From: Algoriphagus sp. Y33
GTDB taxonomy: Bacteria; Bacteroidota; Bacteroidia; Cytophagales; Cyclobacteriaceae
Length of the DNA: 64,000 nt
Direction: 5' to 3'
NCBI RefSeq assembly: GCF_014838715.1
Contig: NZ_CP061947.1
Location: 1,240,001-1,304,000, forward strand
Shown here: positions 1 to 64,000 of the stretch, one piece after another
Position numbering within the stretch: the stretch's first letter is position 1
Layout: each line of letters begins with the position of its first letter
Program-made: the position numbers and the translations under genes
Notes under the pieces: model-generated
Told to the model about the DNA's origin: nothing
The model's database searches: none
What the model saw: the letters and a program-made list of their open reading frames with translations, nothing else

Positions 1-94
1 TTGGAAGATGCTGTTGGAACAAAACCCGAAAAGTGCTTTTGGAAAGTGAAATTCTCAATTTAAATGATCAATTTTCAAGTAAGGGAGGAGGTAT

Positions 95-691
95 TTATTT
101 TAGCCTGAATCCCATTCTGTAAGTAGCCATTAAGTACCAAGGCCAATATCCGCCAAAAGAAGACATACTTACTACAGCGGAATTTCGTCTGTTCTCATTT
201 TTGTTTTTCCAATCGAAAGCGATCTGCTGGGTATAGCCTAATCTGATATAACGCTCTACAGTATATTGATGCACATAGTAGTTTTCAATATCATTATAGA
301 TCAAGTATGAGCCTCCATACCCATTTTCACTTCCTATTTGGAAGGAAGGCCCAAAAGCTAAGAATGCTCTGAAGTCATTTTTTGTTTTCAATACATCGTA
401 TTTAAAAGTCACGTTTGTAAAAAGTCCAGATGAATTGTCTTGCTTATTTCTTTCATCCTCATCCCAATATCCAATAGACTGATAATATGTTAATGATGGA
501 TTAAGAGAACTTCTTTTACCTAAGGCAAAACTTAATTCGTTACTAATATTAACCCCTAGAAGCCCCCCATTTCCATCTATAGTGGGTCCTACTCCCACAT
601 AATATATCAACTTGTCTTTGTCTTGGGCAAAGGCGATTGATTGTAAAAAGCATAGGGTAATTGCAATGACAATAAGAGAGGACTTTTTCAT
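95..691 (-). CDS. Small outer-membrane-type beta-barrel protein (paralogue 1)
   Basis: Predicted secreted protein of about 198 residues. The chosen start is the internal Met at 691, because it opens directly into a signal peptide (MKKSSLIVIA..., cleavage near SIAFAQ); an upstream Met at 715 would add eight residues before it. The mature part alternates short hydrophobic and aromatic stretches with Gly/Asn turns and ends in an aromatic-rich strand (WYLMATYRMGFRLK), as small outer-membrane barrels do. It is clearly homologous to the protein at 2507-3109: both share an IDG motif, SNEL, LGKR(S/T)S and YYQS/FYQS blocks in order. The family is not recognised by name. It is the last gene of a reverse-strand run with the M28 peptidase and its paralogue. 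The barrel fold is inferred. Confidence 0.75.
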   Translation of the reverse strand: MKKSSLIVIAITLCFLQSIAFAQDKDKLIYYVGVGPTIDGNGGLLGVNISNELSFALGKRSSLNPSLTYYQSIGYWDEDERNKQDNSSGLFTNVTFKYDVLKTKNDFRAFLAFGPSFQIGSENGYGGSYLIYNDIENYYVHQYTVERYIRLGYTQQIAFDWKNKNENRRNSAVVSMSSFGGYWPWYLMATYRMGFRLK

Positions 692-739
692 AAAAAGGAA
701 TTTAGTTATGCTCAAATATATGGATAAAATCAGCTTTAA

Positions 740-2455
740 CTAAAAATTAAAATCCATCACATGAGCTTTGATTGCTGCTTTTGCCAATGCTATTTTTCTC
801 AAGGTTTTTTCATCATCTGCTGGCACCAAATCCTTGATAGAATCCATAGTATGTTCATAATAGTCCGTCCAGGTATGAAGGATTTTTTGCTCTTCCTCCT
901 TCGATCCACCTTCAGCTATAGCTTTTTTGCTAAGCTGAACCTCCGATAGCAATCGTATCTGGGCTTTAGCTGCAATCAGAAGTACTAGTTGATCAACAGT
1001 TTTGGCATCGGCATTCAGCAAGGTGTATGCGCTCACCAAAGCCGCCGTCCCTACATTCCGCATGGTTTTTTGGGAAACTTTATCCAGCCTGTCATTATCT
1101 GTATGATAAAATTGATCAGTAAAATGCCAAAGCAACAGTCCGGGAATATCCGCCTGAAGGAATGGCGTATGATCAGATCCTCCTTCGAATGGATTGGTTT
1201 TTACCACCCAATCAGCGTATTTGCCCTGCGCTTCAAAAGCGGTTATGATAAAATCGTTTAGGTAATGCGGTTTCATTTGTTCTACTGTCATGGGAGAACC
1301 ACCCCATTCACTGTGCTTGTCTTCTCCCCGAGTCCAGATCGCACTCGGATCAGGCATTTTTTCGATTAGAAAGGTGCCACCTGTTAAGTCTGTATTTTCG
1401 CCTACCATATCCAAGGAAATTCCCCAGTTGATATCGGCTTTCCGCTTTTCCTTTTCCTCTATGTATCTTCTGGTGGAAATTATCTCATCTCCCCAGAGAA
1501 AGGTCAAGGTACGCTTCAGATCAAGCTTTCCTTGTCGGATCAAATCTGCTGTGATTGTAGCCATTTCCAGTTGGGTGCCTACTCCGGTAGCATTGTCATT
1601 TGCCCCCGGTTCTTGAATGTGGGCGGAGAACACCAGACTTTCCAGTGGCAATTCGCTTCCTTTCACGTGGGCAACTACGGTGAGTTCCTCTGAGTCATAG
1701 ATCTTGGTTTCTACTTTCACCTGTACTTTTACTTTGCCTTTTGCCAGCCCGGCTTTCAGTTTTTCTTTGGCTTCGAAAGAAAGTGCAATTGCCCAAGTAG
1801 GATTATCCACGTCATACCTCAAGCCCCGGAATTGGATAGAAGTAGTGTTTTTCTCAGGTTGCAAGTATTCAGGCATATCGTAAGTCAGCACGCCCAATGC
1901 TCCATTTTCCTTCACTGCTGATTGCATATTTCTATAGCTTAATACATCAGAGAAAATGATTTTTCCTTTTACGAATTCTTCTTTAAGCTGGTCTTTATGC
2001 TCTATATAGACTATTTCTGCGCCAATTCCATCAGGAGGAGTGGAGGAGGAATATTGATAGATCATGTTTCGGTTGGTATTTGATGAAAGTAAAGTTTCAT
2101 CTGAACCGGCTATTTTCAATAAAGCAGCAACCGGCTCCCAAGTGGGCTGCCTCATCTCCCTGGTTTCTATCCGGTAGATGAATAGATCGGAGTCGGTAGC
2201 ATTTCCCTCCAAAACATACCCTGCTGCTTCTAGCTTTTCAGCAATCCGATAAACGGCGTTATTGAACCCGGTATTTCCGGCAATTCTCCAGTATTGCTCC
2301 ACAAAAGCAACCGTTTCATAAGCTAAGTCACCTTGGAATTCGGGTCTTACCAACTTGAAATATGGATCAGTGATTTTTTGAAGAGGAGCTTTTTGGGCAA
2401 AGGAAGCTATGCTTAATCCTAGTGAAAAGAGGAGGAAAATAGGTTTGAGAATCAT
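740..2455 (-). CDS. Secreted M28-family zinc peptidase
   Basis: Predicted exported metallopeptidase of about 571 residues. The Met at 2455 is preferred over the one at 2491 because it starts a clean signal peptide ending ASFAQ. A protease-associated-type segment lies around residues 130-250. The co-catalytic zinc region follows: HIQEPGANDNATGV (His and Asp ligands), a Glu pair at GDE, LDMVGE (Asp) and the C-terminal FYHTDNDRLD (His). These are the usual M28 ligand positions, so activity is likely. M28 enzymes are aminopeptidases or carboxypeptidases; the substrate cannot be told. It sits 16-50 nt from two paralogous barrel-like proteins on the same strand and may be co-transcribed with them. 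Confidence 0.9.
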   Translation of the reverse strand: MILKPIFLLFSLGLSIASFAQKAPLQKITDPYFKLVRPEFQGDLAYETVAFVEQYWRIAGNTGFNNAVYRIAEKLEAAGYVLEGNATDSDLFIYRIETREMRQPTWEPVAALLKIAGSDETLLSSNTNRNMIYQYSSSTPPDGIGAEIVYIEHKDQLKEEFVKGKIIFSDVLSYRNMQSAVKENGALGVLTYDMPEYLQPEKNTTSIQFRGLRYDVDNPTWAIALSFEAKEKLKAGLAKGKVKVQVKVETKIYDSEELTVVAHVKGSELPLESLVFSAHIQEPGANDNATGVGTQLEMATITADLIRQGKLDLKRTLTFLWGDEIISTRRYIEEKEKRKADINWGISLDMVGENTDLTGGTFLIEKMPDPSAIWTRGEDKHSEWGGSPMTVEQMKPHYLNDFIITAFEAQGKYADWVVKTNPFEGGSDHTPFLQADIPGLLLWHFTDQFYHTDNDRLDKVSQKTMRNVGTAALVSAYTLLNADAKTVDQLVLLIAAKAQIRLLSEVQLSKKAIAEGGSKEEEQKILHTWTDYYEHTMDSIKDLVPADDEKTLRKIALAKAAIKAHVMDFNF

Positions 2456-2506
2456 TCTGAAAACTTGAGTTCTTATGTAGTAAGGGCGCAAGATAGAATT
2501 TTGCGT

Positions 2507-3109
2507 TTATTTCTTTCCGAGTTTAAACCGCATTTTATAAGTAGCGTTTAGATACCATGGCATGGAATTGTCAGCTCCAAATGCGGAAAGACTCACTGCA
2601 TTTTTTCGGTTTGGATTCTTAGAGTTCCATTCAGCCTCTAATTCTAGCATTAAACCTACCCGCTGATATTTGTTGACAACATAAGCAGTTGAAGGGACTT
2701 CTGAATAAGAGCCACGAATGAAGGACTCTCCACCAAGCTGTAGTGAGGGTCCTGCCGAAAAAGCCAACTTGAGTCCGGAAGGGCGTTGGATAATGTCGTA
2801 TTTGAAAGATGGGGTTATAAAAATACCTGAAGACTGTTCACTATTCTTTCCATTGGAATAAATTGGTAGTGTTTTCTCATCATAACTACCTAGAGATTGA
2901 TAAAAAGAGAGACCTGCATTAAACGAAGTTCTTTTTCCTAAACGTACATTTAATTCGTTCGAGAAGTTTAGTCCCCATAGCAAATTCATTCCGTCAATGG
3001 ATGAACCGAATCCTACGGTGTATTGTAATTTAGGTTCTTCTTGAGCATAAGATGCTATTGGAAATAGACTCACGAACAAAAGGATGGGAAATAGTAGATT
3101 TGTTTTCAT
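2507..3109 (-). CDS. Small outer-membrane-type beta-barrel protein (paralogue 2)
   Basis: A 200-residue secreted protein with signal peptide (MKTNLLFPILLFVSLFPIASYAQ region). It aligns along its whole length with the protein at 95-691: GFGSSIDG, FSNELN, LGKRTSF, SFYQSLGSYDE and a C-terminal strand ending MRFKLGKK. The pattern suggests a small outer-membrane beta-barrel, but no named family is recognised. It is the first gene of a reverse-strand run (this gene, M28 peptidase, paralogue 1). A hairpin followed by a U-tract lies in its leader at 3163-3196 and might attenuate the run. Divergence from guaA means the 3110-3324 gap holds control sites for both. Confidence 0.75.
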   Translation of the reverse strand: MKTNLLFPILLFVSLFPIASYAQEEPKLQYTVGFGSSIDGMNLLWGLNFSNELNVRLGKRTSFNAGLSFYQSLGSYDEKTLPIYSNGKNSEQSSGIFITPSFKYDIIQRPSGLKLAFSAGPSLQLGGESFIRGSYSEVPSTAYVVNKYQRVGLMLELEAEWNSKNPNRKNAVSLSAFGADNSMPWYLNATYKMRFKLGKK

Positions 3110-3162
3110 GATAAAAAGGTTTTAAAAGTTGTTTTAACAAACATCTAATAATCTTTTCATTA

Positions 3163-3196
3163 AAAAATAGTCTTTAGTTTATTTTAACTAAAGACT
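3163..3196 (-). terminator. Terminator-like hairpin in the 5' leader of the 2507-3109 gene
   Basis: Perfect 11-bp inverted repeat AGTCTTTAGTT (3169-3179) / AACTAAAGACT (3186-3196) with a 6-nt loop. On the reverse strand it is followed by six U residues (A-run at 3163-3168). It lies about 55 nt upstream of a start codon rather than behind a gene, so it is either an attenuator of the 3109-95 run or a block to transcription antisense to guaA. Confidence 0.5.
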
Positions 3197-3313
3197 TGTT
3201 AAATTGTTATAATTCAAGTTTTTAATCTATATCTCATTAGTGTCTTCTCCCATTATTCAAAATTCTCATACCAAATTTTCTTTGTCGGATTTTAGGAAGC
3301 CACCTTGGCTGAT

Positions 3314-3321
3314 TACCTTTG
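3314..3321 (+). promoter_or_regulatory. -7 promoter box of guaA
   Basis: TACCTTTG matches the Bacteroidetes -7 consensus TAnnTTTG exactly. It ends three bases before the guaA ATG at 3325, so the transcript would be leaderless or nearly so. An in-frame TTG at 3319 is part of this box and is therefore an unlikely start. No well-spaced -33 TTTG is evident; one lies at 3281-3284. Confidence 0.55.
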
Positions 3322-3324
3322 CGC

Positions 3325-4854
3325 ATGGCAGAACAAATCTTGATCCTCGATTTCGGTTCTCAGTACACTCAACTCATCGCCCGAAGAGTTAGAGAACTGA
3401 ATGTTTATTGCGAAATCCACCCCTATAATAAAGTTCCGGAGATCACTTCTGATATCAAAGGAGTGATACTTTCAGGTTCCCCATGCTCTGTGCGGGATGA
3501 AGGTTCACCTGATTTGGACTTAGATGCTTTAAGAGGTAAGCTCCCAATTTTAGGTGTATGTTACGGTTCACAGTTATTGGCTCAAAAATACGGTGGAGAA
3601 GTGCTTCCCTCTGAGATTAGAGAGTATGGCCGCGCCAACCTGAATCATATTGACAATCACTATGATTTGTTGAAAGAAATGAGTCATGGTTCCCAAGTGT
3701 GGATGTCCCACGGAGACACGATAAAGAATCTGCCGGAAAATTTCGAAGTGATAGCCGGCACTGACTCAGTTCGTGTGGCTGCGTTCAAAATTCAGGATGA
3801 AGAAACCTACGGTATTCAATTCCACCCTGAAGTAACTCACTCTACAGAAGGTAAGAATTTGCTTAGAAACTTTGTAGTTGGAATCTGCGGCTGTGCCCAA
3901 GATTGGACTTCAGATGTGTTTATTGATGCGAGCATATCCGATTTAAAAGCTAAAATAGGAACAGATAAAGTAGTAATGGGGCTGTCGGGAGGAGTGGATT
4001 CTTCTGTAGCCGCTACGTTGATTCACCGTGCGATTGGTGATCAGCTGATCTGCGTATTTGTGGATAATGGCTTGCTCCGCAAAAATGAATTCGAAGAAGT
4101 TCTGGAATCCTACAAGCACATGGGGTTGAATGTGATCGGTGTAGATGCCAAGCAGAAATTTTATGATGCGCTTGCCGGTATCACTGATCCTGAAGCGAAG
4201 AGAAAGGCTATTGGAAATGCATTCATTGAGGTTTTCGATGAAGAGTCTAATAAACTGGAAGGCGTAAAGTGGCTTGGACAAGGAACCATCTATCCTGATG
4301 TGATCGAGTCGATCTCTGTAAAAGGCCCTTCTGCTACAATCAAATCACATCATAATGTGGGAGGCTTGCCGGATTTTATGAAGCTTTCTGTAGTGGAACC
4401 TTTGAATACATTGTTTAAAGATGAAGTTCGCGAAGTGGGACGTGCACTGGAGATAGTCGAAACAATTATTGGCAGGCATCCATTCCCGGGACCGGGGCTT
4501 GGAATCCGTATTTTGGGAGATGTTACTGCTGAAAAGGTGAAAACACTTCAGGAGGTAGATCATATTTTTATCAAAGGCTTAAAAGATCACGGTCTTTACG
4601 ATGACGTTTGGCAAGCAGGAGCAATGTTGCTGCCTATCCAATCCGTAGGCGTAATGGGCGATGAGCGTACCTATGAAAAAGTGGTTGCTCTAAGAGCTGT
4701 CGGCTCTGTGGATGGCATGACTGCTGACTGGATCCATCTTCCATATGAATTCTTGGGCAAGATCTCCAATGATATCATCAACAAAGTGAAAGGTGTGAAC
4801 CGCGTGGTTTATGATATCTCTTCCAAGCCACCTGCTACGATAGAGTGGGAATAG
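3325..4854 (+). CDS. guaA: GMP synthase (glutamine-hydrolysing)
   Basis: Cytosolic enzyme converting XMP, ATP and glutamine to GMP, last step of guanine nucleotide synthesis. About 509 residues, normal length. The class-I glutamine amidotransferase domain occupies residues 1-190 with nucleophile C79 in GVCYGSQ and partners H167 and E169 in FHPEV. The ATP-pyrophosphatase P-loop SGGVDSS is at 221-227, and the C-terminal dimerisation domain with [10 protein letters not shown] follows. ATG 3325 is chosen over an in-frame TTG at 3319 because that TTG lies within a -7 promoter box. It is monocistronic, with its own terminator behind it. Confidence 0.98.
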
Positions 4855-4876
4855 AAATTTGAAATCTAAAATAATA

Positions 4877-4904
4877 AAACCCGGGGTAAAATCTTCGGGT
4901 TTTT
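4877..4904 (+). terminator. Intrinsic terminator of guaA
   Basis: AAACCCG (4877-4883) pairs with CGGGTTT (4896-4902) and runs into a T-rich stretch (4900-4904, then more Ts), 22 bases behind the guaA stop. Confidence 0.8.
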
Positions 4905-4930
4905 ACTTTTCAAGGCTTTTCGGCCTGAAC

Positions 4931-4960
4931 TTTGGGTTTGAAAATAATGGGTTAAATTTG
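4931..4960 (+). promoter_or_regulatory. Promoter of the TPR/binding-protein gene and hemL
   Basis: A TTTG at 4931-4934 (-33 type) and TAAATTTG at 4953-4960 (-7 type) are separated by 18 bp, matching the Bacteroidetes TTTG / TAnnTTTG promoter pattern. Transcription would start near 4966, giving a leader of about 30 nt to the ATG at 4996. Confidence 0.65.
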
Positions 4961-4995
4961 CACTCCCAGTTTGATGTTTGATTCACTTCTATAAA

Positions 4996-6645
4996 ATGAA
5001 AAAAATTCTTTTAGCAGTTCCGGTATTTTTCATCTTGAGTTTTTCCATTGCTCAAATTCCTACACCGGATGCTTATCGTAAGGCGCAGTCCGAACTTGCT
5101 TCCAAAAATTATTGGGAAGCCATCCCGCTATTCAAGCAATTTACTGATCCAAAGGAGTATGGTAACTTGGCCAACTACGCTGCATTCCATCTGGCAGAAG
5201 CATCACTTGGAGCCAACCAGCCTGCACAGGCAGTAGCCGCTTTGGAACCCGTAGTCACAGCTAACTGGGCGAAATCTGATCAGGCTAAATACCTTTTGGC
5301 TATAGCATATTTTAAAAACCAACAAAACATCGAAGCACTTCGGCTTATCAAAAAAATTAAGGATGGCTCCATTATGGAGATGGCTTTTAATGCTACATAC
5401 GAAAACTTAGAGCAGGTGAGTGCAAGTTTTATGATAGCCAATCTTTCTGAGTTTAAAGACAATCGCGGCTATGGAGAGGCACTTAAGCGTGTTTTGGAAA
5501 AGCAAAGCGTACTTTCAGCCACCGAGCGGGCAGCTTACTATGAGCTTCAGGGAAAAGCGAATGAAAGAAAAAATGTAGTGAAAGATCAGGTGCTGGATAT
5601 CGTGGTGATTTTGCCGTTTACTAATTCATCCCGCACAAATTTGTCCGGCATTGCCCAGAATGATTTTGTCTTCGAATTGTATCAGGGCTTGAAATATGGA
5701 GTTGAGGAATTGAAGCGAAAAGGGACTGGGGTCAATATGTTGACTTTTGATTCAAAGAGAGATGAGGCACATTTGCAGGCCTTATTGGCAGATCCTGCTA
5801 TTGCTTCTGCGGATATTATTATTGGACCGATATACCCTGATGAAGCAGATGTGGTGAGCAATTTTGCGGAAACGGCTAGAATACCATTTGTTCATCCACT
5901 TTCTAACTTAGGCGATAGATTCGAAGAGTTGGATTATAGCTACCTCTTCAGGCCTTCGGTAAGTTCTATTGCAAATGGAATTGTGGATGGGTTGAAAAAA
6001 CAAAATTGGGGAGAAAGAGTAGCGATAGGATACAGTGGCAGTGCCCGTGATGAGATGTTGGCCAAAATGCTGCAAGATAGGCTGGGAAGAGAAGGGTTTC
6101 AGTTGGTGGAATTTGAGCAGATTAACCCTAGGAATACCAGTGAGTTCTTACAGGGATTGGGGATTCGCAGTGGAGTGGAAAACATGTCTGTAGATCAGAT
6201 TGTGTTGCTTTCTGACGATCCTGCTATCGCCCAGCCTGCATTTTCATTGATGGAATCCATCACAGCTTCCATTCCTACTCTTGTTATGGATTCTTGGTTA
6301 GGCTTTAATTTTGCCAATTATGAAATGTTGGAGTTTCCTAATTTCTACTTTATAGGGAATAACACCTTGAATTTCTATGATGAACCTATGCAGCAGTTCA
6401 GGAACAGATTTTTTGACAAATACCAGAGTCTTCCAAGTATGAACACCGTTTTGGGAGCAGAAATGATAAACTGGGTGGCTTCCAATATGTCAGATACAAA
6501 AGGCTTTGATTTGAGGAGGAACTTGGATCAGAAAGCATTTCAAGTGGGGGAATTGACTTGGGGTTTTAACTTTCAAGGCACCCATAGTAATCAATATGTA
6601 CCGCTGTTTACATTAGAAGCAGGGGAACTGAAACCTTTAGATTAA
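4996..6645 (+). CDS. Exported TPR plus type-1 periplasmic-binding-fold protein
   Basis: About 549 residues. Met 4996 is chosen because it opens a signal peptide (MKKILLAVPVFFILSFSIAQ). Residues 20-190 form alanine-rich helical pairs like TPR repeats (WEAIPLFKQ, YAAFHLAEASLGANQPAQA). Residues 205-540 resemble the Peripla_BP_6 fold (VVILPFTNSSR, IIIGPIYPDEADVV, FVHPLSN, VAIGYSGSARDE). The TPR-then-binding-fold order recalls LpoA/LppC activators of penicillin-binding proteins, but sequence alone does not establish that role; a substrate sensor is also possible. hemL begins three bases after its stop, so both are probably one transcript from the promoter at 4931-4960. Confidence 0.8.
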   Translation: MKKILLAVPVFFILSFSIAQIPTPDAYRKAQSELASKNYWEAIPLFKQFTDPKEYGNLANYAAFHLAEASLGANQPAQAVAALEPVVTANWAKSDQAKYLLAIAYFKNQQNIEALRLIKKIKDGSIMEMAFNATYENLEQVSASFMIANLSEFKDNRGYGEALKRVLEKQSVLSATERAAYYELQGKANERKNVVKDQVLDIVVILPFTNSSRTNLSGIAQNDFVFELYQGLKYGVEELKRKGTGVNMLTFDSKRDEAHLQALLADPAIASADIIIGPIYPDEADVVSNFAETARIPFVHPLSNLGDRFEELDYSYLFRPSVSSIANGIVDGLKKQNWGERVAIGYSGSARDEMLAKMLQDRLGREGFQLVEFEQINPRNTSEFLQGLGIRSGVENMSVDQIVLLSDDPAIAQPAFSLMESITASIPTLVMDSWLGFNFANYEMLEFPNFYFIGNNTLNFYDEPMQQFRNRFFDKYQSLPSMNTVLGAEMINWVASNMSDTKGFDLRRNLDQKAFQVGELTWGFNFQGTHSNQYVPLFTLEAGELKPLD

Positions 6646-6648
6646 TCA

Positions 6649-7944
6649 ATGAATATTTCTAAGAGTAAAGAGCTTTTTGCAAAAGCCCAAAATTTCATAC
6701 CAGGTGGAGTGAATTCACCGGTTCGTGCCTTTAGAGCAGTCGGCGGGGAGCCCCTTTTTATCAAAAAAGCGGATGGGGCTTATTTGTATGATGAAGATGG
6801 GAATAAATTCATCGAGCTGATCAATAGCTGGGGGCCAATGCTTTTGGGACACAATAACCCCATGATCCGTGAAGCTGTAATGGAAGCTATGAATGATGGG
6901 ACGTCTTTTGGAGCACCTACCGCCAGAGAAGTTGAGATTGCTGAACTGATCGTAAGCATGGTTCCTTCGGTAGAAAAAGTCAGAATGGTGAATTCCGGAA
7001 CTGAGGCTACAATGTCTGCTATTCGAGTAGCCAGGGGATATACCGGCCGTGATAAGTTTATCAAAATGGAAGGTCATTACCATGGACATGGTGATTCCTT
7101 TCTAATTGCTGCCGGGTCGGGTGCGATGACTATGGGTGATCCTGATTCTCCGGGAGTGACCAAAGGAACGGCAAAAGATACCTTGATTGCCCCATATAAT
7201 AACTTGGAGGCTATCGAGACACTGATAGCTGCTAATCCGGGTGAAGTAGCTGCGTTGATTCTGGAGCCTATTCCGGGGAATATGGGACTCTGCCTTCCGA
7301 AAGAAGGATATCTAGAAGGATTACGGGATATTTGTACGAGAGAGGGAATCGTATTGATCTTCGATGAGGTGATGACCGGTTTTCGTCTGGCAAAGGGCGG
7401 TGCGCAGGAAGTTTTCGGAGTAACTCCTGATATGACCACATTAGGCAAAATCATTGGTGGAGGAATGCCGGTAGGTGCTTATGGAGGGAAGAGAGAAATT
7501 ATGGAGTTCGTTTCTCCTGAAGGCCCCGTATATCAGGCAGGCACGCTTTCGGGTAATCCAATTGCCATGGCTGCGGGATTAGCGATGTTGAGATATTTGA
7601 ACGATCATCCGGAAGTTTATAAAGAATTGAATCACATCGGTGCATCATTGACAGATGGAATAAAAAGTATCAATCAGGAATTGGGGTTGGACTATACAGT
7701 CAATAGCATGGGGAGCATGTATTCTTTGTTTTTTACTGATAGTTCGGTGTTTGACTTTGAAAGTGCAAAGACTTCTGATACTGGTTTATTTGGGAAATAT
7801 TTTCAGGCCATGCTAAAGCGGGGAGTTTATTTGGCACCAAGCCAGTTTGAAAGTTTGTTCTTGTCCACAGCTCTGAATGATGAGGTAATCGATCAGATCC
7901 TAGTTGCTCATAAGGAAGCGATGGTAGAGGTAACGGGGTTATAA
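6649..7944 (+). CDS. hemL: Glutamate-1-semialdehyde 2,1-aminomutase
   Basis: PLP-dependent cytosolic enzyme of the C5 haem pathway, converting glutamate-1-semialdehyde to 5-aminolevulinate. 431 residues, normal length. Diagnostic blocks are FIPGGVNSPVRAF near the N-terminus, NSGTEATMSA, GHYHGHGD, FDEVMTGFR (Asp for PLP ring nitrogen) and TTLGKIIGGGMPVGAYGG with the Schiff-base lysine at K267. It starts three bases after the stop of the binding-fold gene and is probably co-transcribed with it. No other hem gene is adjacent. Confidence 0.97.
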   Translation: MNISKSKELFAKAQNFIPGGVNSPVRAFRAVGGEPLFIKKADGAYLYDEDGNKFIELINSWGPMLLGHNNPMIREAVMEAMNDGTSFGAPTAREVEIAELIVSMVPSVEKVRMVNSGTEATMSAIRVARGYTGRDKFIKMEGHYHGHGDSFLIAAGSGAMTMGDPDSPGVTKGTAKDTLIAPYNNLEAIETLIAANPGEVAALILEPIPGNMGLCLPKEGYLEGLRDICTREGIVLIFDEVMTGFRLAKGGAQEVFGVTPDMTTLGKIIGGGMPVGAYGGKREIMEFVSPEGPVYQAGTLSGNPIAMAAGLAMLRYLNDHPEVYKELNHIGASLTDGIKSINQELGLDYTVNSMGSMYSLFFTDSSVFDFESAKTSDTGLFGKYFQAMLKRGVYLAPSQFESLFLSTALNDEVIDQILVAHKEAMVEVTGL

Positions 7945-8497
7945 ATTTCTGTTTGTTGACCATTCGGCTCGGCATTTAGAAATATATACTTGGAATTTTT
8001 CAGCAATTTCGTTTGGAAGTTTTCCACGATATTTTGAGGGTTTCTTTGAATTCTCCGGAGTATTTGGACGGTCTTTCTTCATGGCATATAAGGATATTTA
8101 CACGTTGATTTGCTAACCAAAAGTTAAGCATATGGCAGTTTGTATTTTGGTTCTGGTATTTCATCCCTTCTTCTTTGTGCTTTAAGCAGGGGAAGTTCTG
8201 GGACTTTTGAGACAAAGCGCTCCTCTTGATCGCTCTTATAAACGAAAATTCCGGATTTGCTCATGGTTTTGAAAGATTGTAGAGAATTACTATTTAGTGA
8301 AAAATTCGATCAAATAATAAAATCCTAGGCATATCCCTTTTACCGCTAATTAGGAAATTCGGAACTTAAAAAAGAAGGTAGGATGTTGATTTTGGGTTAC
8401 TTCGGTCATCCGTCATCGGACTTCCAGCCAATAATCCAATGTGATTTAAATCTACGAATCTGCTTTAAAACCCTAAAATATTTTAACTACAAACCTC
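7945..8497. other. Gene-poor gap after hemL
   Basis: No convincing gene. The reverse strand holds one open frame of 46 codons at 8124-8264 (starts MSKSGIFVYKSDQEERFVSK) and another of 71 codons at 8000-8215 in a different frame. Both are rich in Lys/Gln and unlike anything recognised, and could be remnants of one decayed gene. No terminator with a clear U-tract was found behind hemL. Confidence 0.4.
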
Positions 8498-8851
8498 ATG
8501 TCTATCAAAATTTACGGAATCAAAAATTGCAACACGATGAAGAAAACCTTCGATTTCCTAGCGGAAAAGGGAGTGGAGTATGACTTTATTGATTATAAAA
8601 GAGAAAAGCCCGATGCAGTACTTTTAGAAGGGTTTTTGAAGAAAACTGATCTTGCTTCTCTAGTGAATAAGAAAGGAACGACTTTTCGAAAAATGACGGA
8701 TGAACAGAAATCAGCACTTGAAAATGAGGAGACAGCGATTCCGGTTTTGGAAGAAAACTCAAGTATGATCAAGCGACCGGTGATCGTTTACAAAGACGGA
8801 AGTGTTACTTTGGGGTTTGATCCTGAGGAAATCGAAGGACATTTGAAGTAG
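8498..8851 (+). CDS. ArsC/Spx-family thioredoxin-fold reductase-like protein
   Basis: 117 residues, the size of the ArsC/Spx/YffB group. N-terminal YGIKNCNTMKKTFDFL carries the single active-site Cys C11 (CNT, not CXXC). The C-terminal MIKRPVIVYKDG is the family RPV block that lines the anion site. Such proteins reduce arsenate or act as glutathione-dependent reductases; Spx members bind RNA polymerase. No arsenic genes are nearby and a second resolving Cys is absent, so a YffB-like role is more likely than arsenate detoxification. Stand-alone gene. Confidence 0.9.
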   Translation: MSIKIYGIKNCNTMKKTFDFLAEKGVEYDFIDYKREKPDAVLLEGFLKKTDLASLVNKKGTTFRKMTDEQKSALENEETAIPVLEENSSMIKRPVIVYKDGSVTLGFDPEEIEGHLK

Positions 8852-9065
8852 GAACTCCCGTCGCGACGCTGTTGTGAAACGTATTAGCTCTTCGAGGTTT
8901 GTATCTTCGGGGAGTCTTTTCTTTTGTCGATTTTTCGGTACGGGGATTGTTCGGCTTAATAATAGCATGTGAAAGATATATCGCTAATTTATTTGTATCT
9001 TTTTGACGGCTTCTCCTTTCACTTTACCCTATAACACTTCAATATTAAAATCTAAAAAATAACTC

Positions 9066-10700
9066 TTGAAAAAAATTCTCTGGATTCTGGGGGTGCTGGT
9101 TCTTGTGGGCATAGTATCGATATTTTTAGTAGAAAAGTGGCTGATAAAGACCTTACCTGACCGGCTGAATGCAAATGAGGATAGAGCCTATGATATTCGA
9201 TTTGATAATGTGGATGTGCAGCTGTTTAGGGGCAGTATAGAACTGATGGATATCTCTGTTCATCCTGTGAAAGACAGTATGGCAACTACTATTACAGGGA
9301 CTATGCAATCTGTTAGACTTGGTGAGGTGGATATGCTTAGTTTTATTTTTGGGGATGTTCTCGACATTGGGGAATTGAAGTTTGAAGTCCCAAAATTTGT
9401 TCTGGTAAGGAATGATTCAATCTCCAAAAAACCGGCTGATGTATCCATGGCCTTCCAAGATTTTTTCGGCGACATAGTTTCTCGTGGAGTGATCCATAAT
9501 TTTATCCTTAATGATGGTTCCGGCGAGTTTTTTACGCAATCAGATTCATTGAGAAAATTCGGAAGCTTTGACAGTTTTAATATTTCAGCTGCTGATTTGG
9601 AAACTGATTCTGTACGACTGAATTATGCCATCCCATTCAAACTTGCAAGTATAGAGAGTGGTCTTAAAAATCTTCAAATCAATATAGACGAAGAGCTGAC
9701 TTTTACATTGGGCGAATTGAATTATGATTCCAAAGCTGACTCATTTGATTTTTTTGATTTGAAATTAGCATATGATGATTCCAATCTCGCAGCAGCAAAG
9801 AGAGCACAGTTTCAGAGAGATTATATAGAAATTGATCTGAAACACTTGAAGATCGAGAAAATCAGTGCCCGTAGCAGTATCTATGGCAATTGGTCTGTAG
9901 TTGCCGGTTTGATGACCATTGATAGCCTTGTTCTCCATGATCTGAGAAATAAAAACAAATCCCGCCCTTACGACGAACCGGAGAAGCCAATGTTTGAAGG
10001 AATGGTGGAACTTATTCCTTTTCCTCTGGAGCTGGATACGGTCAGGGTGCTGAATTCTACGATTACTTACTCGCAAATATCTGAAGGAAAATCGCACCCT
10101 GGGAGTCTGAACTTTGAGCAGTTATCGGCGCTCGTTACCCGTGTGGTATCTCTGGATTCCCTGCAGTCCGGCGAAATGATGATTCATGGGGAAGCTGTTC
10201 TGAATGGTTTTGCACCTATGCGTATGGACGTGACTGTACCTTACGGTATGGGAGCCAATGAGGAAACATTCCATTTGGAAGCCAGTGTTGATCCTTTTGC
10301 TCTCCCATCGTTAAATGGTATTTTGGGTGATTTGGTGTCAGTAAATATAAACTCAGGCCGGATGGAAAAGTTGGAAATCACTATGGATGCAAATCCAAAA
10401 TACTCATCGAATTTTATGAAATTCCATTACAGCGATCTTAAGGTTGAGTTGAGGGATGAGGAGGAAAATAAAAAGAAATTGATGTCAACACTTTCCAATA
10501 TTCTAATTTCAAGCAACAATCTCCCTGAAAACAGAAACTACAAAACTGCAACTTTTCAAACGCAGCGAAATAAATATCGCGGTACCTTCAACCTAATTTG
10601 GGAATCCTTAAGAGAAGGGATGCTCGAAATAGCACCCGGGGATCTCATGCAGCTAATATTAAATGAACAAGATCCTGCAGACAAAGGCAGAAAGAGATGA
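9066..10700 (+). CDS. AsmA/DUF748-like membrane-anchored protein
   Basis: 544 residues starting with TTG at 9066. A stop codon lies in frame six bases upstream and the next Met is far inside, so TTG is forced. Residues 5-27 form one membrane segment (ILWILGVLVLVGIVSIFLV) followed by a long extracytoplasmic region of short beta strands (DIRFDNVDVQLFRGSIELMDISV), the texture of AsmA/DUF748 bridge-like proteins that sit in the envelope. Assignment rests on this pattern, not a signature motif. The C-terminus is basic (DKGRKR). Monocistronic. Confidence 0.65.
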   Translation: MKKILWILGVLVLVGIVSIFLVEKWLIKTLPDRLNANEDRAYDIRFDNVDVQLFRGSIELMDISVHPVKDSMATTITGTMQSVRLGEVDMLSFIFGDVLDIGELKFEVPKFVLVRNDSISKKPADVSMAFQDFFGDIVSRGVIHNFILNDGSGEFFTQSDSLRKFGSFDSFNISAADLETDSVRLNYAIPFKLASIESGLKNLQINIDEELTFTLGELNYDSKADSFDFFDLKLAYDDSNLAAAKRAQFQRDYIEIDLKHLKIEKISARSSIYGNWSVVAGLMTIDSLVLHDLRNKNKSRPYDEPEKPMFEGMVELIPFPLELDTVRVLNSTITYSQISEGKSHPGSLNFEQLSALVTRVVSLDSLQSGEMMIHGEAVLNGFAPMRMDVTVPYGMGANEETFHLEASVDPFALPSLNGILGDLVSVNINSGRMEKLEITMDANPKYSSNFMKFHYSDLKVELRDEEENKKKLMSTLSNILISSNNLPENRNYKTATFQTQRNKYRGTFNLIWESLREGMLEIAPGDLMQLILNEQDPADKGRKR

Positions 10701-10833
10701 TTTTCTACCTATTGTGGTAACTATTACTTAGGGTAGGATGGACGATTTTGAAGTATTGAATGGCTGCAATAACTTGTACGCGGTGGTGTAGAATTGCCAA
10801 TTCGTATTTCGTATTGTGGGTTAAAATTGACTA

Positions 10834-10862
10834 TAAAAAAGGCTCCCCATAATTGGAGAGCC
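10834..10862 (-). terminator. Intrinsic terminator of the PRC-barrel gene
   Basis: GGCTCCCC (10841-10848) pairs with GGAGAGCC (10855-10862) with one mismatch. On the reverse strand six U residues follow (A-run 10835-10840). It lies 22 bases behind the PRC-barrel stop. Confidence 0.8.
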
Positions 10863-10884
10863 CTGCAGAATCCGAGCGCCACGC

Positions 10885-11259
10885 CTATTCAATCAACGCT
10901 CTTCTTCTGTCAAATCCATAATAAGTATGTACTTCATTGATGAATCTATGCTGAGGACCTACCGGCCAGGCATCATCATCAAATCCGGGAGCATTTTCCA
11001 GCTTTTCCTTTTCGACATTTACGATGATTATATCACGTTGGTGACCGTGAAAATCAAATGCCTCCCAAGGTAGAGCTAGAAGTTTACTGCCCAGATTTAG
11101 AAATCCTGTGTCAATCGAAAGAACAACATAGGCTACTTCTCCTGTTTCGGTGTCTAGCATGATGTCCTTTATAGTTCCTACTGATTCATCTTTTATTGTC
11201 TTAACCACGCAATTTGCTGTGGTTGAACTACTAATGGGGAAATTATATTGGGTATTCAT
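10885..11259 (-). CDS. PRC-barrel domain protein
   Basis: 124-residue soluble protein. Residues 18-85 match the PRC-barrel fold: CVVKTIKDESVGTIKDIMLDTETGEVAYVVLSID, then GSKLLALPWEAF and a hydrophobic final strand. A charged C-terminal tail carries WPVGPQHRF and DRRRALIE. Stand-alone PRC-barrel proteins of this size are common in Bacteroidota and are often stress-induced; the ligand is unknown. It has its own terminator. Confidence 0.9.
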   Translation of the reverse strand: MNTQYNFPISSSTTANCVVKTIKDESVGTIKDIMLDTETGEVAYVVLSIDTGFLNLGSKLLALPWEAFDFHGHQRDIIIVNVEKEKLENAPGFDDDAWPVGPQHRFINEVHTYYGFDRRRALIE

Positions 11260-11671
11260 GGTGATGTGGGTTTATGTTAGTTTAGATTTTCCGCAATGTC
11301 GCCAACTGCGATATTTTCTAGGTTGCCTGACCCCCTAGAAAGGAGATGATCTGTCGTATAGGACAGGTAGAAGTACACTTTTCACGGGCTTTGGGCAAAT
11401 CCTATATTCCTATATTGGTTTTAATATGAATAGTGACATAAATACGGATAATCAATAATCCATTTCAATTAAGTATAAACGAAGGCTATGCCATTTGCGA
11501 TAAAGTGGCTCTTAGGCTATCTCCGGTATTTTTTTAAGATTTTTTATGTATCCCAAAGGGGCGAATTGGGCAATGATATTCACAAGTAGACTCGAGGAAG
11601 CAACCGCTAATCTTAAGACTTACGTTAGCTTCATGAGCTTAGGGTGTTTACTGTGTTTTAAGGAAGACAGC
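11260..11671. other. Intergenic gap without recognised content
   Basis: About 410 bases between two reverse-strand genes. No open frame, tRNA, riboswitch or strong hairpin was recognised. It should hold the promoter of the PRC-barrel gene. Confidence 0.5.
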
Positions 11672-12304
11672 TTAGGTTGTTGATGAATCGGATCTTTCTT
11701 TTCTCATTTCTTCGGCCAGTTCTCTATCTTGGTGAAAATTGCTTTCTTGTAGATTTTTCACGATGTTTTGATGGTTGACATCGTCTCTATTCTGCGATAG
11801 CTTTTTGCTGCCGTGAACTTCGGTTATCACTATTTCAAAGCCAACTAAAGCTTTGAGCTGCTTTGCGACATAGTTTTCGTTCATAGTCTCCACACGAATG
11901 CGGTTTGGGCGCCCATCTTCATAGCTATTTACCAATTTTTTCAGGTGATCTAGAAGTTCTTCTCCTTCGATAAGTCTAATTTTTCCGTAAACATGGACAG
12001 CCATATAATTCCAAGTAGGTACATTTTCATGATTGTACCAAGATGATGAAATGTAGGCATGAGGTCCTTGGAAAATAACCAGTACTTCCTTATTCTCCTG
12101 GAGATTTCTCCATTGGGGATTTGCCTTTGCGATATGACCGGAAAGGACCGTATTGCCATTCTTATTTTCATCCAGAACAAGCGGCAAATGAGTAGCCCAT
12201 GGACTGTTGTCAATTTGAGTAACCAGTGTTGCAAAAGCATTTTTTTGAATAAAAGTACCTAGCTCAGCATCGTCTTTCCAGCGATTCAGTGGGTGTATAT
12301 ACAT
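11672..12304 (-). CDS. PaiB-like FMN-binding protein
   Basis: 210 residues, the length of the PaiB / FMN-binding negative regulator family. Blocks typical of the family are visible: MYIHPLNRW at the N-terminus, FATLVTQ, ATHLPLVLD, LSGHIAKANPQW, FQGPHAYISSSWY and VPTWNYMAVHVYGK. The fold is a split barrel binding flavin. Bacillus PaiB affects sporulation and protease genes, but in Bacteroidota the role is unproven and a flavin oxidoreductase is equally possible. It is divergent from the Pif1-like helicase gene. Confidence 0.92.
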   Translation of the reverse strand: MYIHPLNRWKDDAELGTFIQKNAFATLVTQIDNSPWATHLPLVLDENKNGNTVLSGHIAKANPQWRNLQENKEVLVIFQGPHAYISSSWYNHENVPTWNYMAVHVYGKIRLIEGEELLDHLKKLVNSYEDGRPNRIRVETMNENYVAKQLKALVGFEIVITEVHGSKKLSQNRDDVNHQNIVKNLQESNFHQDRELAEEMRKERSDSSTT

Positions 12305-12414
12305 GCGGATTAGTTTGAGATTATGGATTTAATAAGCGAAATTAGAAACAGGAAGAGAAAGTGAAAGACTCTAAATTCGATTTTATTCATTTTTAAAAAT
12401 AGTAGTTTCGCCGA

Positions 12415-14670
12415 ATGGAAAATCAAAGTACTGATAAATTAGAGTTGGCTGCCAAGTTCGTCAACAACACAGGAGCACCGATTTTTTTGACCGGAAAGGC
12501 AGGAACAGGCAAGACCACTTTTCTGAGAAATCTAGCTTTGCAAACACACAAAAATCATGTAATAGTAGCACCCACCGGCATTGCCGCCCTGAACGCAGGT
12601 GGAGTTACTATCCATTCCCAGTTTTTGTTTCCGCTTGGGTTTTTCCTCCCTGTAAATGAGCCTGAAGGTAATTTCTCGGATCAATACGGTTGTTTTACCC
12701 AGCATACACTGATCCGAAAGCATCCTTTGAATGCGCTCCGAAAAAATGTGCTGAAATCCATAGAATTACTCGTGATAGACGAAGTCAGTATGCTTCGGGC
12801 AGATGTGTTGGATGCGATTGATTACAGATTGAGAAGTGTTAAGCGAAACTATACGACATCGTTTGGTGGAGTGCAGGTATTGATGATTGGGGATCTTTTC
12901 CAGCTTCCCCCTATTGTTCGTGATAATGAATGGCAGGTGCTAAGCAAGTTTTACCCAAGCATGCACTTCTTTGAAGCTAGGGTGCTGCAAGAATCCGGGT
13001 TGGTTTATCTGGAGCTGGACAAGATTTTTAGGCAACAGGATGATGATTTTATCCAAGTACTCAATCATTTGAGGGAAAATACCGTGACGCAGGAGGATAT
13101 CACCTTATTGAATAAGCATTACAGAACGCAGGAGGAGATCTCAGAAATTAAAGACTGCATCACGATCACTACCCATAACTACAAGGCTGATCAAATCAAT
13201 CGTGAAAGATTGATGGCGTTGAAAGGAGAATCGAAGTTTTATGAGGCTTATATAGAAGGTGATTTCTCCGAGAATATTTACCCACTTCCCAAATCCCTCG
13301 AACTTCGTGTGGGTGCCCAGGTGATGTTTATCAAAAATGACTCTTCCGGGAACCAAGACTACTTCAATGGTAAACTGGCGACTGTGGAGGAACTGCAGGA
13401 CGATACGATCAAGGTATTGTTGGAAGGGAAGAAATTCGTATATCAGCTGAGAAAGGAAATTTGGGAAAATAAAAAGTACGTCATCAATCCGGATACCAAG
13501 GAATTGGAAGAGGAGGTGATAGGGACATTTAGTCAGTATCCCATCAAAACGGCCTGGGCAGTGACGGTGCATAAAAGCCAGGGATTGACTTTTGACCAGG
13601 CGATAATAGATGTGGGCAACGCATTTGCGCCCGGACAAGTTTACGTAGCCTTGAGCCGATTGAGAAGCCTGGGAGGATTGGTGCTGAGAACTAGAATTCA
13701 AAACAATGCACTGCAATCAGACTCACAGGTTCAGACTTTTGTGGAAGGAGCCAAAAAGAATTCCCAACTTGATGAGCTTTTAGGGACATATCAGCAGCGG
13801 TATCTTTCACTTTTGTCCGGTGATACGTTCGATTTGTCCGGTTTGCTTCAGGAAATCAACAGTTTTCAGCGAAAGAATGACAGTTCTCTGGAATTTGAAG
13901 ATCCCGAGATGCAAAAGGCTGTAGGTGAAATCGCTTCCCTGATTAGAAATGAAGTGGGAACAGCCGGCAAGTTCAGCAATCAACTTCGCTTTCTGTTGCA
14001 ACAGAATGAAAAAGAGAAATTGATGGAGCGGCTGGACAAAGGAGCTGCCTATTTCAAAAATTTTTTGAAAGATGCTTTGGAGAAAATACTGATTCATCGT
14101 GCAGAGGTCGAGCGATTTTCCAGAACCAAAACCTATGCAAATGGTTTGGAAGAACTTGAAGTCAGTTTGCTTAGGAAGTATGGAGAAATCAGCAAAGTAA
14201 GCCGCTTGATTTTATCTATTTTGGAAGGGAGCATTCCCGGCAAAATGAACGATTTGGAGCAGGACAAAATCAATCTCCGCCTTCGATTGGCTGAGGCAGC
14301 CAAACAAACTGCAGCTGATAATCCGAAATTTGCCAGCAACAAAACCGGAAGAAAAAAGGCTGGCAAAGCAAATCTGAAAAGAAAAGTAGGAGAGACCTAC
14401 GAGATCACTTTCGGGATGATCGATGAAGGCAAAAGCATTGGGGATATTGTAGTAGCACGGGGATTGGCGGAGTCTACTATCAAAGGCCATCTGGCCAAAG
14501 GAATCAAAGAAGGCAGGGTGGAATTAGAAGACTGCCTACCAATCGAGGTTATTTCCGAGATTAATTCTCAGATCGAAAACATCAAGAATCTTCAAGCTCT
14601 TAGGATTCATTTTGATGGCAAGTACGATTATAATACCATCAAAATGGTAGTGGCAGGAAGGCAGGATTAA
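12415..14670 (+). CDS. Pif1-like ATP-dependent DNA helicase with C-terminal helix-turn-helix region
   Basis: 751 residues. Walker A GKAGTGKTT at 27-35, VIVAPTGIAALNAGGVTIHS, Walker B LLVIDEVSMLRAD, GDLFQLPP and the late motif TAWAVTVHKSQGLTFDQAIID define a superfamily-1 Pif1/RecD-like helicase. The last 250 residues add a helical linker, a Lys/Arg-rich stretch near GRKKAGKANLKRKVG and a helicase-C helix-turn-helix type segment (IGDIVVARGLAESTIKGHLAKG), probably for DNA binding. A role at stalled forks or structured DNA is inferred from the family. A near-consensus -7 box TAGTTTCG (12403-12410) precedes the start by four bases. Confidence 0.92.
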   Translation: MENQSTDKLELAAKFVNNTGAPIFLTGKAGTGKTTFLRNLALQTHKNHVIVAPTGIAALNAGGVTIHSQFLFPLGFFLPVNEPEGNFSDQYGCFTQHTLIRKHPLNALRKNVLKSIELLVIDEVSMLRADVLDAIDYRLRSVKRNYTTSFGGVQVLMIGDLFQLPPIVRDNEWQVLSKFYPSMHFFEARVLQESGLVYLELDKIFRQQDDDFIQVLNHLRENTVTQEDITLLNKHYRTQEEISEIKDCITITTHNYKADQINRERLMALKGESKFYEAYIEGDFSENIYPLPKSLELRVGAQVMFIKNDSSGNQDYFNGKLATVEELQDDTIKVLLEGKKFVYQLRKEIWENKKYVINPDTKELEEEVIGTFSQYPIKTAWAVTVHKSQGLTFDQAIIDVGNAFAPGQVYVALSRLRSLGGLVLRTRIQNNALQSDSQVQTFVEGAKKNSQLDELLGTYQQRYLSLLSGDTFDLSGLLQEINSFQRKNDSSLEFEDPEMQKAVGEIASLIRNEVGTAGKFSNQLRFLLQQNEKEKLMERLDKGAAYFKNFLKDALEKILIHRAEVERFSRTKTYANGLEELEVSLLRKYGEISKVSRLILSILEGSIPGKMNDLEQDKINLRLRLAEAAKQTAADNPKFASNKTGRKKAGKANLKRKVGETYEITFGMIDEGKSIGDIVVARGLAESTIKGHLAKGIKEGRVELEDCLPIEVISEINSQIENIKNLQALRIHFDGKYDYNTIKMVVAGRQD

Positions 14671-14700
14671 TAAAAGAGAGACTGTTTAGCCTCTCTTTTA
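14671..14700. terminator. Bidirectional terminator
   Basis: Perfect 10-bp stem TAAAAGAGAG (14671-14680) / CTCTCTTTTA (14691-14700). It stands between the convergent helicase and carboxylesterase genes, one base after the helicase stop. Confidence 0.75.
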
Positions 14701-14721
14701 AATGAATTCGGTTGATTGGTA

Positions 14722-16365
14722 TTAGTTGATATTTCCGTACGATCTGTCGTGAAAGTTGTATCTGGTATCATCGATAGCTTTGATCAGTTTGCTTTCTGTA
14801 TCAATCACCATCACAGGCGGGGTAATATCTACCCCTTCCACAATCTTCCATTCAGGGAGATCATCTCCGTTTGGATTTCCTGTTTTGATGAAATTGGCAA
14901 AGTAATTCATAAAGATTTTTGATACTTTATAGTCATCAGCAGTCCAGTCAAAAACATCTACTAAAGGCAGATTTCCCATGGCATATTCTATTTCACAGGC
15001 ATGTGGAGCACCGATTGGCTCTGGTGCTTTTGGTCCGCCTTCTATGGTGCCACCTGCCAGTCCTGCAGTTAGATTGGTGTCTTTTAGAGGTGGACGAAGT
15101 TTACTGTACAAGTATCGGTAAATAGGCTGATCAGAGTTTTTGGCATGCAGGTCCATCCACTTCCAAGTAGAATATGCTATGAATCTGTCAGAGGCTAAAT
15201 CAGTCGCCGACCGCTCTACTTCTTTTGCGTCAGCATGCGGATGGAGACTTAAAACTTCATCATAATCATTCGGATAAACTTCTTTCCCTTTGGAGATAAA
15301 TGCTTCAGGAGTGTAAGGATGCCCTTGCATAAATGCCATGCCCGGAATTTCGGCTGAATTCCAGCCTGCCAGTAGCGGCACCATTGCCTGTTCTTTAGCC
15401 TCGAAAATCTCCGGGATCGTTTTTGGAAGGAAATAACCATCTAAAACTACGGGAAATCCAAAGCGTTTGGATTCATTGTAGATCTCATAAATATCCTTTG
15501 TAGGCAGTGCTCTCAATTCTTTGATAGAATTATAACCGGCGTTGGAAGCGAATTCTGCACCTTGTTTTTCAGCTTCCGCCAGAGGTGTAGGAGCCAAAGT
15601 CGGATTTATCCCGGCGCCGCTTTCACCGATTGCTCCTGCAATTAGACCCTTCGAAAGGGGAGAAGCCATTTGATAACTGACTGATATGGAACCTGCAGAT
15701 TCACCCGCAATAGTGACTTTCGTTGGATCTCCACCGAATGCCGCAATATTCTCTTTAACCCATTTCAAAGAAGCAGTTTGATCCATCAGGCCATAATTTC
15801 CCGATGCTTTGTAAGAAGTTTCGGCGCTTAAGTCAGGATGGGCTAGAAAACCAAATATATTTAATCTGTAATTTACCGTGACGACCACAATGCCTTTTTG
15901 AGCCATAGCTTCTCCGTTATATCGTGGTTCCGAACCATCACCTGCCACAAAACCTCCTCCATAAAAATATACCAAAACGGGCAAGTCCTTAGTGTTTCGG
16001 TTCGCAGGGGTCCACACATTTAAGTAAAGGCAATCCTCGCTAACTCCGTCAGATTTAAAGTCCATATCTCCGAAAACAGGAGCTTGTACAGCTCTGGGAC
16101 CAAATTTTTTGGTTTCTTTCACTCCAGACCAATTATCCAAATCTTGGGGCGCTTTCCAGCGAAGCTCGCCTACAGGAGGTTTTGCAAATGGAATCCCAAA
16201 GTATTTTTGTATACCTGTTTTGACATCATATGACCCTGCGATCACTCCATTTTGGATTTTTGTCTGCACTTCAATTGAATTGTTGTTTTGGGCTTTAAGA
16301 GATGCTGATATTCCAAGTAGAAGTATCAGAGCAGAAATCCGGACTGATTGTAAGATAGGTTGCAT
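14722..16365 (-). CDS. Secreted type-B carboxylesterase/lipase
   Basis: 547 residues with a signal peptide (SALILLLGISASLKAQ). Carboxylesterase landmarks occur in order: GIPFAKPPVGELRW, SEDCLYLNVWTP, FYGGGFVAG (oxyanion hole), the nucleophile elbow GESAGS with S223, and APHACEIEYAMGN with the catalytic His. The acidic member lies between the last two. Substrates of secreted Bacteroidota members are often acetylated or aromatic plant esters, but none is shown here. It is divergent from a Nudix-type regulator, with a palindrome between them, so it is the obvious target of that regulator. Confidence 0.93.
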   Translation of the reverse strand: MQPILQSVRISALILLLGISASLKAQNNNSIEVQTKIQNGVIAGSYDVKTGIQKYFGIPFAKPPVGELRWKAPQDLDNWSGVKETKKFGPRAVQAPVFGDMDFKSDGVSEDCLYLNVWTPANRNTKDLPVLVYFYGGGFVAGDGSEPRYNGEAMAQKGIVVVTVNYRLNIFGFLAHPDLSAETSYKASGNYGLMDQTASLKWVKENIAAFGGDPTKVTIAGESAGSISVSYQMASPLSKGLIAGAIGESGAGINPTLAPTPLAEAEKQGAEFASNAGYNSIKELRALPTKDIYEIYNESKRFGFPVVLDGYFLPKTIPEIFEAKEQAMVPLLAGWNSAEIPGMAFMQGHPYTPEAFISKGKEVYPNDYDEVLSLHPHADAKEVERSATDLASDRFIAYSTWKWMDLHAKNSDQPIYRYLYSKLRPPLKDTNLTAGLAGGTIEGGPKAPEPIGAPHACEIEYAMGNLPLVDVFDWTADDYKVSKIFMNYFANFIKTGNPNGDDLPEWKIVEGVDITPPVMVIDTESKLIKAIDDTRYNFHDRSYGNIN

Positions 16366-16378
16366 GGGCTTTAATTAA

Positions 16379-16395
16379 TGTTTCTACAGGAAACA
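16379..16395. promoter_or_regulatory. Candidate operator between esterase and Nudix regulator
   Basis: Perfect inverted repeat TGTTTC-TACAG-GAAACA, two 6-bp arms with a 5-bp spacer. It lies 14 bp before the esterase start and 61 bp before the regulator start, a fitting place for a self-regulating divergent repressor. Confidence 0.5.
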
Positions 16396-16444
16396 ATAGT
16401 AAATGCTTATTTTTGAAAATCCTATTTCTTATACCAGTATTTCA

Positions 16445-16452
16445 TAGTTTTG
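16445..16452 (+). promoter_or_regulatory. -7 promoter box of the Nudix-type regulator
   Basis: TAGTTTTG matches TAnnTTTG exactly and ends three bases before the ATG at 16456, the same spacing as at guaA. It covers the in-frame TTG at 16450, which argues for the ATG. Confidence 0.5.
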
Positions 16453-16455
16453 CAC

Positions 16456-17166
16456 ATGCATTTAGCACACGAAGAATACCTGCCACATATTTCTTATGAC
16501 TCTGTTATTTTTGGTTTTTCAGGGGAAAAACTCAAAATTTTGGTACTTGAATATCATAGTACTAGTAGTAAACAGACTTTTGCCCTGCCTGGAGGGTTTG
16601 TGCGTATGGACGAACCTTTAGATGCAGCAGTGAAGCGTGGGCTTTCTGAGCGAACAGGGTTGGAGGAAATCTATTTGGAACAATTTCACACCTTTGGCTC
16701 AATGGAGCGCTTTGACCCTGCGTTGATGAGGAATATTCTGGAAGCGCAGGGACACTACTTCGAGAATCATTGGCTGCTTGGTAGATTTGTTACAGTCGGC
16801 TATTATGCGTTGATTAATTACGAAAATGTGGTGCCAAAGCCTGATGAATTGTCAGATTCTATAGGATGGTATGACTTCGATCAGCTGCCAAAGCTGATGA
16901 TGGATCATGACGAGATAGTAAAGAAAGCACTCGAACACCTGCGTAACCACTTGGATCAAAAACTACTAAGTTTCAATCTGCTTCCCGAGCGCTTTACCAT
17001 GAAAGAGCTGAAGCAAGTGTATGATGCTATACTGGGTGAAACTCAAAACCGTGCAAATTTTCAGCGTAAAATGCTTAGTCTTAATATATTGGAAAGGCAT
17101 GAGAAGCTATATTCCGGAGGTTCTCACAAAGCACCTTATCTCTATAGTTTCAAAGAAAGGAAGTGA
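16456..17166 (+). CDS. NrtR-type transcriptional regulator with degenerate Nudix domain
   Basis: About 236 residues. Residues 10-140 form a Nudix fold (FALPGGFVRMDEPLDAAVKRGL); the last 90 form a winged-helix domain (FTMKELKQVYDAIL, NRANFQRKMLSLNIL). The Nudix box should read G-x5-E-x7-REUxEExGU, but here the REUxEE part reads RGLSER, so two metal-binding acids are missing and hydrolase activity is unlikely. That is the state of NrtR/AraR-like regulators, which sense ADP-ribose or sugars with a dead Nudix domain. The gene is divergent from the carboxylesterase. The effector is unknown. Confidence 0.85.
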   Translation: MHLAHEEYLPHISYDSVIFGFSGEKLKILVLEYHSTSSKQTFALPGGFVRMDEPLDAAVKRGLSERTGLEEIYLEQFHTFGSMERFDPALMRNILEAQGHYFENHWLLGRFVTVGYYALINYENVVPKPDELSDSIGWYDFDQLPKLMMDHDEIVKKALEHLRNHLDQKLLSFNLLPERFTMKELKQVYDAILGETQNRANFQRKMLSLNILERHEKLYSGGSHKAPYLYSFKERK

Positions 17167-17188
17167 GATTGTAGGTTTTTACTTATTG

Positions 17189-17755
17189 TCAACCGATCTT
17201 AATGGCATATTTGCCCAGTAAGCCGGGTAGTCCATCCAGATCAAACCGGGCTCCTTTGACTCTATTTCTCTCTGGGTCTATTGAATAGTGGAGGGTGTCT
17301 CTGAAATCTACTTTCTCCACTACAGTCTGATCAAATGTGGCACCGGTGAGATCCGAACCCTGAAAATCGGAAGCGGTCAAATCAGCTTGGGTAAAGTCAG
17401 CTTCTGTAAGTCTACAATCTAAAAACTTTGATTTTTTGATCTTCAAATTGTAAAAGCTTGAGTAGTCTAGTTGGCAATTTTGAAAGATAAATTCCAACAG
17501 AAATGGGTTGCTGGCGTGAAAATGAACGCCCAACATCTTGCACTGCTCAAAACGAACTTGCTGAAATGACACATCGGGAACCTTCACGTTACTCATGTCA
17601 CATCGCTTAAATATGCAGTTTTCAAAATTGATTCCTCTTAAATCCAAGGTTGAAAAATTGCACTGATCAAAGGTACAGTATTCATATTCTGCGACAGTCA
17701 ATGGTAACTCTGTGTAGTCTAAGTCTTTATAGGTTTGTTCTGAGAAGAAGGGCAT
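17189..17755 (-). CDS. Qnr-like pentapeptide-repeat protein
   Basis: 188 residues built of A(D/N)LxF-type pentapeptides, for example CTFDQCNFSTLDLRGINFEN, CIFKRCDMSNV and ADFTQADLTASDFQGSDLTG. The repeat run is broken near residues 80-95 (HASNPFLLEF), the kind of loop Qnr proteins have. Such proteins fold as right-handed beta-helices that mimic DNA and, in Qnr/MfpA, protect gyrase. At 188 residues it is shorter than plasmid Qnr proteins (about 215). Quinolone protection is possible but not shown. Convergent with the Nudix-regulator gene. Confidence 0.88.
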   Translation of the reverse strand: MPFFSEQTYKDLDYTELPLTVAEYEYCTFDQCNFSTLDLRGINFENCIFKRCDMSNVKVPDVSFQQVRFEQCKMLGVHFHASNPFLLEFIFQNCQLDYSSFYNLKIKKSKFLDCRLTEADFTQADLTASDFQGSDLTGATFDQTVVEKVDFRDTLHYSIDPERNRVKGARFDLDGLPGLLGKYAIKIG

Positions 17756-18155
17756 ATTTAGGAATTTTGTAATTGAGTCAGAACTTCAAAAGTAGAATCA
17801 TTTTTATAAAAACCACACTCAGATTTCTCGGTGAAAGGTTTTTTGCGAAAAATGATTATTAATGTTCTAAAATAATTAATGATGTTTTATTCATAACTTG
17901 TTGGCTTGTTTTATAAGACTCACATTTTTTTGCATTATTTACAACTTTGAATTATTCAATTACTATCTATTGATTTTCTTGAAAACATATAAAAATACCG
18001 CATCGGTAATGCACTATCCATGCGTACGTATTAATACCTAATTTTCAGTTTAGATTAGTACCTTAACCTATAATTATCTATATTTAAATACTTCATAAGC
18101 AATGATAGCGTATTGGTTTTAAGCGGTTTTTGATTTAGAAGTACAGTTTTAAGAT
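17756..18155. other. A/T-rich intergenic gap
   Basis: About 400 strongly A/T-rich bases between two reverse-strand genes, with no open frame of note, no clear repeat and no RNA gene recognised. It marks the left border of the accessory surface module. Confidence 0.5.
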
Positions 18156-18446
18156 CTATGGTCTCACCTCTTTAAAACCCAGGTAGGAATGTAGAATTGT
18201 AGTTCCGGTATTGGCGTTTTTGTAGATGTGCGCATAGACAAATGCATTAAGGAAAAATTCTTTTTTCCAAGTTTCAAATATAGGTTCACTGCCTTTGTAT
18301 GAAATCAGTGATCTGTCATAGATTAGTGGAGACCCCATCCATTCAGTGTCGGGTATTTCCAGTAAGGGCTTATTGGGAGCCCATGTTTGTAGTTCTTCTA
18401 AGATAAAGTTTTTTAGAGACTCATAGAATTGTTTGGTGTCGGCCAT
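18156..18446 (-). CDS. Hypothetical protein of 96 residues
   Basis: Not recognised. Soluble, no signal peptide, with an amphipathic helical N-terminal third (FYESLKNFILEELQTWAP) and an aromatic-rich C-terminal half (FFLNAFVYAHIYKNANTG). It is divergent from the first tail-collar gene across a 66-bp gap, so it may share control with the surface module. Codon-like third-position behaviour was not computed. Confidence 0.55.
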   Translation of the reverse strand: MADTKQFYESLKNFILEELQTWAPNKPLLEIPDTEWMGSPLIYDRSLISYKGSEPIFETWKKEFFLNAFVYAHIYKNANTGTTILHSYLGFKEVRP

Positions 18447-18512
18447 GCTTCAAAGGATTTAAGAAAAAGTAATTGTTCAAATTAAATTTTTAACCATAAA
18501 ACACAAAATTAA

Positions 18513-19082
18513 ATGGAAGGAACTATTTCAGAAATCAGGTATTTTGGCCCCAGCTGGGCACCGAGAAATTGGATGATTTGTAATGGAGCATTATTGCCCA
18601 TTAACCAATACTCTGCATTCTTTTCCTTAATAGGGACAACTTATGGAGGCGACGGTATGAATACTTTTGCTATTCCTGACCTTAGAGGTAGAGTAGCCGT
18701 AGGTGAAGGAGCCGGTCCGGGTCTGACACCAAGAAGAATAGGTGAAGCCAGCGGAGTAGAGCATGTGACTTTGCTGCAATCAGAAATGCCCAGTCATAGT
18801 CATGGGGCTGTTTTTTCAGGTCATTCCACTATTCCTGTCAATATTACTGTAGGAGACGAAGATGAAAGTAACCCAGGTAGTGGTGTCTTGGCAAACACAG
18901 GTAACGATCAATATTCATCTACTCCCAGTTCAGGTGCTATGTACTCTGGTGCTCCAATCGCGGTAAATGGAACTGTAACAGTTGGTGTAGCAGGTGGTAG
19001 TCAAGCTCATGAAAACATGCAACCTTGGCTATGCATAACGCCTATTATTTGTTCTCAAGGTATTTTTCCGTCAAGACCTTAA
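18513..19082 (+). CDS. Phage tail-collar domain protein (Mdp type), copy 1
   Basis: 189 residues of the tail-collar / microcystin-dependent-protein family. The N-terminal EGTISEIRYFGPSWAPRNW, YGGDGMNTFAIPDLRGRVAVGEG and C-terminal ENMQPWLCITPIICSQGIFPSR blocks are the family hallmarks. No signal peptide is present. A Gly/Ser/Asn-rich middle (residues 110-160) replaces the receptor-binding insert of phage fibres. A second copy follows 8 bp downstream. Outside phages these proteins occur in pairs or triplets in bacterial chromosomes with unknown function; no phage genes are near. Confidence 0.9.
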   Translation: MEGTISEIRYFGPSWAPRNWMICNGALLPINQYSAFFSLIGTTYGGDGMNTFAIPDLRGRVAVGEGAGPGLTPRRIGEASGVEHVTLLQSEMPSHSHGAVFSGHSTIPVNITVGDEDESNPGSGVLANTGNDQYSSTPSSGAMYSGAPIAVNGTVTVGVAGGSQAHENMQPWLCITPIICSQGIFPSRP

Positions 19083-19089
19083 ATTTGCT

Positions 19090-19662
19090 ATGGAAGGTTA
19101 TATTTCAGAGATAAGGTTCTTTGGCCCAAATTGGGCTCCGAAAAATTGGTTAAGCTGTCAAGGTCAATTACTGTCAGTAGCACAAAATCAGGTTTTATAT
19201 TCCTTGATAGGTACAATATACGGTGGTGATGGGAGGACAAGTTTTGCATTGCCGGACCTCAGAGGCAGAGTTGCCGTTGGTGAAGGGCAAGGAAATGGAT
19301 TGACTAATAGGATATCGGGTCAAAGATCAGGTGCAGAGAAGGTTACTTTAACTCAAATTAATTTGCCTAGCCATACTCATATCGCAGCTATGCCCAACAG
19401 TTCTTTTGGTATTCCTGTAAATGAAACTGCGGGTGACGAAGACGAATCCAGTCCGGGAAGTGGGGTAATGGCTAATATGGGGAATGATCATTATGCAAGT
19501 ACTCCAAGTAGCGGGGAAAGTTATGGAGGCAGTCCCGTTGGTGTGACCGGTAATGTAAGTATAGGGATGGCAGGTAGTGGATTATCCCATTCCAACGAAC
19601 AACCATATTTGGTTCTTAATCCAATCATTTGTTTGTATGGCATTTATCCCTCAAGAGAATAG
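19090..19662 (+). CDS. Phage tail-collar domain protein (Mdp type), copy 2
   Basis: 190 residues, a tandem paralogue of the preceding gene. It shares EG-ISEIR-FGP-WAPKNW, YGGDGRTSFALPDLRGRVAVGEG, NLPSHTH, the GDEDES-PGSGVMAN block and the ending LNPIICLYGIYPSRE. The copies differ in most wobble and many coding positions, so the duplication is old. It begins 8 bp after the first copy, indicating one transcript. There is no signal peptide, so export, if any, would need another route. Confidence 0.9.
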   Translation: MEGYISEIRFFGPNWAPKNWLSCQGQLLSVAQNQVLYSLIGTIYGGDGRTSFALPDLRGRVAVGEGQGNGLTNRISGQRSGAEKVTLTQINLPSHTHIAAMPNSSFGIPVNETAGDEDESSPGSGVMANMGNDHYASTPSSGESYGGSPVGVTGNVSIGMAGSGLSHSNEQPYLVLNPIICLYGIYPSRE

Positions 19663-19840
19663 TGTGCTTCTGTAGAACTGCGTTTTAGCAATCCTCTGCT
19701 ATGCGTCCAATTACTGCCAAAGTCAAAATAGCTTCTGCCGCACACTGTGAAGCGTTATCTATGTCTTAGGGGACCGATTGGCAGTTGGCGTTAGCACGTG
19801 ACTGTGAAATTAGAAAAGAGGATAATCATATATTTTTACT

Positions 19841-20977
19841 ATGCTCAACAAGAATAAAATGGAGAATTCTTTTAAAATAGGAGTTCTTCTACCTCAGTCT
19901 AAAGAGTATCCTACTATATCTAAAGAGTTTTTGGATGGGCTTAAATTATACTTTACCATTCATGATAATCTTTTTTTAGGAAGAAAAGCTGAGTTGGTGA
20001 TTGAGGACATTGGTTTTGGGACGGAGCGTGTGAGTCTGGAGAAAACCAGAAAATTGATCACCTTGGATGAAGTGGATGTGATTGGTGGATTGATGGAGTT
20101 CAATACAGCGCTGCAAGTAGGAAACATGGCGGAGATAATGAATGTGCCAATGCTGATAGGTGGATTGGGAGAGACTAAAGTGGCTCGAGAGAAAATACCT
20201 GCCAACCTTTATTTCCATTCCTTTATGCTTTGGCAGTCTTTTTTTGAGTTGGGAAACTATGTAGGAGAAAGTCTAAAAGAAAAAGAGTTGTTGATAGTGA
20301 CTTCTTTGTTTGATGTTGGATATGATTCACACAGGGCATTTATGCTTGGGCTGAAGTCGAAAAAGTATGATAAATATGAAACGTATATATCCAAAGCCTA
20401 CGACTCAGGGGAATTGCTTCAGGATTTAGAAGATAATTTTAATCTGGATGCCAATAAAGCTTGGTGTCTATTGTTGCATCCGGAATTGATCAATGGGTTT
20501 TTGCGGAAAATAGAGTTGAAGCCCAATTGTTTGTTTACTTCTCCATTTGTTACTGACAATGAGTCGGGTGGAAATGTTTGGTCTTTTGTCGAATTATCAA
20601 AAAAACATGAGAAGTACAGGAAACTTGTAGATGGAATAAATGAGTATATCGGAATGTCCCCCACCCATCATCACGCCTTAGGTTTTCAGCAAGGGCAACT
20701 TATCTATCATGCTCTTCAACAGTTGGAGAACCTTACCGATATCCCGAGGCAAATTTATTCTGCTTGGGATGGATTTGAGGAGGAAACTGTGGTAGGCAGA
20801 ACATGGTACAGTGCCGGGACTAAGTTTTTTGAGTCTGGGATTAAGCTATATGAGGGTGGAAGATGCGAAGATTTTGAGAGTCATCCGGCAAGAAAAAGAG
20901 GGGATATTCCTCCTGCTTCGATCTTGGAATTATCTCAGGAACGAAATCAATATACGAATCCCTATATGTTTATGTGA
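19841..20977 (+). CDS. Periplasmic-binding-fold protein lacking a signal peptide (AmiC-like)
   Basis: 378 residues of the type-1 periplasmic-binding fold (Peripla_BP_6): FKIGVLLPQSKEYPTISKEFLDGLKLYF, DVIGGLMEFNTALQVGNM, VPMLIGGLGETK, LLIVTSLFDVGYDSHRAFMLGL and a late HHALGFQQGQLIYHAL helix. No signal peptide precedes the first strand; an alternative ATG at 19859 shortens only the leader. Cytosolic members such as AmiC act as ligand-sensing regulators, which fits better than transport because no permease is present. It lies between the tail-collar pair and a formyltransferase on the same strand. Confidence 0.75.
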   Translation: MLNKNKMENSFKIGVLLPQSKEYPTISKEFLDGLKLYFTIHDNLFLGRKAELVIEDIGFGTERVSLEKTRKLITLDEVDVIGGLMEFNTALQVGNMAEIMNVPMLIGGLGETKVAREKIPANLYFHSFMLWQSFFELGNYVGESLKEKELLIVTSLFDVGYDSHRAFMLGLKSKKYDKYETYISKAYDSGELLQDLEDNFNLDANKAWCLLLHPELINGFLRKIELKPNCLFTSPFVTDNESGGNVWSFVELSKKHEKYRKLVDGINEYIGMSPTHHHALGFQQGQLIYHALQQLENLTDIPRQIYSAWDGFEEETVVGRTWYSAGTKFFESGIKLYEGGRCEDFESHPARKRGDIPPASILELSQERNQYTNPYMFM

Positions 20978-21033
20978 TTTGTAAGAAAGTGAAAAGAGGG
21001 TATTGTTATTAAGTTTTAGGGTTTTTTATAGAT

Positions 21034-21147
21034 ATGAAATCGAGCATGACGAAAATCGTCACACACTGCAATGATTATCTGCCATTCGAGATTCCATGGC
21101 CTGCCCTGACTGATCGGGGTGACCTATGAAAAACAAATTATAAACAT
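21034..21147 (+). repeat. Dispersed leader element, copy E1
   Basis: First of three related elements in this window (others at 53121-53236 and 52476-52657, reverse). It begins ATGAAATCGAGCATG, continues with a CGTCACACAC block, AATGATTA and an imperfect hairpin with CCCTGACTGATCGGGG, and ends CAAATTATAAACAT directly against the start codon at 21148. A 31-codon frame from the first ATG is not kept in the other copies, so the element is more likely a DNA or RNA element than a gene. Confidence 0.7.
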
Positions 21148-22098
21148 ATGAATATTGTTTTATTTACAAATTCCGGATGGAGTATTCCATTACTTATAGC
21201 TCTTGAGAAATCAGGGAAACTCAAGGCTATTGTTGTCCCTGATTTTGATCATGAGGCACTTAGGTATATAGATGATTTTGCTGCTCAAAAGGGAATCGCT
21301 CTCTTTAAAACCAATAAAAAGCAACTTGGTAAAGAATTGCTGAAATGGATTGGGGAGTTGGAATGTACCATGGGTATTTGTTTAAGCTTTCCTTATAAAC
21401 TCCCTACATCCTTATTAAGAGGAGTAGTTTTGGGAATCTTTAATTTTCATTTTGGAAGATTACCGGATTATGCAGGAGGAGATCCTGTTTTCTGGATGAT
21501 ACGAAATCAAGAGAGAACCGCTGTCCTTTCGGTTCATAAAATGGAGGAGTACTTGGATTGTGGTGAACTATATATTCAAGAACAAGTCTCAATATATCCA
21601 GGAGAAAATTATGGACTGCTAGGCGCGCGTCTCAGCCAAATGTCAAGTGGGCTTTTGGATAGATTGGTTGGTTTGGTAGAAGTAGAATTTAAAGGTAAAG
21701 CTATAGAGAGAAATCCTAGTACTTATAAAAGGCCAACTCAGGAAGAGTTGACCATCGACTGGAAAAACCAAAGTGCTGACGCAATAGAGGCACTGGTAAA
21801 TGCTTCCAACCCTTCCTATGGAGGAGCAATTACTTATTTTAGAAATACACTAGTGAGAATTTTGGAAACCAGTCCTGCGGATGTTCGCAATGCAGCTTTG
21901 CTAACTCCGGGAACAGTGGTGCATGCCAGTGCAAAGGAGGGATTATTTGTGCTTTGTTCTGATTATAGATTTTTGAAAATCAATATTATACAAACCCCGG
22001 AGGCTGTCGTGACCGGGAATAAGCTGGTAGCACTTGGAGTGAAACCAAACGAGAAATTTGGGAAGCATCAACTTCAAGCGGCTAAAATTGGATTTTAA
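21148..22098 (+). CDS. Formyltransferase-fold enzyme (Fmt-like)
   Basis: 316 residues related to methionyl-tRNA formyltransferase and sugar N-formyltransferases. The catalytic Asn-His-Asp triad is visible as N99 and H101 in FNFHFGRLPDYAGGDP and D137 in YLDCGEL. A C-terminal beta-barrel-like domain begins near residue 200. The N-terminal strand is MNIVLFTNSGWSIPLL rather than the usual Fmt FxGTPxFA, so this is probably not the housekeeping Fmt; a formyl-sugar or other small-molecule role is likely. It stands between a binding-fold protein and the giant adhesin, directly behind leader element E1. Confidence 0.8.
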   Translation: MNIVLFTNSGWSIPLLIALEKSGKLKAIVVPDFDHEALRYIDDFAAQKGIALFKTNKKQLGKELLKWIGELECTMGICLSFPYKLPTSLLRGVVLGIFNFHFGRLPDYAGGDPVFWMIRNQERTAVLSVHKMEEYLDCGELYIQEQVSIYPGENYGLLGARLSQMSSGLLDRLVGLVEVEFKGKAIERNPSTYKRPTQEELTIDWKNQSADAIEALVNASNPSYGGAITYFRNTLVRILETSPADVRNAALLTPGTVVHASAKEGLFVLCSDYRFLKINIIQTPEAVVTGNKLVALGVKPNEKFGKHQLQAAKIGF

Positions 22099-22135
22099 AA
22101 TCTTTTTATTGAGAGAACAATATTTTATTGACATT

Positions 22136-25100
22136 ATGAAAAAAATATTTTTACTATTTGCAGGGTTACTGTTTTTTGTTCCATTTCTAGTAAATGCGCA
22201 AACATTAGACAACACAATTAACGCTCCTGGGGATATTGCATTTGTGGCATACAATGAAGGTGCTACAGGGGGTGAGGATGGTTTTTCTTTTTTACTTATA
22301 GATAGTGCTCCCGCAGGAGCTGTGATTGTATTCACTGATGAAGAATGGACAGGGACAGAGTTTAGCTCTCCCACGGGTGAAGGTGATGTCACTTGGACAA
22401 ATAATACAGGAGCGGCCATTCCGGGAGGTACTATTATAGATATAGTCAATGCTTCTGATAATCCAGGCTCCCCTATTACTGCTTCTATTGGCGTTGCGGT
22501 GGAAACTGATGCCGGATTTAACACGGCAATCGGGGATCAGATTTATGCATTTACAGGAAGTCGAGCATCTCCAGGTGTTTTTTTGGCTTTTGTGGGAGGT
22601 CTACCTGCTCCTGCGACCCTTTCGGGGACCGGTTTGGTGGTTGGAGAAACTGCAGCAGTTTTTTCAGATGAAGGGTATTATAGCGGACCAACTACCTTCA
22701 ATGGCACGGCGATTAATTGTGCTGCCACTATCAATTCGATTGCTAATTGGGAATTAGGGAATTACGCTAATTACCCGGACAATCTGGAAGACAGTTTCTC
22801 AGGTTCACTTTTTTTCCCAAGTATCCCATCGGTACTGCTAAATACCAATCCGGTGCTTTCTTTCTCCAATAATACCGGTTTTGGAGACAAGATCGCAGGT
22901 GATGGTGATGGAGGTTCGGTATCTATCAGTGATATAAATATACAAGCCTATCCTATTAATAGTTCCGGAACAAGACTAACTGCCAATCTTTTGGAATACC
23001 ACGATGCATCCGAACCCGATTGGTCAAGTTATCCTGCGATAATTGTATATGGAGCTGAAGCTAACTTAATCTTTTACGGATGGAATATAAAATCTGAAAA
23101 TGGTGCCGAATTTGCATTTAATGGCATAGACTTCCACGACTGGGGTAATTACGATGGAGCTACTTTTACTATTGAGGGGTTTAAGGACGGAGTTTCTACC
23201 GCTACGTACGATTTTGACGGCAATACAGATGGCTCATATGTCTCTTTGTCTAATCCGGGAAATCTTCCAACTGCATTCTCTGATGTCGACGAGGTGTGGA
23301 TTTATCAAGCTGATGGTGCAGACTCGTATATTGCGATTAATAATATTGGAGTGGGTTCACCTGTGGTGGCTCCGCCGAATACGGCTCCGGTAGCAACCCC
23401 ACCGGGTGTTCCAGTGGTGGAGGAAGATGATGAAAACGTTCTTTTATCGAGTGATTTTGGAGTGACTGACTTGGAAGGGGATGATCAGACCTTGACCTTT
23501 ACCATTACCGGAGGTATTCTTACCTTAGGTACACCAGGGATCACTTTTGGTGGCGATGGAAACGGTTCTGCGAATTTCACCGCTGCCGGAACATTGATAG
23601 ACATCAATACAGCATTGATTGCGGCCACCTTTACGCCTACACCTGATCTATTCGGAGAGGATGCAGGTGAAATTTCTTTCACCGCTAATGATGGCAACTC
23701 AACTTCAGCGGTAGCGTCAGTGACTTTTGATATTATCGGGATCAATGATGCCCCAACCTTTGAAGGATTGCCGGCTTCAGTTACTGTGCTGGAGGATGCA
23801 GTAAATACTGACCTTAACAATGCCTTTTCTGATGCCACTTTTGCAGATATTGATGCTGGAAATAACATCGTTACATTAATTCTGAATGTAAGCCAAGGAA
23901 CGTTGAATTATGCTAACCCAAGCGGTACTGGTGTGAGTATAATTGGACCTGGCGCTTCCACTGGTACTTTTTCAGGAACAGTAGCTGATATTGAGGCTTA
24001 CTTAAATATAAATACAAATGTAGTCTATACACCCCCAACAAATCTGAGCGGCACAAATGTGGCTACACTTACGGTTTCAGCGAATGACAATGGAAATACC
24101 GGACAAGGAGGAGGGGAAACCGTGGTCTTGGGGCAAATCCAACTAAATATCACTCCTGTCAACGATGCTCCAACAGTTGCGAATCCGATTGATAATCAAA
24201 ATGCAACACAGGATGAACCTTTTAACTTTGTGGTTCCTACCGATACTTTTGAGGATGTGGATGTTGACGATGAATTAAGTTACTCTGCTCAATTGTCAGG
24301 CGGAGGAAGCCTACCGTCATGGTTAGAATTTGATACGGAAACTCAAACCTTCTCAGGCACACCACTGAATGCCAATGTAGGGATAGTGAGCATAGATGTG
24401 ATCGCTGATGATGGAAATGGGGGGACTGTCACGGATACGTTTGATATCATTGTCGCCAATGTAAACGACGCACCAACAGTTGCCAATGCAATTCCTAATC
24501 AAAATGCCACTGAAAATGCTGCATTTAATTTCCAGTTCGCCGCTAATACCTTCAATGATGTGGATGTCGCCGATATCCTGACTTACTCTGCTCAATTAGA
24601 AGGTGGAGCAGCTTTGCCGGCTTGGTTAAGCTTTGATGGTGCCACTCGAACTTTCAGCGGAACGCCTGGGAATTCTGATTCAGGAAATATTGATATTGAA
24701 GTGATCGCTTCTGATGGCAACGGAGGAAATGTTTCCGATGTGTTCCGGATCTCAGTAACAGCGGTCAATGATGCGCCAAGTATTTCAGCACCTTTTACGA
24801 TTACTTTGGATGAAGATCTTCCAGGGGCACTTACCGGCATCAGCTTTAGTGATTCAGATGCAGGTACCAACTTGGTTACGGTGACATTCAATGTAGGGAG
24901 CGGAAGCTTGTCTGCAGAACCAGGAAGTGGTGTAGCAGTAAGCGGAACTTCAAGTTCCAGAATAATTGAAGGAAATATCGATGCGATCAATTCTTTCATT
25001 TCTAATGGAGAATTGACATTCACAACTGCCCTAAATGCAACTTCTGATGTGATCTTAAGCATTACGATCAATGATAATGGCAATTCAGGAAGTGGAGGAT

Positions 25101-28100
25101 CATTAACAAGTTCTGCGAATGTCACACTTGATGTCACAGCAGTGAATGATGCTCCGGTCAACAGTATCCCCGGCCCACAGCAAACCGATCAGAATGTAAC
25201 TCTTGAATTCAGTAGTGGAAGTGGAAATCAAATCAGTGTAAGCGATGTAGATGTGGGATCTGAAGATGTAATTGTTTCGTTGACTGCTTCCAATGGCATG
25301 ATTACTCTTTCTACTACCGCTGGCTTGGTTTTTACCACCGGAACAGGAAGCAACGATGCAGCATTGAGCATGGAAGGTTCAATTGCAGATATTAATGCAG
25401 CGTTTAATGGAATGACCTTTACTCCAACAGCTGGATACAGCGGTCTTGCGGGTATTACGATCACTACGAATGACCAAGGGTTCTCCGGTTCTGGAGGTGC
25501 TCAGGAAGATGAGGATGTGATCACAATCATTGTTGATTCCATCAATCCTGTCGTCACCTCTGTAACTTCGTCCGGGGAAAATGGAATCTACAAAATCGGA
25601 GATGAGCTATTTATACAGGTGATTTTTGATCAGGCAGTTATTGTCAGTGGAGGGGCTCCCACACTAAGTCTGGAAACCGGAGTAACAGATCGGGAGGTTA
25701 ACTATACATCCGGATCAGGAACAAACACGCTTAATTTCAGCTATACCGTACAGAATGGAGATCAAACTTCAGACCTTGACTATACTTCCGCAGGAGCATT
25801 ATCCTTAAATGGATCAGTGATTCAAAATACCTCCGGGGACGATGCAATTCTCACCCTTCCGGCCGTGGGTAGTGCAAATTCCTTGGCAGGTCAAAAAAAC
25901 CTGGTTATCGACGGTGTCCGACCTACCTCAAACATCGTAGTTTCTGAAGATGAATTAAGAATAGGAGAAACAAGTTTAGTGACGGTCACTTTCAGCGAGG
26001 CGGTTTTTGGATTTAGTAATCAAGACCTGAGCTTTTCCAACGGGACATTATCCCCTGTGAGTTCAGCCGATGGAGACATCACTTGGACAGCCACTTTCAC
26101 ACCAACTGCCAATGTAGAGGAACAGACCAATGTGATAACTTTGGATAACACGGGGGTAGAGAATGCGGGTGGAAATGTAGGTACAGGAACCACAGATTCC
26201 AACAACTTTGGGATTGATACCCGTAGACCAACGGCAATAATTGTGGTAGCCGACACCCAGCTGGCAAGTGGAGAAACTTCCCCGGTGACCATAGAATTCA
26301 GTGAAGCGGTAACTGGTCTGACCGCGGCAGACTTTGCTGTACCCAATGGGGTATTGAGTGATCCTGAAAGTACAGATGGAATTACCTGGTCAGCTACTTT
26401 TACTCCTGCAGATGGAGTGGAGGAAGCAACCAATGTGATCACGCTGGAAAATACAGGCTATGTTGATTTAAGGGGAAATACGGGGATAGGGACAACTCCG
26501 TCCAACAATTACTTAGTGGACACCTCTGCCCCAACGGTAATTACTCAAAATATTACGATTCAACTGAATGCTGCCGGTGAAGTAAGTATTACCCCAGAAC
26601 AAATTGACAACAGCAGTACGGATGGGGTTGGTATAGGAAGTTTGACGTTGAATGTATCCGACTTCGATTGCACAAACGAGGGTGAAAACACGGTAATTTT
26701 AACAGTGACTGATGTCAACGGCAATAGCGCAATAGGAACGGCAACAGTTACAGTAGAGGATACTATTGCGCCTACTGTGATAACCCAGAACATCATGGTT
26801 CAACTTGAACCGATTGGGACCATAACCATTGCTGCAGAAGATGTAGATAACGGAAGTTCGGATAATTGTGGTTTGGCTAGTTTATCTTTGAGCCAGTCGG
26901 TATTTGGATCGTCTGATATTGGAGAAAATACAGTTACGCTCACCGTAACTGATGTAAATGGCAATCAATCAAGCGCAACTGCTATTGTTGAAGTGGTACC
27001 GCTTGATGTAACAGGTGTGACTTTTGAAAACGGTTCGTTTATTTATGACGGAACAGCTAAGTCACTTGCGATAGCAGGGGTACTTCCGGCAGGAACATCG
27101 GTTTCATACGATAATAACACACGAACGAACGTTGGAACGCAAGAAGTAATAGCAACAATAACAGGTCCTGGTTTTACAACGCTGGTATTGACCGCCCAGC
27201 TGACAGTTACCCCTGCTACAGTTACAGGTATTACTTTCGAAGACGGCAGCTTTGTTTACGATGGCACAGAAAAATTACTCGCCATCACGGGAACTCTTCC
27301 TTCGGGAACTTCCGTGTCCTATACCGGCAACGGCAGAACAGACGTGGGTACACAGGAAGTGACAGCGACGATCACGGGATCGAACTATACGGACTTGGTG
27401 TTGACCGCCCGGCTGACAGTTACCCCAGCCGAGATCACGGGAATCACGTTTGCAGACACAAGCTTTGTCTATGACGGCACAGAAAAGTCACTTGCGATTG
27501 TAGGAACCCTTCCTTCGGGAACATCGGTAGCCTATACCGACAACGGCAGGACGGAGGTGGGTACGCAGGAAGTGACAGCGACGATCACGGGATCGAACTA
27601 TACGGACTTGGTATTGAGAGCAGACCTGACGGTAACCCCTGCTACAGTTACAGGTATTACTTTCGAAGACGGCAGCTTTGTTTACGATGGCACAGAAAAA
27701 TTACTTGCGATTGTAGGAACTCTTCCTTCGGGAACATCGGTAGCCTATACCGACAACGGCAGGACGGAGGTGGGTACGCAGGAAGTGACAGCGACGATCA
27801 CGGGATCGAACTATACGGACTTGGTATTGACCGCCTGGCTGACAGTTACCCCAGCCGAGATCACGGGAATTACGTTTGCAGACACAAGCTTTGTCTATGA
27901 CGGCACAGAAAAATCACTTGCGATTGTAGGAACTCTTCCTTCGGGAACTTCCGTGTCCTACACCGAAAACGGCAGGACGGAGGTGGGTACGCAGGAAGTG
28001 ACAGCGACGATCACGGGATCGAACTATACGGACTTGGTGTTGACTGCCCGGCTGACAATTACCCCAGCCGAGATCACGGGAATTACGTTTGCAGACACAA

Positions 28101-31100
28101 GCTTTGTCTATGATGGCACAGAAAAATCACTTGAAATCACGGGAACTCTTCCTTCGGGAACTTCCGTGTCCTATACCGACAACGGCAGGACGGACGTGGG
28201 TACACAGGAAGTGACAGCGGCGATCACAGGTAGTAATTTCACCACCTTGGTATTGACAGCAGATTTGAGGGTAACCCCTGCGACCGTTACAGGTATTACT
28301 TTCGAAGACGGCAGTTTTGTCTATGACGGCACTGAAAGGTCACTTGCGGTTGTAGGAACTCTTCCTTCGGGAACTTCCGTGTCCTATACCGGCAACGGCA
28401 GGACGGAGGTGGGTACGCAGGAAGTGACAGCGACGATCACGGGATCGAACTATACGGACTTGGTATTGACAGCAGATTTGAGGGTAACCCCTGCGACCGT
28501 TACAGGTATTACTTTCGAAGACGGCAGCTTTGTTTACGATGGCACAGAAAAATCACTTGCGATTGTAGGAACTCTTCCTTCGGGAACATCGGTAGCCTAT
28601 ACCGGCAACGGCAGGACGGACGTGGGTACGCAGGAAGTGACAGCGACGATCACGGGATCGAACTATACGGACTTGGTATTGAGAGCAGACCTGACGGTAA
28701 CCCCTGCTACAGTTACAGGTATTACTTTCGAAGACGGCAGCTTTGTTTACGATGGCACAGAAAAATTACTCGCCATCACGGGAACTCTTCCTTCGGGAAC
28801 TTCCGTGTCCTATACCGACAACGGCAGAACGGACGTGGGTACACAGGAAGTGACAGCGACGATCACGGGATCGAATTATACGGACTTGGTGTTGACTGCC
28901 TGGCTGACAGTTACCCCAGCCGAGATCACGGGAATCACGTTTGCAGACACAAGCTTTGTTTATGACGGCACAGAAAAATTACACGCCATCACGGGAAATC
29001 TTCCTTCGGGAACTTCCGTGTCCTATACCGACAACGGCAGGACGGACGTGGGTATGCAGGAAGTGACAGCTACGATCACGGGACCGAACTATACGGACCT
29101 GGTATTGACCGCCCGGCTGACAATTACCCCAGCCGAGATCACGGGAATTACTTTCGAAGACATAAGCTTTGTCTATGACGGCACAGAAAAGTCACTTGAA
29201 ATCATGGGAACCCTTCCTTCGGGAACATCGGTAGCCTATACCGACAACGGCAGGACGGACGTGGGTACACAGGAAGTGACAGCGACGATCACGGGATCGA
29301 ACTATACGGACTTGGTATTGAGAGCAGACCTGACGGTAACCCCTGCTACAGTTACAGGTATTACTTTCGAAGACGGCAGCTTTGTTTACGATGGCACAGA
29401 AAAATTACTTGCGATTGTAGGAACTCTTCCTTCGGGAACATCGGTAGCCTATACCGACAACGGCAGGACGGAGGTGGGTACGCAGGAAGTGACAGCGACG
29501 ATCACGGGATCGAACTATACGGACTTGGTATTGACCGCCTGGCTGACAGTTACCCCAGCCGAGATCACGGGAATTACGTTTGCAGACACAAGCTTTGTCT
29601 ATGACGGCACAGAAAAATCACTTGCAATCACGGGAACCCTTCCTTCGGGAACTTCCGTGTCCTATACCGGCAACGGCAGGACGGAGGTGGGTACGCAGGA
29701 AGTGACAGCGACGATCACGGGATCGAACTATACGGACTTGGTATTGAGAGCAGACCTGACGGTAACCCCTGCTACAGTTACAGGTATTACTTTCGAAGAC
29801 GGCAGCTTTGTTTACGATGGCACAGAAAAATCACTTGCGATTGTAGGAACTCTTCCTTCGGGAACATCGGTAGCCTATACCGGCAACGGCAGGACGGACG
29901 TGGGTACGCAGGAAGTGACAGCGGCGATCACGGGATCGAACTATACGGACTTGGTATTGAGAGCAGACCTGACGGTAACCCCTGCTACAGTTACAGGTAT
30001 TACTTTCGAAGACGGCAGCTTTGTTTACGATGGCACAGAAAAATTACTCGCCATCACGGGAACTCTTCCTTCGGGAACTTCCGTGTCCTATACCGACAAC
30101 GGCAGGACGGACGTGGGTACACAGGAAGTGACAGCGACGATCACGGGATCGAATTATACGGACTTGGTATTGACCGCCCGGCTGACAATTACCCCAGCCG
30201 AGATCACGGGAATTACTTTCGAAGACATAAGCTTTGTCTATGACGGCACAGAAAAGTCACTTGAAATCATGGGAACCCTTCCTTCGGGAACTTCCGTGTC
30301 CTATACCGACAACGGCAGGACGGACGTGGGTACACAGGAAGTGACAGCGACGATCACGGGATCGAACTATACGGACTTGGTATTGACCGCCCGGCTGACA
30401 ATTACCCCAGCCGAGATCACGGGAATCACATTCAAAGACGGCAGTTTTGTCTATGACGGCACAGAAAAGTCACTTGCGATTGTAGGAACCCTTCCTTCGG
30501 GAACCTCTGTGTCCTATACCGACAATGGCAGAACGGATGTGGGAAGCCAGATGGTAACGGCAACCATCATGGGGAGCAATCTGGATGAATTGATATTGAC
30601 GGCTGAGTTGATAATTATGCCAGCTGATTTGAGCGTAGTCGCAGATGCAGGGCAAAGCAAGGTTTTTGGGGAAGAGGATCCCGAACTGACTTATACCGTC
30701 ACAGATTTTGGAGTGGGGGATGACGAAGCAGTGCTGGAGGGATCGCTTGAAAGAGAGCCCGGTGAGGAAGTGGGTACTTATTCCATCGTAATCGGAACCC
30801 TGACTGCGGGAAGCAATTATACGGTCGTCTTTACGGGAGCTGACTTTGAAATTCTTATGGGGGAAGCGGAAGAAGGGGATACCATCATCGGGTTTGCAGG
30901 CCAAAGCTTGGAGGTTCTCTGGGGTACACCTGCGGGTGGACTGGGAGTACCTGCGGAAGCAGTTGCGATTACCTCCAAGGGAGCGTTTGTAAACTTGGCG
31001 GTGGATTGGGACCTGTCGGGCTATGACCCGATGATGGTAGGAACCTTCATTTCCAAAGGTTCAGTGGAAGAGTCTTCGGGCTTGTCCAATCCGAATGGGC

Positions 31101-31702
31101 ACCAGCCAATTTTAGAAATCACGGTACTCGTGAAACCTACACCGCAGGACGTGACGCTGGGCTCAGACAGTTTTGTGGCGGTTCCTGACCTATTCTTTCA
31201 GGAGATCGGAACATTCACTGTGGTCGATCCCTCCGATGATCAACACACCTTGATTCTTCCGGAGGGAGTTTACGACAATGATTATTTCGAAGTACTTGAT
31301 GGGGTTTTGTTTTGGAGCAGTGCGGAACAGGCAGAAGGCAGAACAGAATTTACAGTTTCACTCAGGGTGACTGACAGGGCGGGGAATGTATTGGACAAAG
31401 ACTTTAATATTACCCGTGAACGTACTCCGCTAGAGCAGCTTGAGGTTCCCAATACCTTCACACCTGACGGTGACGGCATCAACGATACCTGGGGAGTGCC
31501 TGGGTTGCGCTACTATTCCGGGGTAAGGATTTCGGTCTTTGCCGTAGGCGGGGACAGAATGTTCTACACCGGGGATCCTGATGTAAGATGGGATGGTTCC
31601 TTTAACGGCAAAGAGATGCCGGTAGGCGCTTACCTGTATGTGATTGAAGTGGGAGAAACAGGCGGGGTAATACGCGGCATGCTTAATCTGATTAATAAAT
31701 AA
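22136..31702 (+). CDS. Giant T9SS-exported adhesin with cadherin-like, Ig-like and MBG-type repeats
   Basis: About 3,188 residues. Met 22136 is chosen because it opens a signal peptide (MKKIFLLFAGLLFFVPFLVNAQ) and avoids overlap with the previous gene. Order: N-terminal unnamed domain to about 280; a second globular domain to about 410; cadherin/VCBS-like repeats bounded by NDAP at about 415-1130; Ig-like repeats (RPTSNIVV..., RRPTAIIVV...) 1140-1465; two HYR-like repeats 1465-1620; 17 MBG-type repeats 1625-2831; a final MBG-like domain (FGEEDPELTYTV) and a cadherin-like domain; C-terminal gliding-motility/T9SS type-B sorting domain from about 3100 (PNTFTPDGDGINDTW). It should be exported by the T9SS and act at the surface. 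Confidence 0.93.
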   Translation: MKKIFLLFAGLLFFVPFLVNAQTLDNTINAPGDIAFVAYNEGATGGEDGFSFLLIDSAPAGAVIVFTDEEWTGTEFSSPTGEGDVTWTNNTGAAIPGGTIIDIVNASDNPGSPITASIGVAVETDAGFNTAIGDQIYAFTGSRASPGVFLAFVGGLPAPATLSGTGLVVGETAAVFSDEGYYSGPTTFNGTAINCAATINSIANWELGNYANYPDNLEDSFSGSLFFPSIPSVLLNTNPVLSFSNNTGFGDKIAGDGDGGSVSISDINIQAYPINSSGTRLTANLLEYHDASEPDWSSYPAIIVYGAEANLIFYGWNIKSENGAEFAFNGIDFHDWGNYDGATFTIEGFKDGVSTATYDFDGNTDGSYVSLSNPGNLPTAFSDVDEVWIYQADGADSYIAINNIGVGSPVVAPPNTAPVATPPGVPVVEEDDENVLLSSDFGVTDLEGDDQTLTFTITGGILTLGTPGITFGGDGNGSANFTAAGTLIDINTALIAATFTPTPDLFGEDAGEISFTANDGNSTSAVASVTFDIIGINDAPTFEGLPASVTVLEDAVNTDLNNAFSDATFADIDAGNNIVTLILNVSQGTLNYANPSGTGVSIIGPGASTGTFSGTVADIEAYLNINTNVVYTPPTNLSGTNVATLTVSANDNGNTGQGGGETVVLGQIQLNITPVNDAPTVANPIDNQNATQDEPFNFVVPTDTFEDVDVDDELSYSAQLSGGGSLPSWLEFDTETQTFSGTPLNANVGIVSIDVIADDGNGGTVTDTFDIIVANVNDAPTVANAIPNQNATENAAFNFQFAANTFNDVDVADILTYSAQLEGGAALPAWLSFDGATRTFSGTPGNSDSGNIDIEVIASDGNGGNVSDVFRISVTAVNDAPSISAPFTITLDEDLPGALTGISFSDSDAGTNLVTVTFNVGSGSLSAEPGSGVAVSGTSSSRIIEGNIDAINSFISNGELTFTTALNATSDVILSITINDNGNSGSGGSLTSSANVTLDVTAVNDAPVNSIPGPQQTDQNVTLEFSSGSGNQISVSDVDVGSEDVIVSLTASNGMITLSTTAGLVFTTGTGSNDAALSMEGSIADINAAFNGMTFTPTAGYSGLAGITITTNDQGFSGSGGAQEDEDVITIIVDSINPVVTSVTSSGENGIYKIGDELFIQVIFDQAVIVSGGAPTLSLETGVTDREVNYTSGSGTNTLNFSYTVQNGDQTSDLDYTSAGALSLNGSVIQNTSGDDAILTLPAVGSANSLAGQKNLVIDGVRPTSNIVVSEDELRIGETSLVTVTFSEAVFGFSNQDLSFSNGTLSPVSSADGDITWTATFTPTANVEEQTNVITLDNTGVENAGGNVGTGTTDSNNFGIDTRRPTAIIVVADTQLASGETSPVTIEFSEAVTGLTAADFAVPNGVLSDPESTDGITWSATFTPADGVEEATNVITLENTGYVDLRGNTGIGTTPSNNYLVDTSAPTVITQNITIQLNAAGEVSITPEQIDNSSTDGVGIGSLTLNVSDFDCTNEGENTVILTVTDVNGNSAIGTATVTVEDTIAPTVITQNIMVQLEPIGTITIAAEDVDNGSSDNCGLASLSLSQSVFGSSDIGENTVTLTVTDVNGNQSSATAIVEVVPLDVTGVTFENGSFIYDGTAKSLAIAGVLPAGTSVSYDNNTRTNVGTQEVIATITGPGFTTLVLTAQLTVTPATVTGITFEDGSFVYDGTEKLLAITGTLPSGTSVSYTGNGRTDVGTQEVTATITGSNYTDLVLTARLTVTPAEITGITFADTSFVYDGTEKSLAIVGTLPSGTSVAYTDNGRTEVGTQEVTATITGSNYTDLVLRADLTVTPATVTGITFEDGSFVYDGTEKLLAIVGTLPSGTSVAYTDNGRTEVGTQEVTATITGSNYTDLVLTAWLTVTPAEITGITFADTSFVYDGTEKSLAIVGTLPSGTSVSYTENGRTEVGTQEVTATITGSNYTDLVLTARLTITPAEITGITFADTSFVYDGTEKSLEITGTLPSGTSVSYTDNGRTDVGTQEVTAAITGSNFTTLVLTADLRVTPATVTGITFEDGSFVYDGTERSLAVVGTLPSGTSVSYTGNGRTEVGTQEVTATITGSNYTDLVLTADLRVTPATVTGITFEDGSFVYDGTEKSLAIVGTLPSGTSVAYTGNGRTDVGTQEVTATITGSNYTDLVLRADLTVTPATVTGITFEDGSFVYDGTEKLLAITGTLPSGTSVSYTDNGRTDVGTQEVTATITGSNYTDLVLTAWLTVTPAEITGITFADTSFVYDGTEKLHAITGNLPSGTSVSYTDNGRTDVGMQEVTATITGPNYTDLVLTARLTITPAEITGITFEDISFVYDGTEKSLEIMGTLPSGTSVAYTDNGRTDVGTQEVTATITGSNYTDLVLRADLTVTPATVTGITFEDGSFVYDGTEKLLAIVGTLPSGTSVAYTDNGRTEVGTQEVTATITGSNYTDLVLTAWLTVTPAEITGITFADTSFVYDGTEKSLAITGTLPSGTSVSYTGNGRTEVGTQEVTATITGSNYTDLVLRADLTVTPATVTGITFEDGSFVYDGTEKSLAIVGTLPSGTSVAYTGNGRTDVGTQEVTAAITGSNYTDLVLRADLTVTPATVTGITFEDGSFVYDGTEKLLAITGTLPSGTSVSYTDNGRTDVGTQEVTATITGSNYTDLVLTARLTITPAEITGITFEDISFVYDGTEKSLEIMGTLPSGTSVSYTDNGRTDVGTQEVTATITGSNYTDLVLTARLTITPAEITGITFKDGSFVYDGTEKSLAIVGTLPSGTSVSYTDNGRTDVGSQMVTATIMGSNLDELILTAELIIMPADLSVVADAGQSKVFGEEDPELTYTVTDFGVGDDEAVLEGSLEREPGEEVGTYSIVIGTLTAGSNYTVVFTGADFEILMGEAEEGDTIIGFAGQSLEVLWGTPAGGLGVPAEAVAITSKGAFVNLAVDWDLSGYDPMMVGTFISKGSVEESSGLSNPNGHQPILEITVLVKPTPQDVTLGSDSFVAVPDLFFQEIGTFTVVDPSDDQHTLILPEGVYDNDYFEVLDGVLFWSSAEQAEGRTEFTVSLRVTDRAGNVLDKDFNITRERTPLEQLEVPNTFTPDGDGINDTWGVPGLRYYSGVRISVFAVGGDRMFYTGDPDVRWDGSFNGKEMPVGAYLYVIEVGETGGVIRGMLNLINK
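27008..30628 (+). repeat. Seventeen in-frame 213-bp tandem repeats in the giant adhesin
   Basis: Each unit encodes 71 residues, starting (V/I)TGITF and ending L-(V/I)TPA(T/E/D). The count of 17 units of 213 bp fits the span exactly. The first and last units are the most divergent, inner ones nearly identical. Two unit types alternate irregularly (EDGSFVYDG and ADTSFVYDG). Units 4 and 12 are identical in protein, and 8-9 closely match 14-15, showing multi-unit duplications. Likely prone to copy-number change and misassembly. Confidence 0.95.
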
Positions 31703-31719
31703 GCTGTCAAATGAAGTTT

Positions 31720-31760
31720 GGGAGAGCCGGTAGCTACTAAACACCGGACTCCCGTTTTTT
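31720..31760 (+). terminator. Strong intrinsic terminator between adhesin and PorP/SprF gene
   Basis: GGGAG (31720-31724) and CCGGT (31727-31731) pair with ACCGG (31743-31747) and CTCCC (31749-31753); a run of six Ts follows at 31755-31760. It lies 18 bases behind the adhesin stop and 21 before the next ATG, so the partner gene depends on read-through or on its own weak promoter. Confidence 0.85.
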
Positions 31761-31780
31761 GGATTTATACTAATTTTCAG

Positions 31781-32743
31781 ATGAGACAAAACATTAAATA
31801 CTTTCTATCCGCGGTCCTGGTTATCGGATCCGTGACCTGCGGATATTCCCAGTCGAGGAAATTCATTTCCAATTTTAACCTCTTCCAAAGTTATTATAAT
31901 CCCGGGCTTACGGGGTATGAAGGCTCCACGGTCAGGGGCTTTGTACGGAATCAGTGGTCAGGGGTAGACGGTGCCCCAAAAACATACTTTTTCAGCACGG
32001 AATTGGACTTTGGGGAATTGACGGGGGAGATGGATCCTGCCCTGATGGGCAAGAATGCGGTCTCGATAAATCTACTGCATGATACGTATGGCGCATTCCG
32101 GGAGACAGAGCTTACATTGGGCTATGCGAGTAGAATCAGGCTGTCTGAAAAGCATAACCTGAGACTCGGGGCAGGCTTCAATTACCAGACTATAAGATTG
32201 GATGGGAATGCACTGACCACAGAGGAACAGAATGATCCTACACTGGGACAGTATATTGGGCAATTTTCAAATATGAATGTGGTGGATTTCAATCTAGGAA
32301 TTGCTCTGACACACGCCAACTTCTATTTCTCATATGGTATCCATCGGGTAAATGGTGGAAGAATCATCTCAGGTGACGAATTTATGGATGCCTATCCAGC
32401 GAGCTCCATTTTCCAGGCAGGCTACAGAAGTGCCGTAAGCGACAATATCGCAGTGATAGCCAATGCGATGTACAGCATGCAAAAGAATCAGGATGACAAC
32501 ATCGAGTTTAATATCAAGGCCCTGCTGGTGGACCGTCTGTGGTTTGGAATAGGCCATAGGATTGACTATGCGACCAACGCCCAGCTGGGAATCGTGACCA
32601 AGCGGTTAAGGATAGGTTATCTGTACGAATTCCCCAATGCCACGAGTTACAATCTCCCCGGCAACACGCATGAATTCACTGCAGTGTTCAGCCTTTTTAG
32701 GGACAATGTAAGAACAGATCCCCGTCAGGTGGTGATGTGGTAG
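31781..32743 (+). CDS. PorP/SprF-family T9SS outer-membrane protein
   Basis: About 320 residues. Met 31781 is chosen because it starts the signal peptide (FLSAVLVIGSVTCGYSQ); an upstream frame opening would run through the terminator hairpin. SprF/PorP features are visible: FNLFQSYYNPGLTGYEGSTVRGFVRNQWSGVDGAPKT cut into strands, LRLGAGFNYQ, FNLGIAL, FYFSYGIHRV and RLRIGYLYEF. PorP/SprF proteins help type-B T9SS cargo reach or attach to the surface and are usually encoded directly after a large type-B substrate, exactly as here, so the giant adhesin is the probable client. Confidence 0.93.
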   Translation: MRQNIKYFLSAVLVIGSVTCGYSQSRKFISNFNLFQSYYNPGLTGYEGSTVRGFVRNQWSGVDGAPKTYFFSTELDFGELTGEMDPALMGKNAVSINLLHDTYGAFRETELTLGYASRIRLSEKHNLRLGAGFNYQTIRLDGNALTTEEQNDPTLGQYIGQFSNMNVVDFNLGIALTHANFYFSYGIHRVNGGRIISGDEFMDAYPASSIFQAGYRSAVSDNIAVIANAMYSMQKNQDDNIEFNIKALLVDRLWFGIGHRIDYATNAQLGIVTKRLRIGYLYEFPNATSYNLPGNTHEFTAVFSLFRDNVRTDPRQVVMW

Positions 32744-32796
32744 ACTAAAATAGACTGAAACTAATATTTAACGAAATAGTCTTGATACATTTTTGA

Positions 32797-32832
32797 TGTG
32801 CTCCCAAAAAGTTAGACACATATTGGGGGCAA
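32797..32832. mobile_element. Relic of an insertion-sequence end (IS3-like)
   Basis: The stretch contains GTGCTCCCAAAAAGTTAGAC followed by ACATATTGGGGGCA, which resembles the terminal inverted repeat of IS3-family elements in Bacteroidota (C-rich, then AAAAAGTTAGACA). No transposase frame lies on either side, so it is at most a solo end left by a lost element. Confidence 0.4.
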
Positions 32833-32891
32833 GTCCATTTTTTATTGCAACAGGACTTTTTCTGATATAAAGAAAACTTATACTTTAATGA

Positions 32892-33485
32892 TCAATCCCG
32901 TGGCGGAGTAATCATAATATGTGCTCTGTGTGTCCCTGGATCCATTATCCATGGCATTCCCGGGGCACTTGGTTTCAATGGAAGTCCTGTGGTTTCAGAG
33001 GTTGCCCACGGTAAATAGACTACGTATCGCAGGAATGTGTCAGAAACTTCGCCTGAATTGCTGTCGTAGCTTTCATCGTCTGCTGTAAGTACAAAAAGTG
33101 TCGCACCATCCTTAGGCATGCTGAGTTTACCGTTTTTAGCTTCTGCTTCTCTAATATCAAAGATTTGCTGAAATGACTTTCCTTCTTTCTTAAGTTGTCT
33201 GCCTCTTTCCATAAATGGTTCCAGAGCCGAATGATAGCAGGAGGCACTGAAGCCTTTTCCACCGGGATCATCTGCCACACAAATCATTTCATTTGAGCCT
33301 TTTCTCAATTCAACCACCTCTCCATTTTCGTCATATCCCAGAATTCTTGCATGCTCTTGCTTTTCTTCCGGAGCGGCCAAAACCGCAGTTCTTATCTGAA
33401 CTTCTTTGGATGGAATGACTATGTTTTGTGAAAAGACAGGAGAAATTGTCAAATAAATCACTGCAGTACTCAATAGGATTTTCAT
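32892..33485 (-). CDS. Secreted hypothetical protein
   Basis: 197 residues with a signal peptide (MKILLSTAVIYLTISPVFSQ). Not recognised. The mature part has DENGEVVELRKGSNEMICVADDPG, a single SASCYHSALEPFMERGR segment and a C-terminal stretch ending HRAHIMITPPRD. Two cysteines lie about 15 residues apart and could pair in the periplasm. It stands alone, reverse strand, 154 bp from the GH95 gene. Confidence 0.75.
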   Translation of the reverse strand: MKILLSTAVIYLTISPVFSQNIVIPSKEVQIRTAVLAAPEEKQEHARILGYDENGEVVELRKGSNEMICVADDPGGKGFSASCYHSALEPFMERGRQLKKEGKSFQQIFDIREAEAKNGKLSMPKDGATLFVLTADDESYDSNSGEVSDTFLRYVVYLPWATSETTGLPLKPSAPGMPWIMDPGTHRAHIMITPPRD

Positions 33486-33639
33486 CGTCTTTGGGTTTAA
33501 TGAAAGAGTAATTTAAACTTTATCATACCGATTGACAACTTGATTGCAGGATAAGGTTTTACTTCATAGTCACTTCTTACACAATATCCATCCCTACAGC
33601 ATGTAATCAATAACGGGCTGATCAGCAGCTCAATGTTTT

Positions 33640-35976
33640 TTACAATTCAATTTCTACACTCTGCCCTTTTTCGAGTTCCAATTCCATTTCTGATCCATCA
33701 TAGTAAACCAGGATTCGACCGTTTTTTCCTGCTTGAATCCTGTAAGTTTTGAGTTCACCATCCTGCCAAGTCATATCTATAGTATAGTTTCCTCTTGCTT
33801 TCAAGCCTGTTGCGCTACCATTTGTCCAAGCTTTTGGCAAAGCAGGCATAAGCCTAATCAAGCCATTTTCGTGCGATTGTACCAGCATTTCAGCGACTCC
33901 TGCAGTATATCCAAAATTTCCGTCAATCTGAAAAGGAGGGTGAGCATCGAATAGATTGGTATAAAGGGATTGGGAAATCAACTTTTGAATATGCCCATGC
34001 GCCATTTCTCCATCCAGTAATCTAGCGGAGAAATTAATCAGCCATGCGCGTGACCAACCGGTTCCTGCACCACCATTTGCCAGCCTGTATTCTAGCGTTT
34101 TACGCACTGCGTCAAACGCCTCAGGTGTCTCACTAGACGTAATAGCGTCTCCCGGATGAAAGGCATATAAGTGAGACATATGCCGATGCCCTTTTTCATG
34201 TTCCTCATAGGGCTGATCCCACTCCAAAATTCTTCCATCTTCAGCTAGCTGAACTCCCGGACGAAGATTCGGAAGTTGGCCTCGGACTTTTTCCGTAAGA
34301 GTGGTTTCTTTACCCAAAATCTCAGAAGCTTTTAGATAGCTGGAGAATACATCTGCTATAATCTGCTGATCCATCGCTGCTCCCATCGTAGTAGCTACAC
34401 TTTCTCCCTCAGGATTGATAAATTGGTTCTCCGGAGAAGTGGAAGGAGAGGAGACTAGTTTTCCGTCAGCCGGATATTCTACCAACCAATCAGAATAGAA
34501 TGCTGAAATGGCTGAAAGCGCCGGATAAGCTTGATTTTCAAGATAATTTATATCCTGAGAGAATAAATAATGATCCCAATAGTGTCTGCCTATCCATCCT
34601 CCCGCGCCAATCCAGCTTCCCCAGTACGCCGTAGCAGCACTTAAGAATGGAGCTTGCCAAAGATCTGTAGTATGGGGAATCATGGATCCATCCATATCAA
34701 AATTCTCACGGGCAGCATTTTCTCCATTTTTTATTACTCCATCCATAAAAGCAAAAAGTGGCTGGTTTAATTCACCTAAATTAGTCACATCTGCAGGCCA
34801 ATAATTCATCTGTAAATTGATGTTAAGATGATAATCTGCATTCCATGGAGCGGAGATATGCCTGTTCCAAAGTCCCTGTAAATTAGCGGGATTGGTGCCC
34901 GGACGACTGGAAGAAATCAACAGATACCTACCATAATCGAACAAAAGCTTCTCCAGGTGTAAATCAACGTCTCCGTTTTTGACACGTTCGATTCGTTCGT
35001 CTGTGGCAAGGAGGTCAGCTTCATCATACTCCAATTGGAGGCTCATTCGGTTAAACCAGGAAGCATATTCTTTCTCGTGGGAATGAAGAATTTCTCCCCA
35101 GCTTTTCAATTCTATTTTTTCAAGCTGGCGGGCTGCTTCATCTTCATAATCCTCATGGTAAAAAGAAGTTTCCGAGACTAACTTGATCGTAAATTCCTTT
35201 GCTCCTGACACGATCAAAGTGGAATCGGTAGTAGTAATCTCACCTGACTGATTTTGGGCGAAGAGTAGCGTTCTGAATTTTACTCCATTTAATATCTCCA
35301 CAGGCTTACTGTCCAATTGACCGCCACGCTGTGTGATCATGCCGGACATTTCGAGTTGCTTACCATTGAGCGCAGTCGTTTTTGCTGTGGCATAGCCATT
35401 ATCCTCAGGGCGACTCATCGTTATCTGTCCATTAAAACCCTGCGGGTGATTTGTCTTAAAACGCATGATCAATGCATCATCCGGAGCAGAAGCGATTACT
35501 TCTTGGCTGACCTCATAGCCTTCAGTTATGAATTGAGTTAGAACACTGGCTGTTTCCAGGTTTAGGCTTCTTCTGTAATTTTTGGACTCTATCCAGTCGA
35601 AATTAAACCATAAATCTCCCATAGTTTGATGGGATCTGGTGACACCTTTTCTGGAGAATTTCAATACCACAAGCGAATCTGCTTTTTTATTGTCACCGGA
35701 GAGTAAATAGGATCTGATTTGATCTAAATCAGCTCTTTTTCCATCTGCCAAACCCCAGTCTTTATAGTCGCCGGGCCATAATGAATCTTCATTGAGCTGC
35801 AGGTGCTCCTGTCCCGGTATGCCCATGACCATGGCTCCAAGCCGGCCGTTTCCCACAGGCAGTCCTTCTTCCCATTCCACTGCAGGCTGACTGTACCATA
35901 GCACAGAAGGGGATTGGGCTAAAATAAAGGGGTATAAACTAAGTGTGAGAGCTATGCTCAGCAAGAACTTTTTCAT
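33640..35976 (-). CDS. Secreted glycoside hydrolase family 95 (alpha-L-fucosidase/galactosidase type)
   Basis: 778 residues with signal peptide (LLSIALTLSLYPFILAQ). GH95 signatures: AVEWEEGLPVGNGRLGAMVMG, LQLNEDSLWPGD, SSRPGTNPANLQGLWN, WNADYHLNINLQMNYWPA, and GHRHMSHLYAFHPGD. The central catalytic (alpha/alpha)6 region and the C-terminal beta domain are present, so it is full length. Members cleave alpha-1,2-L-fucose or L-galactose from plant or mucin-type glycans. No SusC/SusD pair is adjacent, so it is not part of a classical polysaccharide-utilisation locus here. Confidence 0.94.
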   Translation of the reverse strand: MKKFLLSIALTLSLYPFILAQSPSVLWYSQPAVEWEEGLPVGNGRLGAMVMGIPGQEHLQLNEDSLWPGDYKDWGLADGKRADLDQIRSYLLSGDNKKADSLVVLKFSRKGVTRSHQTMGDLWFNFDWIESKNYRRSLNLETASVLTQFITEGYEVSQEVIASAPDDALIMRFKTNHPQGFNGQITMSRPEDNGYATAKTTALNGKQLEMSGMITQRGGQLDSKPVEILNGVKFRTLLFAQNQSGEITTTDSTLIVSGAKEFTIKLVSETSFYHEDYEDEAARQLEKIELKSWGEILHSHEKEYASWFNRMSLQLEYDEADLLATDERIERVKNGDVDLHLEKLLFDYGRYLLISSSRPGTNPANLQGLWNRHISAPWNADYHLNINLQMNYWPADVTNLGELNQPLFAFMDGVIKNGENAARENFDMDGSMIPHTTDLWQAPFLSAATAYWGSWIGAGGWIGRHYWDHYLFSQDINYLENQAYPALSAISAFYSDWLVEYPADGKLVSSPSTSPENQFINPEGESVATTMGAAMDQQIIADVFSSYLKASEILGKETTLTEKVRGQLPNLRPGVQLAEDGRILEWDQPYEEHEKGHRHMSHLYAFHPGDAITSSETPEAFDAVRKTLEYRLANGGAGTGWSRAWLINFSARLLDGEMAHGHIQKLISQSLYTNLFDAHPPFQIDGNFGYTAGVAEMLVQSHENGLIRLMPALPKAWTNGSATGLKARGNYTIDMTWQDGELKTYRIQAGKNGRILVYYDGSEMELELEKGQSVEIEL

Positions 35977-36073
35977 AGGTTATTGGGTCAAAAAAATAAG
36001 ATTACGACAAATCTTTGAAGTCGCCAACCCAAAATGTTCAAAATTGCTTAATTGATGCCTTGAAGGCGGGTTT

Positions 36074-36652
36074 TTACTGTGAAAGTAGGAACTCCCGAAA
36101 CTTATCTGTATTAAAATTGCTCATGCCTTCTTGATAAAAGACGATTTTGCCTTTCGGGTTTATTACCAAAGTGGTAGGGATAGACTCGCTTTGTAAACTC
36201 TGATTCAGTCCAAAACTTGCATGGGCAGTAGGAAAGGCCCAGCTTTTTCCTTCTATAAATCCCTGACTTTTTTTGAAGTCATTATCAATTCCGATTAGTA
36301 AAAACTCTAAATCAGGCTCATGTTGTACGGACTTATAAAGCTCAGAAATATGGGGCATTTCTGCACGACAGGGTCCACACCAAGAAGCCCAAAGATTGAT
36401 GAAGAGTGTCTTGCCCTTATAGCTTTCCAGGTCAATTTCCTCACCATTAAATGTCAGGAATTTCCCCCGATAGTCAAATTGCTGGTTGGTGAGGTCGGGG
36501 ATTTCGATCTTGGGCTTGATGAGTCCTGTGGAGAGCAGAACAGATTGCAGTCCCCCAATGATAACTGGCAGCAATCCTGTAAAGTATAAAAATGCCACTA
36601 TGCTGAGCATGATGCCCCAGCTTTTTATTTCTTTTTTCCAATCAATGCTCAT
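36074..36652 (-). CDS. TlpA/ResA-like membrane-anchored thiol-disulfide protein
   Basis: 192 residues. One N-terminal membrane helix (residues 12-35, WGIMLSIVAFLYFTGLLPVIIGG) is followed by a periplasmic thioredoxin fold with LFINLWASWCGPCRAEMP (C92, C95) and the cis-Pro loop SIPTTLVINPKG. Such proteins reduce disulfides for cytochrome c maturation or respond to redox stress. No cytochrome genes are adjacent. Stand-alone on the reverse strand, divergent from tex. Confidence 0.92.
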   Translation of the reverse strand: MSIDWKKEIKSWGIMLSIVAFLYFTGLLPVIIGGLQSVLLSTGLIKPKIEIPDLTNQQFDYRGKFLTFNGEEIDLESYKGKTLFINLWASWCGPCRAEMPHISELYKSVQHEPDLEFLLIGIDNDFKKSQGFIEGKSWAFPTAHASFGLNQSLQSESIPTTLVINPKGKIVFYQEGMSNFNTDKFREFLLSQ

Positions 36653-36720
36653 TTTAGATAGATGATTTACGGGATTTTTGGGACTTCAAGCGTTATGGTC
36701 AATTTTTAACTTGCAAGGTA

Positions 36721-36772
36721 TGTCAGTTCGAGCGAAGACGAGAACTTGGCTTCGACTTCTCTCAGCCCGACA
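36721..36772. repeat. REP-like imperfect palindrome
   Basis: TGTCAGTTCGAGCGAAGACG at 36721 pairs imperfectly with the stretch ending CTCAGCCCGACA at 36772 (arms TGTC/GACA, GAG/CTC, GAAG/CTTC). It sits in the divergent gap between the TlpA-like gene and tex, and resembles short intergenic palindromes common in Bacteroidota. Confidence 0.55.
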
Positions 36773-36952
36773 ACCCAGAACATTTTAATCCGCCTCGACG
36801 GACAAGTAATTCAAATTTTTCAATTTTAAGAACATCCAATTTTACAATCTTAAAATCAGACGCTTAGTGACAACTCTCACATTTCTTACTTTTTGTCTCC
36901 AAAAGGAGGCTTAACTTGCGTCTCAAATTTAGATTAGAATTTTCTTTAGCTT

Positions 36953-39199
36953 ATGAATTACGAAGTACAAATAGCCGCTGAACTCCAAATCAAACCCAGT
37001 CAAGTGAACGCCACAGTGCAATTGCTGGACGAAGGCGGTACGGTGCCATTTATCTCCAGATATCGTAAAGAAGCTACCGGCGAATTGGACGAGGTGCAGG
37101 TGGCTGCTATTAGAGATCGGGTTTTACAGCTACGAGAGTTGGCAAAACGAAAAGAAGCAATCCTGAAATCAATCGATGAGCAAGGGAAATTGACTCCGGA
37201 ACTGAAAGATAAAGTAAATGCAGCGGAGACTATGTCAAAGCTGGAAGATATCTATCTGCCATACAAGCCTAAGCGTCGTACCAAAGCTACAATTGCCAGA
37301 GAAAGGGGCTTAGAGCCACTGGCCGAGCTGATTTTCGAGCAAGAATTTATAGACCTGGATGCTGAAGCGGGGAATTTTATAGATGCTTCCAAAGAAGTGA
37401 CTTCGATAGACGAAGCGCTTCAAGGAGCTCGAGATATCATGGCTGAGTGGATCAATGAGAAGGCTGAACTCAGAGAGAAGATGCGAAAGCTCTTTTTGGA
37501 TGAGGGTGTTTTTTCTTCGAAGGTTTTACCAGGCAAAGAACAGGAGGCGATAAAATACAAGGATTACTTTGATTGGTCCGAACCTATTAAAACCGCACCT
37601 TCTCATCGGGTTTTGGCGATGCGAAGAGGGGAGAAAGAACTCTTCCTGATGCTGGATGCTGTCCCTGAAGAAGCATCTGCTATTTATCAGATGGAGAAAA
37701 TGATTCTTGTTGATGCCGCAAATTCATCCGTGGAGCAGGTGAAATTAGCAATCAAAGACTGCTATAGAAGATTGTTGAAACCCAGTATGGAAACGGAAGT
37801 ACGCTTACTCACCAAGCGCAAGGCTGATGAGGAAGCGATCAAGGTTTTTACAGAAAATTTGAAGCAACTTTTATTGGGGGCACCACTGGGTGAGAAGTCT
37901 GTAATGGCCATCGACCCAGGATTCCGTACAGGTTGTAAACTGGTTTGTTTAGGACCGCAGGGTCAATTCTTACATTACGAAGCTATTTTTCCCCATGAAG
38001 CCAACCGCAGAGGTCAAGAAGCTGCGATGAATGTAAAAGGTTTGGTTGAGAAGTATGGGATTGAGGCCATTGCCATAGGCAATGGTACTGCGGGACGTGA
38101 GACCGAAGCTTTTGTAAAGAGCTTGGGATTGCCAAAATCAGTGATTGTGACTATGGTCAATGAATCCGGAGCCTCTATCTACTCGGCATCTGATGTGGCT
38201 AGAGAAGAATTTCCCGATCTTGATCTGACAGTAAGAGGAGCTGTTTCCATCGGTAGAAGACTGATGGATCCTCTGGCAGAACTGGTGAAAATCGATCCCA
38301 AATCCATCGGTGTCGGTCAATACCAGCATGATGTGGATCAAAATGCCTTGAAAAATGCGCTTGACGATACGGTAATGTCTGCGGTAAATGGTGTAGGCGT
38401 GGAGGTGAATCTTGCTTCCAAGCAATTGTTGACTTATGTCTCTGGACTGGGACCGACTTTGGCCCAGAATATTGTGGAGTTCAGAAATGAAAACGGTCCT
38501 TTCAAGAGCAGAGCGCAACTCAAAAAAGTGCCTAGACTTGGGGATAAGGCTTTTGAACAAGCTGCAGGCTTCTTGAGGATCAGCAAGGCAAAACATCCGT
38601 TGGATTCCTCGGCTGTGCACCCCGAGCGCTATGTCTTGGTGGAGCAGATGGCCAAAGATGTGAATGCTTCAGTTTCGGACTTGATGAGTTCTGAGGAATT
38701 GAGAAATAGGATTTCTTTGAAGAACTACGTGTCCGATACAGTAGGTTTGCCTACACTCCAGGATATTTTAGAGGAATTGGCCAAGCCCGGAAGAGATCCC
38801 CGCGAGAGTTTTGAGGTTTTCGCTTTTGAAGAAAGTGTGAACAGTATGTCAGATCTGAAAGTTGGGATGAAGCTTCCCGGCGTGGTGACGAATATCACGG
38901 CATTCGGTGCATTTGTAGATATAGGAGTGCATCAGGATGGTTTGGTACATTTGAGTCACTTGGCAGATCGATTTGTAAAGGATCCGAATGAGATTGTTTC
39001 TGTCAATCAAAAAGTACAGGTAACAGTGATGGAAATTGATATTCCGCGCAAGCGTGTCGGGCTGAGCATGAAGTCAGATCCATTTGCGGAGCGGGGCAAG
39101 AAGATGGAAAAAAGACCTGCGGGCAAACCCCAAGCTAAAGAGCAGGAAGGTTCAATGGCGGATAAATTGGCTGCGCTGAAAGGTAAATTCGGAGGGTGA
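36953..39199 (+). CDS. tex: Tex-family RNA-binding transcription accessory protein
   Basis: 748 residues, normal Tex length. N-terminal helical Tex_N domain (VPFISRYRKEATGELDEVQ), YqgF-like RNase-H fold from about 320 (SVMAIDPGFRTGCKLVCL, AIGNGTAGRETE), helix-hairpin-helix pair around 490-560 (VSGLGPTLAQNIVEFRNENG) and an S1 domain near 650-720 (VTNITAFGAFVDIGVHQDGLVHLSHLAD split over strands). The tail is charged and ends MADKLAALKGKFGG. Tex binds RNA and RNA polymerase and influences transcription and mRNA turnover. A second copy of the tail lies 158 bp downstream. Confidence 0.97.
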   Translation: MNYEVQIAAELQIKPSQVNATVQLLDEGGTVPFISRYRKEATGELDEVQVAAIRDRVLQLRELAKRKEAILKSIDEQGKLTPELKDKVNAAETMSKLEDIYLPYKPKRRTKATIARERGLEPLAELIFEQEFIDLDAEAGNFIDASKEVTSIDEALQGARDIMAEWINEKAELREKMRKLFLDEGVFSSKVLPGKEQEAIKYKDYFDWSEPIKTAPSHRVLAMRRGEKELFLMLDAVPEEASAIYQMEKMILVDAANSSVEQVKLAIKDCYRRLLKPSMETEVRLLTKRKADEEAIKVFTENLKQLLLGAPLGEKSVMAIDPGFRTGCKLVCLGPQGQFLHYEAIFPHEANRRGQEAAMNVKGLVEKYGIEAIAIGNGTAGRETEAFVKSLGLPKSVIVTMVNESGASIYSASDVAREEFPDLDLTVRGAVSIGRRLMDPLAELVKIDPKSIGVGQYQHDVDQNALKNALDDTVMSAVNGVGVEVNLASKQLLTYVSGLGPTLAQNIVEFRNENGPFKSRAQLKKVPRLGDKAFEQAAGFLRISKAKHPLDSSAVHPERYVLVEQMAKDVNASVSDLMSSEELRNRISLKNYVSDTVGLPTLQDILEELAKPGRDPRESFEVFAFEESVNSMSDLKVGMKLPGVVTNITAFGAFVDIGVHQDGLVHLSHLADRFVKDPNEIVSVNQKVQVTVMEIDIPRKRVGLSMKSDPFAERGKKMEKRPAGKPQAKEQEGSMADKLAALKGKFGG

Positions 39200-39263
39200 T
39201 TCTTGTTTTTAAACCGCAGAGAACACTGAGGTTTACACAGAGGTCACAATTTCTTTTGCCGTA

Positions 39264-39349
39264 GTGAGTGTCGTCACTCACGACTTTTTTCTTCGTCCCG
39301 GTTAGTGCCCACTAACTGGCTTTTGGCGTGCGAGTGGAGACACTCGCAC
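39264..39349. repeat. Hairpin cluster behind tex
   Basis: Three short hairpins: GTGAGTG/CACTCAC (39264-39281), GTTAGT/ACTAAC (39301-39316) and the 9-bp GTGCGAGTG/CACTCGCAC (39328-39349). All variants share a G-AGTG core. The stretch lies between the true tex stop and the displaced tail copy. Confidence 0.7.
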
Positions 39350-39356
39350 GGGCAAA

Positions 39357-39434
39357 GGTAAACCTCAGCGTCAGGAACCTGAAGGTTCTATGGCTGATAA
39401 ATTGGCTGCGCTCAAAGGTAAATTCGGAGGGTGA
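39357..39434 (+). pseudogene. Displaced second copy of the tex 3' end
   Basis: 26 codons including the stop align one-to-one with the last 26 codons of tex (39122-39199). The last 17 codons differ at only three sites, all synonymous third positions (TCA/TCT, GCG/GCT, CTG/CTC); three of the first four codons are also synonymous changes. Four middle codons carry the replacements. This pattern comes from selection on protein, so the piece is the tail of another functional tex allele, left after recombination. Confidence 0.75.
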
Positions 39435-39501
39435 TTTTTGTTAGCCACAAAGGGCGCGAAGAAAGCGCAAAGAAAATATTTTGCCACTGTATTTTGCCGC
39501 A

Positions 39502-39555
39502 GTGAGTGTCTCCACTCACGGCATTTTTCTTAGCCCCGTGAGTGCTCACTCACGG
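39502..39555. repeat. GTGAGTG hairpin pair
   Basis: GTGAGTG/CACTCAC (39502-39519) and the 9-bp perfect CCGTGAGTG/CACTCACGG (39536-39555). They repeat the motif of the cluster at 39264-39349. A run of CACAAAGGGCGCGAAG-like sequence at 39443-39476 precedes them. No gene is seen between 39435 and 39807. Confidence 0.65.
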
Positions 39556-39807
39556 AAAATCGATAATTTCAATCTGGTTGGGGTGAAGTACTATTCACCT
39601 GAAGATGTCTTAGGGAGTAAATTTCTCCGCCAAGGTCTGTGTCCGCACAGGCCTTTATTTTCTCAGTGAGGCTTTATTCTTCCGAGGACGTTTTCGTATT
39701 CGGTTGTAATTCAGATGGCTGTGTTTGGTTTTTTTGTATTTTGTTAAAGCGTTTTGGATACTTTTATCGTACTCTGTTCTGTATAGTATTACTAATTCTT
39801 AGCGCTT

Positions 39808-40341
39808 ATGAAGGTACTATTCACATTATTGGTATTGATCACAGGGGGGATGGTTTCATCCTGTCAGGAAAGCGATTTCTCTCCTGACCAAAGACTGGAA
39901 TTTCAACTGGTCATATTAAACGAATTTGGGGAAAGAACCAATTCTTTAAATGCCGGGAGGATTTTTCAATAGGTTTAGATCTTATTAACCGTACTAAGGA
40001 CACGCTGTATTTTTCATGGAGTGATTACAGGCGGCTCTTTACGCAGTTTTACGGAAGGGAAGATTTTCTTTTGGTATATGAGATGGAATCGGAGACTATG
40101 AATCCAATCGGGAAACCTTACGATCCGGAAGTCTCTATCAACTTTGTTGACAGTAATCTTCCACCAACGAAAATCCCTCCCCAAGGGAAGCGAGAGATGA
40201 TATTTGGTCTTTTTTTGGTCCTACCGACAAGAAAACCAACCTATTGATAAAGGGAGGTGTTTTTCGTCTTTTACGGATCTCGTCGCTATTGATGGAATAG
40301 AAATTTCGATTAGCACATCTATAGAATTTAAAATAGATTAA
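39808..40341 (+). pseudogene. Frameshifted lipoprotein gene
   Basis: An ATG at 39808 opens a lipoprotein signal (MKVLFTLLVLITGGMVSSCQ, lipobox VSSC) and reads to a TAG at 39970. Coding texture then continues in a second frame (GLDLINRTKDTLYFSWSDYR, then NFVDSNLPPTKIPPQGKREM) to a TGA at 40245, in a third frame (WSFFGPTDKKTNLLIKGGVF) and finally back in the first frame (TDLVAIDGIEISISTSIEFK) to TAA at 40339. Three frameshifts break one lipoprotein of about 175 residues. Two breaks are near homopolymers, so read error cannot be wholly excluded. Family not recognised. Confidence 0.7.
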
Positions 40342-40369
40342 AAACTGGATTTTTATAAACGTAATTCTT

Positions 40370-41028
40370 ATGAGGTCAATTTACTCTTTACTGAGCTTAT
40401 TATCTTCATGTCAACCCATTCAATGGCTCAAATACAAACCCAATATGCAGAACAAGCTTTATTGGGAGAAAGAGGATATCATAATGTTGCCGAATTAGGA
40501 TCGATACGCCAGTTGCCAAAAATAGATGTCCATAGATTATTGCAGGAAGATTCTGCAGTAGCAAACCTAGGTGTTCCATTCCGCTTCGACTATGCCACTG
40601 AGGTAAACTATGATCTGAGTAATTCTGGTTCTTGGTATGAAATCACAGATGGTAAGGTATGGAAACTGAGAATCAAGTCACCGGAAGCGTTTTCTATCAA
40701 CCTAATTTTTGATGATTTGGTTTTACCTAAAGGAGGAGAAATGTACCTTTATAATGAAGATCGAACTATGGTATATGGTCCGGTTACCTCCCAAAATTAT
40801 GGTGAGACTGGGAATTTCAGTACAGAATTAATCCAAGGCGATTTGATTACTCTTGAGCTTTTTGAACCACTAAGCTCTAATGGGATTAGTAGACTAAGCA
40901 TATCCAAAGTTATTCATGGCTATAAGAACATGTTCAATACTCCTAATAATTTTGGAGACGCTCGCATGGGTGGATATGGTTACTTTTTAGCCACTAAGTA
41001 CACTGAGAATTTGATAAAAATGCCCTGA
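40370..41028 (+). pseudogene. Truncated secreted serine protease (T9SS-type), frameshifted signal peptide
   Basis: The ATG at 40370 opens MRSIYSLLSL; one frameshift later the reading joins IIFMSTHSMAQIQTQYAEQ, giving a complete signal peptide. An intact frame from 40408 then runs to 41028 and matches the N-terminal propeptide region of secreted trypsin-like proteases of Bacteroidota (LGVPFRFDYATEVNY, WKLRIKSPEAFSINL, LSISKVIHGYKNMF). The catalytic domain that should follow is missing: the frame ends after 20 unrelated residues. Product is presumably non-functional. Recognition of the family is from memory of the propeptide pattern. Confidence 0.65.
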
Positions 41029-41049
41029 AATGAAAGTCTCAGGGTTTTT
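41023..41049 (+). terminator. Intrinsic terminator of the truncated protease
   Basis: CCCTGA (41023-41028) pairs with TCAGGG (41039-41044), followed by five Ts. The left arm contains the TGA stop codon itself. Confidence 0.7.
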
Positions 41050-41271
41050 GCTTTTTATGCAATTCTGTCGATTTTAACAGACAATTTAGCTATCATTTTG
41101 TCGAATCTATTCGATATTTTTGTTCCCTCTCTTTGCCCGAAAGCGAACAAAATTGTTCGGGAAACTCTACAAGAGTTTGAATAAATCTCCATTCTAGGCC
41201 TAAATAGGCTTATTTTTTCTGGTTTGATCTTGGTTAAAGGGTATGTGGACAGACATTTCAATACAATACCT

Positions 41272-43689
41272 ATGTGGAAAATTTACTCTAAAATCGCTTG
41301 GCGAAATCTTAAGAAAGGCAAGCGTGTGACGCTGATCAATATTTTTGGTTTGACCTTAGGTATCACCGCTGCCTTTTTGCTTTTCACGGTTGTGAGTTAC
41401 GAACTCAGTTATGATAATTTCCAGTCCAATTCAGATCAGATCTATCGCGTAGTGACTCAGGATGAGTATTCCGATGGAATGAGCTACAATCCAGGTGTAT
41501 CTCCTCCCATGCCCGATGCGCTGAAGGCAGATCTATCGGGAACCGATGCTATCGTGCCGGTGGTAAATTCCTCTGTTTTCGTGACGGTAGATGAAGCTGT
41601 GACTTCTATAGGTCAAAATAATTTTATAGTGGAAGATGCCTTCTTTACCACCGCTGATTATTCTTCATTATTTGATGTGGAGGTACTGGTAGGAAATCTA
41701 AATTCCTTAAATGATCCGGGCCAAGTGGTTCTTGCAGAGACAGAAGCCAAGAAGCTGTTTGGCACTTGGGAAAATGCATTCGGGAAATCAATGCTTTTGT
41801 CAAAACGTGTGGAAGCCTCCGTGGGTGCAATAGTAGCCGATATTCCTGATAACAGTAATTTCAGATTTGACATGCTGGTGTCCTATAAAACCATGCAGAG
41901 CAACGAGGAAGTTTTTGATACTTATTTTGACGAATGGGGAAGCTTTGGAAGTAATTTTCAGGTTTACCTAAAACTCCCTGAGTCTGGAAAAGTAGATCAG
42001 ATCAACCAGCAATTGATTGCCTTTGCAGAGAAAAACTACAAAGATCGAGGCACTTCGAAGAAGTCATTTTTTCTACAGTCAATGGGAGATATTCACTTTG
42101 ACAATCGTTTTGATCCGATCAGTGGAGGAATGATACGCAAGGGAACCATTTATACCTTGGCCTTGATTGGTATGTTTATACTACTGATGGCTTCGATCAA
42201 CTTTGTCAATCTTTCCACAGCGCAAGCCATTGGTAAAAGTAAGGAAGTGGGAATCCGAAAGGTGATGGGAGGAAGTAGAGGACAGGTCATTTTCCAATCA
42301 TTTGGGGAGACTTTTATGGTCGTGTTTATCTCAGCGACCATTTCTACTTTGGCTGCTACAGTTTTACTTCCTTACCTCAGCAAAGTTGCCGAAGTGCCTG
42401 AGTCTATCCAGTTGATTACTCCTACGTTTCTATTATTTTCTACCACAATAATATTGGGGGTGACGCTGCTGTCAGGACTTTATCCGGCATTGATCCTTTC
42501 AGGCTTTCAGCCTATTCAGGCATTGAAAAATAAAATTCAGGTAGCACAGGTTGGTGGAGTTTCTTTGCGAAGAAGTTTGGTCGTGATGCAGTTTGTCATC
42601 GCACAGGTGTTGATGATCGCGACGGTGATTGCGGTAAAGCAGATGACAGAAATCCAGAATGCTGATCTAGGCTTTTCGAAGGAGGCTGTTTATTATTTTG
42701 ATCTTCCTTCTGATGAACCAAGAGATGGTAGATTGGATGTGCTGAAGCAGCGTCTGGAATCGAATTCCCAAATCAAAAGTGTCAGTATTTCCAGTGATGT
42801 GCCTTCTTCTAATAACAATTGGGCTTCGAATTTTTGGTTTGACGACAAACGTGAGGATGTTCCGTTTATGGCTTCATTGAAGTACGGAGATGCAGATTAT
42901 TTTCATAATTATGGGTTGCAGTTTGCAGCAGGAACCGGTTTTTCTGAAAGTGACACACTCAAAGAAGCTGTGATCAATGAGACCATGGCCAAGAAGCTCA
43001 ATATTTTAGATCCAGAAGAAGCAATAGGCAAAACAATCACAATCGGCGGTGGAGAACCTTGGATGACGATCACCGGCGTAGTGAAGGACTTTGCGCAAAA
43101 CTCGCTACGGGAAGAAGTGAAGCCATTCATCATCGCTACGGAAAAACAGGATTACTATGTGATGGGAATGAAATTGGATAGTTCGGCAGGTCAGCAAACG
43201 CTGGCAAGTATAGAGGAAGAATTCAAAAACATCTATCCAGATGCCATTTATGCCGGGGAGTTTTTAGATGAGACGATTGCAAATTTTTACCGTCGTGAAA
43301 ACCAACTTTCACTTGTCTATAAAGTCTTTGCCGTGCTTTCGATAGTTATTTCTTCTATAGGACTGTATGGGTTGATTTCTTTCTTGGTGGGGCAAAAGCT
43401 CAAGGAAATCGGAATCCGAAAGGTGCTTGGAGCTTCGATTTCCCAAATTACCTTTTTGCTTTCAAAAGAGTTTATTTATCTGGTGCTTATCGCTTGTTTG
43501 ATTGCCGTTCCGCTGGGTTATTACCTCACGGATCAATGGCTTCAGAATTTCTCCTACAGAACCACGGTGCCTATTGGTTTGTACGTTTTCGTGATTGCTG
43601 TTTCTCTGGTTATAACTGCTTCCACCGTGGGATATCGGGCCATAAGGGCGGCATTGGGCAATCCTGTTGATAGTTTGGCGGATGAGTAA
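41272..43689 (+). CDS. FtsX/MacB-type ABC transporter permease
   Basis: About 806 residues. ATG 41272 (MWKIYSKIAWRNLKKGKRVT) is the typical family N-terminus; the frame extends upstream without a plausible start. A first membrane helix (LINIFGLTLGITAAFLLFTV) and MacB-like periplasmic core are followed by three FtsX helices around residues 290-420, then a second half repeats the plan with ESLRR-type LRRSLVVMQFVIAQ and a C-terminal FtsX domain (KEIGIRKVLGASISQI). No ATPase subunit is adjacent, as is usual for these orphan permeases in Bacteroidota; it should pair with a MacB/LolD-like ATPase elsewhere. Substrate unknown. Confidence 0.93.
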   Translation: MWKIYSKIAWRNLKKGKRVTLINIFGLTLGITAAFLLFTVVSYELSYDNFQSNSDQIYRVVTQDEYSDGMSYNPGVSPPMPDALKADLSGTDAIVPVVNSSVFVTVDEAVTSIGQNNFIVEDAFFTTADYSSLFDVEVLVGNLNSLNDPGQVVLAETEAKKLFGTWENAFGKSMLLSKRVEASVGAIVADIPDNSNFRFDMLVSYKTMQSNEEVFDTYFDEWGSFGSNFQVYLKLPESGKVDQINQQLIAFAEKNYKDRGTSKKSFFLQSMGDIHFDNRFDPISGGMIRKGTIYTLALIGMFILLMASINFVNLSTAQAIGKSKEVGIRKVMGGSRGQVIFQSFGETFMVVFISATISTLAATVLLPYLSKVAEVPESIQLITPTFLLFSTTIILGVTLLSGLYPALILSGFQPIQALKNKIQVAQVGGVSLRRSLVVMQFVIAQVLMIATVIAVKQMTEIQNADLGFSKEAVYYFDLPSDEPRDGRLDVLKQRLESNSQIKSVSISSDVPSSNNNWASNFWFDDKREDVPFMASLKYGDADYFHNYGLQFAAGTGFSESDTLKEAVINETMAKKLNILDPEEAIGKTITIGGGEPWMTITGVVKDFAQNSLREEVKPFIIATEKQDYYVMGMKLDSSAGQQTLASIEEEFKNIYPDAIYAGEFLDETIANFYRRENQLSLVYKVFAVLSIVISSIGLYGLISFLVGQKLKEIGIRKVLGASISQITFLLSKEFIYLVLIACLIAVPLGYYLTDQWLQNFSYRTTVPIGLYVFVIAVSLVITASTVGYRAIRAALGNPVDSLADE

Positions 43690-43714
43690 AAGAAAGTGGG
43701 AACTCGATTGATTT

Positions 43715-43859
43715 CCCGCAGATTTGCGCAGAAAAGTTTCCCGCAGATAATCGCTGATAACTATCGCAGATTTTAGCTGATTTTGTACCAAATAAACTAT
43801 TCAATCTGTTATTAAAAAATCTGCGTTTATCAGCGTTCTTTTCTGCGAGTATCTGCGGG
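43715..43859. repeat. Long nested inverted repeat (CCCGCAGAT type)
   Basis: Outer arms CCCGCAGAT (43715-43723) and CGCAGAAAAG (43727-43736) match CTTTTCTGCG (43838-43847) and ATCTGCGGG (43851-43859) perfectly. An inner arm CGCTGATAA (43752-43760) matches TTATCAGCG (43827-43835). It would fold into one long hairpin. Such CGCAGAT-rich palindromes are common intergenic repeats; no transposase is linked. Confidence 0.75.
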
Positions 43860-43908
43860 GAAAAAATTGAAAATACTCTAGTTAAAACAAGTTCAAACTT
43901 CTGCAATA

Positions 43909-43950
43909 GTAAAGCCTCTGAATCATGATAATCCAGAGGCTTTACTTTTT
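43909..43950 (+). terminator. Terminator between permease and pirin genes
   Basis: Perfect 12-bp stem GTAAAGCCTCTG (43909-43920) / CAGAGGCTTTAC (43934-43945), followed by five Ts on the forward strand. It lies 220 bp behind the permease and 9 bp from the pirin stop, so it may serve both directions. Confidence 0.75.
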
Positions 43951-43958
43951 ATATCAGA

Positions 43959-44837
43959 TCAATCTTCCAGATAGCCAAATTTCCCGACATTGAAGTCGTT
44001 AAAAGCTTCCATCAATTCCGCTTTGGTATTCATTACAAATGGGCCATGGGAAGCGATAGGCTCATTGATCGGCTCACCGCTCAGAATCAAAACAACTGCA
44101 TCTTCGCCGGCTTTGATTTGAAAGGTTTCTCCTTTGTTTTCAAATAGAACGAATTTGTCTGTTCCTACTTCTTCCTTTCCGTTGACTTCGATTGAACCTT
44201 CGATTACGAGCAAAGCAGTATTGAAATGTGCAGGGAAATTGAAGTTGGCAATTCCGCGTTTTTTCAATTTGGCATTCATCAAGTTCACATCGGTGAATGT
44301 ACTTGCAGAACCTTTCAGTCCTTGATATTTACCCGCAATCACCTCAATTTCTCCCGCATTATCCGGTAAGGTAAATTTCTGAATCTGATCATTGGTTATT
44401 CCCTGATATTTTGGAGGACTCATCTTGTCTTTGGCAGGAAGATTCACCCAAAGTTGTACCATCTGGAATTCTCCGCCGGTGCGACTAAATTCTTCTTCAT
44501 GGTATTCCTTGTGCAAAATCCCCGAAGCTGCAGTCATCCACTGCACATCTCCTTCTCCGATTACTCCACTGTTACCGGTACTGTCATGGTGTGCTACCTT
44601 TCCCTTGTAGGCAATCGTGACCGTCTCGAAACCCCGATGCGGATGCACACCAACTCCCTTCGGTTCATTGGAAGGTGGAAAATGAAACTTGGAATTGTAA
44701 TCCAGCATGATGAAAGGTGACATGCGCTCCATATCCAGGTGATATCCGCTTGGAATGAAATTGTGGACTCTGAATCCGTCCCCTACAAAATGCGGTGCAG
44801 TAGGATTGACTATGATTTCTATATTTTTTGTTGCCAT
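43959..44837 (-). CDS. Pirin-family protein
   Basis: 292 residues, bicupin pirin. The metal-binding N-terminal cupin shows VGVHPHRGFETVTIAYKG (two His ligands), a further His in MTAASGILHKEYH, and the Glu in the family position. Pirins act as quercetin dioxygenases or as redox cofactors of transcription; the physiological role in Bacteroidota is unknown. It is the third gene of a run with LLM oxidoreductase and a Crp-family regulator, which suggests a redox or electrophile response unit. Confidence 0.95.
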   Translation of the reverse strand: MATKNIEIIVNPTAPHFVGDGFRVHNFIPSGYHLDMERMSPFIMLDYNSKFHFPPSNEPKGVGVHPHRGFETVTIAYKGKVAHHDSTGNSGVIGEGDVQWMTAASGILHKEYHEEEFSRTGGEFQMVQLWVNLPAKDKMSPPKYQGITNDQIQKFTLPDNAGEIEVIAGKYQGLKGSASTFTDVNLMNAKLKKRGIANFNFPAHFNTALLVIEGSIEVNGKEEVGTDKFVLFENKGETFQIKAGEDAVVLILSGEPINEPIASHGPFVMNTKAELMEAFNDFNVGKFGYLED

Positions 44838-44912
44838 GATGTAGTTTGTTTAAATGATAAACAAATATCGGCAAGCCCTATTGCCCCCACCTTGATGTAT
44901 GGTAAGATCGAT

Positions 44913-45524
44913 TCAACGCCTGAAATTCTTTTTTGCAAGATCTTTTCTTACCCGGCTCAGTGATTCCGGTGTGATCCCCAGATAAGAAGCGGTCATCCAA
45001 AGCGGTACGCGAAGCAGGAGATCAGGGTATTTTTGGATGAAAGTAAGGTAACGTTCCTCTGCCGTAGCCCCAAGCAATTGGTTGATGCGTAATTGGAGTT
45101 GACGGATATGGCTGTGGAGTGCCCGATCATTTGCTTGAAGGAATTTGTGACTCATCCCTGATACCGTTTCCATAAACTCGCTGCTCATGAACACGACGGT
45201 GCTATTTTCAATAGCTTCGATGAAAAGATCCGAAGGTTCGTTGAAATAAATACTGCTGCGATCCGATGTGAGCCAGTTTTCGGGAGAGAATTGGATAATG
45301 TGCTCTTTTCCGGATTCGTCCACTCTGAATGCCCTCAGAAGTCCTTTTTCGGTAAAAAAAGCATGTTTGCAGATTTCCCCGGAATGAAGTAGAAAGCCGC
45401 CCTTTTGGATGGTTTCTACTCTTACTTCTTTCAGGATTTCGTCGAGAGCGTATTCTTCAAGGTCACTTTTTTTGCTAAGATAAGTTTTGAAATTGGCTAG
45501 CACGGCAAGGTGTTTAGCTTCCAA
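44913..45524 (-). CDS. Crp/Fnr-family transcriptional regulator
   Basis: 203 residues. N-terminal cyclic-nucleotide-binding fold (KGGFLLHSGEICKHAFFTEKGLLRAF) and a C-terminal helix-turn-helix (WMTASYLGITPESLSRVRKDLAKK). The glycine and arginine pattern needed to bind cAMP (GE...RxS/T) is not evident, as in most Bacteroidota members, so the signal is unknown. It starts 34 bp after the LLM gene and ends 75 bp before pirin, and is probably their operon regulator. Confidence 0.93.
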   Translation of the reverse strand: MEAKHLAVLANFKTYLSKKSDLEEYALDEILKEVRVETIQKGGFLLHSGEICKHAFFTEKGLLRAFRVDESGKEHIIQFSPENWLTSDRSSIYFNEPSDLFIEAIENSTVVFMSSEFMETVSGMSHKFLQANDRALHSHIRQLQLRINQLLGATAEERYLTFIQKYPDLLLRVPLWMTASYLGITPESLSRVRKDLAKKNFRR

Positions 45525-45558
45525 AATAGCTAAAAAGAATCAATATCAAAGACTGAAT

Positions 45559-46581
45559 TTACCCTAAAACCTTCGCCGTGATTTCCAGTGATCTCAAGCG
45601 TTTCTCCGGGTCATAGATATTCGTAGATACCATCAGTTCATCCACTTCTACCTGCTTGAAGAAGCTTTCGAATTGTGGTTTAAGCGATTCTTCTGTACCG
45701 ATGAAAGTACATGCCATCATATTCTGAATGGCCGCAGCTTCGGCTTCATTCCATATATTATCCATGCTTTTTACGGGTTTTTTCATAGGATATGACTTGC
45801 CTCGGATGATCCCTAAGGCTGTCTGGTAAAATGAGGTAGCCAAATAATGGGCTTCTTCATCAGAATCAGCAGCAATCACATTCACGCAGGAAATAAAATA
45901 TGGCACTGACAAATGAGCTGAAGGCTGAAAATTCTCACGGTAATATTTTGATGCATTAATCAAATATCCGGGGGCAAAGTGGCTTGCAAATGCATAAGGC
46001 AGTCCCTTTTGTGAAGCAAGTACTGCACTGCTCATACTTGAACCCAGCAAGTAAATAGGAACGTCTAACCCTTCAGCCGGAAATGCACGGACTTTGGAAT
46101 CCATATTTTCTTCTGAGAAATAGCGCTGGAGATCGTCAAGGTCACTTGGGAATTCCTGTACCGACTCATGCCTTCCTCTTCGTAGCGCAGTAGCAGTGGT
46201 TTGATCAGTGCCGGGAGCCCTGCCAAGTCCCAAATCAATTCGGTTAGGATAAAGAGTCGCCAGCGTTCCAAACTGCTCTGCGATGATCAGCGGGCTATGA
46301 TTGGGAAGCATGATTCCTCCGGAACCTAGGCGGATTTTAGAAGTGCCATTGGCTAGGTATCCTATCAGGATCTGAGGGGATGAGCTGCCTACATTGGCCA
46401 TGTTATGATGCTCGGCCAGCCACATTCTGGTGTAGCCAAGTTGCTCGGCATGCTGTGCCATTTGGAGACTTCTTATATATGCATCTTTGGCATCGTACTC
46501 TTCACGGATGATGGCAAGGTCGAGAAGAGAATAGGGTAGGTTCGTTTTCAAAATAGGTAATTGCTTGTAGTTAGTAAGCAA
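45559..46581 (-). CDS. LLM-class flavin-dependent oxidoreductase
   Basis: 340 residues of the bacterial-luciferase-like family, YhbW/alkanal-monooxygenase subgroup. Visible blocks are [56 protein letters not shown] and [20 protein letters not shown]. It should use reduced flavin to oxidise a small substrate, unknown here. First gene of the run with Crp-family regulator and pirin. It is divergent from the copper-storage-type gene across 283 bp, a gap that contains a loose ATGTG-(N)-CACAT palindrome near 46650-46672. Confidence 0.93.
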
Positions 46582-46864
46582 ATTGAATTTCTACCGGGAA
46601 AGTTTCTGAACTGCAGGGTTTAATTCGACTTCTATGTTATCAAAGTCCACAATATGTGAATTTTATACCACATAAATTATTGGTTTTCAGTGTGCTGGTT
46701 GTTCACAGGGTGCTATATAGCTGTTAAATGCAGATTACTCTTGTGGCAGATTTTTTGAGCAAATCTTATTAAAGTCAAAATATTTTGGCTATTGCTGAAT
46801 GCTGGCTAACTAATATTTATTTGAATTTCAAGTAAAAGATTATTCCAACTAAACACCAATTCTT

Positions 46865-47191
46865 ATGAACTCGATAACAAAAATCAAAAGCAACTGTATA
46901 GTAGCGTGTGAACTATGTATTGAAGCATGTGAGCAATGTATTGAAGCGTGTAGTAACCGCCCTGGAATGCAGGATTGCATCAAGTTCTGCGAAAGATGTA
47001 TTGATGCTTGTAAAGATTGTATTGCAGCAGCAGAGAGTAGCTCCGAGGATCGGGCGGTAGCAATGCAGCAGTGTGTAGATGCATGTTACAATTGTGCGAA
47101 AGAATGTGAGAAGCATGAACACGAAAGTTGCAAAAAATGCGCAGAAGCATGCCGCAACTGTATAGCTGAATGTGAAGCGCTTTTAGCTTAA
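46865..47191 (+). CDS. Four-helix-bundle copper-storage-type protein (Csp3-like)
   Basis: 108 residues with 20 cysteines in CxxxC and CxxC spacing down the helices (CIVACELCIEACEQCIEAC). No signal peptide, so it is cytosolic, like Csp3, rather than the exported Csp1. Csp proteins bind many Cu(I) ions inside a helical bundle through these Cys rows. The length equals that of Bacillus Csp3 homologues. No copper ATPase or CueR-type gene is adjacent. A bidirectional terminator follows. Confidence 0.92.
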   Translation: MNSITKIKSNCIVACELCIEACEQCIEACSNRPGMQDCIKFCERCIDACKDCIAAAESSSEDRAVAMQQCVDACYNCAKECEKHEHESCKKCAEACRNCIAECEALLA

Positions 47192-47194
47192 CCA

Positions 47195-47227
47195 AGACAG
47201 GCTGATGAATATTCCATCAGTCTGTCT
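47195..47227. terminator. Bidirectional terminator
   Basis: 13-bp stem AGACAGGCTGATG (47195-47207) / CATCAGTCTGTCT (47215-47227) with one G-U pair and a 7-nt loop, between the convergent copper-storage gene and barrel gene. Confidence 0.75.
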
Positions 47228-47232
47228 ATAGT

Positions 47233-49977
47233 TTAATTATTGTAGATTTCATTGTAGTCGTCCATATCCGTTCCTTTATTGAAACGGCGGATGTTGTAGG
47301 AAAATGAAAGCATGAAATACCGTTGCATCACATTGTTTTGACCATCCTCTACGAAGGCATCGGTGACATTTCTATACACACTTCTATTTTGGCCGAGTAA
47401 ATCATAGGCATTGATAGAAATTTCTCCCCGCCGGTTTCCGAACACTTTTTTCCCTATACTCATATTCATTAGAAGAACATTCGCATCAAATCCTTCGGAT
47501 AGCCCGGAATTCAACTGATGGTTTACATCTAATCTATATACAAAACCTTCCCAAATTATCCAGCTGAGATTTAATCTTGAGCGTTGATTATAGAAGTTGT
47601 TATTCAAGTTTGTATTCAGGGTGTTTTCTACATTGTTGTAGGAAAAACGTGTGGAGACATTAAAATCAATCTGATCTGAAATATTGCTGCTAAGCGAAAG
47701 TCCTGTACTTAGCCGTGAAGAATTGTTAAAGCTCAATTGCTCATTTACCTGCCCGGGTCTTTTGGTGCTGCTAAATCCTCCGTTGATGTTGAAGTTGGAT
47801 TTGACAAAGTCAAGCGGGATGCCGTAACTCACCCAAGACCTGAAATCTTTGAAACCATCTAGATTCACAGGCATGTAGAGTTGTGATCCTTTTTCCAAGA
47901 TAATTCCCCCGGGCAATTCAGTCGCTTCTTCCGCGGTGAACGTGCTATTGGATACAGCATCATTTACCAGTCTATATTGGGCAAAAATGAACCATGATCT
48001 ATCATTTTCCGGATTGTTACTCCGGAATCTAAGTCTCATTCTATTGGAGTATGATTGATCAAGTGAGGGATTTCCTGTCTTCAACTGGAGTGGATTAGAA
48101 TTATCTATTACATTTTGAAGTTGGTCTACAGACGGGGCATCCACATCTGTATCATAATCCAATTCGAAGTTTGTGGTAGGGGAAATAGTGTAATCAAGCC
48201 TGATAGTAGGGAGAAAGCTTTGAAAACTTCTGTCAATCGTGCCGACAGCAGGAAAAAACTGTTCGTTCTTAAGCGAAGCATCCTGATATTGGATTTCTGC
48301 CTGAAACTTTAATTTCTCAAGTGTGTATTGATAGCCCAGCTCTAGTTCCTGTCTCAGATATTTGCTTTCGAATGAATTACTCAGCGCAGTATCCAATGAA
48401 AGGTCAGGGTTGCTGATTTCTTCGGTCAAAATATCAAAAGTCAACTGGTCCGAATCATTTAATCGATTGCCTATCTCATATTCTAATTCCATCTGTCCGT
48501 TTTTTCCGATAGGTTCTGTATAGGAAATACCGGTTTCCCAATCGAAACCGGATCTGTCCCGGTTGATTTGCTGGTTTATTATTTCCCTGCGTTCATCCGG
48601 CTGATAGTAGATGTTGGTAGCGCTGCGAAAAGCTTCATCTTTATTGTCGTGACTTCCTGTGTTTGCACTTAGGGTTAGACTTCTTCCTTCTTTGCCGAAT
48701 TTGTGGCTGTAAAACAAACGATGAAACATGTCATAATCCTCATTGTCTGCCGTACGGTTGTTTTCTGTTTGGTTTAGGGGGCCGGCATTATTTAGTGTTT
48801 CGCCAAAGAAGCCGGAATTTTCCCTTTCGAACTTTGCAGAGAGCCTTGGCCTGTATAGAATCCGATTGTTTTCATTGATATTGTATTCGAATCTCATGTC
48901 AAACCGATGATCCTGACTGATTCGTTTTTCTCTACTTTCTTCCGTATATACTTGATCTGATTCTGAGCCCGTTACATATTCTCTGACTAGACTGGACAGG
49001 TTGGTGTTTTCACGGTGGCTGTAGAGGTAGCTTCCGCTGATTTTTATTTTGTCTCCCCAATTATCCGAATAGTTTATGCCGAGAATATTCGTGTTTATGA
49101 TACCGTTTTGTGGACGGTTGTTGCTTTGGGAATTTGCATCACTTGAATAATCCAAGACATTGATATTGTTGCTCAAGCCGGTAAAAGTTATTCGCTGGTC
49201 TTCATTGAATGAATTGATGCTTGCTCCCGTCAAATAGCGTTCGTCAGTACCATATCCCACTGTTGCTTTTCCAAACTGTCCCTTTCTTCGGTTTGGTTTG
49301 GTAATGATGTTGATGGTTTTCATTCGCTCACCATCATCAAATCCGCTGAGGAGTGCTTTGTCACTTTTTTGATCAAAGATTTCAATGCTCTGAATTACCT
49401 CGGCAGGGATATTCTGCAAAGCCGTATTGATATCTCCACCAAAAAAAGGCTCTCCATCCACCAAGATCTGGGTAATCGCTTCTCCCTGGGCCTGCAATGA
49501 TCCATCTTGAGAAACAACCCCCGGAAGCTTCTGCACTAAGGTCTCGGCACTGGCATCTCTCATGGTTTTGAAAGCATCGGCATTAAATAATGTGGTATCC
49601 CCCTTCTGCTCTCCCTGAGCTCTTCTTGCGCTGATGATCACTTCATCCAAAGCTGTTGCTTCCTCCTTAAGACCCAGGACTCCCAAATCCAAATCTTGAC
49701 TGACATGGATGGTCTTGAACAGGTTCTCATATCCTAAATACTGAATCTTGAGAAGATATTCTCCGTCCTTTATATTGTTGATTTCAAATTCCCCGTCAAA
49801 ATCAGAAATCATTCCATCCACCTGTACAGAGTCAGGTAGATTTTGGATTAAAACAGTTGCATTTGGAATGGTAATCTCTGTGCCTGCTTGTTTGACTTTT
49901 CCTTTTATAGAGTGGGTTTGGGCAGTTAGTTGGGATATGGAGATTAGAAATAAGAGGAGGTAGAGGTAATATTTCAT
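47233..49977 (-). CDS. TonB-receptor-like outer-membrane barrel with carboxypeptidase-regulatory domain
   Basis: 914 residues. Signal peptide (YYLYLLLFLISISQLTAQ), then a carboxypeptidase-D-regulatory-like beta-sandwich at 22-105 (SIKGKVKQAGTEITIPNATV, DGEYLLKIQYLGY). A plug-like domain follows (DEVIISARR, SAETLVQKLPGVVSQDG, ITQILVDGEPFFGGD) and then an OMP_b-brl_3-type barrel. There is no SusD partner and no clear TonB box, as in the barrel-3 subgroup. The transported or bound ligand is unknown. Stand-alone. Confidence 0.92.
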   Translation of the reverse strand: MKYYLYLLLFLISISQLTAQTHSIKGKVKQAGTEITIPNATVLIQNLPDSVQVDGMISDFDGEFEINNIKDGEYLLKIQYLGYENLFKTIHVSQDLDLGVLGLKEEATALDEVIISARRAQGEQKGDTTLFNADAFKTMRDASAETLVQKLPGVVSQDGSLQAQGEAITQILVDGEPFFGGDINTALQNIPAEVIQSIEIFDQKSDKALLSGFDDGERMKTINIITKPNRRKGQFGKATVGYGTDERYLTGASINSFNEDQRITFTGLSNNINVLDYSSDANSQSNNRPQNGIINTNILGINYSDNWGDKIKISGSYLYSHRENTNLSSLVREYVTGSESDQVYTEESREKRISQDHRFDMRFEYNINENNRILYRPRLSAKFERENSGFFGETLNNAGPLNQTENNRTADNEDYDMFHRLFYSHKFGKEGRSLTLSANTGSHDNKDEAFRSATNIYYQPDERREIINQQINRDRSGFDWETGISYTEPIGKNGQMELEYEIGNRLNDSDQLTFDILTEEISNPDLSLDTALSNSFESKYLRQELELGYQYTLEKLKFQAEIQYQDASLKNEQFFPAVGTIDRSFQSFLPTIRLDYTISPTTNFELDYDTDVDAPSVDQLQNVIDNSNPLQLKTGNPSLDQSYSNRMRLRFRSNNPENDRSWFIFAQYRLVNDAVSNSTFTAEEATELPGGIILEKGSQLYMPVNLDGFKDFRSWVSYGIPLDFVKSNFNINGGFSSTKRPGQVNEQLSFNNSSRLSTGLSLSSNISDQIDFNVSTRFSYNNVENTLNTNLNNNFYNQRSRLNLSWIIWEGFVYRLDVNHQLNSGLSEGFDANVLLMNMSIGKKVFGNRRGEISINAYDLLGQNRSVYRNVTDAFVEDGQNNVMQRYFMLSFSYNIRRFNKGTDMDDYNEIYNN

Positions 49978-50437
49978 TGTTGTTGGCTAATTGGGTATTC
50001 CTTCTATGAAGTTACATCACTGGCTTAATGAAACTCATCATTAAGTAGATCTATGGTCAACCTTGGGACAAAGGAAGTAAGTTGCCGGCAAGTTATTGAG
50101 GGATATTGGCTAAGCGGTAAAATGCTGTAGTGAGTAGTTAATAGCATGTGTATGAGAAAGCTTATTCTAGTGTTTAAGCATGACTTGTCATTGAAAGTGG
50201 GATTCGATTCCCCGCCACGGCGAGGCAAGCTGCTCAACCAGGTATACTGCCTTAATTTTCACAGAGTTTAAAAACCTAGTGTTATGTGAGGTGTAAAAAG
50301 TACCGGATAAACCTGTTAGGGTTTGCTATTAGAACCGTAATAATCTACTTATTTATCAAAAATCGATGGTGTAAATCTGACAGGTTTTGGTTAACACTAC
50401 TGGGGGAATGAGGGGTGGTTTTGAGAGGTTATGAAAA
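49978..50437. other. Intergenic gap upstream of the S24-repressor unit
   Basis: 460 bases without a gene. A T-arm-like GGGATTCGATTCCC near 50199-50212 is noted but no complete tRNA surrounds it. No insertion sequence was recognised. The right end leads into the operator and promoter region. Confidence 0.45.
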
Positions 50438-50458
50438 TTATGACAATTAGCGTCATAA
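50438..50458. promoter_or_regulatory. Candidate operator of the XRE-S24 repressor unit
   Basis: Perfect inverted repeat TTATGAC (50438-50444) / GTCATAA (50452-50458) with a 7-bp spacer, 78 bp before the first gene. Its place and symmetry fit a dimeric repressor such as the XRE-S24 protein encoded by the second gene. Confidence 0.45.
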
Positions 50459-50465
50459 AATAATG

Positions 50466-50492
50466 TTGATTTTTCAGTCATTGTTATGTTTA
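50466..50492 (+). promoter_or_regulatory. Possible promoter of the two-gene repressor unit
   Basis: TTG at 50466-50468 and TATGTTTA at 50485-50492 (seven of eight in TAnnTTTG pattern positions that matter, last base A) are separated by 16 bp, just right of the candidate operator. Weak match. Confidence 0.3.
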
Positions 50493-50536
50493 TAAAAACA
50501 ACATTCATATCTTAGCTAAAGTTAAAAGAACCGGAT

Positions 50537-50794
50537 ATGGAAAATCACGAAAAAATCAGCATTACGACAAAGAACTTGGCATCAGGCAATTGCCAGGTTA
50601 AATTTTTCATCGAGGACGAGGTAAAACCACAATACGGTTACCTGTTGGTAAATGGTCCCAAGCCTGTCGGAGAAATCATCGACGAAATCAAGCAGCGCAT
50701 GGAGAGAAGAAAACATGCTTCTTTGAATATGAATCCCTTTTTTCCAGTGCAGCCAATGGCTGAAGATCACAACTTCTACCTGTACTCAGCATGA
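50537..50794 (+). CDS. Hypothetical 85-residue protein
   Basis: Not recognised. Soluble, beginning MENHEKISITTKNLASGNC, with a basic stretch EIKQRMERRKHASLNM and an aromatic end (FYLYSA). Its stop overlaps the start of the S24 repressor gene by four bases (ATGA), so the two are translationally coupled and probably act together. It may modulate the repressor, by analogy with small partners of S24 proteins; that is speculation. Confidence 0.7.
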   Translation: MENHEKISITTKNLASGNCQVKFFIEDEVKPQYGYLLVNGPKPVGEIIDEIKQRMERRKHASLNMNPFFPVQPMAEDHNFYLYSA

Positions 50795-51564
50795 AACACC
50801 TAGCTTCCAACCTCAGATATCTGCGTAAGCAAAAAGGCATTACCCAAACTGAGCTTGCAGATCAACTGGATGTGCAACGTACGATGATTTCAGCCTATGA
50901 AGACGGTAGGTCTGAGCCAAAGCTATTGACACTGGGAAAGCTATGTGATGTGTTGGAGGTAGGGATGGAAGAGTTGCTCAACCATGATATCGAAGGCCAA
51001 GGCAGAAAGGCAATCCAGAAAAGAGGAGTCAATATCCTTACCATTGCCTGCGATGAAGACGAGAAGGAAAATATCACCTTAGTGGGACAGAAGGCATCTG
51101 CAGGTTATCTCAACGGATTTGCAGATACTGAATACATGGAAAGTCTTCCTCAGTTTCAGATTCCCACACTTTCCAAGCAGGCTACTTATCGGGCTTTTGA
51201 GCTGGCAGGTGATTCCATGCTTCCTCTGACTTCGGGTACCATCGTGATCGGTGCTTATGTGGATCAGATAAACGATATCAAAAGTGGTAAAACCTACGTG
51301 CTCGTAACGGAGACAGAAGGAGTAGTCTACAAGCGTGTTTTCAACTACCTCACCGATAACGGCAAGCTTTTTCTTGTTTCTGATAATGAGCAATACAAGC
51401 CCTATGAGGTAAAGGGAGAGGATGTGGTGGAAGTTTGGGAAGCCAAAGCTTTTATCAGTACGGATTTTCCTAATCCGGGCGATAAGAAAAAGCCACTGAC
51501 ATTGGAGGATTTAGGCGAGATGATCTCAGATATTCGTGCGGATCTGAGGACGCTTAAGGGGTAG
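50791..51564 (+). CDS. XRE-family repressor with S24 (LexA-like) peptidase domain
   Basis: 257 residues. HTH_3 domain at 7-60 (LRYLRKQKGITQTELADQL, VQRTMISAYEDGRSEP). The C-terminal S24 domain shows a cleavage site KASAGYL (A104-G105), nucleophile S142 in ELAGDSMLPL and general-base K181 in GVVYKRVF. This is the layout of phage CI and LexA-type repressors that self-cleave on RecA filaments, so a DNA-damage or stress switch is likely. It is encoded with an 85-residue protein behind a candidate operator. No prophage genes are near, so it is probably a host regulator. Confidence 0.9.
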   Translation: MKHLASNLRYLRKQKGITQTELADQLDVQRTMISAYEDGRSEPKLLTLGKLCDVLEVGMEELLNHDIEGQGRKAIQKRGVNILTIACDEDEKENITLVGQKASAGYLNGFADTEYMESLPQFQIPTLSKQATYRAFELAGDSMLPLTSGTIVIGAYVDQINDIKSGKTYVLVTETEGVVYKRVFNYLTDNGKLFLVSDNEQYKPYEVKGEDVVEVWEAKAFISTDFPNPGDKKKPLTLEDLGEMISDIRADLRTLKG

Positions 51565-51713
51565 TTCTCTTTTCAAACCAAAATAGGATTTGATTAAAGC
51601 TAAGAAAGGCCACTTCGGCCTGTCCGCTGTGTCGGATCATTCCCGCCTATCGGGGCAGACAGTAAAGCAAAGAAAATATAGCTATCGACATCATTGCGGG
51701 ATAATCAAATATT

Positions 51714-52475
51714 TTATTCTTCCATCAAGTTTTCAAAACCGTCTTTGATCTTTCCAACTGCATCAAAGGATGTGTCTATGTTGACTACTCCCTTTCCCAG
51801 TTCATGCCAATAGCCGTCTCCACATTCTATATAGGAACCACGTTTGGTTCCGGCAGTTTCTTTGGCAATCTCATAATTGTAATCCGGAGAGAATACCAAT
51901 TTCAATAGCTGAACTGCGTATTCCCAATTTATAATACGGGATTCATTTTTTGAGGCAAATACAGCTTCACGGGTAGAGAAGTTCATCGTGATCGAGCAAT
52001 CGACACTTTCTTCATTCGTCACCTGACGGTAATTTACAGTGAGCGGCGCTTCCTTCTTGGAGGTTTCGTAGATCGCCTGAATCACATCCTGAGCCAGCAT
52101 CTGCCAAGCTTCTTGGTCAGTGGGAACTTTTGCCTGACCAACTTTACCATCTTCTATAGCTGAAAGCGTAAGTCCGCCTTCATCTATATGCCTACCGCTC
52201 CACTTCGTTTTTTCGAACTCCATCGAAACCACCTTCTTCCAGACGAAGTCCAGTTTTCCTTTGAAGCTGTAATCATCATTGGGAGTAAATCCTTCATCTA
52301 TGATTTCCTCTTCGCTCAAATCTTCTCTATCAGTATAATGAATTTCCAGCTCGGCGATTAAATCAGAATTACTCCAATCAAGTGAAAGTCTATATACATG
52401 ACTATATGGAGGCGGGATAATTCCTGAATCGAATTCAATTACAATTCCATCTGTGTTGTCGTTACTCTTTTTCAT
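51714..52475 (-). CDS. Hypothetical protein of 253 residues
   Basis: Not recognised. Met 52475 (MKKSNDNTDG) is chosen because the frame upstream runs into repeat element E3. No signal peptide. The sequence is acidic, with IHYTDREDLSEEEIIDEGF, an ITMNFSTREAVFAS strand pair and a late SYIECGDGYWHELGKG. Leader element E3 ends at its start codon. It is downstream of the DUF2141 gene on the same strand. Confidence 0.65.
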   Translation of the reverse strand: MKKSNDNTDGIVIEFDSGIIPPPYSHVYRLSLDWSNSDLIAELEIHYTDREDLSEEEIIDEGFTPNDDYSFKGKLDFVWKKVVSMEFEKTKWSGRHIDEGGLTLSAIEDGKVGQAKVPTDQEAWQMLAQDVIQAIYETSKKEAPLTVNYRQVTNEESVDCSITMNFSTREAVFASKNESRIINWEYAVQLLKLVFSPDYNYEIAKETAGTKRGSYIECGDGYWHELGKGVVNIDTSFDAVGKIKDGFENLMEE

Positions 52476-52657
52476 CTGCTTATAATTTGCTTTTCCGCGG
52501 TCATAACTTGTCCTGTGACCAAGGAAACGGGATATCCGCCTATCGTCGGACAAGGAATCCATGCCTATGGCAGGCAGGTCGCAAGACTGTTAATCATTCT
52601 TGTCCCGAAGCAAGTTCGGGACAAGTTGTGTGTCGCTTACGACATGCTCGGTTTCAT
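52476..52657 (-). repeat. Dispersed leader element, copy E3
   Basis: Longest of the three copies. Head ATGAAACCGAGCATG then GCGACACAC; middle with a strong CTTGTCCCGA/TCGGGACAAG hairpin (52592-52618 region) and a second CGGATATCCCG-like palindrome; tail TATGACC...AAAGCAAATTATAAGCAG abutting the ATG at 52475. A consensus -7 box (52663-52670) precedes the head. Confidence 0.7.
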
Positions 52658-52662
52658 TGCTG

Positions 52663-52670
52663 CAAAAGTA
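52663..52670 (-). promoter_or_regulatory. -7 promoter box before element E3
   Basis: Reverse-strand TACTTTTG matches TAnnTTTG exactly. It lies five bases before the head of E3, so E3 would be transcribed as a 5' leader of about 180 nt to the 253-residue gene. Confidence 0.45.
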
Positions 52671-52691
52671 GACCTTTTACCTCAAAATTTC

Positions 52692-53120
52692 TCAGCGCAA
52701 TTCAATTTCAAAGCGGGTGGCTTTCCCCGGTTTTACTTTTTGACTGCATTTTTCAAATGAAGGAACTCCAAAAACTAAACTGGGATTGTTGGAAAACCCA
52801 AAATTATCTAAAGGATATCCGATTCTATTTTTGCGGATTTCTCCGTCCTCATCATGATCATGGAATACTGTAATAGCGTATTTGCCGATAGGCACATCGG
52901 TAAGCGTTTGCTTAGCAATGCCGTTTTCTATTGGGATAGTTACCATTTTCCAGGCATCCTCAACTGATTCCGGCCATCCTTTTTCCTGATCAAAAATCAG
53001 CACCTGAATCACTCCCTCATCTGAAGAAGTTTCCGAAATAATTATTTCTATAGTTCCGAAATTATTCTGAGAGGAGGAGATGTTCATTAAAAAGAATAAA
53101 ATTAAAAATACAGGTTTCAT
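52692..53120 (-). CDS. DUF2141 domain protein, secreted
   Basis: 142 residues with signal peptide (MKPVFLILFFLMNISSSQ). DUF2141 landmarks: IIISETSSDEGVIQVLIFD, the VPIGKYAITVFHDHDEDGEI block with acidic D/H cluster, and RIGYPLDNFGFSNNP. The family is an exported beta-sandwich of unknown role. Element E2 ends at its start codon and E3 begins 35 bp behind its stop. Confidence 0.92.
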   Translation of the reverse strand: MKPVFLILFFLMNISSSQNNFGTIEIIISETSSDEGVIQVLIFDQEKGWPESVEDAWKMVTIPIENGIAKQTLTDVPIGKYAITVFHDHDEDGEIRKNRIGYPLDNFGFSNNPSLVFGVPSFEKCSQKVKPGKATRFEIELR

Positions 53121-53236
53121 CTGTTTATAATTTGATTTTTAACGGTCATATAGCCTGTCCCGATTTTTCATCGGGAGAATCTCGCACTGAAAATAATCAT
53201 CCCTCTGTGTGTCGCTTGCATCATGCTCGATTTCAT
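53121..53236 (-). repeat. Dispersed leader element, copy E2
   Basis: Head ATGAAATCGAGCATG overlaps the menE stop (ATGA at 53233-53236), then GCGACACAC, GATGATTATT, a CCCGAT/ATCGGG hairpin, GACAGGCTATATGACCG and the tail AATCAAATTATAAACAG against the ATG at 53120. Over 20 of the last 35 bases match E3 and E1. It has no conserved reading frame with them. Confidence 0.7.
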
Positions 53237-54297
53237 AGTAATTCGATTGTTTTGAGTCTGTTTACTTTTCCCGAGCCGGTTCTTGAGAACTCAGGGATTA
53301 CAAAAATGTTTTTTGGGAGCTCGTATTTACCCAATTCCATTTTTAGCCTGATGGTGAGTATATTTTCATTTACAGCTGAATCTTTAGACTCTATAGCCAG
53401 ACATAATTTTTCACCCAGTTTCTTATCTTTCATTCCAAAAAAGAAGAATGCGGAATTGGGATAAAAACTGTGGATTAAACGCTCTGTTTTGGCTTCCAAC
53501 AGCTCGGGATGGAGCTTCACCCCACCGGAGTTGATGACAAAGTCTGCCCTTCCGAGCCAGCGAAATAAATCCTTATCGATCAACTCAACCAGATCATTTG
53601 TTTGCACCAATTGATTATTGCTTGATTCTGATTTCACCCAAAGTGCATTTCGTTCATCCAAACCAAATTCTACTCCCGGTAACATGCTGTAGATCAATTC
53701 ACCTGGTACGATTTTGGCCAGCGCAACATGGGATACTGTCTCAGTCATGCCATAAGTCTGATAAGCCTGAATATCGCTTGCGATGAGTTGGTGCTTTAAA
53801 CCCGTATTTAATGGAGCTCCACCTATTATCAGGTGTTTAATTTGCTTAAGCTTCACTAATGAAGACTTGTCCTTCAGTGAGGCTTCGACCTGAAGAGGCA
53901 CCATCGCGACAAAATCAGGAATGGCATTTACTTCCAAAAGAGGGTTTGACTTAGGTTCAACGAACTGAATGGAGCAGTCCCACACCTGCGCGCGCACCAA
54001 CATCATTTTGCCTGCAATATAGGCAGGATCTAGGCAACACAGTAAAGTACTAGCTCCATCGGTTTTGAAAAACGCCTGAGTTGACTTGGCACTGGCTATC
54101 ATTTGAGCCCGTGTGATCTCCATTTTTTTTGGAATTCCGGTGGAACCTGAGGTTTGCTGCACAAAGATGTTTTTACCTGAAAGCCATTCGCGACAGAATT
54201 GAACAGCGGCTTTCACATAGTCGGGAAAATCATCGGGAGTAGTTTCAAAGTCTTCCTTTGTGATCAATGCGTAGTTGTCGAAAATCAGTTGAAACAT
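53233..54297 (-). CDS. menE: o-Succinylbenzoate-CoA ligase-like AMP-binding enzyme
   Basis: 354 residues of the adenylate-forming family, short MenE form found in Bacteroidota. Adenylate motif QQTSGSTGIPKKMEI, substrate strand AYQTYGMTETVSHVAL, hinge and GRADFVINSGGVKLHPELLE, and the C-terminal catalytic lysine in SRTGSGKVNRLK. It should activate o-succinylbenzoate with CoA in menaquinone synthesis. The divergent menB next to it supports this. Its stop overlaps the head of repeat element E2. Confidence 0.9.
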   Translation of the reverse strand: MFQLIFDNYALITKEDFETTPDDFPDYVKAAVQFCREWLSGKNIFVQQTSGSTGIPKKMEITRAQMIASAKSTQAFFKTDGASTLLCCLDPAYIAGKMMLVRAQVWDCSIQFVEPKSNPLLEVNAIPDFVAMVPLQVEASLKDKSSLVKLKQIKHLIIGGAPLNTGLKHQLIASDIQAYQTYGMTETVSHVALAKIVPGELIYSMLPGVEFGLDERNALWVKSESSNNQLVQTNDLVELIDKDLFRWLGRADFVINSGGVKLHPELLEAKTERLIHSFYPNSAFFFFGMKDKKLGEKLCLAIESKDSAVNENILTIRLKMELGKYELPKNIFVIPEFSRTGSGKVNRLKTIELL

Positions 54298-54406
54298 GTG
54301 CCAAGTCCTTGTTAATGCTTTTGCCTAAGGTAACTATCCTTCCTTCAAAATTCAGGGAAGCCTGTTATCTTGCAAAAGAATTAGATTTTTACCCAAATCG
54401 AAAGAT

Positions 54407-55240
54407 ATGAACTGGATCACTGCAAAAGAATACGAAGATATTACCTATAAAAAATGTGACGGCGTGGCGAGAATCGCTTTCAATCGTCCTGAAGTCAGGA
54501 ATGCTTTCCGTCCGAAAACTACAGCTGAACTGTATGATGCATTTTACGATGCACAGGAAGATACCTCCATCGGTGTGGTTTTATTGAGCGGGGAAGGGCC
54601 TTCGGCAAAAGACGGAGGTTGGGCATTTTGCTCCGGTGGCGACCAGAAAGCACGAGGCAAGCAAGGCTATGTAGGCGAAGATGGATATCATCGGTTGAAT
54701 ATTTTGGAGGTGCAGCGCCTGATCCGTTTTATGCCTAAGGTAGTGATAGCTGTTGTTCCTGGCTGGGCAGTAGGAGGAGGGCATAGCTTACATGTGGTCT
54801 GTGACTTGACTTTGGCGAGTAAGGAGCATGCGATCTTCAAGCAGACCGATGCTGATGTGACCAGCTTTGACGGAGGCTATGGTTCGGCTTATTTGGCCAA
54901 AATGGTGGGACAGAAGAAAGCGCGTGAGATATTCTTTCTGGGAAGAAACTATTCAGCACAGGAAGCCTATGAAATGGGAATGGTAAATGCCGTGATCCCC
55001 CATGCTGAATTGGAGTCAACGGCTTACGAATGGGCTCAGGAAATCTTAGCCAAGTCACCGACCTCTATTAAGATGCTGAAGTTTGCGATGAATCTTACTG
55101 ATGATGGAATGGTAGGGCAACAGGTTTTTGCAGGGGAAGCCACCCGATTGGCTTATGGCACTGATGAGGCGATCGAAGGCAGAAATGCATTCCTGGAGAA
55201 GCGTAAGCCAAATTTTGGAGCCAATAAGTGGATACCTTAG
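54407..55240 (+). CDS. menB: 1,4-Dihydroxy-2-naphthoyl-CoA synthase
   Basis: 277 residues, crotonase fold, normal MenB length. Oxyanion and MenB-specific blocks: RIAFNRPEVRNAFRPKT, WAFCSGGDQKARG, VVPGWAVGGGHSLHVVCDLT, ADVTSFDGGYGSAYLA (catalytic region) and PNFGANKW at the C-terminus. It closes the second ring of menaquinone from succinylbenzoyl-CoA, the product of MenE encoded divergently 109 bp away. Followed by a long hairpin terminator. Confidence 0.97.
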   Translation: MNWITAKEYEDITYKKCDGVARIAFNRPEVRNAFRPKTTAELYDAFYDAQEDTSIGVVLLSGEGPSAKDGGWAFCSGGDQKARGKQGYVGEDGYHRLNILEVQRLIRFMPKVVIAVVPGWAVGGGHSLHVVCDLTLASKEHAIFKQTDADVTSFDGGYGSAYLAKMVGQKKAREIFFLGRNYSAQEAYEMGMVNAVIPHAELESTAYEWAQEILAKSPTSIKMLKFAMNLTDDGMVGQQVFAGEATRLAYGTDEAIEGRNAFLEKRKPNFGANKWIP

Positions 55241-55314
55241 TGAGACTTTAGTAGCAAGAGGTTAGTATCAAGGACTAAGAGCCAAGAAATTGGAGCCAGG
55301 AAGATAGACAATAG

Positions 55315-55357
55315 AGCCAAGAATTAAGATTTTTGAAAATCTTAATTCTTGGCTTTT
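55315..55357 (+). terminator. Extra-long terminator hairpin behind menB
   Basis: Perfect 19-bp stem (55315-55333 / 55336-55354) with a two-base TG loop, followed by four Ts. The left arm begins AGCCAAGAATTAAGA. Preceding bases (55252-55314) carry degenerate AGCCAAGAA and TAGTANCAAG repeats, so the hairpin belongs to a repeat family rather than being a plain terminator. Confidence 0.65.
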
Positions 55358-55373
55358 CTATGTGGGTTTGAAT

Positions 55374-55610
55374 TTAGGAAATCAATTCACTTACTAGTAA
55401 ATCCTCGTCTAGATCCTCCCAGTGAATTCCATCTCCATCGCCAATAAATCTCCAGTTATTTAACTCTGTATCGGAGGCATTTCTCAGGGATGGAAACCAT
55501 TCCAATGGAATACTTATTTCCCGACCATCTTCCATGATAATTTTCATTTTGTTATTTGAAAATGAAAGATCAGAAGCTTGATTAGATTTGAATTTAGTTA
55601 AAGTACTCAT
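55374..55610 (-). CDS. DUF2442 domain protein
   Basis: 78 residues from the ATG at 55610. DUF2442 pattern: a strand pair with IIMEDGREISIPLEWFPSL and ending HWEDLDEDLLVSELI. The family is usually encoded with DUF4160, and the pair is often listed as a toxin-antitoxin-like unit, though the mechanism is unproven. Here its start lies inside the end of a frameshifted DUF4160 gene (stop at 55594-55596). Confidence 0.88.
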   Translation of the reverse strand: MSTLTKFKSNQASDLSFSNNKMKIIMEDGREISIPLEWFPSLRNASDTELNNWRFIGDGDGIHWEDLDEDLLVSELIS

Positions 55611-55824
55611 CCCATTTTTGATCAAATAGTTGAACGTTTAGTTCAATTAAGGTACGGTTTCTGACAATTCAGATGCTGAAAAATTTTTTGATTTGACCAA
55701 TTGGCTAGGGTTTAAAATGAATTTTGCAGTCTTTCCGGATTTTTCCACATGAATATGTTTAGGCAAATGATCATTGCTATAGAAGAAAAACCTAAAACCT
55801 TTTACTCTCAGAACTGTAGGCATT
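55594..55824 (-). pseudogene. DUF4160 gene with two compensating frameshifts
   Basis: From ATG 55824 the frame reads MPTVLRVK, and the family pattern continues one base on, at an A-run (55800-55804), as GFRFFFYSNDHLPKHIHVEK and on to NPSQLVKSKNFSASEL. It then returns to the first frame as RNRTLIELNVQLFDQKWDEY to the stop at 55594-55596. Total length is divisible by three (77 codons), so the two shifts cancel. The pieces together form a complete DUF4160 protein, partner of the DUF2442 gene it overlaps. Unbroken translation stops after ten codons. Confidence 0.7.
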
Positions 55825-55870
55825 GCTTCACAAGTTAAACAATTCTAAAATTTCTAATAGGTTATATGAT

Positions 55871-55909
55871 CAGAAAATCCCTTCCAAAGTATCTGAAAGG
55901 GATTTTCTG
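55871..55909. terminator. Terminator behind the DJ-1/PfpI gene
   Basis: Perfect 13-bp stem CAGAAAATCCCTT (55871-55883) / AAGGGATTTTCTG (55897-55909). It lies 18 bp behind the PfpI-type stop on the reverse strand. Confidence 0.7.
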
Positions 55910-55927
55910 TTGTAAGCCAAGGTAGGA

Positions 55928-56503
55928 TCAGATTTCGATTTTTGCTCCAAGCACTTTAAGAAATTCGCGGATCCAAGCCGGGTGACCCGGCCAAGCCGGA
56001 GAAGTGACCAGATTGCCATCCACATAGGCATCTGTGGCAGGAATATCCTGATATTCTCCACCTGCGATAGTTACCTCCGGTCCCACGGCAGGGTATGCAG
56101 TCAGCTTTCTGCCTTTTACCACTCCGGCGGCGGTTAGAATCTGGATCCCGTGACATACAGCAGCCACCGGTTTATTGGTATCAAAGAAGTGCTTGACGAT
56201 CTCCAGCAGCTTTTTATTCAATCTCAGGTATTCAGGAGCACGCCCACCTGCAATCGCCAATCCTACATAGTCATCTACATCTATCTGTTCAAAGGAATAG
56301 CTTAGCATAAAGTTGTGACCGGGCTTTTCGGTATAGGTGAGATCACCTTCAAAGTCATGAATGGCAGTTTTGATGGTTTCTCCCTTTTTCTTTCCGGGGC
56401 ATACAGAGTGGACCTCGTAGCCTACCATTTCCAGCATCTGCACAGGAACCATTGTTTCGTAATCTTCCGCAAAATCTCCTGTAAGGAATAATATCTTTTT
56501 CAT
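55928..56503 (-). CDS. DJ-1/PfpI-family protein
   Basis: 191 residues, class-I glutamine-amidotransferase-like fold. N-terminal [20 protein letters not shown], the [11 protein letters not shown] block and the nucleophile elbow AAVCHGIQ with C117 are present. PfpI-like members act as glyoxalase-III-type or chaperone proteins; the large loop at 30-65 resembles the long PfpI subgroup. Catalytic His/Glu partners are not certain from sequence. Stand-alone with its own terminator. Confidence 0.9.
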
Positions 56504-56577
56504 TTTTTTATGATTAGTTGGTTTGAAAAGTGGGTAGAGAATCTACCTGTTTTAGTTAGCCCAATTTAAGAAAATGA

Positions 56578-56747
56578 AGCTGGAATGAGATTAATCAAGA
56601 GTTAAGTTTTGCTAATGTTCCTGTCTTTATCTATGGACATAGCATGGGTGGCGGTTTGGTGGTTATGGCTACCATGAATTGATCAATGATCTGGATCGGG
56701 AAGAGATGATGAAATTGATTGTGAGCTGGGTAAAAGATCGTATTTAG
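56578..56747 (+). pseudogene. Relic of a monoacylglycerol-lipase-type alpha/beta hydrolase
   Basis: The forward strand carries the nucleophile-elbow region NVPVFIYGHSMGGGLV (56613-56660 area) and, in a different frame shortly after, the C-terminal piece GYHELINDLDREEMMKLIVS followed by WVKDRI and a stop at 56745. In intact lysophospholipases these parts are about 150 residues apart, so the middle and the whole N-terminus are deleted. Confidence 0.6.
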
Positions 56748-56765
56748 ATGGGTTAAACCTATGGA

Positions 56766-57251
56766 TTATATTTCTAATAATAACCCATTGATATCCAATT
56801 TCCTGGTGTACATCATAATACTTCCGTCAGGATTTAGTGGCCATGCTTCTTTTGGTCTGTCCCAATACAGCTCGACTCCATTTTCATCCGGATCATCTAA
56901 GTACAATGCTTCGGAAACTCCATGATCTGCAGCACCGGTCAGTGGATAATTCGCATCTATCAGCCGCTGCAGCAAAACAGCCAGGTCTCTTCGTGTGGGC
57001 AGCACGATTGCGGTATGGAAAAGCCCCGCGGTATTCTTTGGTGTGGGCTTTCCTCCTTTGCTTTGCCAAGTGTTTAGTCCGATGTGGTGATGATAACCTC
57101 CGGCAGAAATAAAGGCGGCATCCTGCCCATACATAGTAATCAATTCAAAACCCAATAAACCTTGATAGAAGTCCAATGACTTTTGAAGATCTGAAACCTT
57201 CAGATGTATATGGCCAATTCGGGTAGCGGCGGGGATGGTGTAGGTATTCAT
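56766..57251 (-). CDS. VOC-family glyoxalase/dioxygenase-like protein
   Basis: 161 residues, vicinal-oxygen-chelate fold. Metal-site blocks GHIHLKVSDLQKSLDFYQGLLGF split over two strands, HHHIGLNTWQSKGG, FHTAIVLPTRR and DPDENGVELYWDRP give the usual His/His/Glu positions. The pattern is closest to CatE-like extradiol enzymes of Bacillus and Bacteroidota, but the substrate is not determined. It stands 96 bp upstream of the GH67 gene's stop and reads in the same direction. Confidence 0.9.
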   Translation of the reverse strand: MNTYTIPAATRIGHIHLKVSDLQKSLDFYQGLLGFELITMYGQDAAFISAGGYHHHIGLNTWQSKGGKPTPKNTAGLFHTAIVLPTRRDLAVLLQRLIDANYPLTGAADHGVSEALYLDDPDENGVELYWDRPKEAWPLNPDGSIMMYTRKLDINGLLLEI

Positions 57252-57347
57252 TAATTTGAAGTTTGAGATTTGAAATTAACCGAACCCTTAGCTGATTAGT
57301 GCCAAAATGCGTGGAAATTTCAAATCTCAAATAATAAATCTCAAATT

Positions 57348-59501
57348 CTATATCCCCGGCGCATTTGGGAACATCAAGCTCTTATAATATTCCAATTCAC
57401 CTTCAGGCTGTTCGATGTCAGCAGGGAAGGGTAGTTTGGAAATACTTTGAAAATACAGCAAACAGGCATTCCTCCACCATTCTGCTTCTTCTTCCTGAAT
57501 TTCCAAAAGCTGTCGGACATGGTCAAATTCCTCAGGATCTATTTCCGATTCCAAGCTTGCCCAAGTCTGCTGCATTTCCCTTACTTCCTTTACTCCCCGA
57601 TCATAATGATAAGCTATTCCATCCCAGAGGGTATTTCCATCGGTAAGCTTAAAGTCCCATGGCACGTGATGAAACCATAATAGGTATTTCTCAGGAATCT
57701 GATGCGGATCAGACCATTCCTTTGCTATTTCAGGGGCATATTGGTCCAATGCCCCACTTCCGGCACTTGTTCTGTCAAAGCCAATTCCAAGACTATCTGC
57801 CTGATGGTAATAAGGTGCAGTCCAATCTGCTCTTCCGCCCATTACCCAAGGTCCTGGGCCATAGTGATGGCTTCTACCCATGATATGATGCAAGCCAAGC
57901 GGAGTCATATAGTCCACGGCAGCTTCGTGAGATTTTAGCATTATATCACTGATTTTCGCTATCACTTCTTGTTTTTGACCAAAAGTCAATCTGATCCATT
58001 CTTCAGCGATTTGTTCGGATTTCAGGCTTGGATCCCAAGCTTGGCGTCCGAATGCATACCAGTTGGATTGCCCAAACAGATGTCCGGTCCAGTTGCGGTC
58101 TGTTCCAATATTGGAGACTCCCGCGATAAGCGTAAGCTTTTGACCACTTTCTTCTCCTTCGAGAATACTTGCCACTGTAGAAGTCGAAGAAGGCCGAAAG
58201 GTTTTCGTTTTTAACACTTCCTCCCACATGGGAGCGAGGTAAACCAGCTGAGTGGCTTGCCCAAGGTATTCCTGAGTGATCTGGAACTCCATCCCAACAT
58301 TTGTCTTGTTGATAGCTCCATATAGGGGGTGAACAGGCTCCCGGGGTTGGAAATCAATAGCGCCATTTTTTGTTTGGATGATCACATTGTCTTTGAATTT
58401 CCCATCCAGTGGTTCGAATTCATAATTTGCCTGCTTGTGACGATCCACATCATCTTCATGGGAATAGACGAATGCCCTCCAGATCAATACTCCACCATGA
58501 GGTGCCAAAGCATCGGCAAGCATATTTGCCCCTTCTGCATGATTCCTTCCGTATTCATGCGGCCCGGGTTGTCCTTCGGAATTTGCTTTTACCAGAAATC
58601 CACCGAAATCAGGAATGAAGGAATAGATCTCATCGGTCTTCTTTTTCCAGAAATCAATCACCTCAGGATCCAGCGGATCGGCAGTCTTCAAGTTGCCAAT
58701 TTGAATAGGAGCCGAGAAGCGGGCAGTCAAGAAAACCTTGATTCCATAGGGTCTGAAAACATCCGCCAAAGCCTTCGCCTTTTTCATGAAATCAGTGGTC
58801 AATATCAGGGCATTTGCGTTCACATTTGTGAGTGAAACTGCATTGATTCCTATAGAAGCATTTGCCCTGGCATAGTCAATGTACCGTGGATCAATGTAAC
58901 CCGGAAGTCTATGCCAATCCCAAATCGAGAAGCCTGCATAGCCTCTTTCGACTGTCCTATCGAGATTGTCCCAATGGTTTAACATCCTAAGTTTAATTTT
59001 CGGACTTTCAGCTAATTCAATAGACTTATCGAAAGTGTTACTTTGTATAGAATTCAGCCAATTATAAACCCCGTAAAGTGCTCCGATAGGTTGGTTTCCC
59101 ACGATTGTGTAGAATGATTTTCCATCCAGTTCCACCGAGCCCCGCCAATATCCATCATCTCCTAGTGCTTTGATTTCTGCCTGCTGACTCAGTGACAATA
59201 CCTGAGAAAGTTGCTCCCGGGTTCCAATCCAAAGTTTAGTCTTTTGAAGTCTTTCTTTACTGAAAACAGGAGCTTTGCCAAGCATATTTCCGGAAGCCAG
59301 ATTCAGCTCATTTTTGATGGCATCGAATGTGGGATTCTCACCGTAAAAGTAAACCCCACCAAATAATGGTTCGACTTGGAATTTCAATTTTGCTTCATTG
59401 ATGGGCTGATAATCCAGCCAGAGTTTGTAGCCGTCATTGGCAAGTGAAGTCAAGGCGGTACACAGCCACAGTAGGGCTGCGAGATAAATAGGTTTGTACA
59501 T
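57348..59501 (-). CDS. Secreted alpha-glucuronidase, glycoside hydrolase family 67
   Basis: 717 residues with a signal peptide (YLAALLWLCTALTSLAN). GH67 landmarks: DGYKLWLDYQPI at the N-terminal beta domain, DFGGFLVKANSEGQPGPHEYGR with a catalytic carboxylate, GVLIWRAFVYSHEDDVDRHKQ and HHIMGRSHHYGPGPW. It removes 4-O-methyl-glucuronic acid from xylo-oligosaccharides. No xylanase or SusCD pair is in the window. Length is normal for the family. Confidence 0.95.
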   Translation of the reverse strand: MYKPIYLAALLWLCTALTSLANDGYKLWLDYQPINEAKLKFQVEPLFGGVYFYGENPTFDAIKNELNLASGNMLGKAPVFSKERLQKTKLWIGTREQLSQVLSLSQQAEIKALGDDGYWRGSVELDGKSFYTIVGNQPIGALYGVYNWLNSIQSNTFDKSIELAESPKIKLRMLNHWDNLDRTVERGYAGFSIWDWHRLPGYIDPRYIDYARANASIGINAVSLTNVNANALILTTDFMKKAKALADVFRPYGIKVFLTARFSAPIQIGNLKTADPLDPEVIDFWKKKTDEIYSFIPDFGGFLVKANSEGQPGPHEYGRNHAEGANMLADALAPHGGVLIWRAFVYSHEDDVDRHKQANYEFEPLDGKFKDNVIIQTKNGAIDFQPREPVHPLYGAINKTNVGMEFQITQEYLGQATQLVYLAPMWEEVLKTKTFRPSSTSTVASILEGEESGQKLTLIAGVSNIGTDRNWTGHLFGQSNWYAFGRQAWDPSLKSEQIAEEWIRLTFGQKQEVIAKISDIMLKSHEAAVDYMTPLGLHHIMGRSHHYGPGPWVMGGRADWTAPYYHQADSLGIGFDRTSAGSGALDQYAPEIAKEWSDPHQIPEKYLLWFHHVPWDFKLTDGNTLWDGIAYHYDRGVKEVREMQQTWASLESEIDPEEFDHVRQLLEIQEEEAEWWRNACLLYFQSISKLPFPADIEQPEGELEYYKSLMFPNAPGI

Positions 59502-59674
59502 AGGTTTTGGGTTTGAGCCTAAAAGATCGATAAATCGAAGCAGAATCCAAAGGTTTGATTTTAAAGCAGCTACTTACAGAGGTGTTATTAATCCCGACAA
59601 TTTTCGTCAAACTTGATTTTCCATTGAGTTTAAACTCCCTGCCTTGCTTATCTTAGTTCGATTACTTTTTACCT

Positions 59675-62600
59675 ATGGATCATAAACCGTTTATTATTTA
59701 CAAATCCTCCGCAGGCTCGGGTAAGACCTATACGCTGACGCTGGAGTATCTCAAGCTTGCGCTGCAAAGCCCTCATGCATTCAAGCAAATCTTAGCCGTG
59801 ACCTTTACCAATAAAGCTACACAGGAGATGAAGGAGCGGATATTGGAAGAGCTGAAAAGACTGAGGGGCCAAGTCAGTCCCGAAGACAAGATGGACGGGG
59901 AATTGATGCGTTCACTACATGTGGACGAGGCAGGGCTAAAGTTCCTTGCCCGGCAGACACTCACGGCGATTCTTCATGATTACGGAAGATTTTCGGTGAG
60001 TACGATTGACAGTTTCTTCCAAAAAGTGGTAAGGGCATTTGCCCGGGAGATTGACTTGAATGCCAAGTTTGATGTGGAATTGGATCAATTGGCAGTGTTG
60101 GAGCGCGTGGTAGACCGGGTGGTGATGCTGGTGATGGAAGATGAATTTCTCCATAAATGGCTCGTGGATTATGCCTATGAACAAATCCAGAATGGCAAAT
60201 CCTGGGATATTAGGCGCAATATTCGAGGCCTTGGTCAGCAGATTTTTCAGGAGGATTTCAAAAAATATTCCCCTGAAATCAAGGAGTTTCTGAAGGATAA
60301 GGAAAATATTACTTTACTACAGTCTTTTGTCCGTGAGCGAAAGCAAGAGATTGTCGGTATCGCCAAAGAACTGGGGAAACAGGCGGACTTGATCCGCATT
60401 TCGAATGGTCTGGAATGGACGGATTTCGCCGGAGGTTCCAGGTCATTTGCCAGGCTGTTTGAGAAATTGGGTGATAGAAACCAGCCTATTCCTATTCTAA
60501 CGGATTCGCAGAAGAGTAAAATCGATAATCCTGAAACTTGGTTTGCAAAATCAAGTAAGCAAATCGATGCAATTCTATCTGCTTACGACCAAGGCTTAAA
60601 CCAAATTTTGCATCAGATTACAGCCTTGGGCTCAAAGTGGAATACGCTGCAGGCAATTGCCAAAAACAGTTACGTCTATGGTGTTTTTAGAAATTTGCTG
60701 GACGAACTTACCCTTGTCAAGGATGAGGAAAACATACTTCTGATCTCTGATGCCAATGAATTTCTCAAGGAAATCACCAAGGGAAATGATACGCCTTTTA
60801 TCTATGAAAAAGTCGGAAATCAGTATAAAAACTATCTGATTGATGAATTTCAGGATACTTCGGGATTTCAATGGGACAGCTTTAAACCACTTCTGGAAAA
60901 CTCACTTGGGCAAAATCAGACTAACCTGCTCGTAGGAGATGTGAAGCAATCGATCTATCGCTGGCGTGGTGGAGAGATGAAATTATTGCTTTCCCAGGTG
61001 GAGGATGAAATAGGCAAGGAACGCATCCAGTTGGAAAATCTGGACAAAAATTTCCGTAGCCTTCCGAATATCATCAATTTCAACAATGCTGTTTTTAAAG
61101 CATTGCCTTCAGCGATGGAGCAGGTCTTAAGTGAAAGCTACGCTGTGGAAAATCCGCAGATCCTTTCGCAGGCTTATTCGGATTCCTTTCAGAAAGTTTC
61201 TCCAAAGAAGGAAAAGTCAGTTTTTAAGGGAAAAGTCAAATTGGAGTTTATCGATCCAAAAAATGAGGATGAAGAAGGGAATTTCGATGAGGTGGTTTTA
61301 TCGAAGTTACCCGATTTGGTCATGGAGCTACAGGATCACGGATATGAGCTGGAGGATATCGCTTTTCTGGTGAGGAGAAAGTCAGAAGGGGAGGCTATAG
61401 CGGATTGCCTGATGAGTTATGCGGCAGATAATCCCGATTCACAGTATAGTTTTGATGTGCTCTCCGACGAGTCCATGTATCTGAACAAAGCGGCATCAGT
61501 GAAGGCCTTGGTTTCAGGCTTCAATTACCTGCACAATCCGTCTGATAAGGTTCAGTACAAAACCATGTGGTATTATTTGGCAGTGTTGATGAACGCACCC
61601 GTAGATCATGAACTGTTTGCATTGGATAGAATGCCCGCTTACTTCGAAGAACAAGTCAAAGCTTTCGGAGAAAAGGAAATCCTGATGCTTCAATTGCCTC
61701 TGATGGAGGCATTGGAAGAGTTGATCAAAGTGCTAGGCCTGATGGAAATTGGTTTGGAGAGAGCCTATATTTCGGGGTTCAAGGAAGCGGTGTATGACTT
61801 TACGGCAACTAATCGGGCTGACCTGAGTGGTTTTCTGGAATGGTGGGAAATCAATCAAACCAAGCGCACAGTCAAAATTCCAGAAGGGCATAACGCCATG
61901 AGGATTCTGACAATTCACAAATCTAAAGGGCTGCAGTTTAAGGTGGTCGTGATGCCGTTTCTGAAATGGACGATCTTCGATACCAACAAAGGAAATGTGG
62001 TCTGGTCACCATTTGAGGATAGGGAAAAGGGACTTTCCGCTATTATTCCGCTCACGCTTAATGGGAATTTGGCAGATTCAGATTTTAGAGACACTTATGC
62101 TGAGGAAGCCACCATGGCTTATTTGGATAGTCTGAATATGTTGTATGTGGCACTCACAAGGGCTGAGGATGTTTTCTTTGGATTTTTGCCCTACAAGGAG
62201 AAAATCGGATCACAGAACTCCATGGAGGTCCAGCTTCAGCAATTGATCCAATCTCCACAGTCTTCCGGAACTGACATGAGCTGGATTTCATATTATGACC
62301 AAGAGTCAAAAATATTTGAATTTGGAGATTGGCCTGAAAACCGGCTAAAAACAGTGGAGTCTAAAAATTCTCCTGAACTTCGCTGGGCTTATAAAAATTG
62401 GTCAGAAGTATTGACACTGAAAAAGTATGCAGCTGACTTTTCATTGGAAGGAATGGAGCAGCGGAAGAAGCAGAAGTTTGGCCTGATCGTGCATGAGATT
62501 TTGGAATTATCAGCCGACAAAAATGCGGCTTTGCAGAATTTGCAGACTTTTTATTTTGAAGGGAGATTGAATGAGGAAGAAAAGCAGCTGGTGGAGCGGC

Positions 62601-62893
62601 AATTGGAGCACCTCTTTACCGATCCGCTTTTTGCTTCATGGTTTGGCGCAAAAGGGATTCTCCTGGCAGAGCAAGGCATTCTTCTTCCGGGAGGAAAGCA
62701 GAAGAGACCTGATAGGATTATCCTGAATGAAAGTGAAGCATTGATCGTGGATTTTAAAACAGGCGAAGCACAGATTCGCTACGCCAGTCAGGTAAGAGAA
62801 TATATGGAACTGGTATCAAGACTATCACAAAAGCCCACCAAAGGTTATTTATGTTATTTGGAAACGGGATTAATCGAGGAGGTTTATGCATAG
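59675..62893 (+). CDS. AddA/RecB-like UvrD-type helicase-nuclease
   Basis: 1,072 residues. Walker A KSSAGSGKTYTLTLE (K17), AVTFTNKATQEMKER, DEFQDTSGFQWDSF (Walker B), GDVKQSIYRWRGGE, and the late helicase motif ILTIHKSKGLQFKVV define a UvrD/RecB helicase. A C-terminal PD-(D/E)XK nuclease is indicated by GLIVHEILEL and LIVDFKTGEAQ followed by YASQVREYMEL. It is the AddA-type subunit of a double-strand-break repair nuclease. Its stop overlaps the next, AddB-like, gene by eight bases. Confidence 0.92.
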   Translation: MDHKPFIIYKSSAGSGKTYTLTLEYLKLALQSPHAFKQILAVTFTNKATQEMKERILEELKRLRGQVSPEDKMDGELMRSLHVDEAGLKFLARQTLTAILHDYGRFSVSTIDSFFQKVVRAFAREIDLNAKFDVELDQLAVLERVVDRVVMLVMEDEFLHKWLVDYAYEQIQNGKSWDIRRNIRGLGQQIFQEDFKKYSPEIKEFLKDKENITLLQSFVRERKQEIVGIAKELGKQADLIRISNGLEWTDFAGGSRSFARLFEKLGDRNQPIPILTDSQKSKIDNPETWFAKSSKQIDAILSAYDQGLNQILHQITALGSKWNTLQAIAKNSYVYGVFRNLLDELTLVKDEENILLISDANEFLKEITKGNDTPFIYEKVGNQYKNYLIDEFQDTSGFQWDSFKPLLENSLGQNQTNLLVGDVKQSIYRWRGGEMKLLLSQVEDEIGKERIQLENLDKNFRSLPNIINFNNAVFKALPSAMEQVLSESYAVENPQILSQAYSDSFQKVSPKKEKSVFKGKVKLEFIDPKNEDEEGNFDEVVLSKLPDLVMELQDHGYELEDIAFLVRRKSEGEAIADCLMSYAADNPDSQYSFDVLSDESMYLNKAASVKALVSGFNYLHNPSDKVQYKTMWYYLAVLMNAPVDHELFALDRMPAYFEEQVKAFGEKEILMLQLPLMEALEELIKVLGLMEIGLERAYISGFKEAVYDFTATNRADLSGFLEWWEINQTKRTVKIPEGHNAMRILTIHKSKGLQFKVVVMPFLKWTIFDTNKGNVVWSPFEDREKGLSAIIPLTLNGNLADSDFRDTYAEEATMAYLDSLNMLYVALTRAEDVFFGFLPYKEKIGSQNSMEVQLQQLIQSPQSSGTDMSWISYYDQESKIFEFGDWPENRLKTVESKNSPELRWAYKNWSEVLTLKKYAADFSLEGMEQRKKQKFGLIVHEILELSADKNAALQNLQTFYFEGRLNEEEKQLVERQLEHLFTDPLFASWFGAKGILLAEQGILLPGGKQKRPDRIILNESEALIVDFKTGEAQIRYASQVREYMELVSRLSQKPTKGYLCYLETGLIEEVYA

Positions 62894-64000
62894 TTTCTTA
62901 AGAAATACCGCCAAAGAAATCCTCGAAAGCGGGGCTGACCTTCAAAAGCTCACCGTGGTGTTGCCGAATAGGCGTGCCGGATTGTTCTTTACCCAGCATT
63001 TGGGGAGTTTGATCAGCGAACCGACTTGGATGCCGGAAGTGAAAACGATCGAGGAAATCTTTTATGAGTTGGCAGGAAATAGACCCGCGGATGAGCTGAC
63101 TTTAATTTTTGAGCTGTATCGCGTGTACCGGGAGTTGAATCCTGAAGCCGAGACTTTTGACCGGTTTTATTTCTGGGGGGAGATGATTCTCAAAGATTTC
63201 AATGATGTGGATCAGTTTATGGCAAATGCGGATAAACTCTACCATCACTTGTCTGAGATCAAGGAGTTGGAGTCGGATTTGAGTTTTCTGAACGAAAGTC
63301 AAGTTGCGTTGATCAAGCAATTTTGGTCTTCATTTATCCGTCAGGATAGAGATCATCAGGAGAAATTTTTGAAGTTCTGGCAATTGCTAAGTCCACTTTA
63401 TACAAGTTTTCAAGGGTCTTTGGCGATATCTGGTTTGGCTTATTCCGGGATGCTCTACAGAAAAGTAGCAGAATCGCTGCATACTATTCCCCGTCCTGAA
63501 AAAGTACATCATTTTATAGGTTTCAATGCGTTTACAGGCGCGGAGGAGGCATTGATCAAACATTACCTTATCGCATTTGATGCAAAGATTTATTGGGATG
63601 TGGATGCATATTATTTGGAAGATAAGGTACAGGAAGCGGGCATGTTTTTCCGTGATTATCAGAAAGACAAGGTTTTCGGACCCACTTTCCCTGAGCGGAT
63701 TCCAACACAGATTGAGGATCGAAAGGCAAGTATTAAAACCTATGCGACTCCTTTAAAGACCAATCAGGCAAATTTGGTAGGGTCAATTTTGGAAAAAATC
63801 CCTGCCGGTGAGTCTTGGGAAGAGACTGTGGTGATCTTGCCGGATGAGCAGATGCTTTTTCCTGTTCTTCACACGCTGCCCGAGCAAGTGGGTAAGGTAA
63901 ATGTGACCATGGGATATCCTGTGAAAAATGCACCTGTTTATTCTTTTTTGGAAGCAGTGCTGGAAATGCAGCGGTATATCAAAGAAGAGGATGGAAAGTT
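62886..64000 (+). CDS. AddB-like PD-(D/E)XK nuclease subunit, partial (runs off the right edge)
   Basis: At least 371 residues, open to the end of the window. It starts with ATG at 62886 inside the stop region of the AddA-like gene (8-nt overlap, TAG 62891-62893). The N-terminus has the AddB-type block LTVVLPNRRAGLFFTQHLG and later EETVVILPDEQMLFPVLHTL, both typical of the inactivated helicase half of AddB. The nuclease domain would lie beyond 64000. Coupled translation with the AddA-like gene supports a two-subunit enzyme. Confidence 0.85.
   Translation, partial: MHSFLRNTAKEILESGADLQKLTVVLPNRRAGLFFTQHLGSLISEPTWMPEVKTIEEIFYELAGNRPADELTLIFELYRVYRELNPEAETFDRFYFWGEMILKDFNDVDQFMANADKLYHHLSEIKELESDLSFLNESQVALIKQFWSSFIRQDRDHQEKFLKFWQLLSPLYTSFQGSLAISGLAYSGMLYRKVAESLHTIPRPEKVHHFIGFNAFTGAEEALIKHYLIAFDAKIYWDVDAYYLEDKVQEAGMFFRDYQKDKVFGPTFPERIPTQIEDRKASIKTYATPLKTNQANLVGSILEKIPAGESWEETVVILPDEQMLFPVLHTLPEQVGKVNVTMGYPVKNAPVYSFLEAVLEMQRYIKEEDGK

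Follow-up and report, generated by a model that had tools for sequence, protein, structure and literature searches.

To our knowledge, members of the IS200/IS605 family generate no target duplication. Single-strand transposition in this family, including IS608, involves a short fixed target beside the left end, subterminal folds and a right-end cleavage motif, as set out in two sources (PMC6006769, PMC5934647). The repeat family described here resembles these systems in that it adjoins a short fixed target on its left, is folded near both ends and closes on the right with a cleavage motif. It differs in that its target is ATGAA, mostly at start codons, in that its right end repeats the letters of the target, in that it has no tnpA in cis, and in that Y1 proteins are missing from two copy-rich genomes. 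As to the guide feature of IS200/IS605, an internal CATNTG of the element pairs with the right end, and no tetranucleotide guide was established at the foot of a hairpin.

REP elements are defined by a foot GT[AG]G 5' of the hairpin (PMC6006769). By eye, no GTAG is present in the consensus of our element, and GTGG is seen in some copies inside one strand of a hairpin (CATGTGG, helix H3 below) rather than at a foot. The element is like REP/REPIN sequences with their RAYT genes in being dispersed, high-copy, short, folded and devoid of a gene of its own; it is unlike them in joining start codons, in arraying whole units of ~91 nt head to tail and in not being the repeat found around the other RAYTs of the same genome. 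The same source describes the repeats of subclass 2.6 TnpA-REP of Bacteroidetes as having atypical secondary structures and flanking their tnpA gene (PMC6006769). Our element is likewise an atypical folded repeat dispersed in Bacteroidota genomes, but it was found on both sides of 0 of 66 Y1 loci, taken without regard to subclass.

The element is also short, non-coding and presumably mobilised in trans, as MITEs are. MITEs are short, non-coding elements with terminal inverted repeats and a target duplication, whereas the ends of our element, ATCGAGC... and ...ATGAA, form no inverted repeats by eye and no target is duplicated. In its behaviour the element resembles passengers of the IS200/IS605 type and REP elements, and its assignment to either group would be tentative. 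In a search of open-licence papers, none was recognised as describing it.

Copies and layout of the element

The window, i.e. the whole stretch of 64,000 nt analysed here, comprises positions 1240001-1304000 of a genome of 6,378,979 bases in a single contig (G000). A preliminary description had proposed that three intergenic stretches of the window (E1, E2 and E3) share a head and a tail, that the tail runs directly into the ATG of the following gene, in the orientation of that gene, and that the three genes are unrelated. All of this was borne out, the last by eye (Table 1). The head ATGAAAYCGAGCATG is exact at 21034-21048(+), 53222-53236(-) and 52643-52657(-), and the tail CAAATTATAARCA at 21134-21146(+), 53122-53134(-) and 52477-52489(-). 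With mismatches permitted, window counts were near chance for both the head (up to three mismatches, 6 matches vs 4.4 expected) and the tail (up to two, 10 vs 6.4), and the evidence is therefore the exact matches and the genome-wide counts. With up to one mismatch, G000 contains 167 head copies (87+80) vs 1 for the reversed pattern; the exact tail occurs in 51 copies vs 0 for the control. E1–E3 are copies of a real mobile element family, recently active in G000, that inserts at (AT)GAA.

Table 1. Positions of the element copies and adjacent genes in the window
Feature	Position	Strand	Basis
E1 left flank ATGAA (target); probably the old formyltransferase start codon	21034..21038	+	Sequence and target rule
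E1 element proper, ATCGAGC...CATATGAA; start codon regenerated at 21148-21150	21039..21152	+	Head-to-tail distance 114
E1 hairpin H1 (GACG...CGTC)	21048..21060	+	Folded; helix covaries across 55 other copies
Formyltransferase gene, start = E1 right-hand ATG	21148..22098	+	Pfam PF00551/PF02911; orthologs align at start
E2 left flank ATGAA; menE-like stop TGA (53235-53233) over old DUF2141 start	53232..53236	-	Ortholog overlap ATGA
E2 element proper, ATCGAGC...CAGATGAA; new start codon 53120-53118	53116..53231	-	Sequence, empty-site comparison
AMP-binding (menE-like) gene upstream of E2	53233..54297	-	PF00501
DUF2141 gene, start = E2 right-hand ATG	52692..53120	-	PF09912
E3 left flank ATGAA	52653..52657	-	Sequence
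E3 element proper, several additional hairpin inserts, end CAGATGAA	52471..52652	-	Length 182
Hypothetical gene, 253 codons, start = E3 right-hand ATG	51714..52475	-	No Pfam family

The consensus, read from 30 and then 121 heads, is ~91 nt long and consists of ATGAA followed by ATCGAGCATG, a variable hairpin, CACACACTGGGATGATTATAAGCCATGCGAGATTCCATNTGRCC, an A-rich stretch and AAATTATAAACAN ATGAA. The plain element accordingly runs from A-TCGAGC to CANATGAA, ~91 nt with the new ATGAA included. Copy length was 80–97 nt for 76 of the 121 heads, and 91 or 92 nt in 51 of these 76; the remaining copies, such as E1–E3, have additional hairpins. Head-to-tail copies are common, the tail ATGAA of one unit serving as the flank of the next. 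These head-based statistics derive from the 100 of the 167 G000 places listed first, with their neighbours, and are biased to left ATGAAA.

The additional hairpins, of the CCCGA/TCGGG type and others, are nested in E1–E3 (21094-21130; ~53150-53180; 52471-52652) and in some copies elsewhere in the genome, and seem to recur at a small number of sites, for instance between GATTC and CAT. They had been taken for the variable middle of the element; they are present in all three window copies, but are extra inserts of some copies only, perhaps another repeat family inserting into loops. At two further loci (L015, L018), element copies lie inside apparent copies of a larger repeat, with left and right flanks alike.

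Target and ends

As the head pattern itself contains ATGAAA, the flanks were examined with a core-only search pattern lacking either end. In G000, 109 of 118 core matches were readable, with (A)TGAAA on the left in 94 and ATGAA on the right in at least 99. For other genomes, 120 stretches were listed and 105 gave units, core matches near stretch ends being dropped; among the matches listed, 123 distinct units were read, and ATGAA was found on the left in 106/121 and on the right in 118/121. The left flanks of non-tandem units among these matches (n=55) were ATGAA in 41, another sequence ending in GAA in 10, AA only in three and ATGAC in one.

Where the left flank of a non-tandem unit was other than ATGAA, the right ATGAA was kept in 13 of 14 cases (among the matches listed), which assigns the right ATGAA to the element and the left one to the target. 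In units with a left flank other than ATGAA, this flank and the right end are unlike, so no target site was duplicated. Some copies, read by eye, lie within or at the edge of transposase genes rather than at start codons. The element follows GAA within one interrupted transposase gene (L096, G000), follows GGAA within another whose left part is decayed (L114, G016), and lies at an antisense ATGAA at the 3' end of a third (L160, G009). The target is thus a sequence rather than the start codon as such. Judged from the flanking sequences, the element prefers (AT)GAA as its target and carries its own right ATGAA. In the head as previously delimited, the ATGAA part is 5' flank and not element.

Empty sites and insertion at start codons

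The gene upstream of E2 is an AMP-binding gene that we take to be menE-like. It has a match in all 69 genomes of the genus (69/69), with E below 1e-40 in 66. The best 30 loci were read; one had no clean frame, leaving 28 readable relatives together with G000. In 21 of the 28 readable orthologs, the menE-like stop overlaps the DUF2141 start as ATGA, which is the empty site. The others comprised an overlap of a different kind (L281), an own element inserted at the same ATGA (G051), a probable decayed copy at the junction, identified by eye (G039), and junctions differing in other ways (G009, G019, G021, G061). A clear element was thus present at this junction in 2 of 29 readable genomes, G000 included. 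In G000, the left ATGA still holds the stop of the menE-like gene, and the DUF2141 frame begins 116 nt downstream, at the right ATG. The left ATGAA of E2 is hence the old start and the right one is that of the element, since menE-like translation ends at the left and DUF2141 restarts at the right.

For the E1 gene, the six orthologs examined share the start, and nothing resembling the element was matched within 130 nt upstream of it; they are only 39–42% identical to it, so the DNA junction (empty site) is not visible. A reading frame of 3214 codons (window 22058-31702) lies directly after the E1 gene and overlaps its end.

Across the copies, the TGA of the head ends an upstream frame of at least 130 codons in 10 of 115 heads vs 2 of 255 control ATGAAA sites (Fisher p 2e-4). 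The 3' junctions open a frame of at least 60 codons in 71 of 90 distinct cases vs 53 of 255 other ATGAAA sites, where the 90 derive from 93 rows after merging three with an identical 3' end. Some of these frames may extend beyond the stretch, and the control sites come from the same stretches as the copies, with many inside genes. In other genomes, 72 of 98 3'-most units open such a frame among the matches listed. Isolated units open a frame of at least 60 codons in 30/32 cases with left ATGAA vs 3/9 with another left flank (Fisher p 4.5e-4; matches listed), and one of those three has left ATGAC (among the matches listed). Copies inserted elsewhere keep the right ATGAA and mostly have no long frame behind them. 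Random placement relative to genes, named in the preliminary description as the observation that would count against it, was not seen; as to whether all copies end at starts, they do so more often than other ATGAAA sites, but not universally. The excess at gene starts may reflect targeting, selection of survivors, or both.

Leader frame and effect on the gene

A frame beginning at the left ATG commonly stays open for 28–31 codons. Its stop falls within -24 to +12 of the new start for 86 of the 121 heads, -4 and +4 being the commonest positions (60/121), and the tail has stops in all frames. In E2 and E3, the leader frame ends 47 and 161 nt upstream of the new start. Leader-frame stops near the new start would suit re-initiation, and translational coupling may be put forward as a hypothesis. 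A peptide-coding leader was rejected, as the third codon position had no excess diversity in either 91-nt copies (0.217/0.159/0.155 at positions 1, 2 and 3; 28 copies, 11 of them identical) or 92-nt copies (0.374/0.401/0.333; 23 copies).

The approach to the new ATG is A-rich. In Flavobacterium (F. johnsoniae), favourable positions upstream of the start are reported to be A-3, A-6, A-12 and A-13 (PMC6847099). The proposal of an A/T-rich ribosome entry agrees with this in the A at -6 and -12 of the tail, but not in the C at -3, where A is favourable.

Folded structure

Structure was counted on the sense strand of 55 copies, with the fold of one copy (L002) and the covariation of H3 as template, a choice that biases the count towards this model. 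The model has three helices: P1, in which AATC-GA-GCA pairs with TGC-GA-GATT around a GA/GA internal loop, conserved and with no covariation; H1 at the left, with a covarying tip; and H3 at the right end, in which CATNTG pairs with CANATG. In this model 94.4% of cells were paired. The covariation score was 0.114 vs 0.045 shuffled and at most 0.051 when slid, and three of five structure measures exceeded every shuffle, these counts being inflated by the relatedness of the copies. Pairs changed on both sides (3 vs 2.2) and further pair types (8 vs 7.4) were not above shuffles, and only three pairs, located in H1 and H3, carry the covariation. In H3, the N positions were complementary in 76/93 copies in G000 and 19/22 at other loci, with three pair types, and in 101/121 named-genome copies among the matches listed; copies with no recognisable head or tail had been dropped before these counts.

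Other predictions were less uniform. RNAalifold gave a poor consensus for the 55 copies (-1.8 kcal/mol), and an alternative inner helix (columns 36-40 with 60-64), which excludes part of P1 and H3, had 89.4% of cells paired. Among single RNA folds of five copies, the whole structure was the minimum in L002 only, and E1 and E2 were folded without H3; relative to shuffles, z was -2.07 for E1 and -1.08, -2.34, -0.51 and 0.30 for the others. In E3, the 5' strand of the start-covering hairpin is altered (TTATGACC). The internal motif was also considered as a partner of the base immediately 5' of the left ATG; this was rejected as not significant, since that base tracked the motif in 24/57 copies (again after dropping those with no recognisable head or tail) and 822 of 5000 shuffles were as high. 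Rfam gave 0 matches at the gathering score in the window, and for one typical copy three matches far below the gathering score, at chance level. Overall, covariation at a few positions supports candidate helices at both ends, whether formed as DNA or RNA.

A sister subfamily (ATGAAATCGACACGATTAAAATCATC...) has a different long inner stem, and 9 of the 14 copies examined (16 found) fold like the main family. It occurs at L007 from 1592 and 1692, L250 from 1413 and L343 from 1584, has the AATC/GATT and CATNTG/CANATG helices of the main family, and forms mixed arrays together with it.

Mobility and host range

Eleven G000 copies are identical over 96 nt, which indicates recent spread. Nine of the 11 lie directly behind an older unit (by eye), and seven precede a frame of at least 60 codons. 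A comparison of 117 related genomes showed abundant heads in the genus of the window alone, with 0 to 183 copies and, in many of its genomes, tens or more; 46 genomes from other genera of the order had 0–3 heads each. Among the matches listed, the core was found in the Cyclobacteriaceae genera Algoriphagus, Cyclobacterium, Lunatimonas, Lunatibacter, Pararhodonellum and Pleomorphovibrio, and also in Anditalea, which is not among the Cyclobacteriaceae genera listed.

Proposed explanation and alternatives

The explanation that we regard as probable is a miniature non-autonomous family that inserts 3' of (AT)GAA, brings a new start with it and is moved in trans as a single strand. The target, the carried right end, the restart at E2 and the arrays are evident from sequence comparison. 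Insertion takes place on the 3' side of a same-strand target, usually ATGAA and sometimes only GAA or AA, with no target-site duplication. When a start codon is hit, the old start stays on the left and the new start, after an A-rich stretch, lies on the right; such insertions would be tolerated, and copies would consequently accumulate there. Repeated hits into a copy's own right end build the head-to-tail arrays. The mobile form is most likely a folded single strand, with an HUH-type or similar transposase in trans that would read both end structures, as in IS200/IS605. Same-strand 3' insertion, no duplication, folded ends and a right end that repeats the cleavage motif fit single-strand transposition. 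In the mRNA, a ribosome from the old ATG would read the short leader frame, often stopping near the new start, and expression of the gene may persist by coupling.

A bolder version, possible though rather doubtful, is a start-codon-homing class whose single strand would capture ATGAA at gene starts and whose right end, a start codon within the terminal CATNTG...CANATG hairpin, would become the new start. In the mRNA, this hairpin would shut the new start until ribosomes from the old one translate the leader frame and open it, so that the parasite would be silent and expression of the gene tied to its original start.

We consider it unlikely that the element is a selected cis-regulatory 5' leader, riboswitch-like or a coupling device, kept before particular genes and spreading incidentally. 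The orientation with genes, the abutment on starts, the leader frames that often stop near the new start and the covarying hairpin, which would cover the start codon in mRNA, would all be accommodated by such a leader. Against it, few readable genomes have a clear element at the menE-like/DUF2141 junction, the downstream proteins appear unrelated by eye, Rfam matches are absent at the gathering score and at chance level below it, there is no codon-position signal, copies away from starts have identical ends, and the start-covering hairpin is missing from the E1 and E2 folds. The regulated structure suggested in the preliminary description was not upheld, given the sporadic occurrence at the E2 gene, the absence of peptide selection and a start-covering hairpin that is missing (E1, E2 folds) or altered (E3). 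The mobile 5' leader it proposed is mobile, dispersed and gene-oriented; a gene-adapted leader is not needed for the fixed junction, as the (AT)GAA target preference and the element's own ATGAA end account for it.

Search for a mobiliser

The element was linked to no transposase in the searches that follow. PF01797 (Y1) is present in G000, and gave no match in G014 (89 heads) or G037 (30 heads), both rated 100% complete, where later loss is possible; G022 and G026 have three Y1 matches each, yet 0 and 1 heads. Across 50 genomes, the correlation of copy number was stronger with genome size (rho 0.61) than with the count of Y1 matches (rho 0.39, p 0.005). PF04986 (Y2) is intact in G000 and G031, with a match in G064 and a fragment in G014. 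An IS91/Y2 rolling-circle element was rejected, as PF04986 had no match in the copy-rich G040, G019 and G037.

An ordinary REP/REPIN moved by a RAYT (TnpA-REP) transposase would likewise be high-copy, folded and mostly intergenic, and relatives of the RAYT at L096 occur in 70 of 117 related genomes. We nevertheless find it improbable, as the GTAG foot is absent and G014 has only a partial match to this RAYT. A decayed element copy splits the L096 gene itself (1370-1977) close to the 5' end, and relatives have the gene uninterrupted; it was rejected as the mobiliser, since the preceding copy interrupts the gene according to the orthologs. Four RAYT-like genes were found in G000, and the other three (L095, L286 and L287) have, by eye, different short palindromic repeats around them. 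Of the 66 Y1/RAYT loci, scanned for up to 1500 nt per side, none had the element on both sides of the gene, and element matches were present at four: inside or at the end of the gene at L096/L097, L114 and L160, and as two one-sided copies at L175.

Transposase neighbours were matched in 24 of 120 stretches from named genomes, 22 with L160 as the best query (among the matches listed). These L160 matches, not each of which was checked, are read as an open frame running into an element copy; the remaining two are L413 and L335. A viral match (L442) looks like chance.

An integron-like cassette, inserted at an ATGAA crossover core by a site-specific recombinase of the tyrosine or serine type, would give similar head-to-tail arrays with a single short shared core, and the 5' domain, whose stem of two helices has a variable tip and an unpaired spacer, would be of a suitable kind. 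Left flanks with only AA or GAA are tolerated, however, and no family was found in more than seven of the 120 named stretches (frames of at least 120 codons, among the matches listed), making this quite improbable. Retro-insertion of a transcribed leader by a reverse transcriptase is very improbable, because both ends are precise in nearly all copies (among the matches listed), although copies at gene starts would be read in the sense direction within probable mRNAs and it is the sense strand that was folded.

Implications

Insertion at a start codon is expected to damage the gene. Here, the target and the right end share five letters, so that a gene hit at its start receives a new start codon, which would explain how head copies could reach 167 and 183 in two genomes of gene-dense bacteria. 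Close relatives can consequently differ in their start sites, leader lengths and operon overlaps, a point of importance for gene annotation, and the element is a natural test of start choice in Bacteroidota without Shine–Dalgarno pairing.
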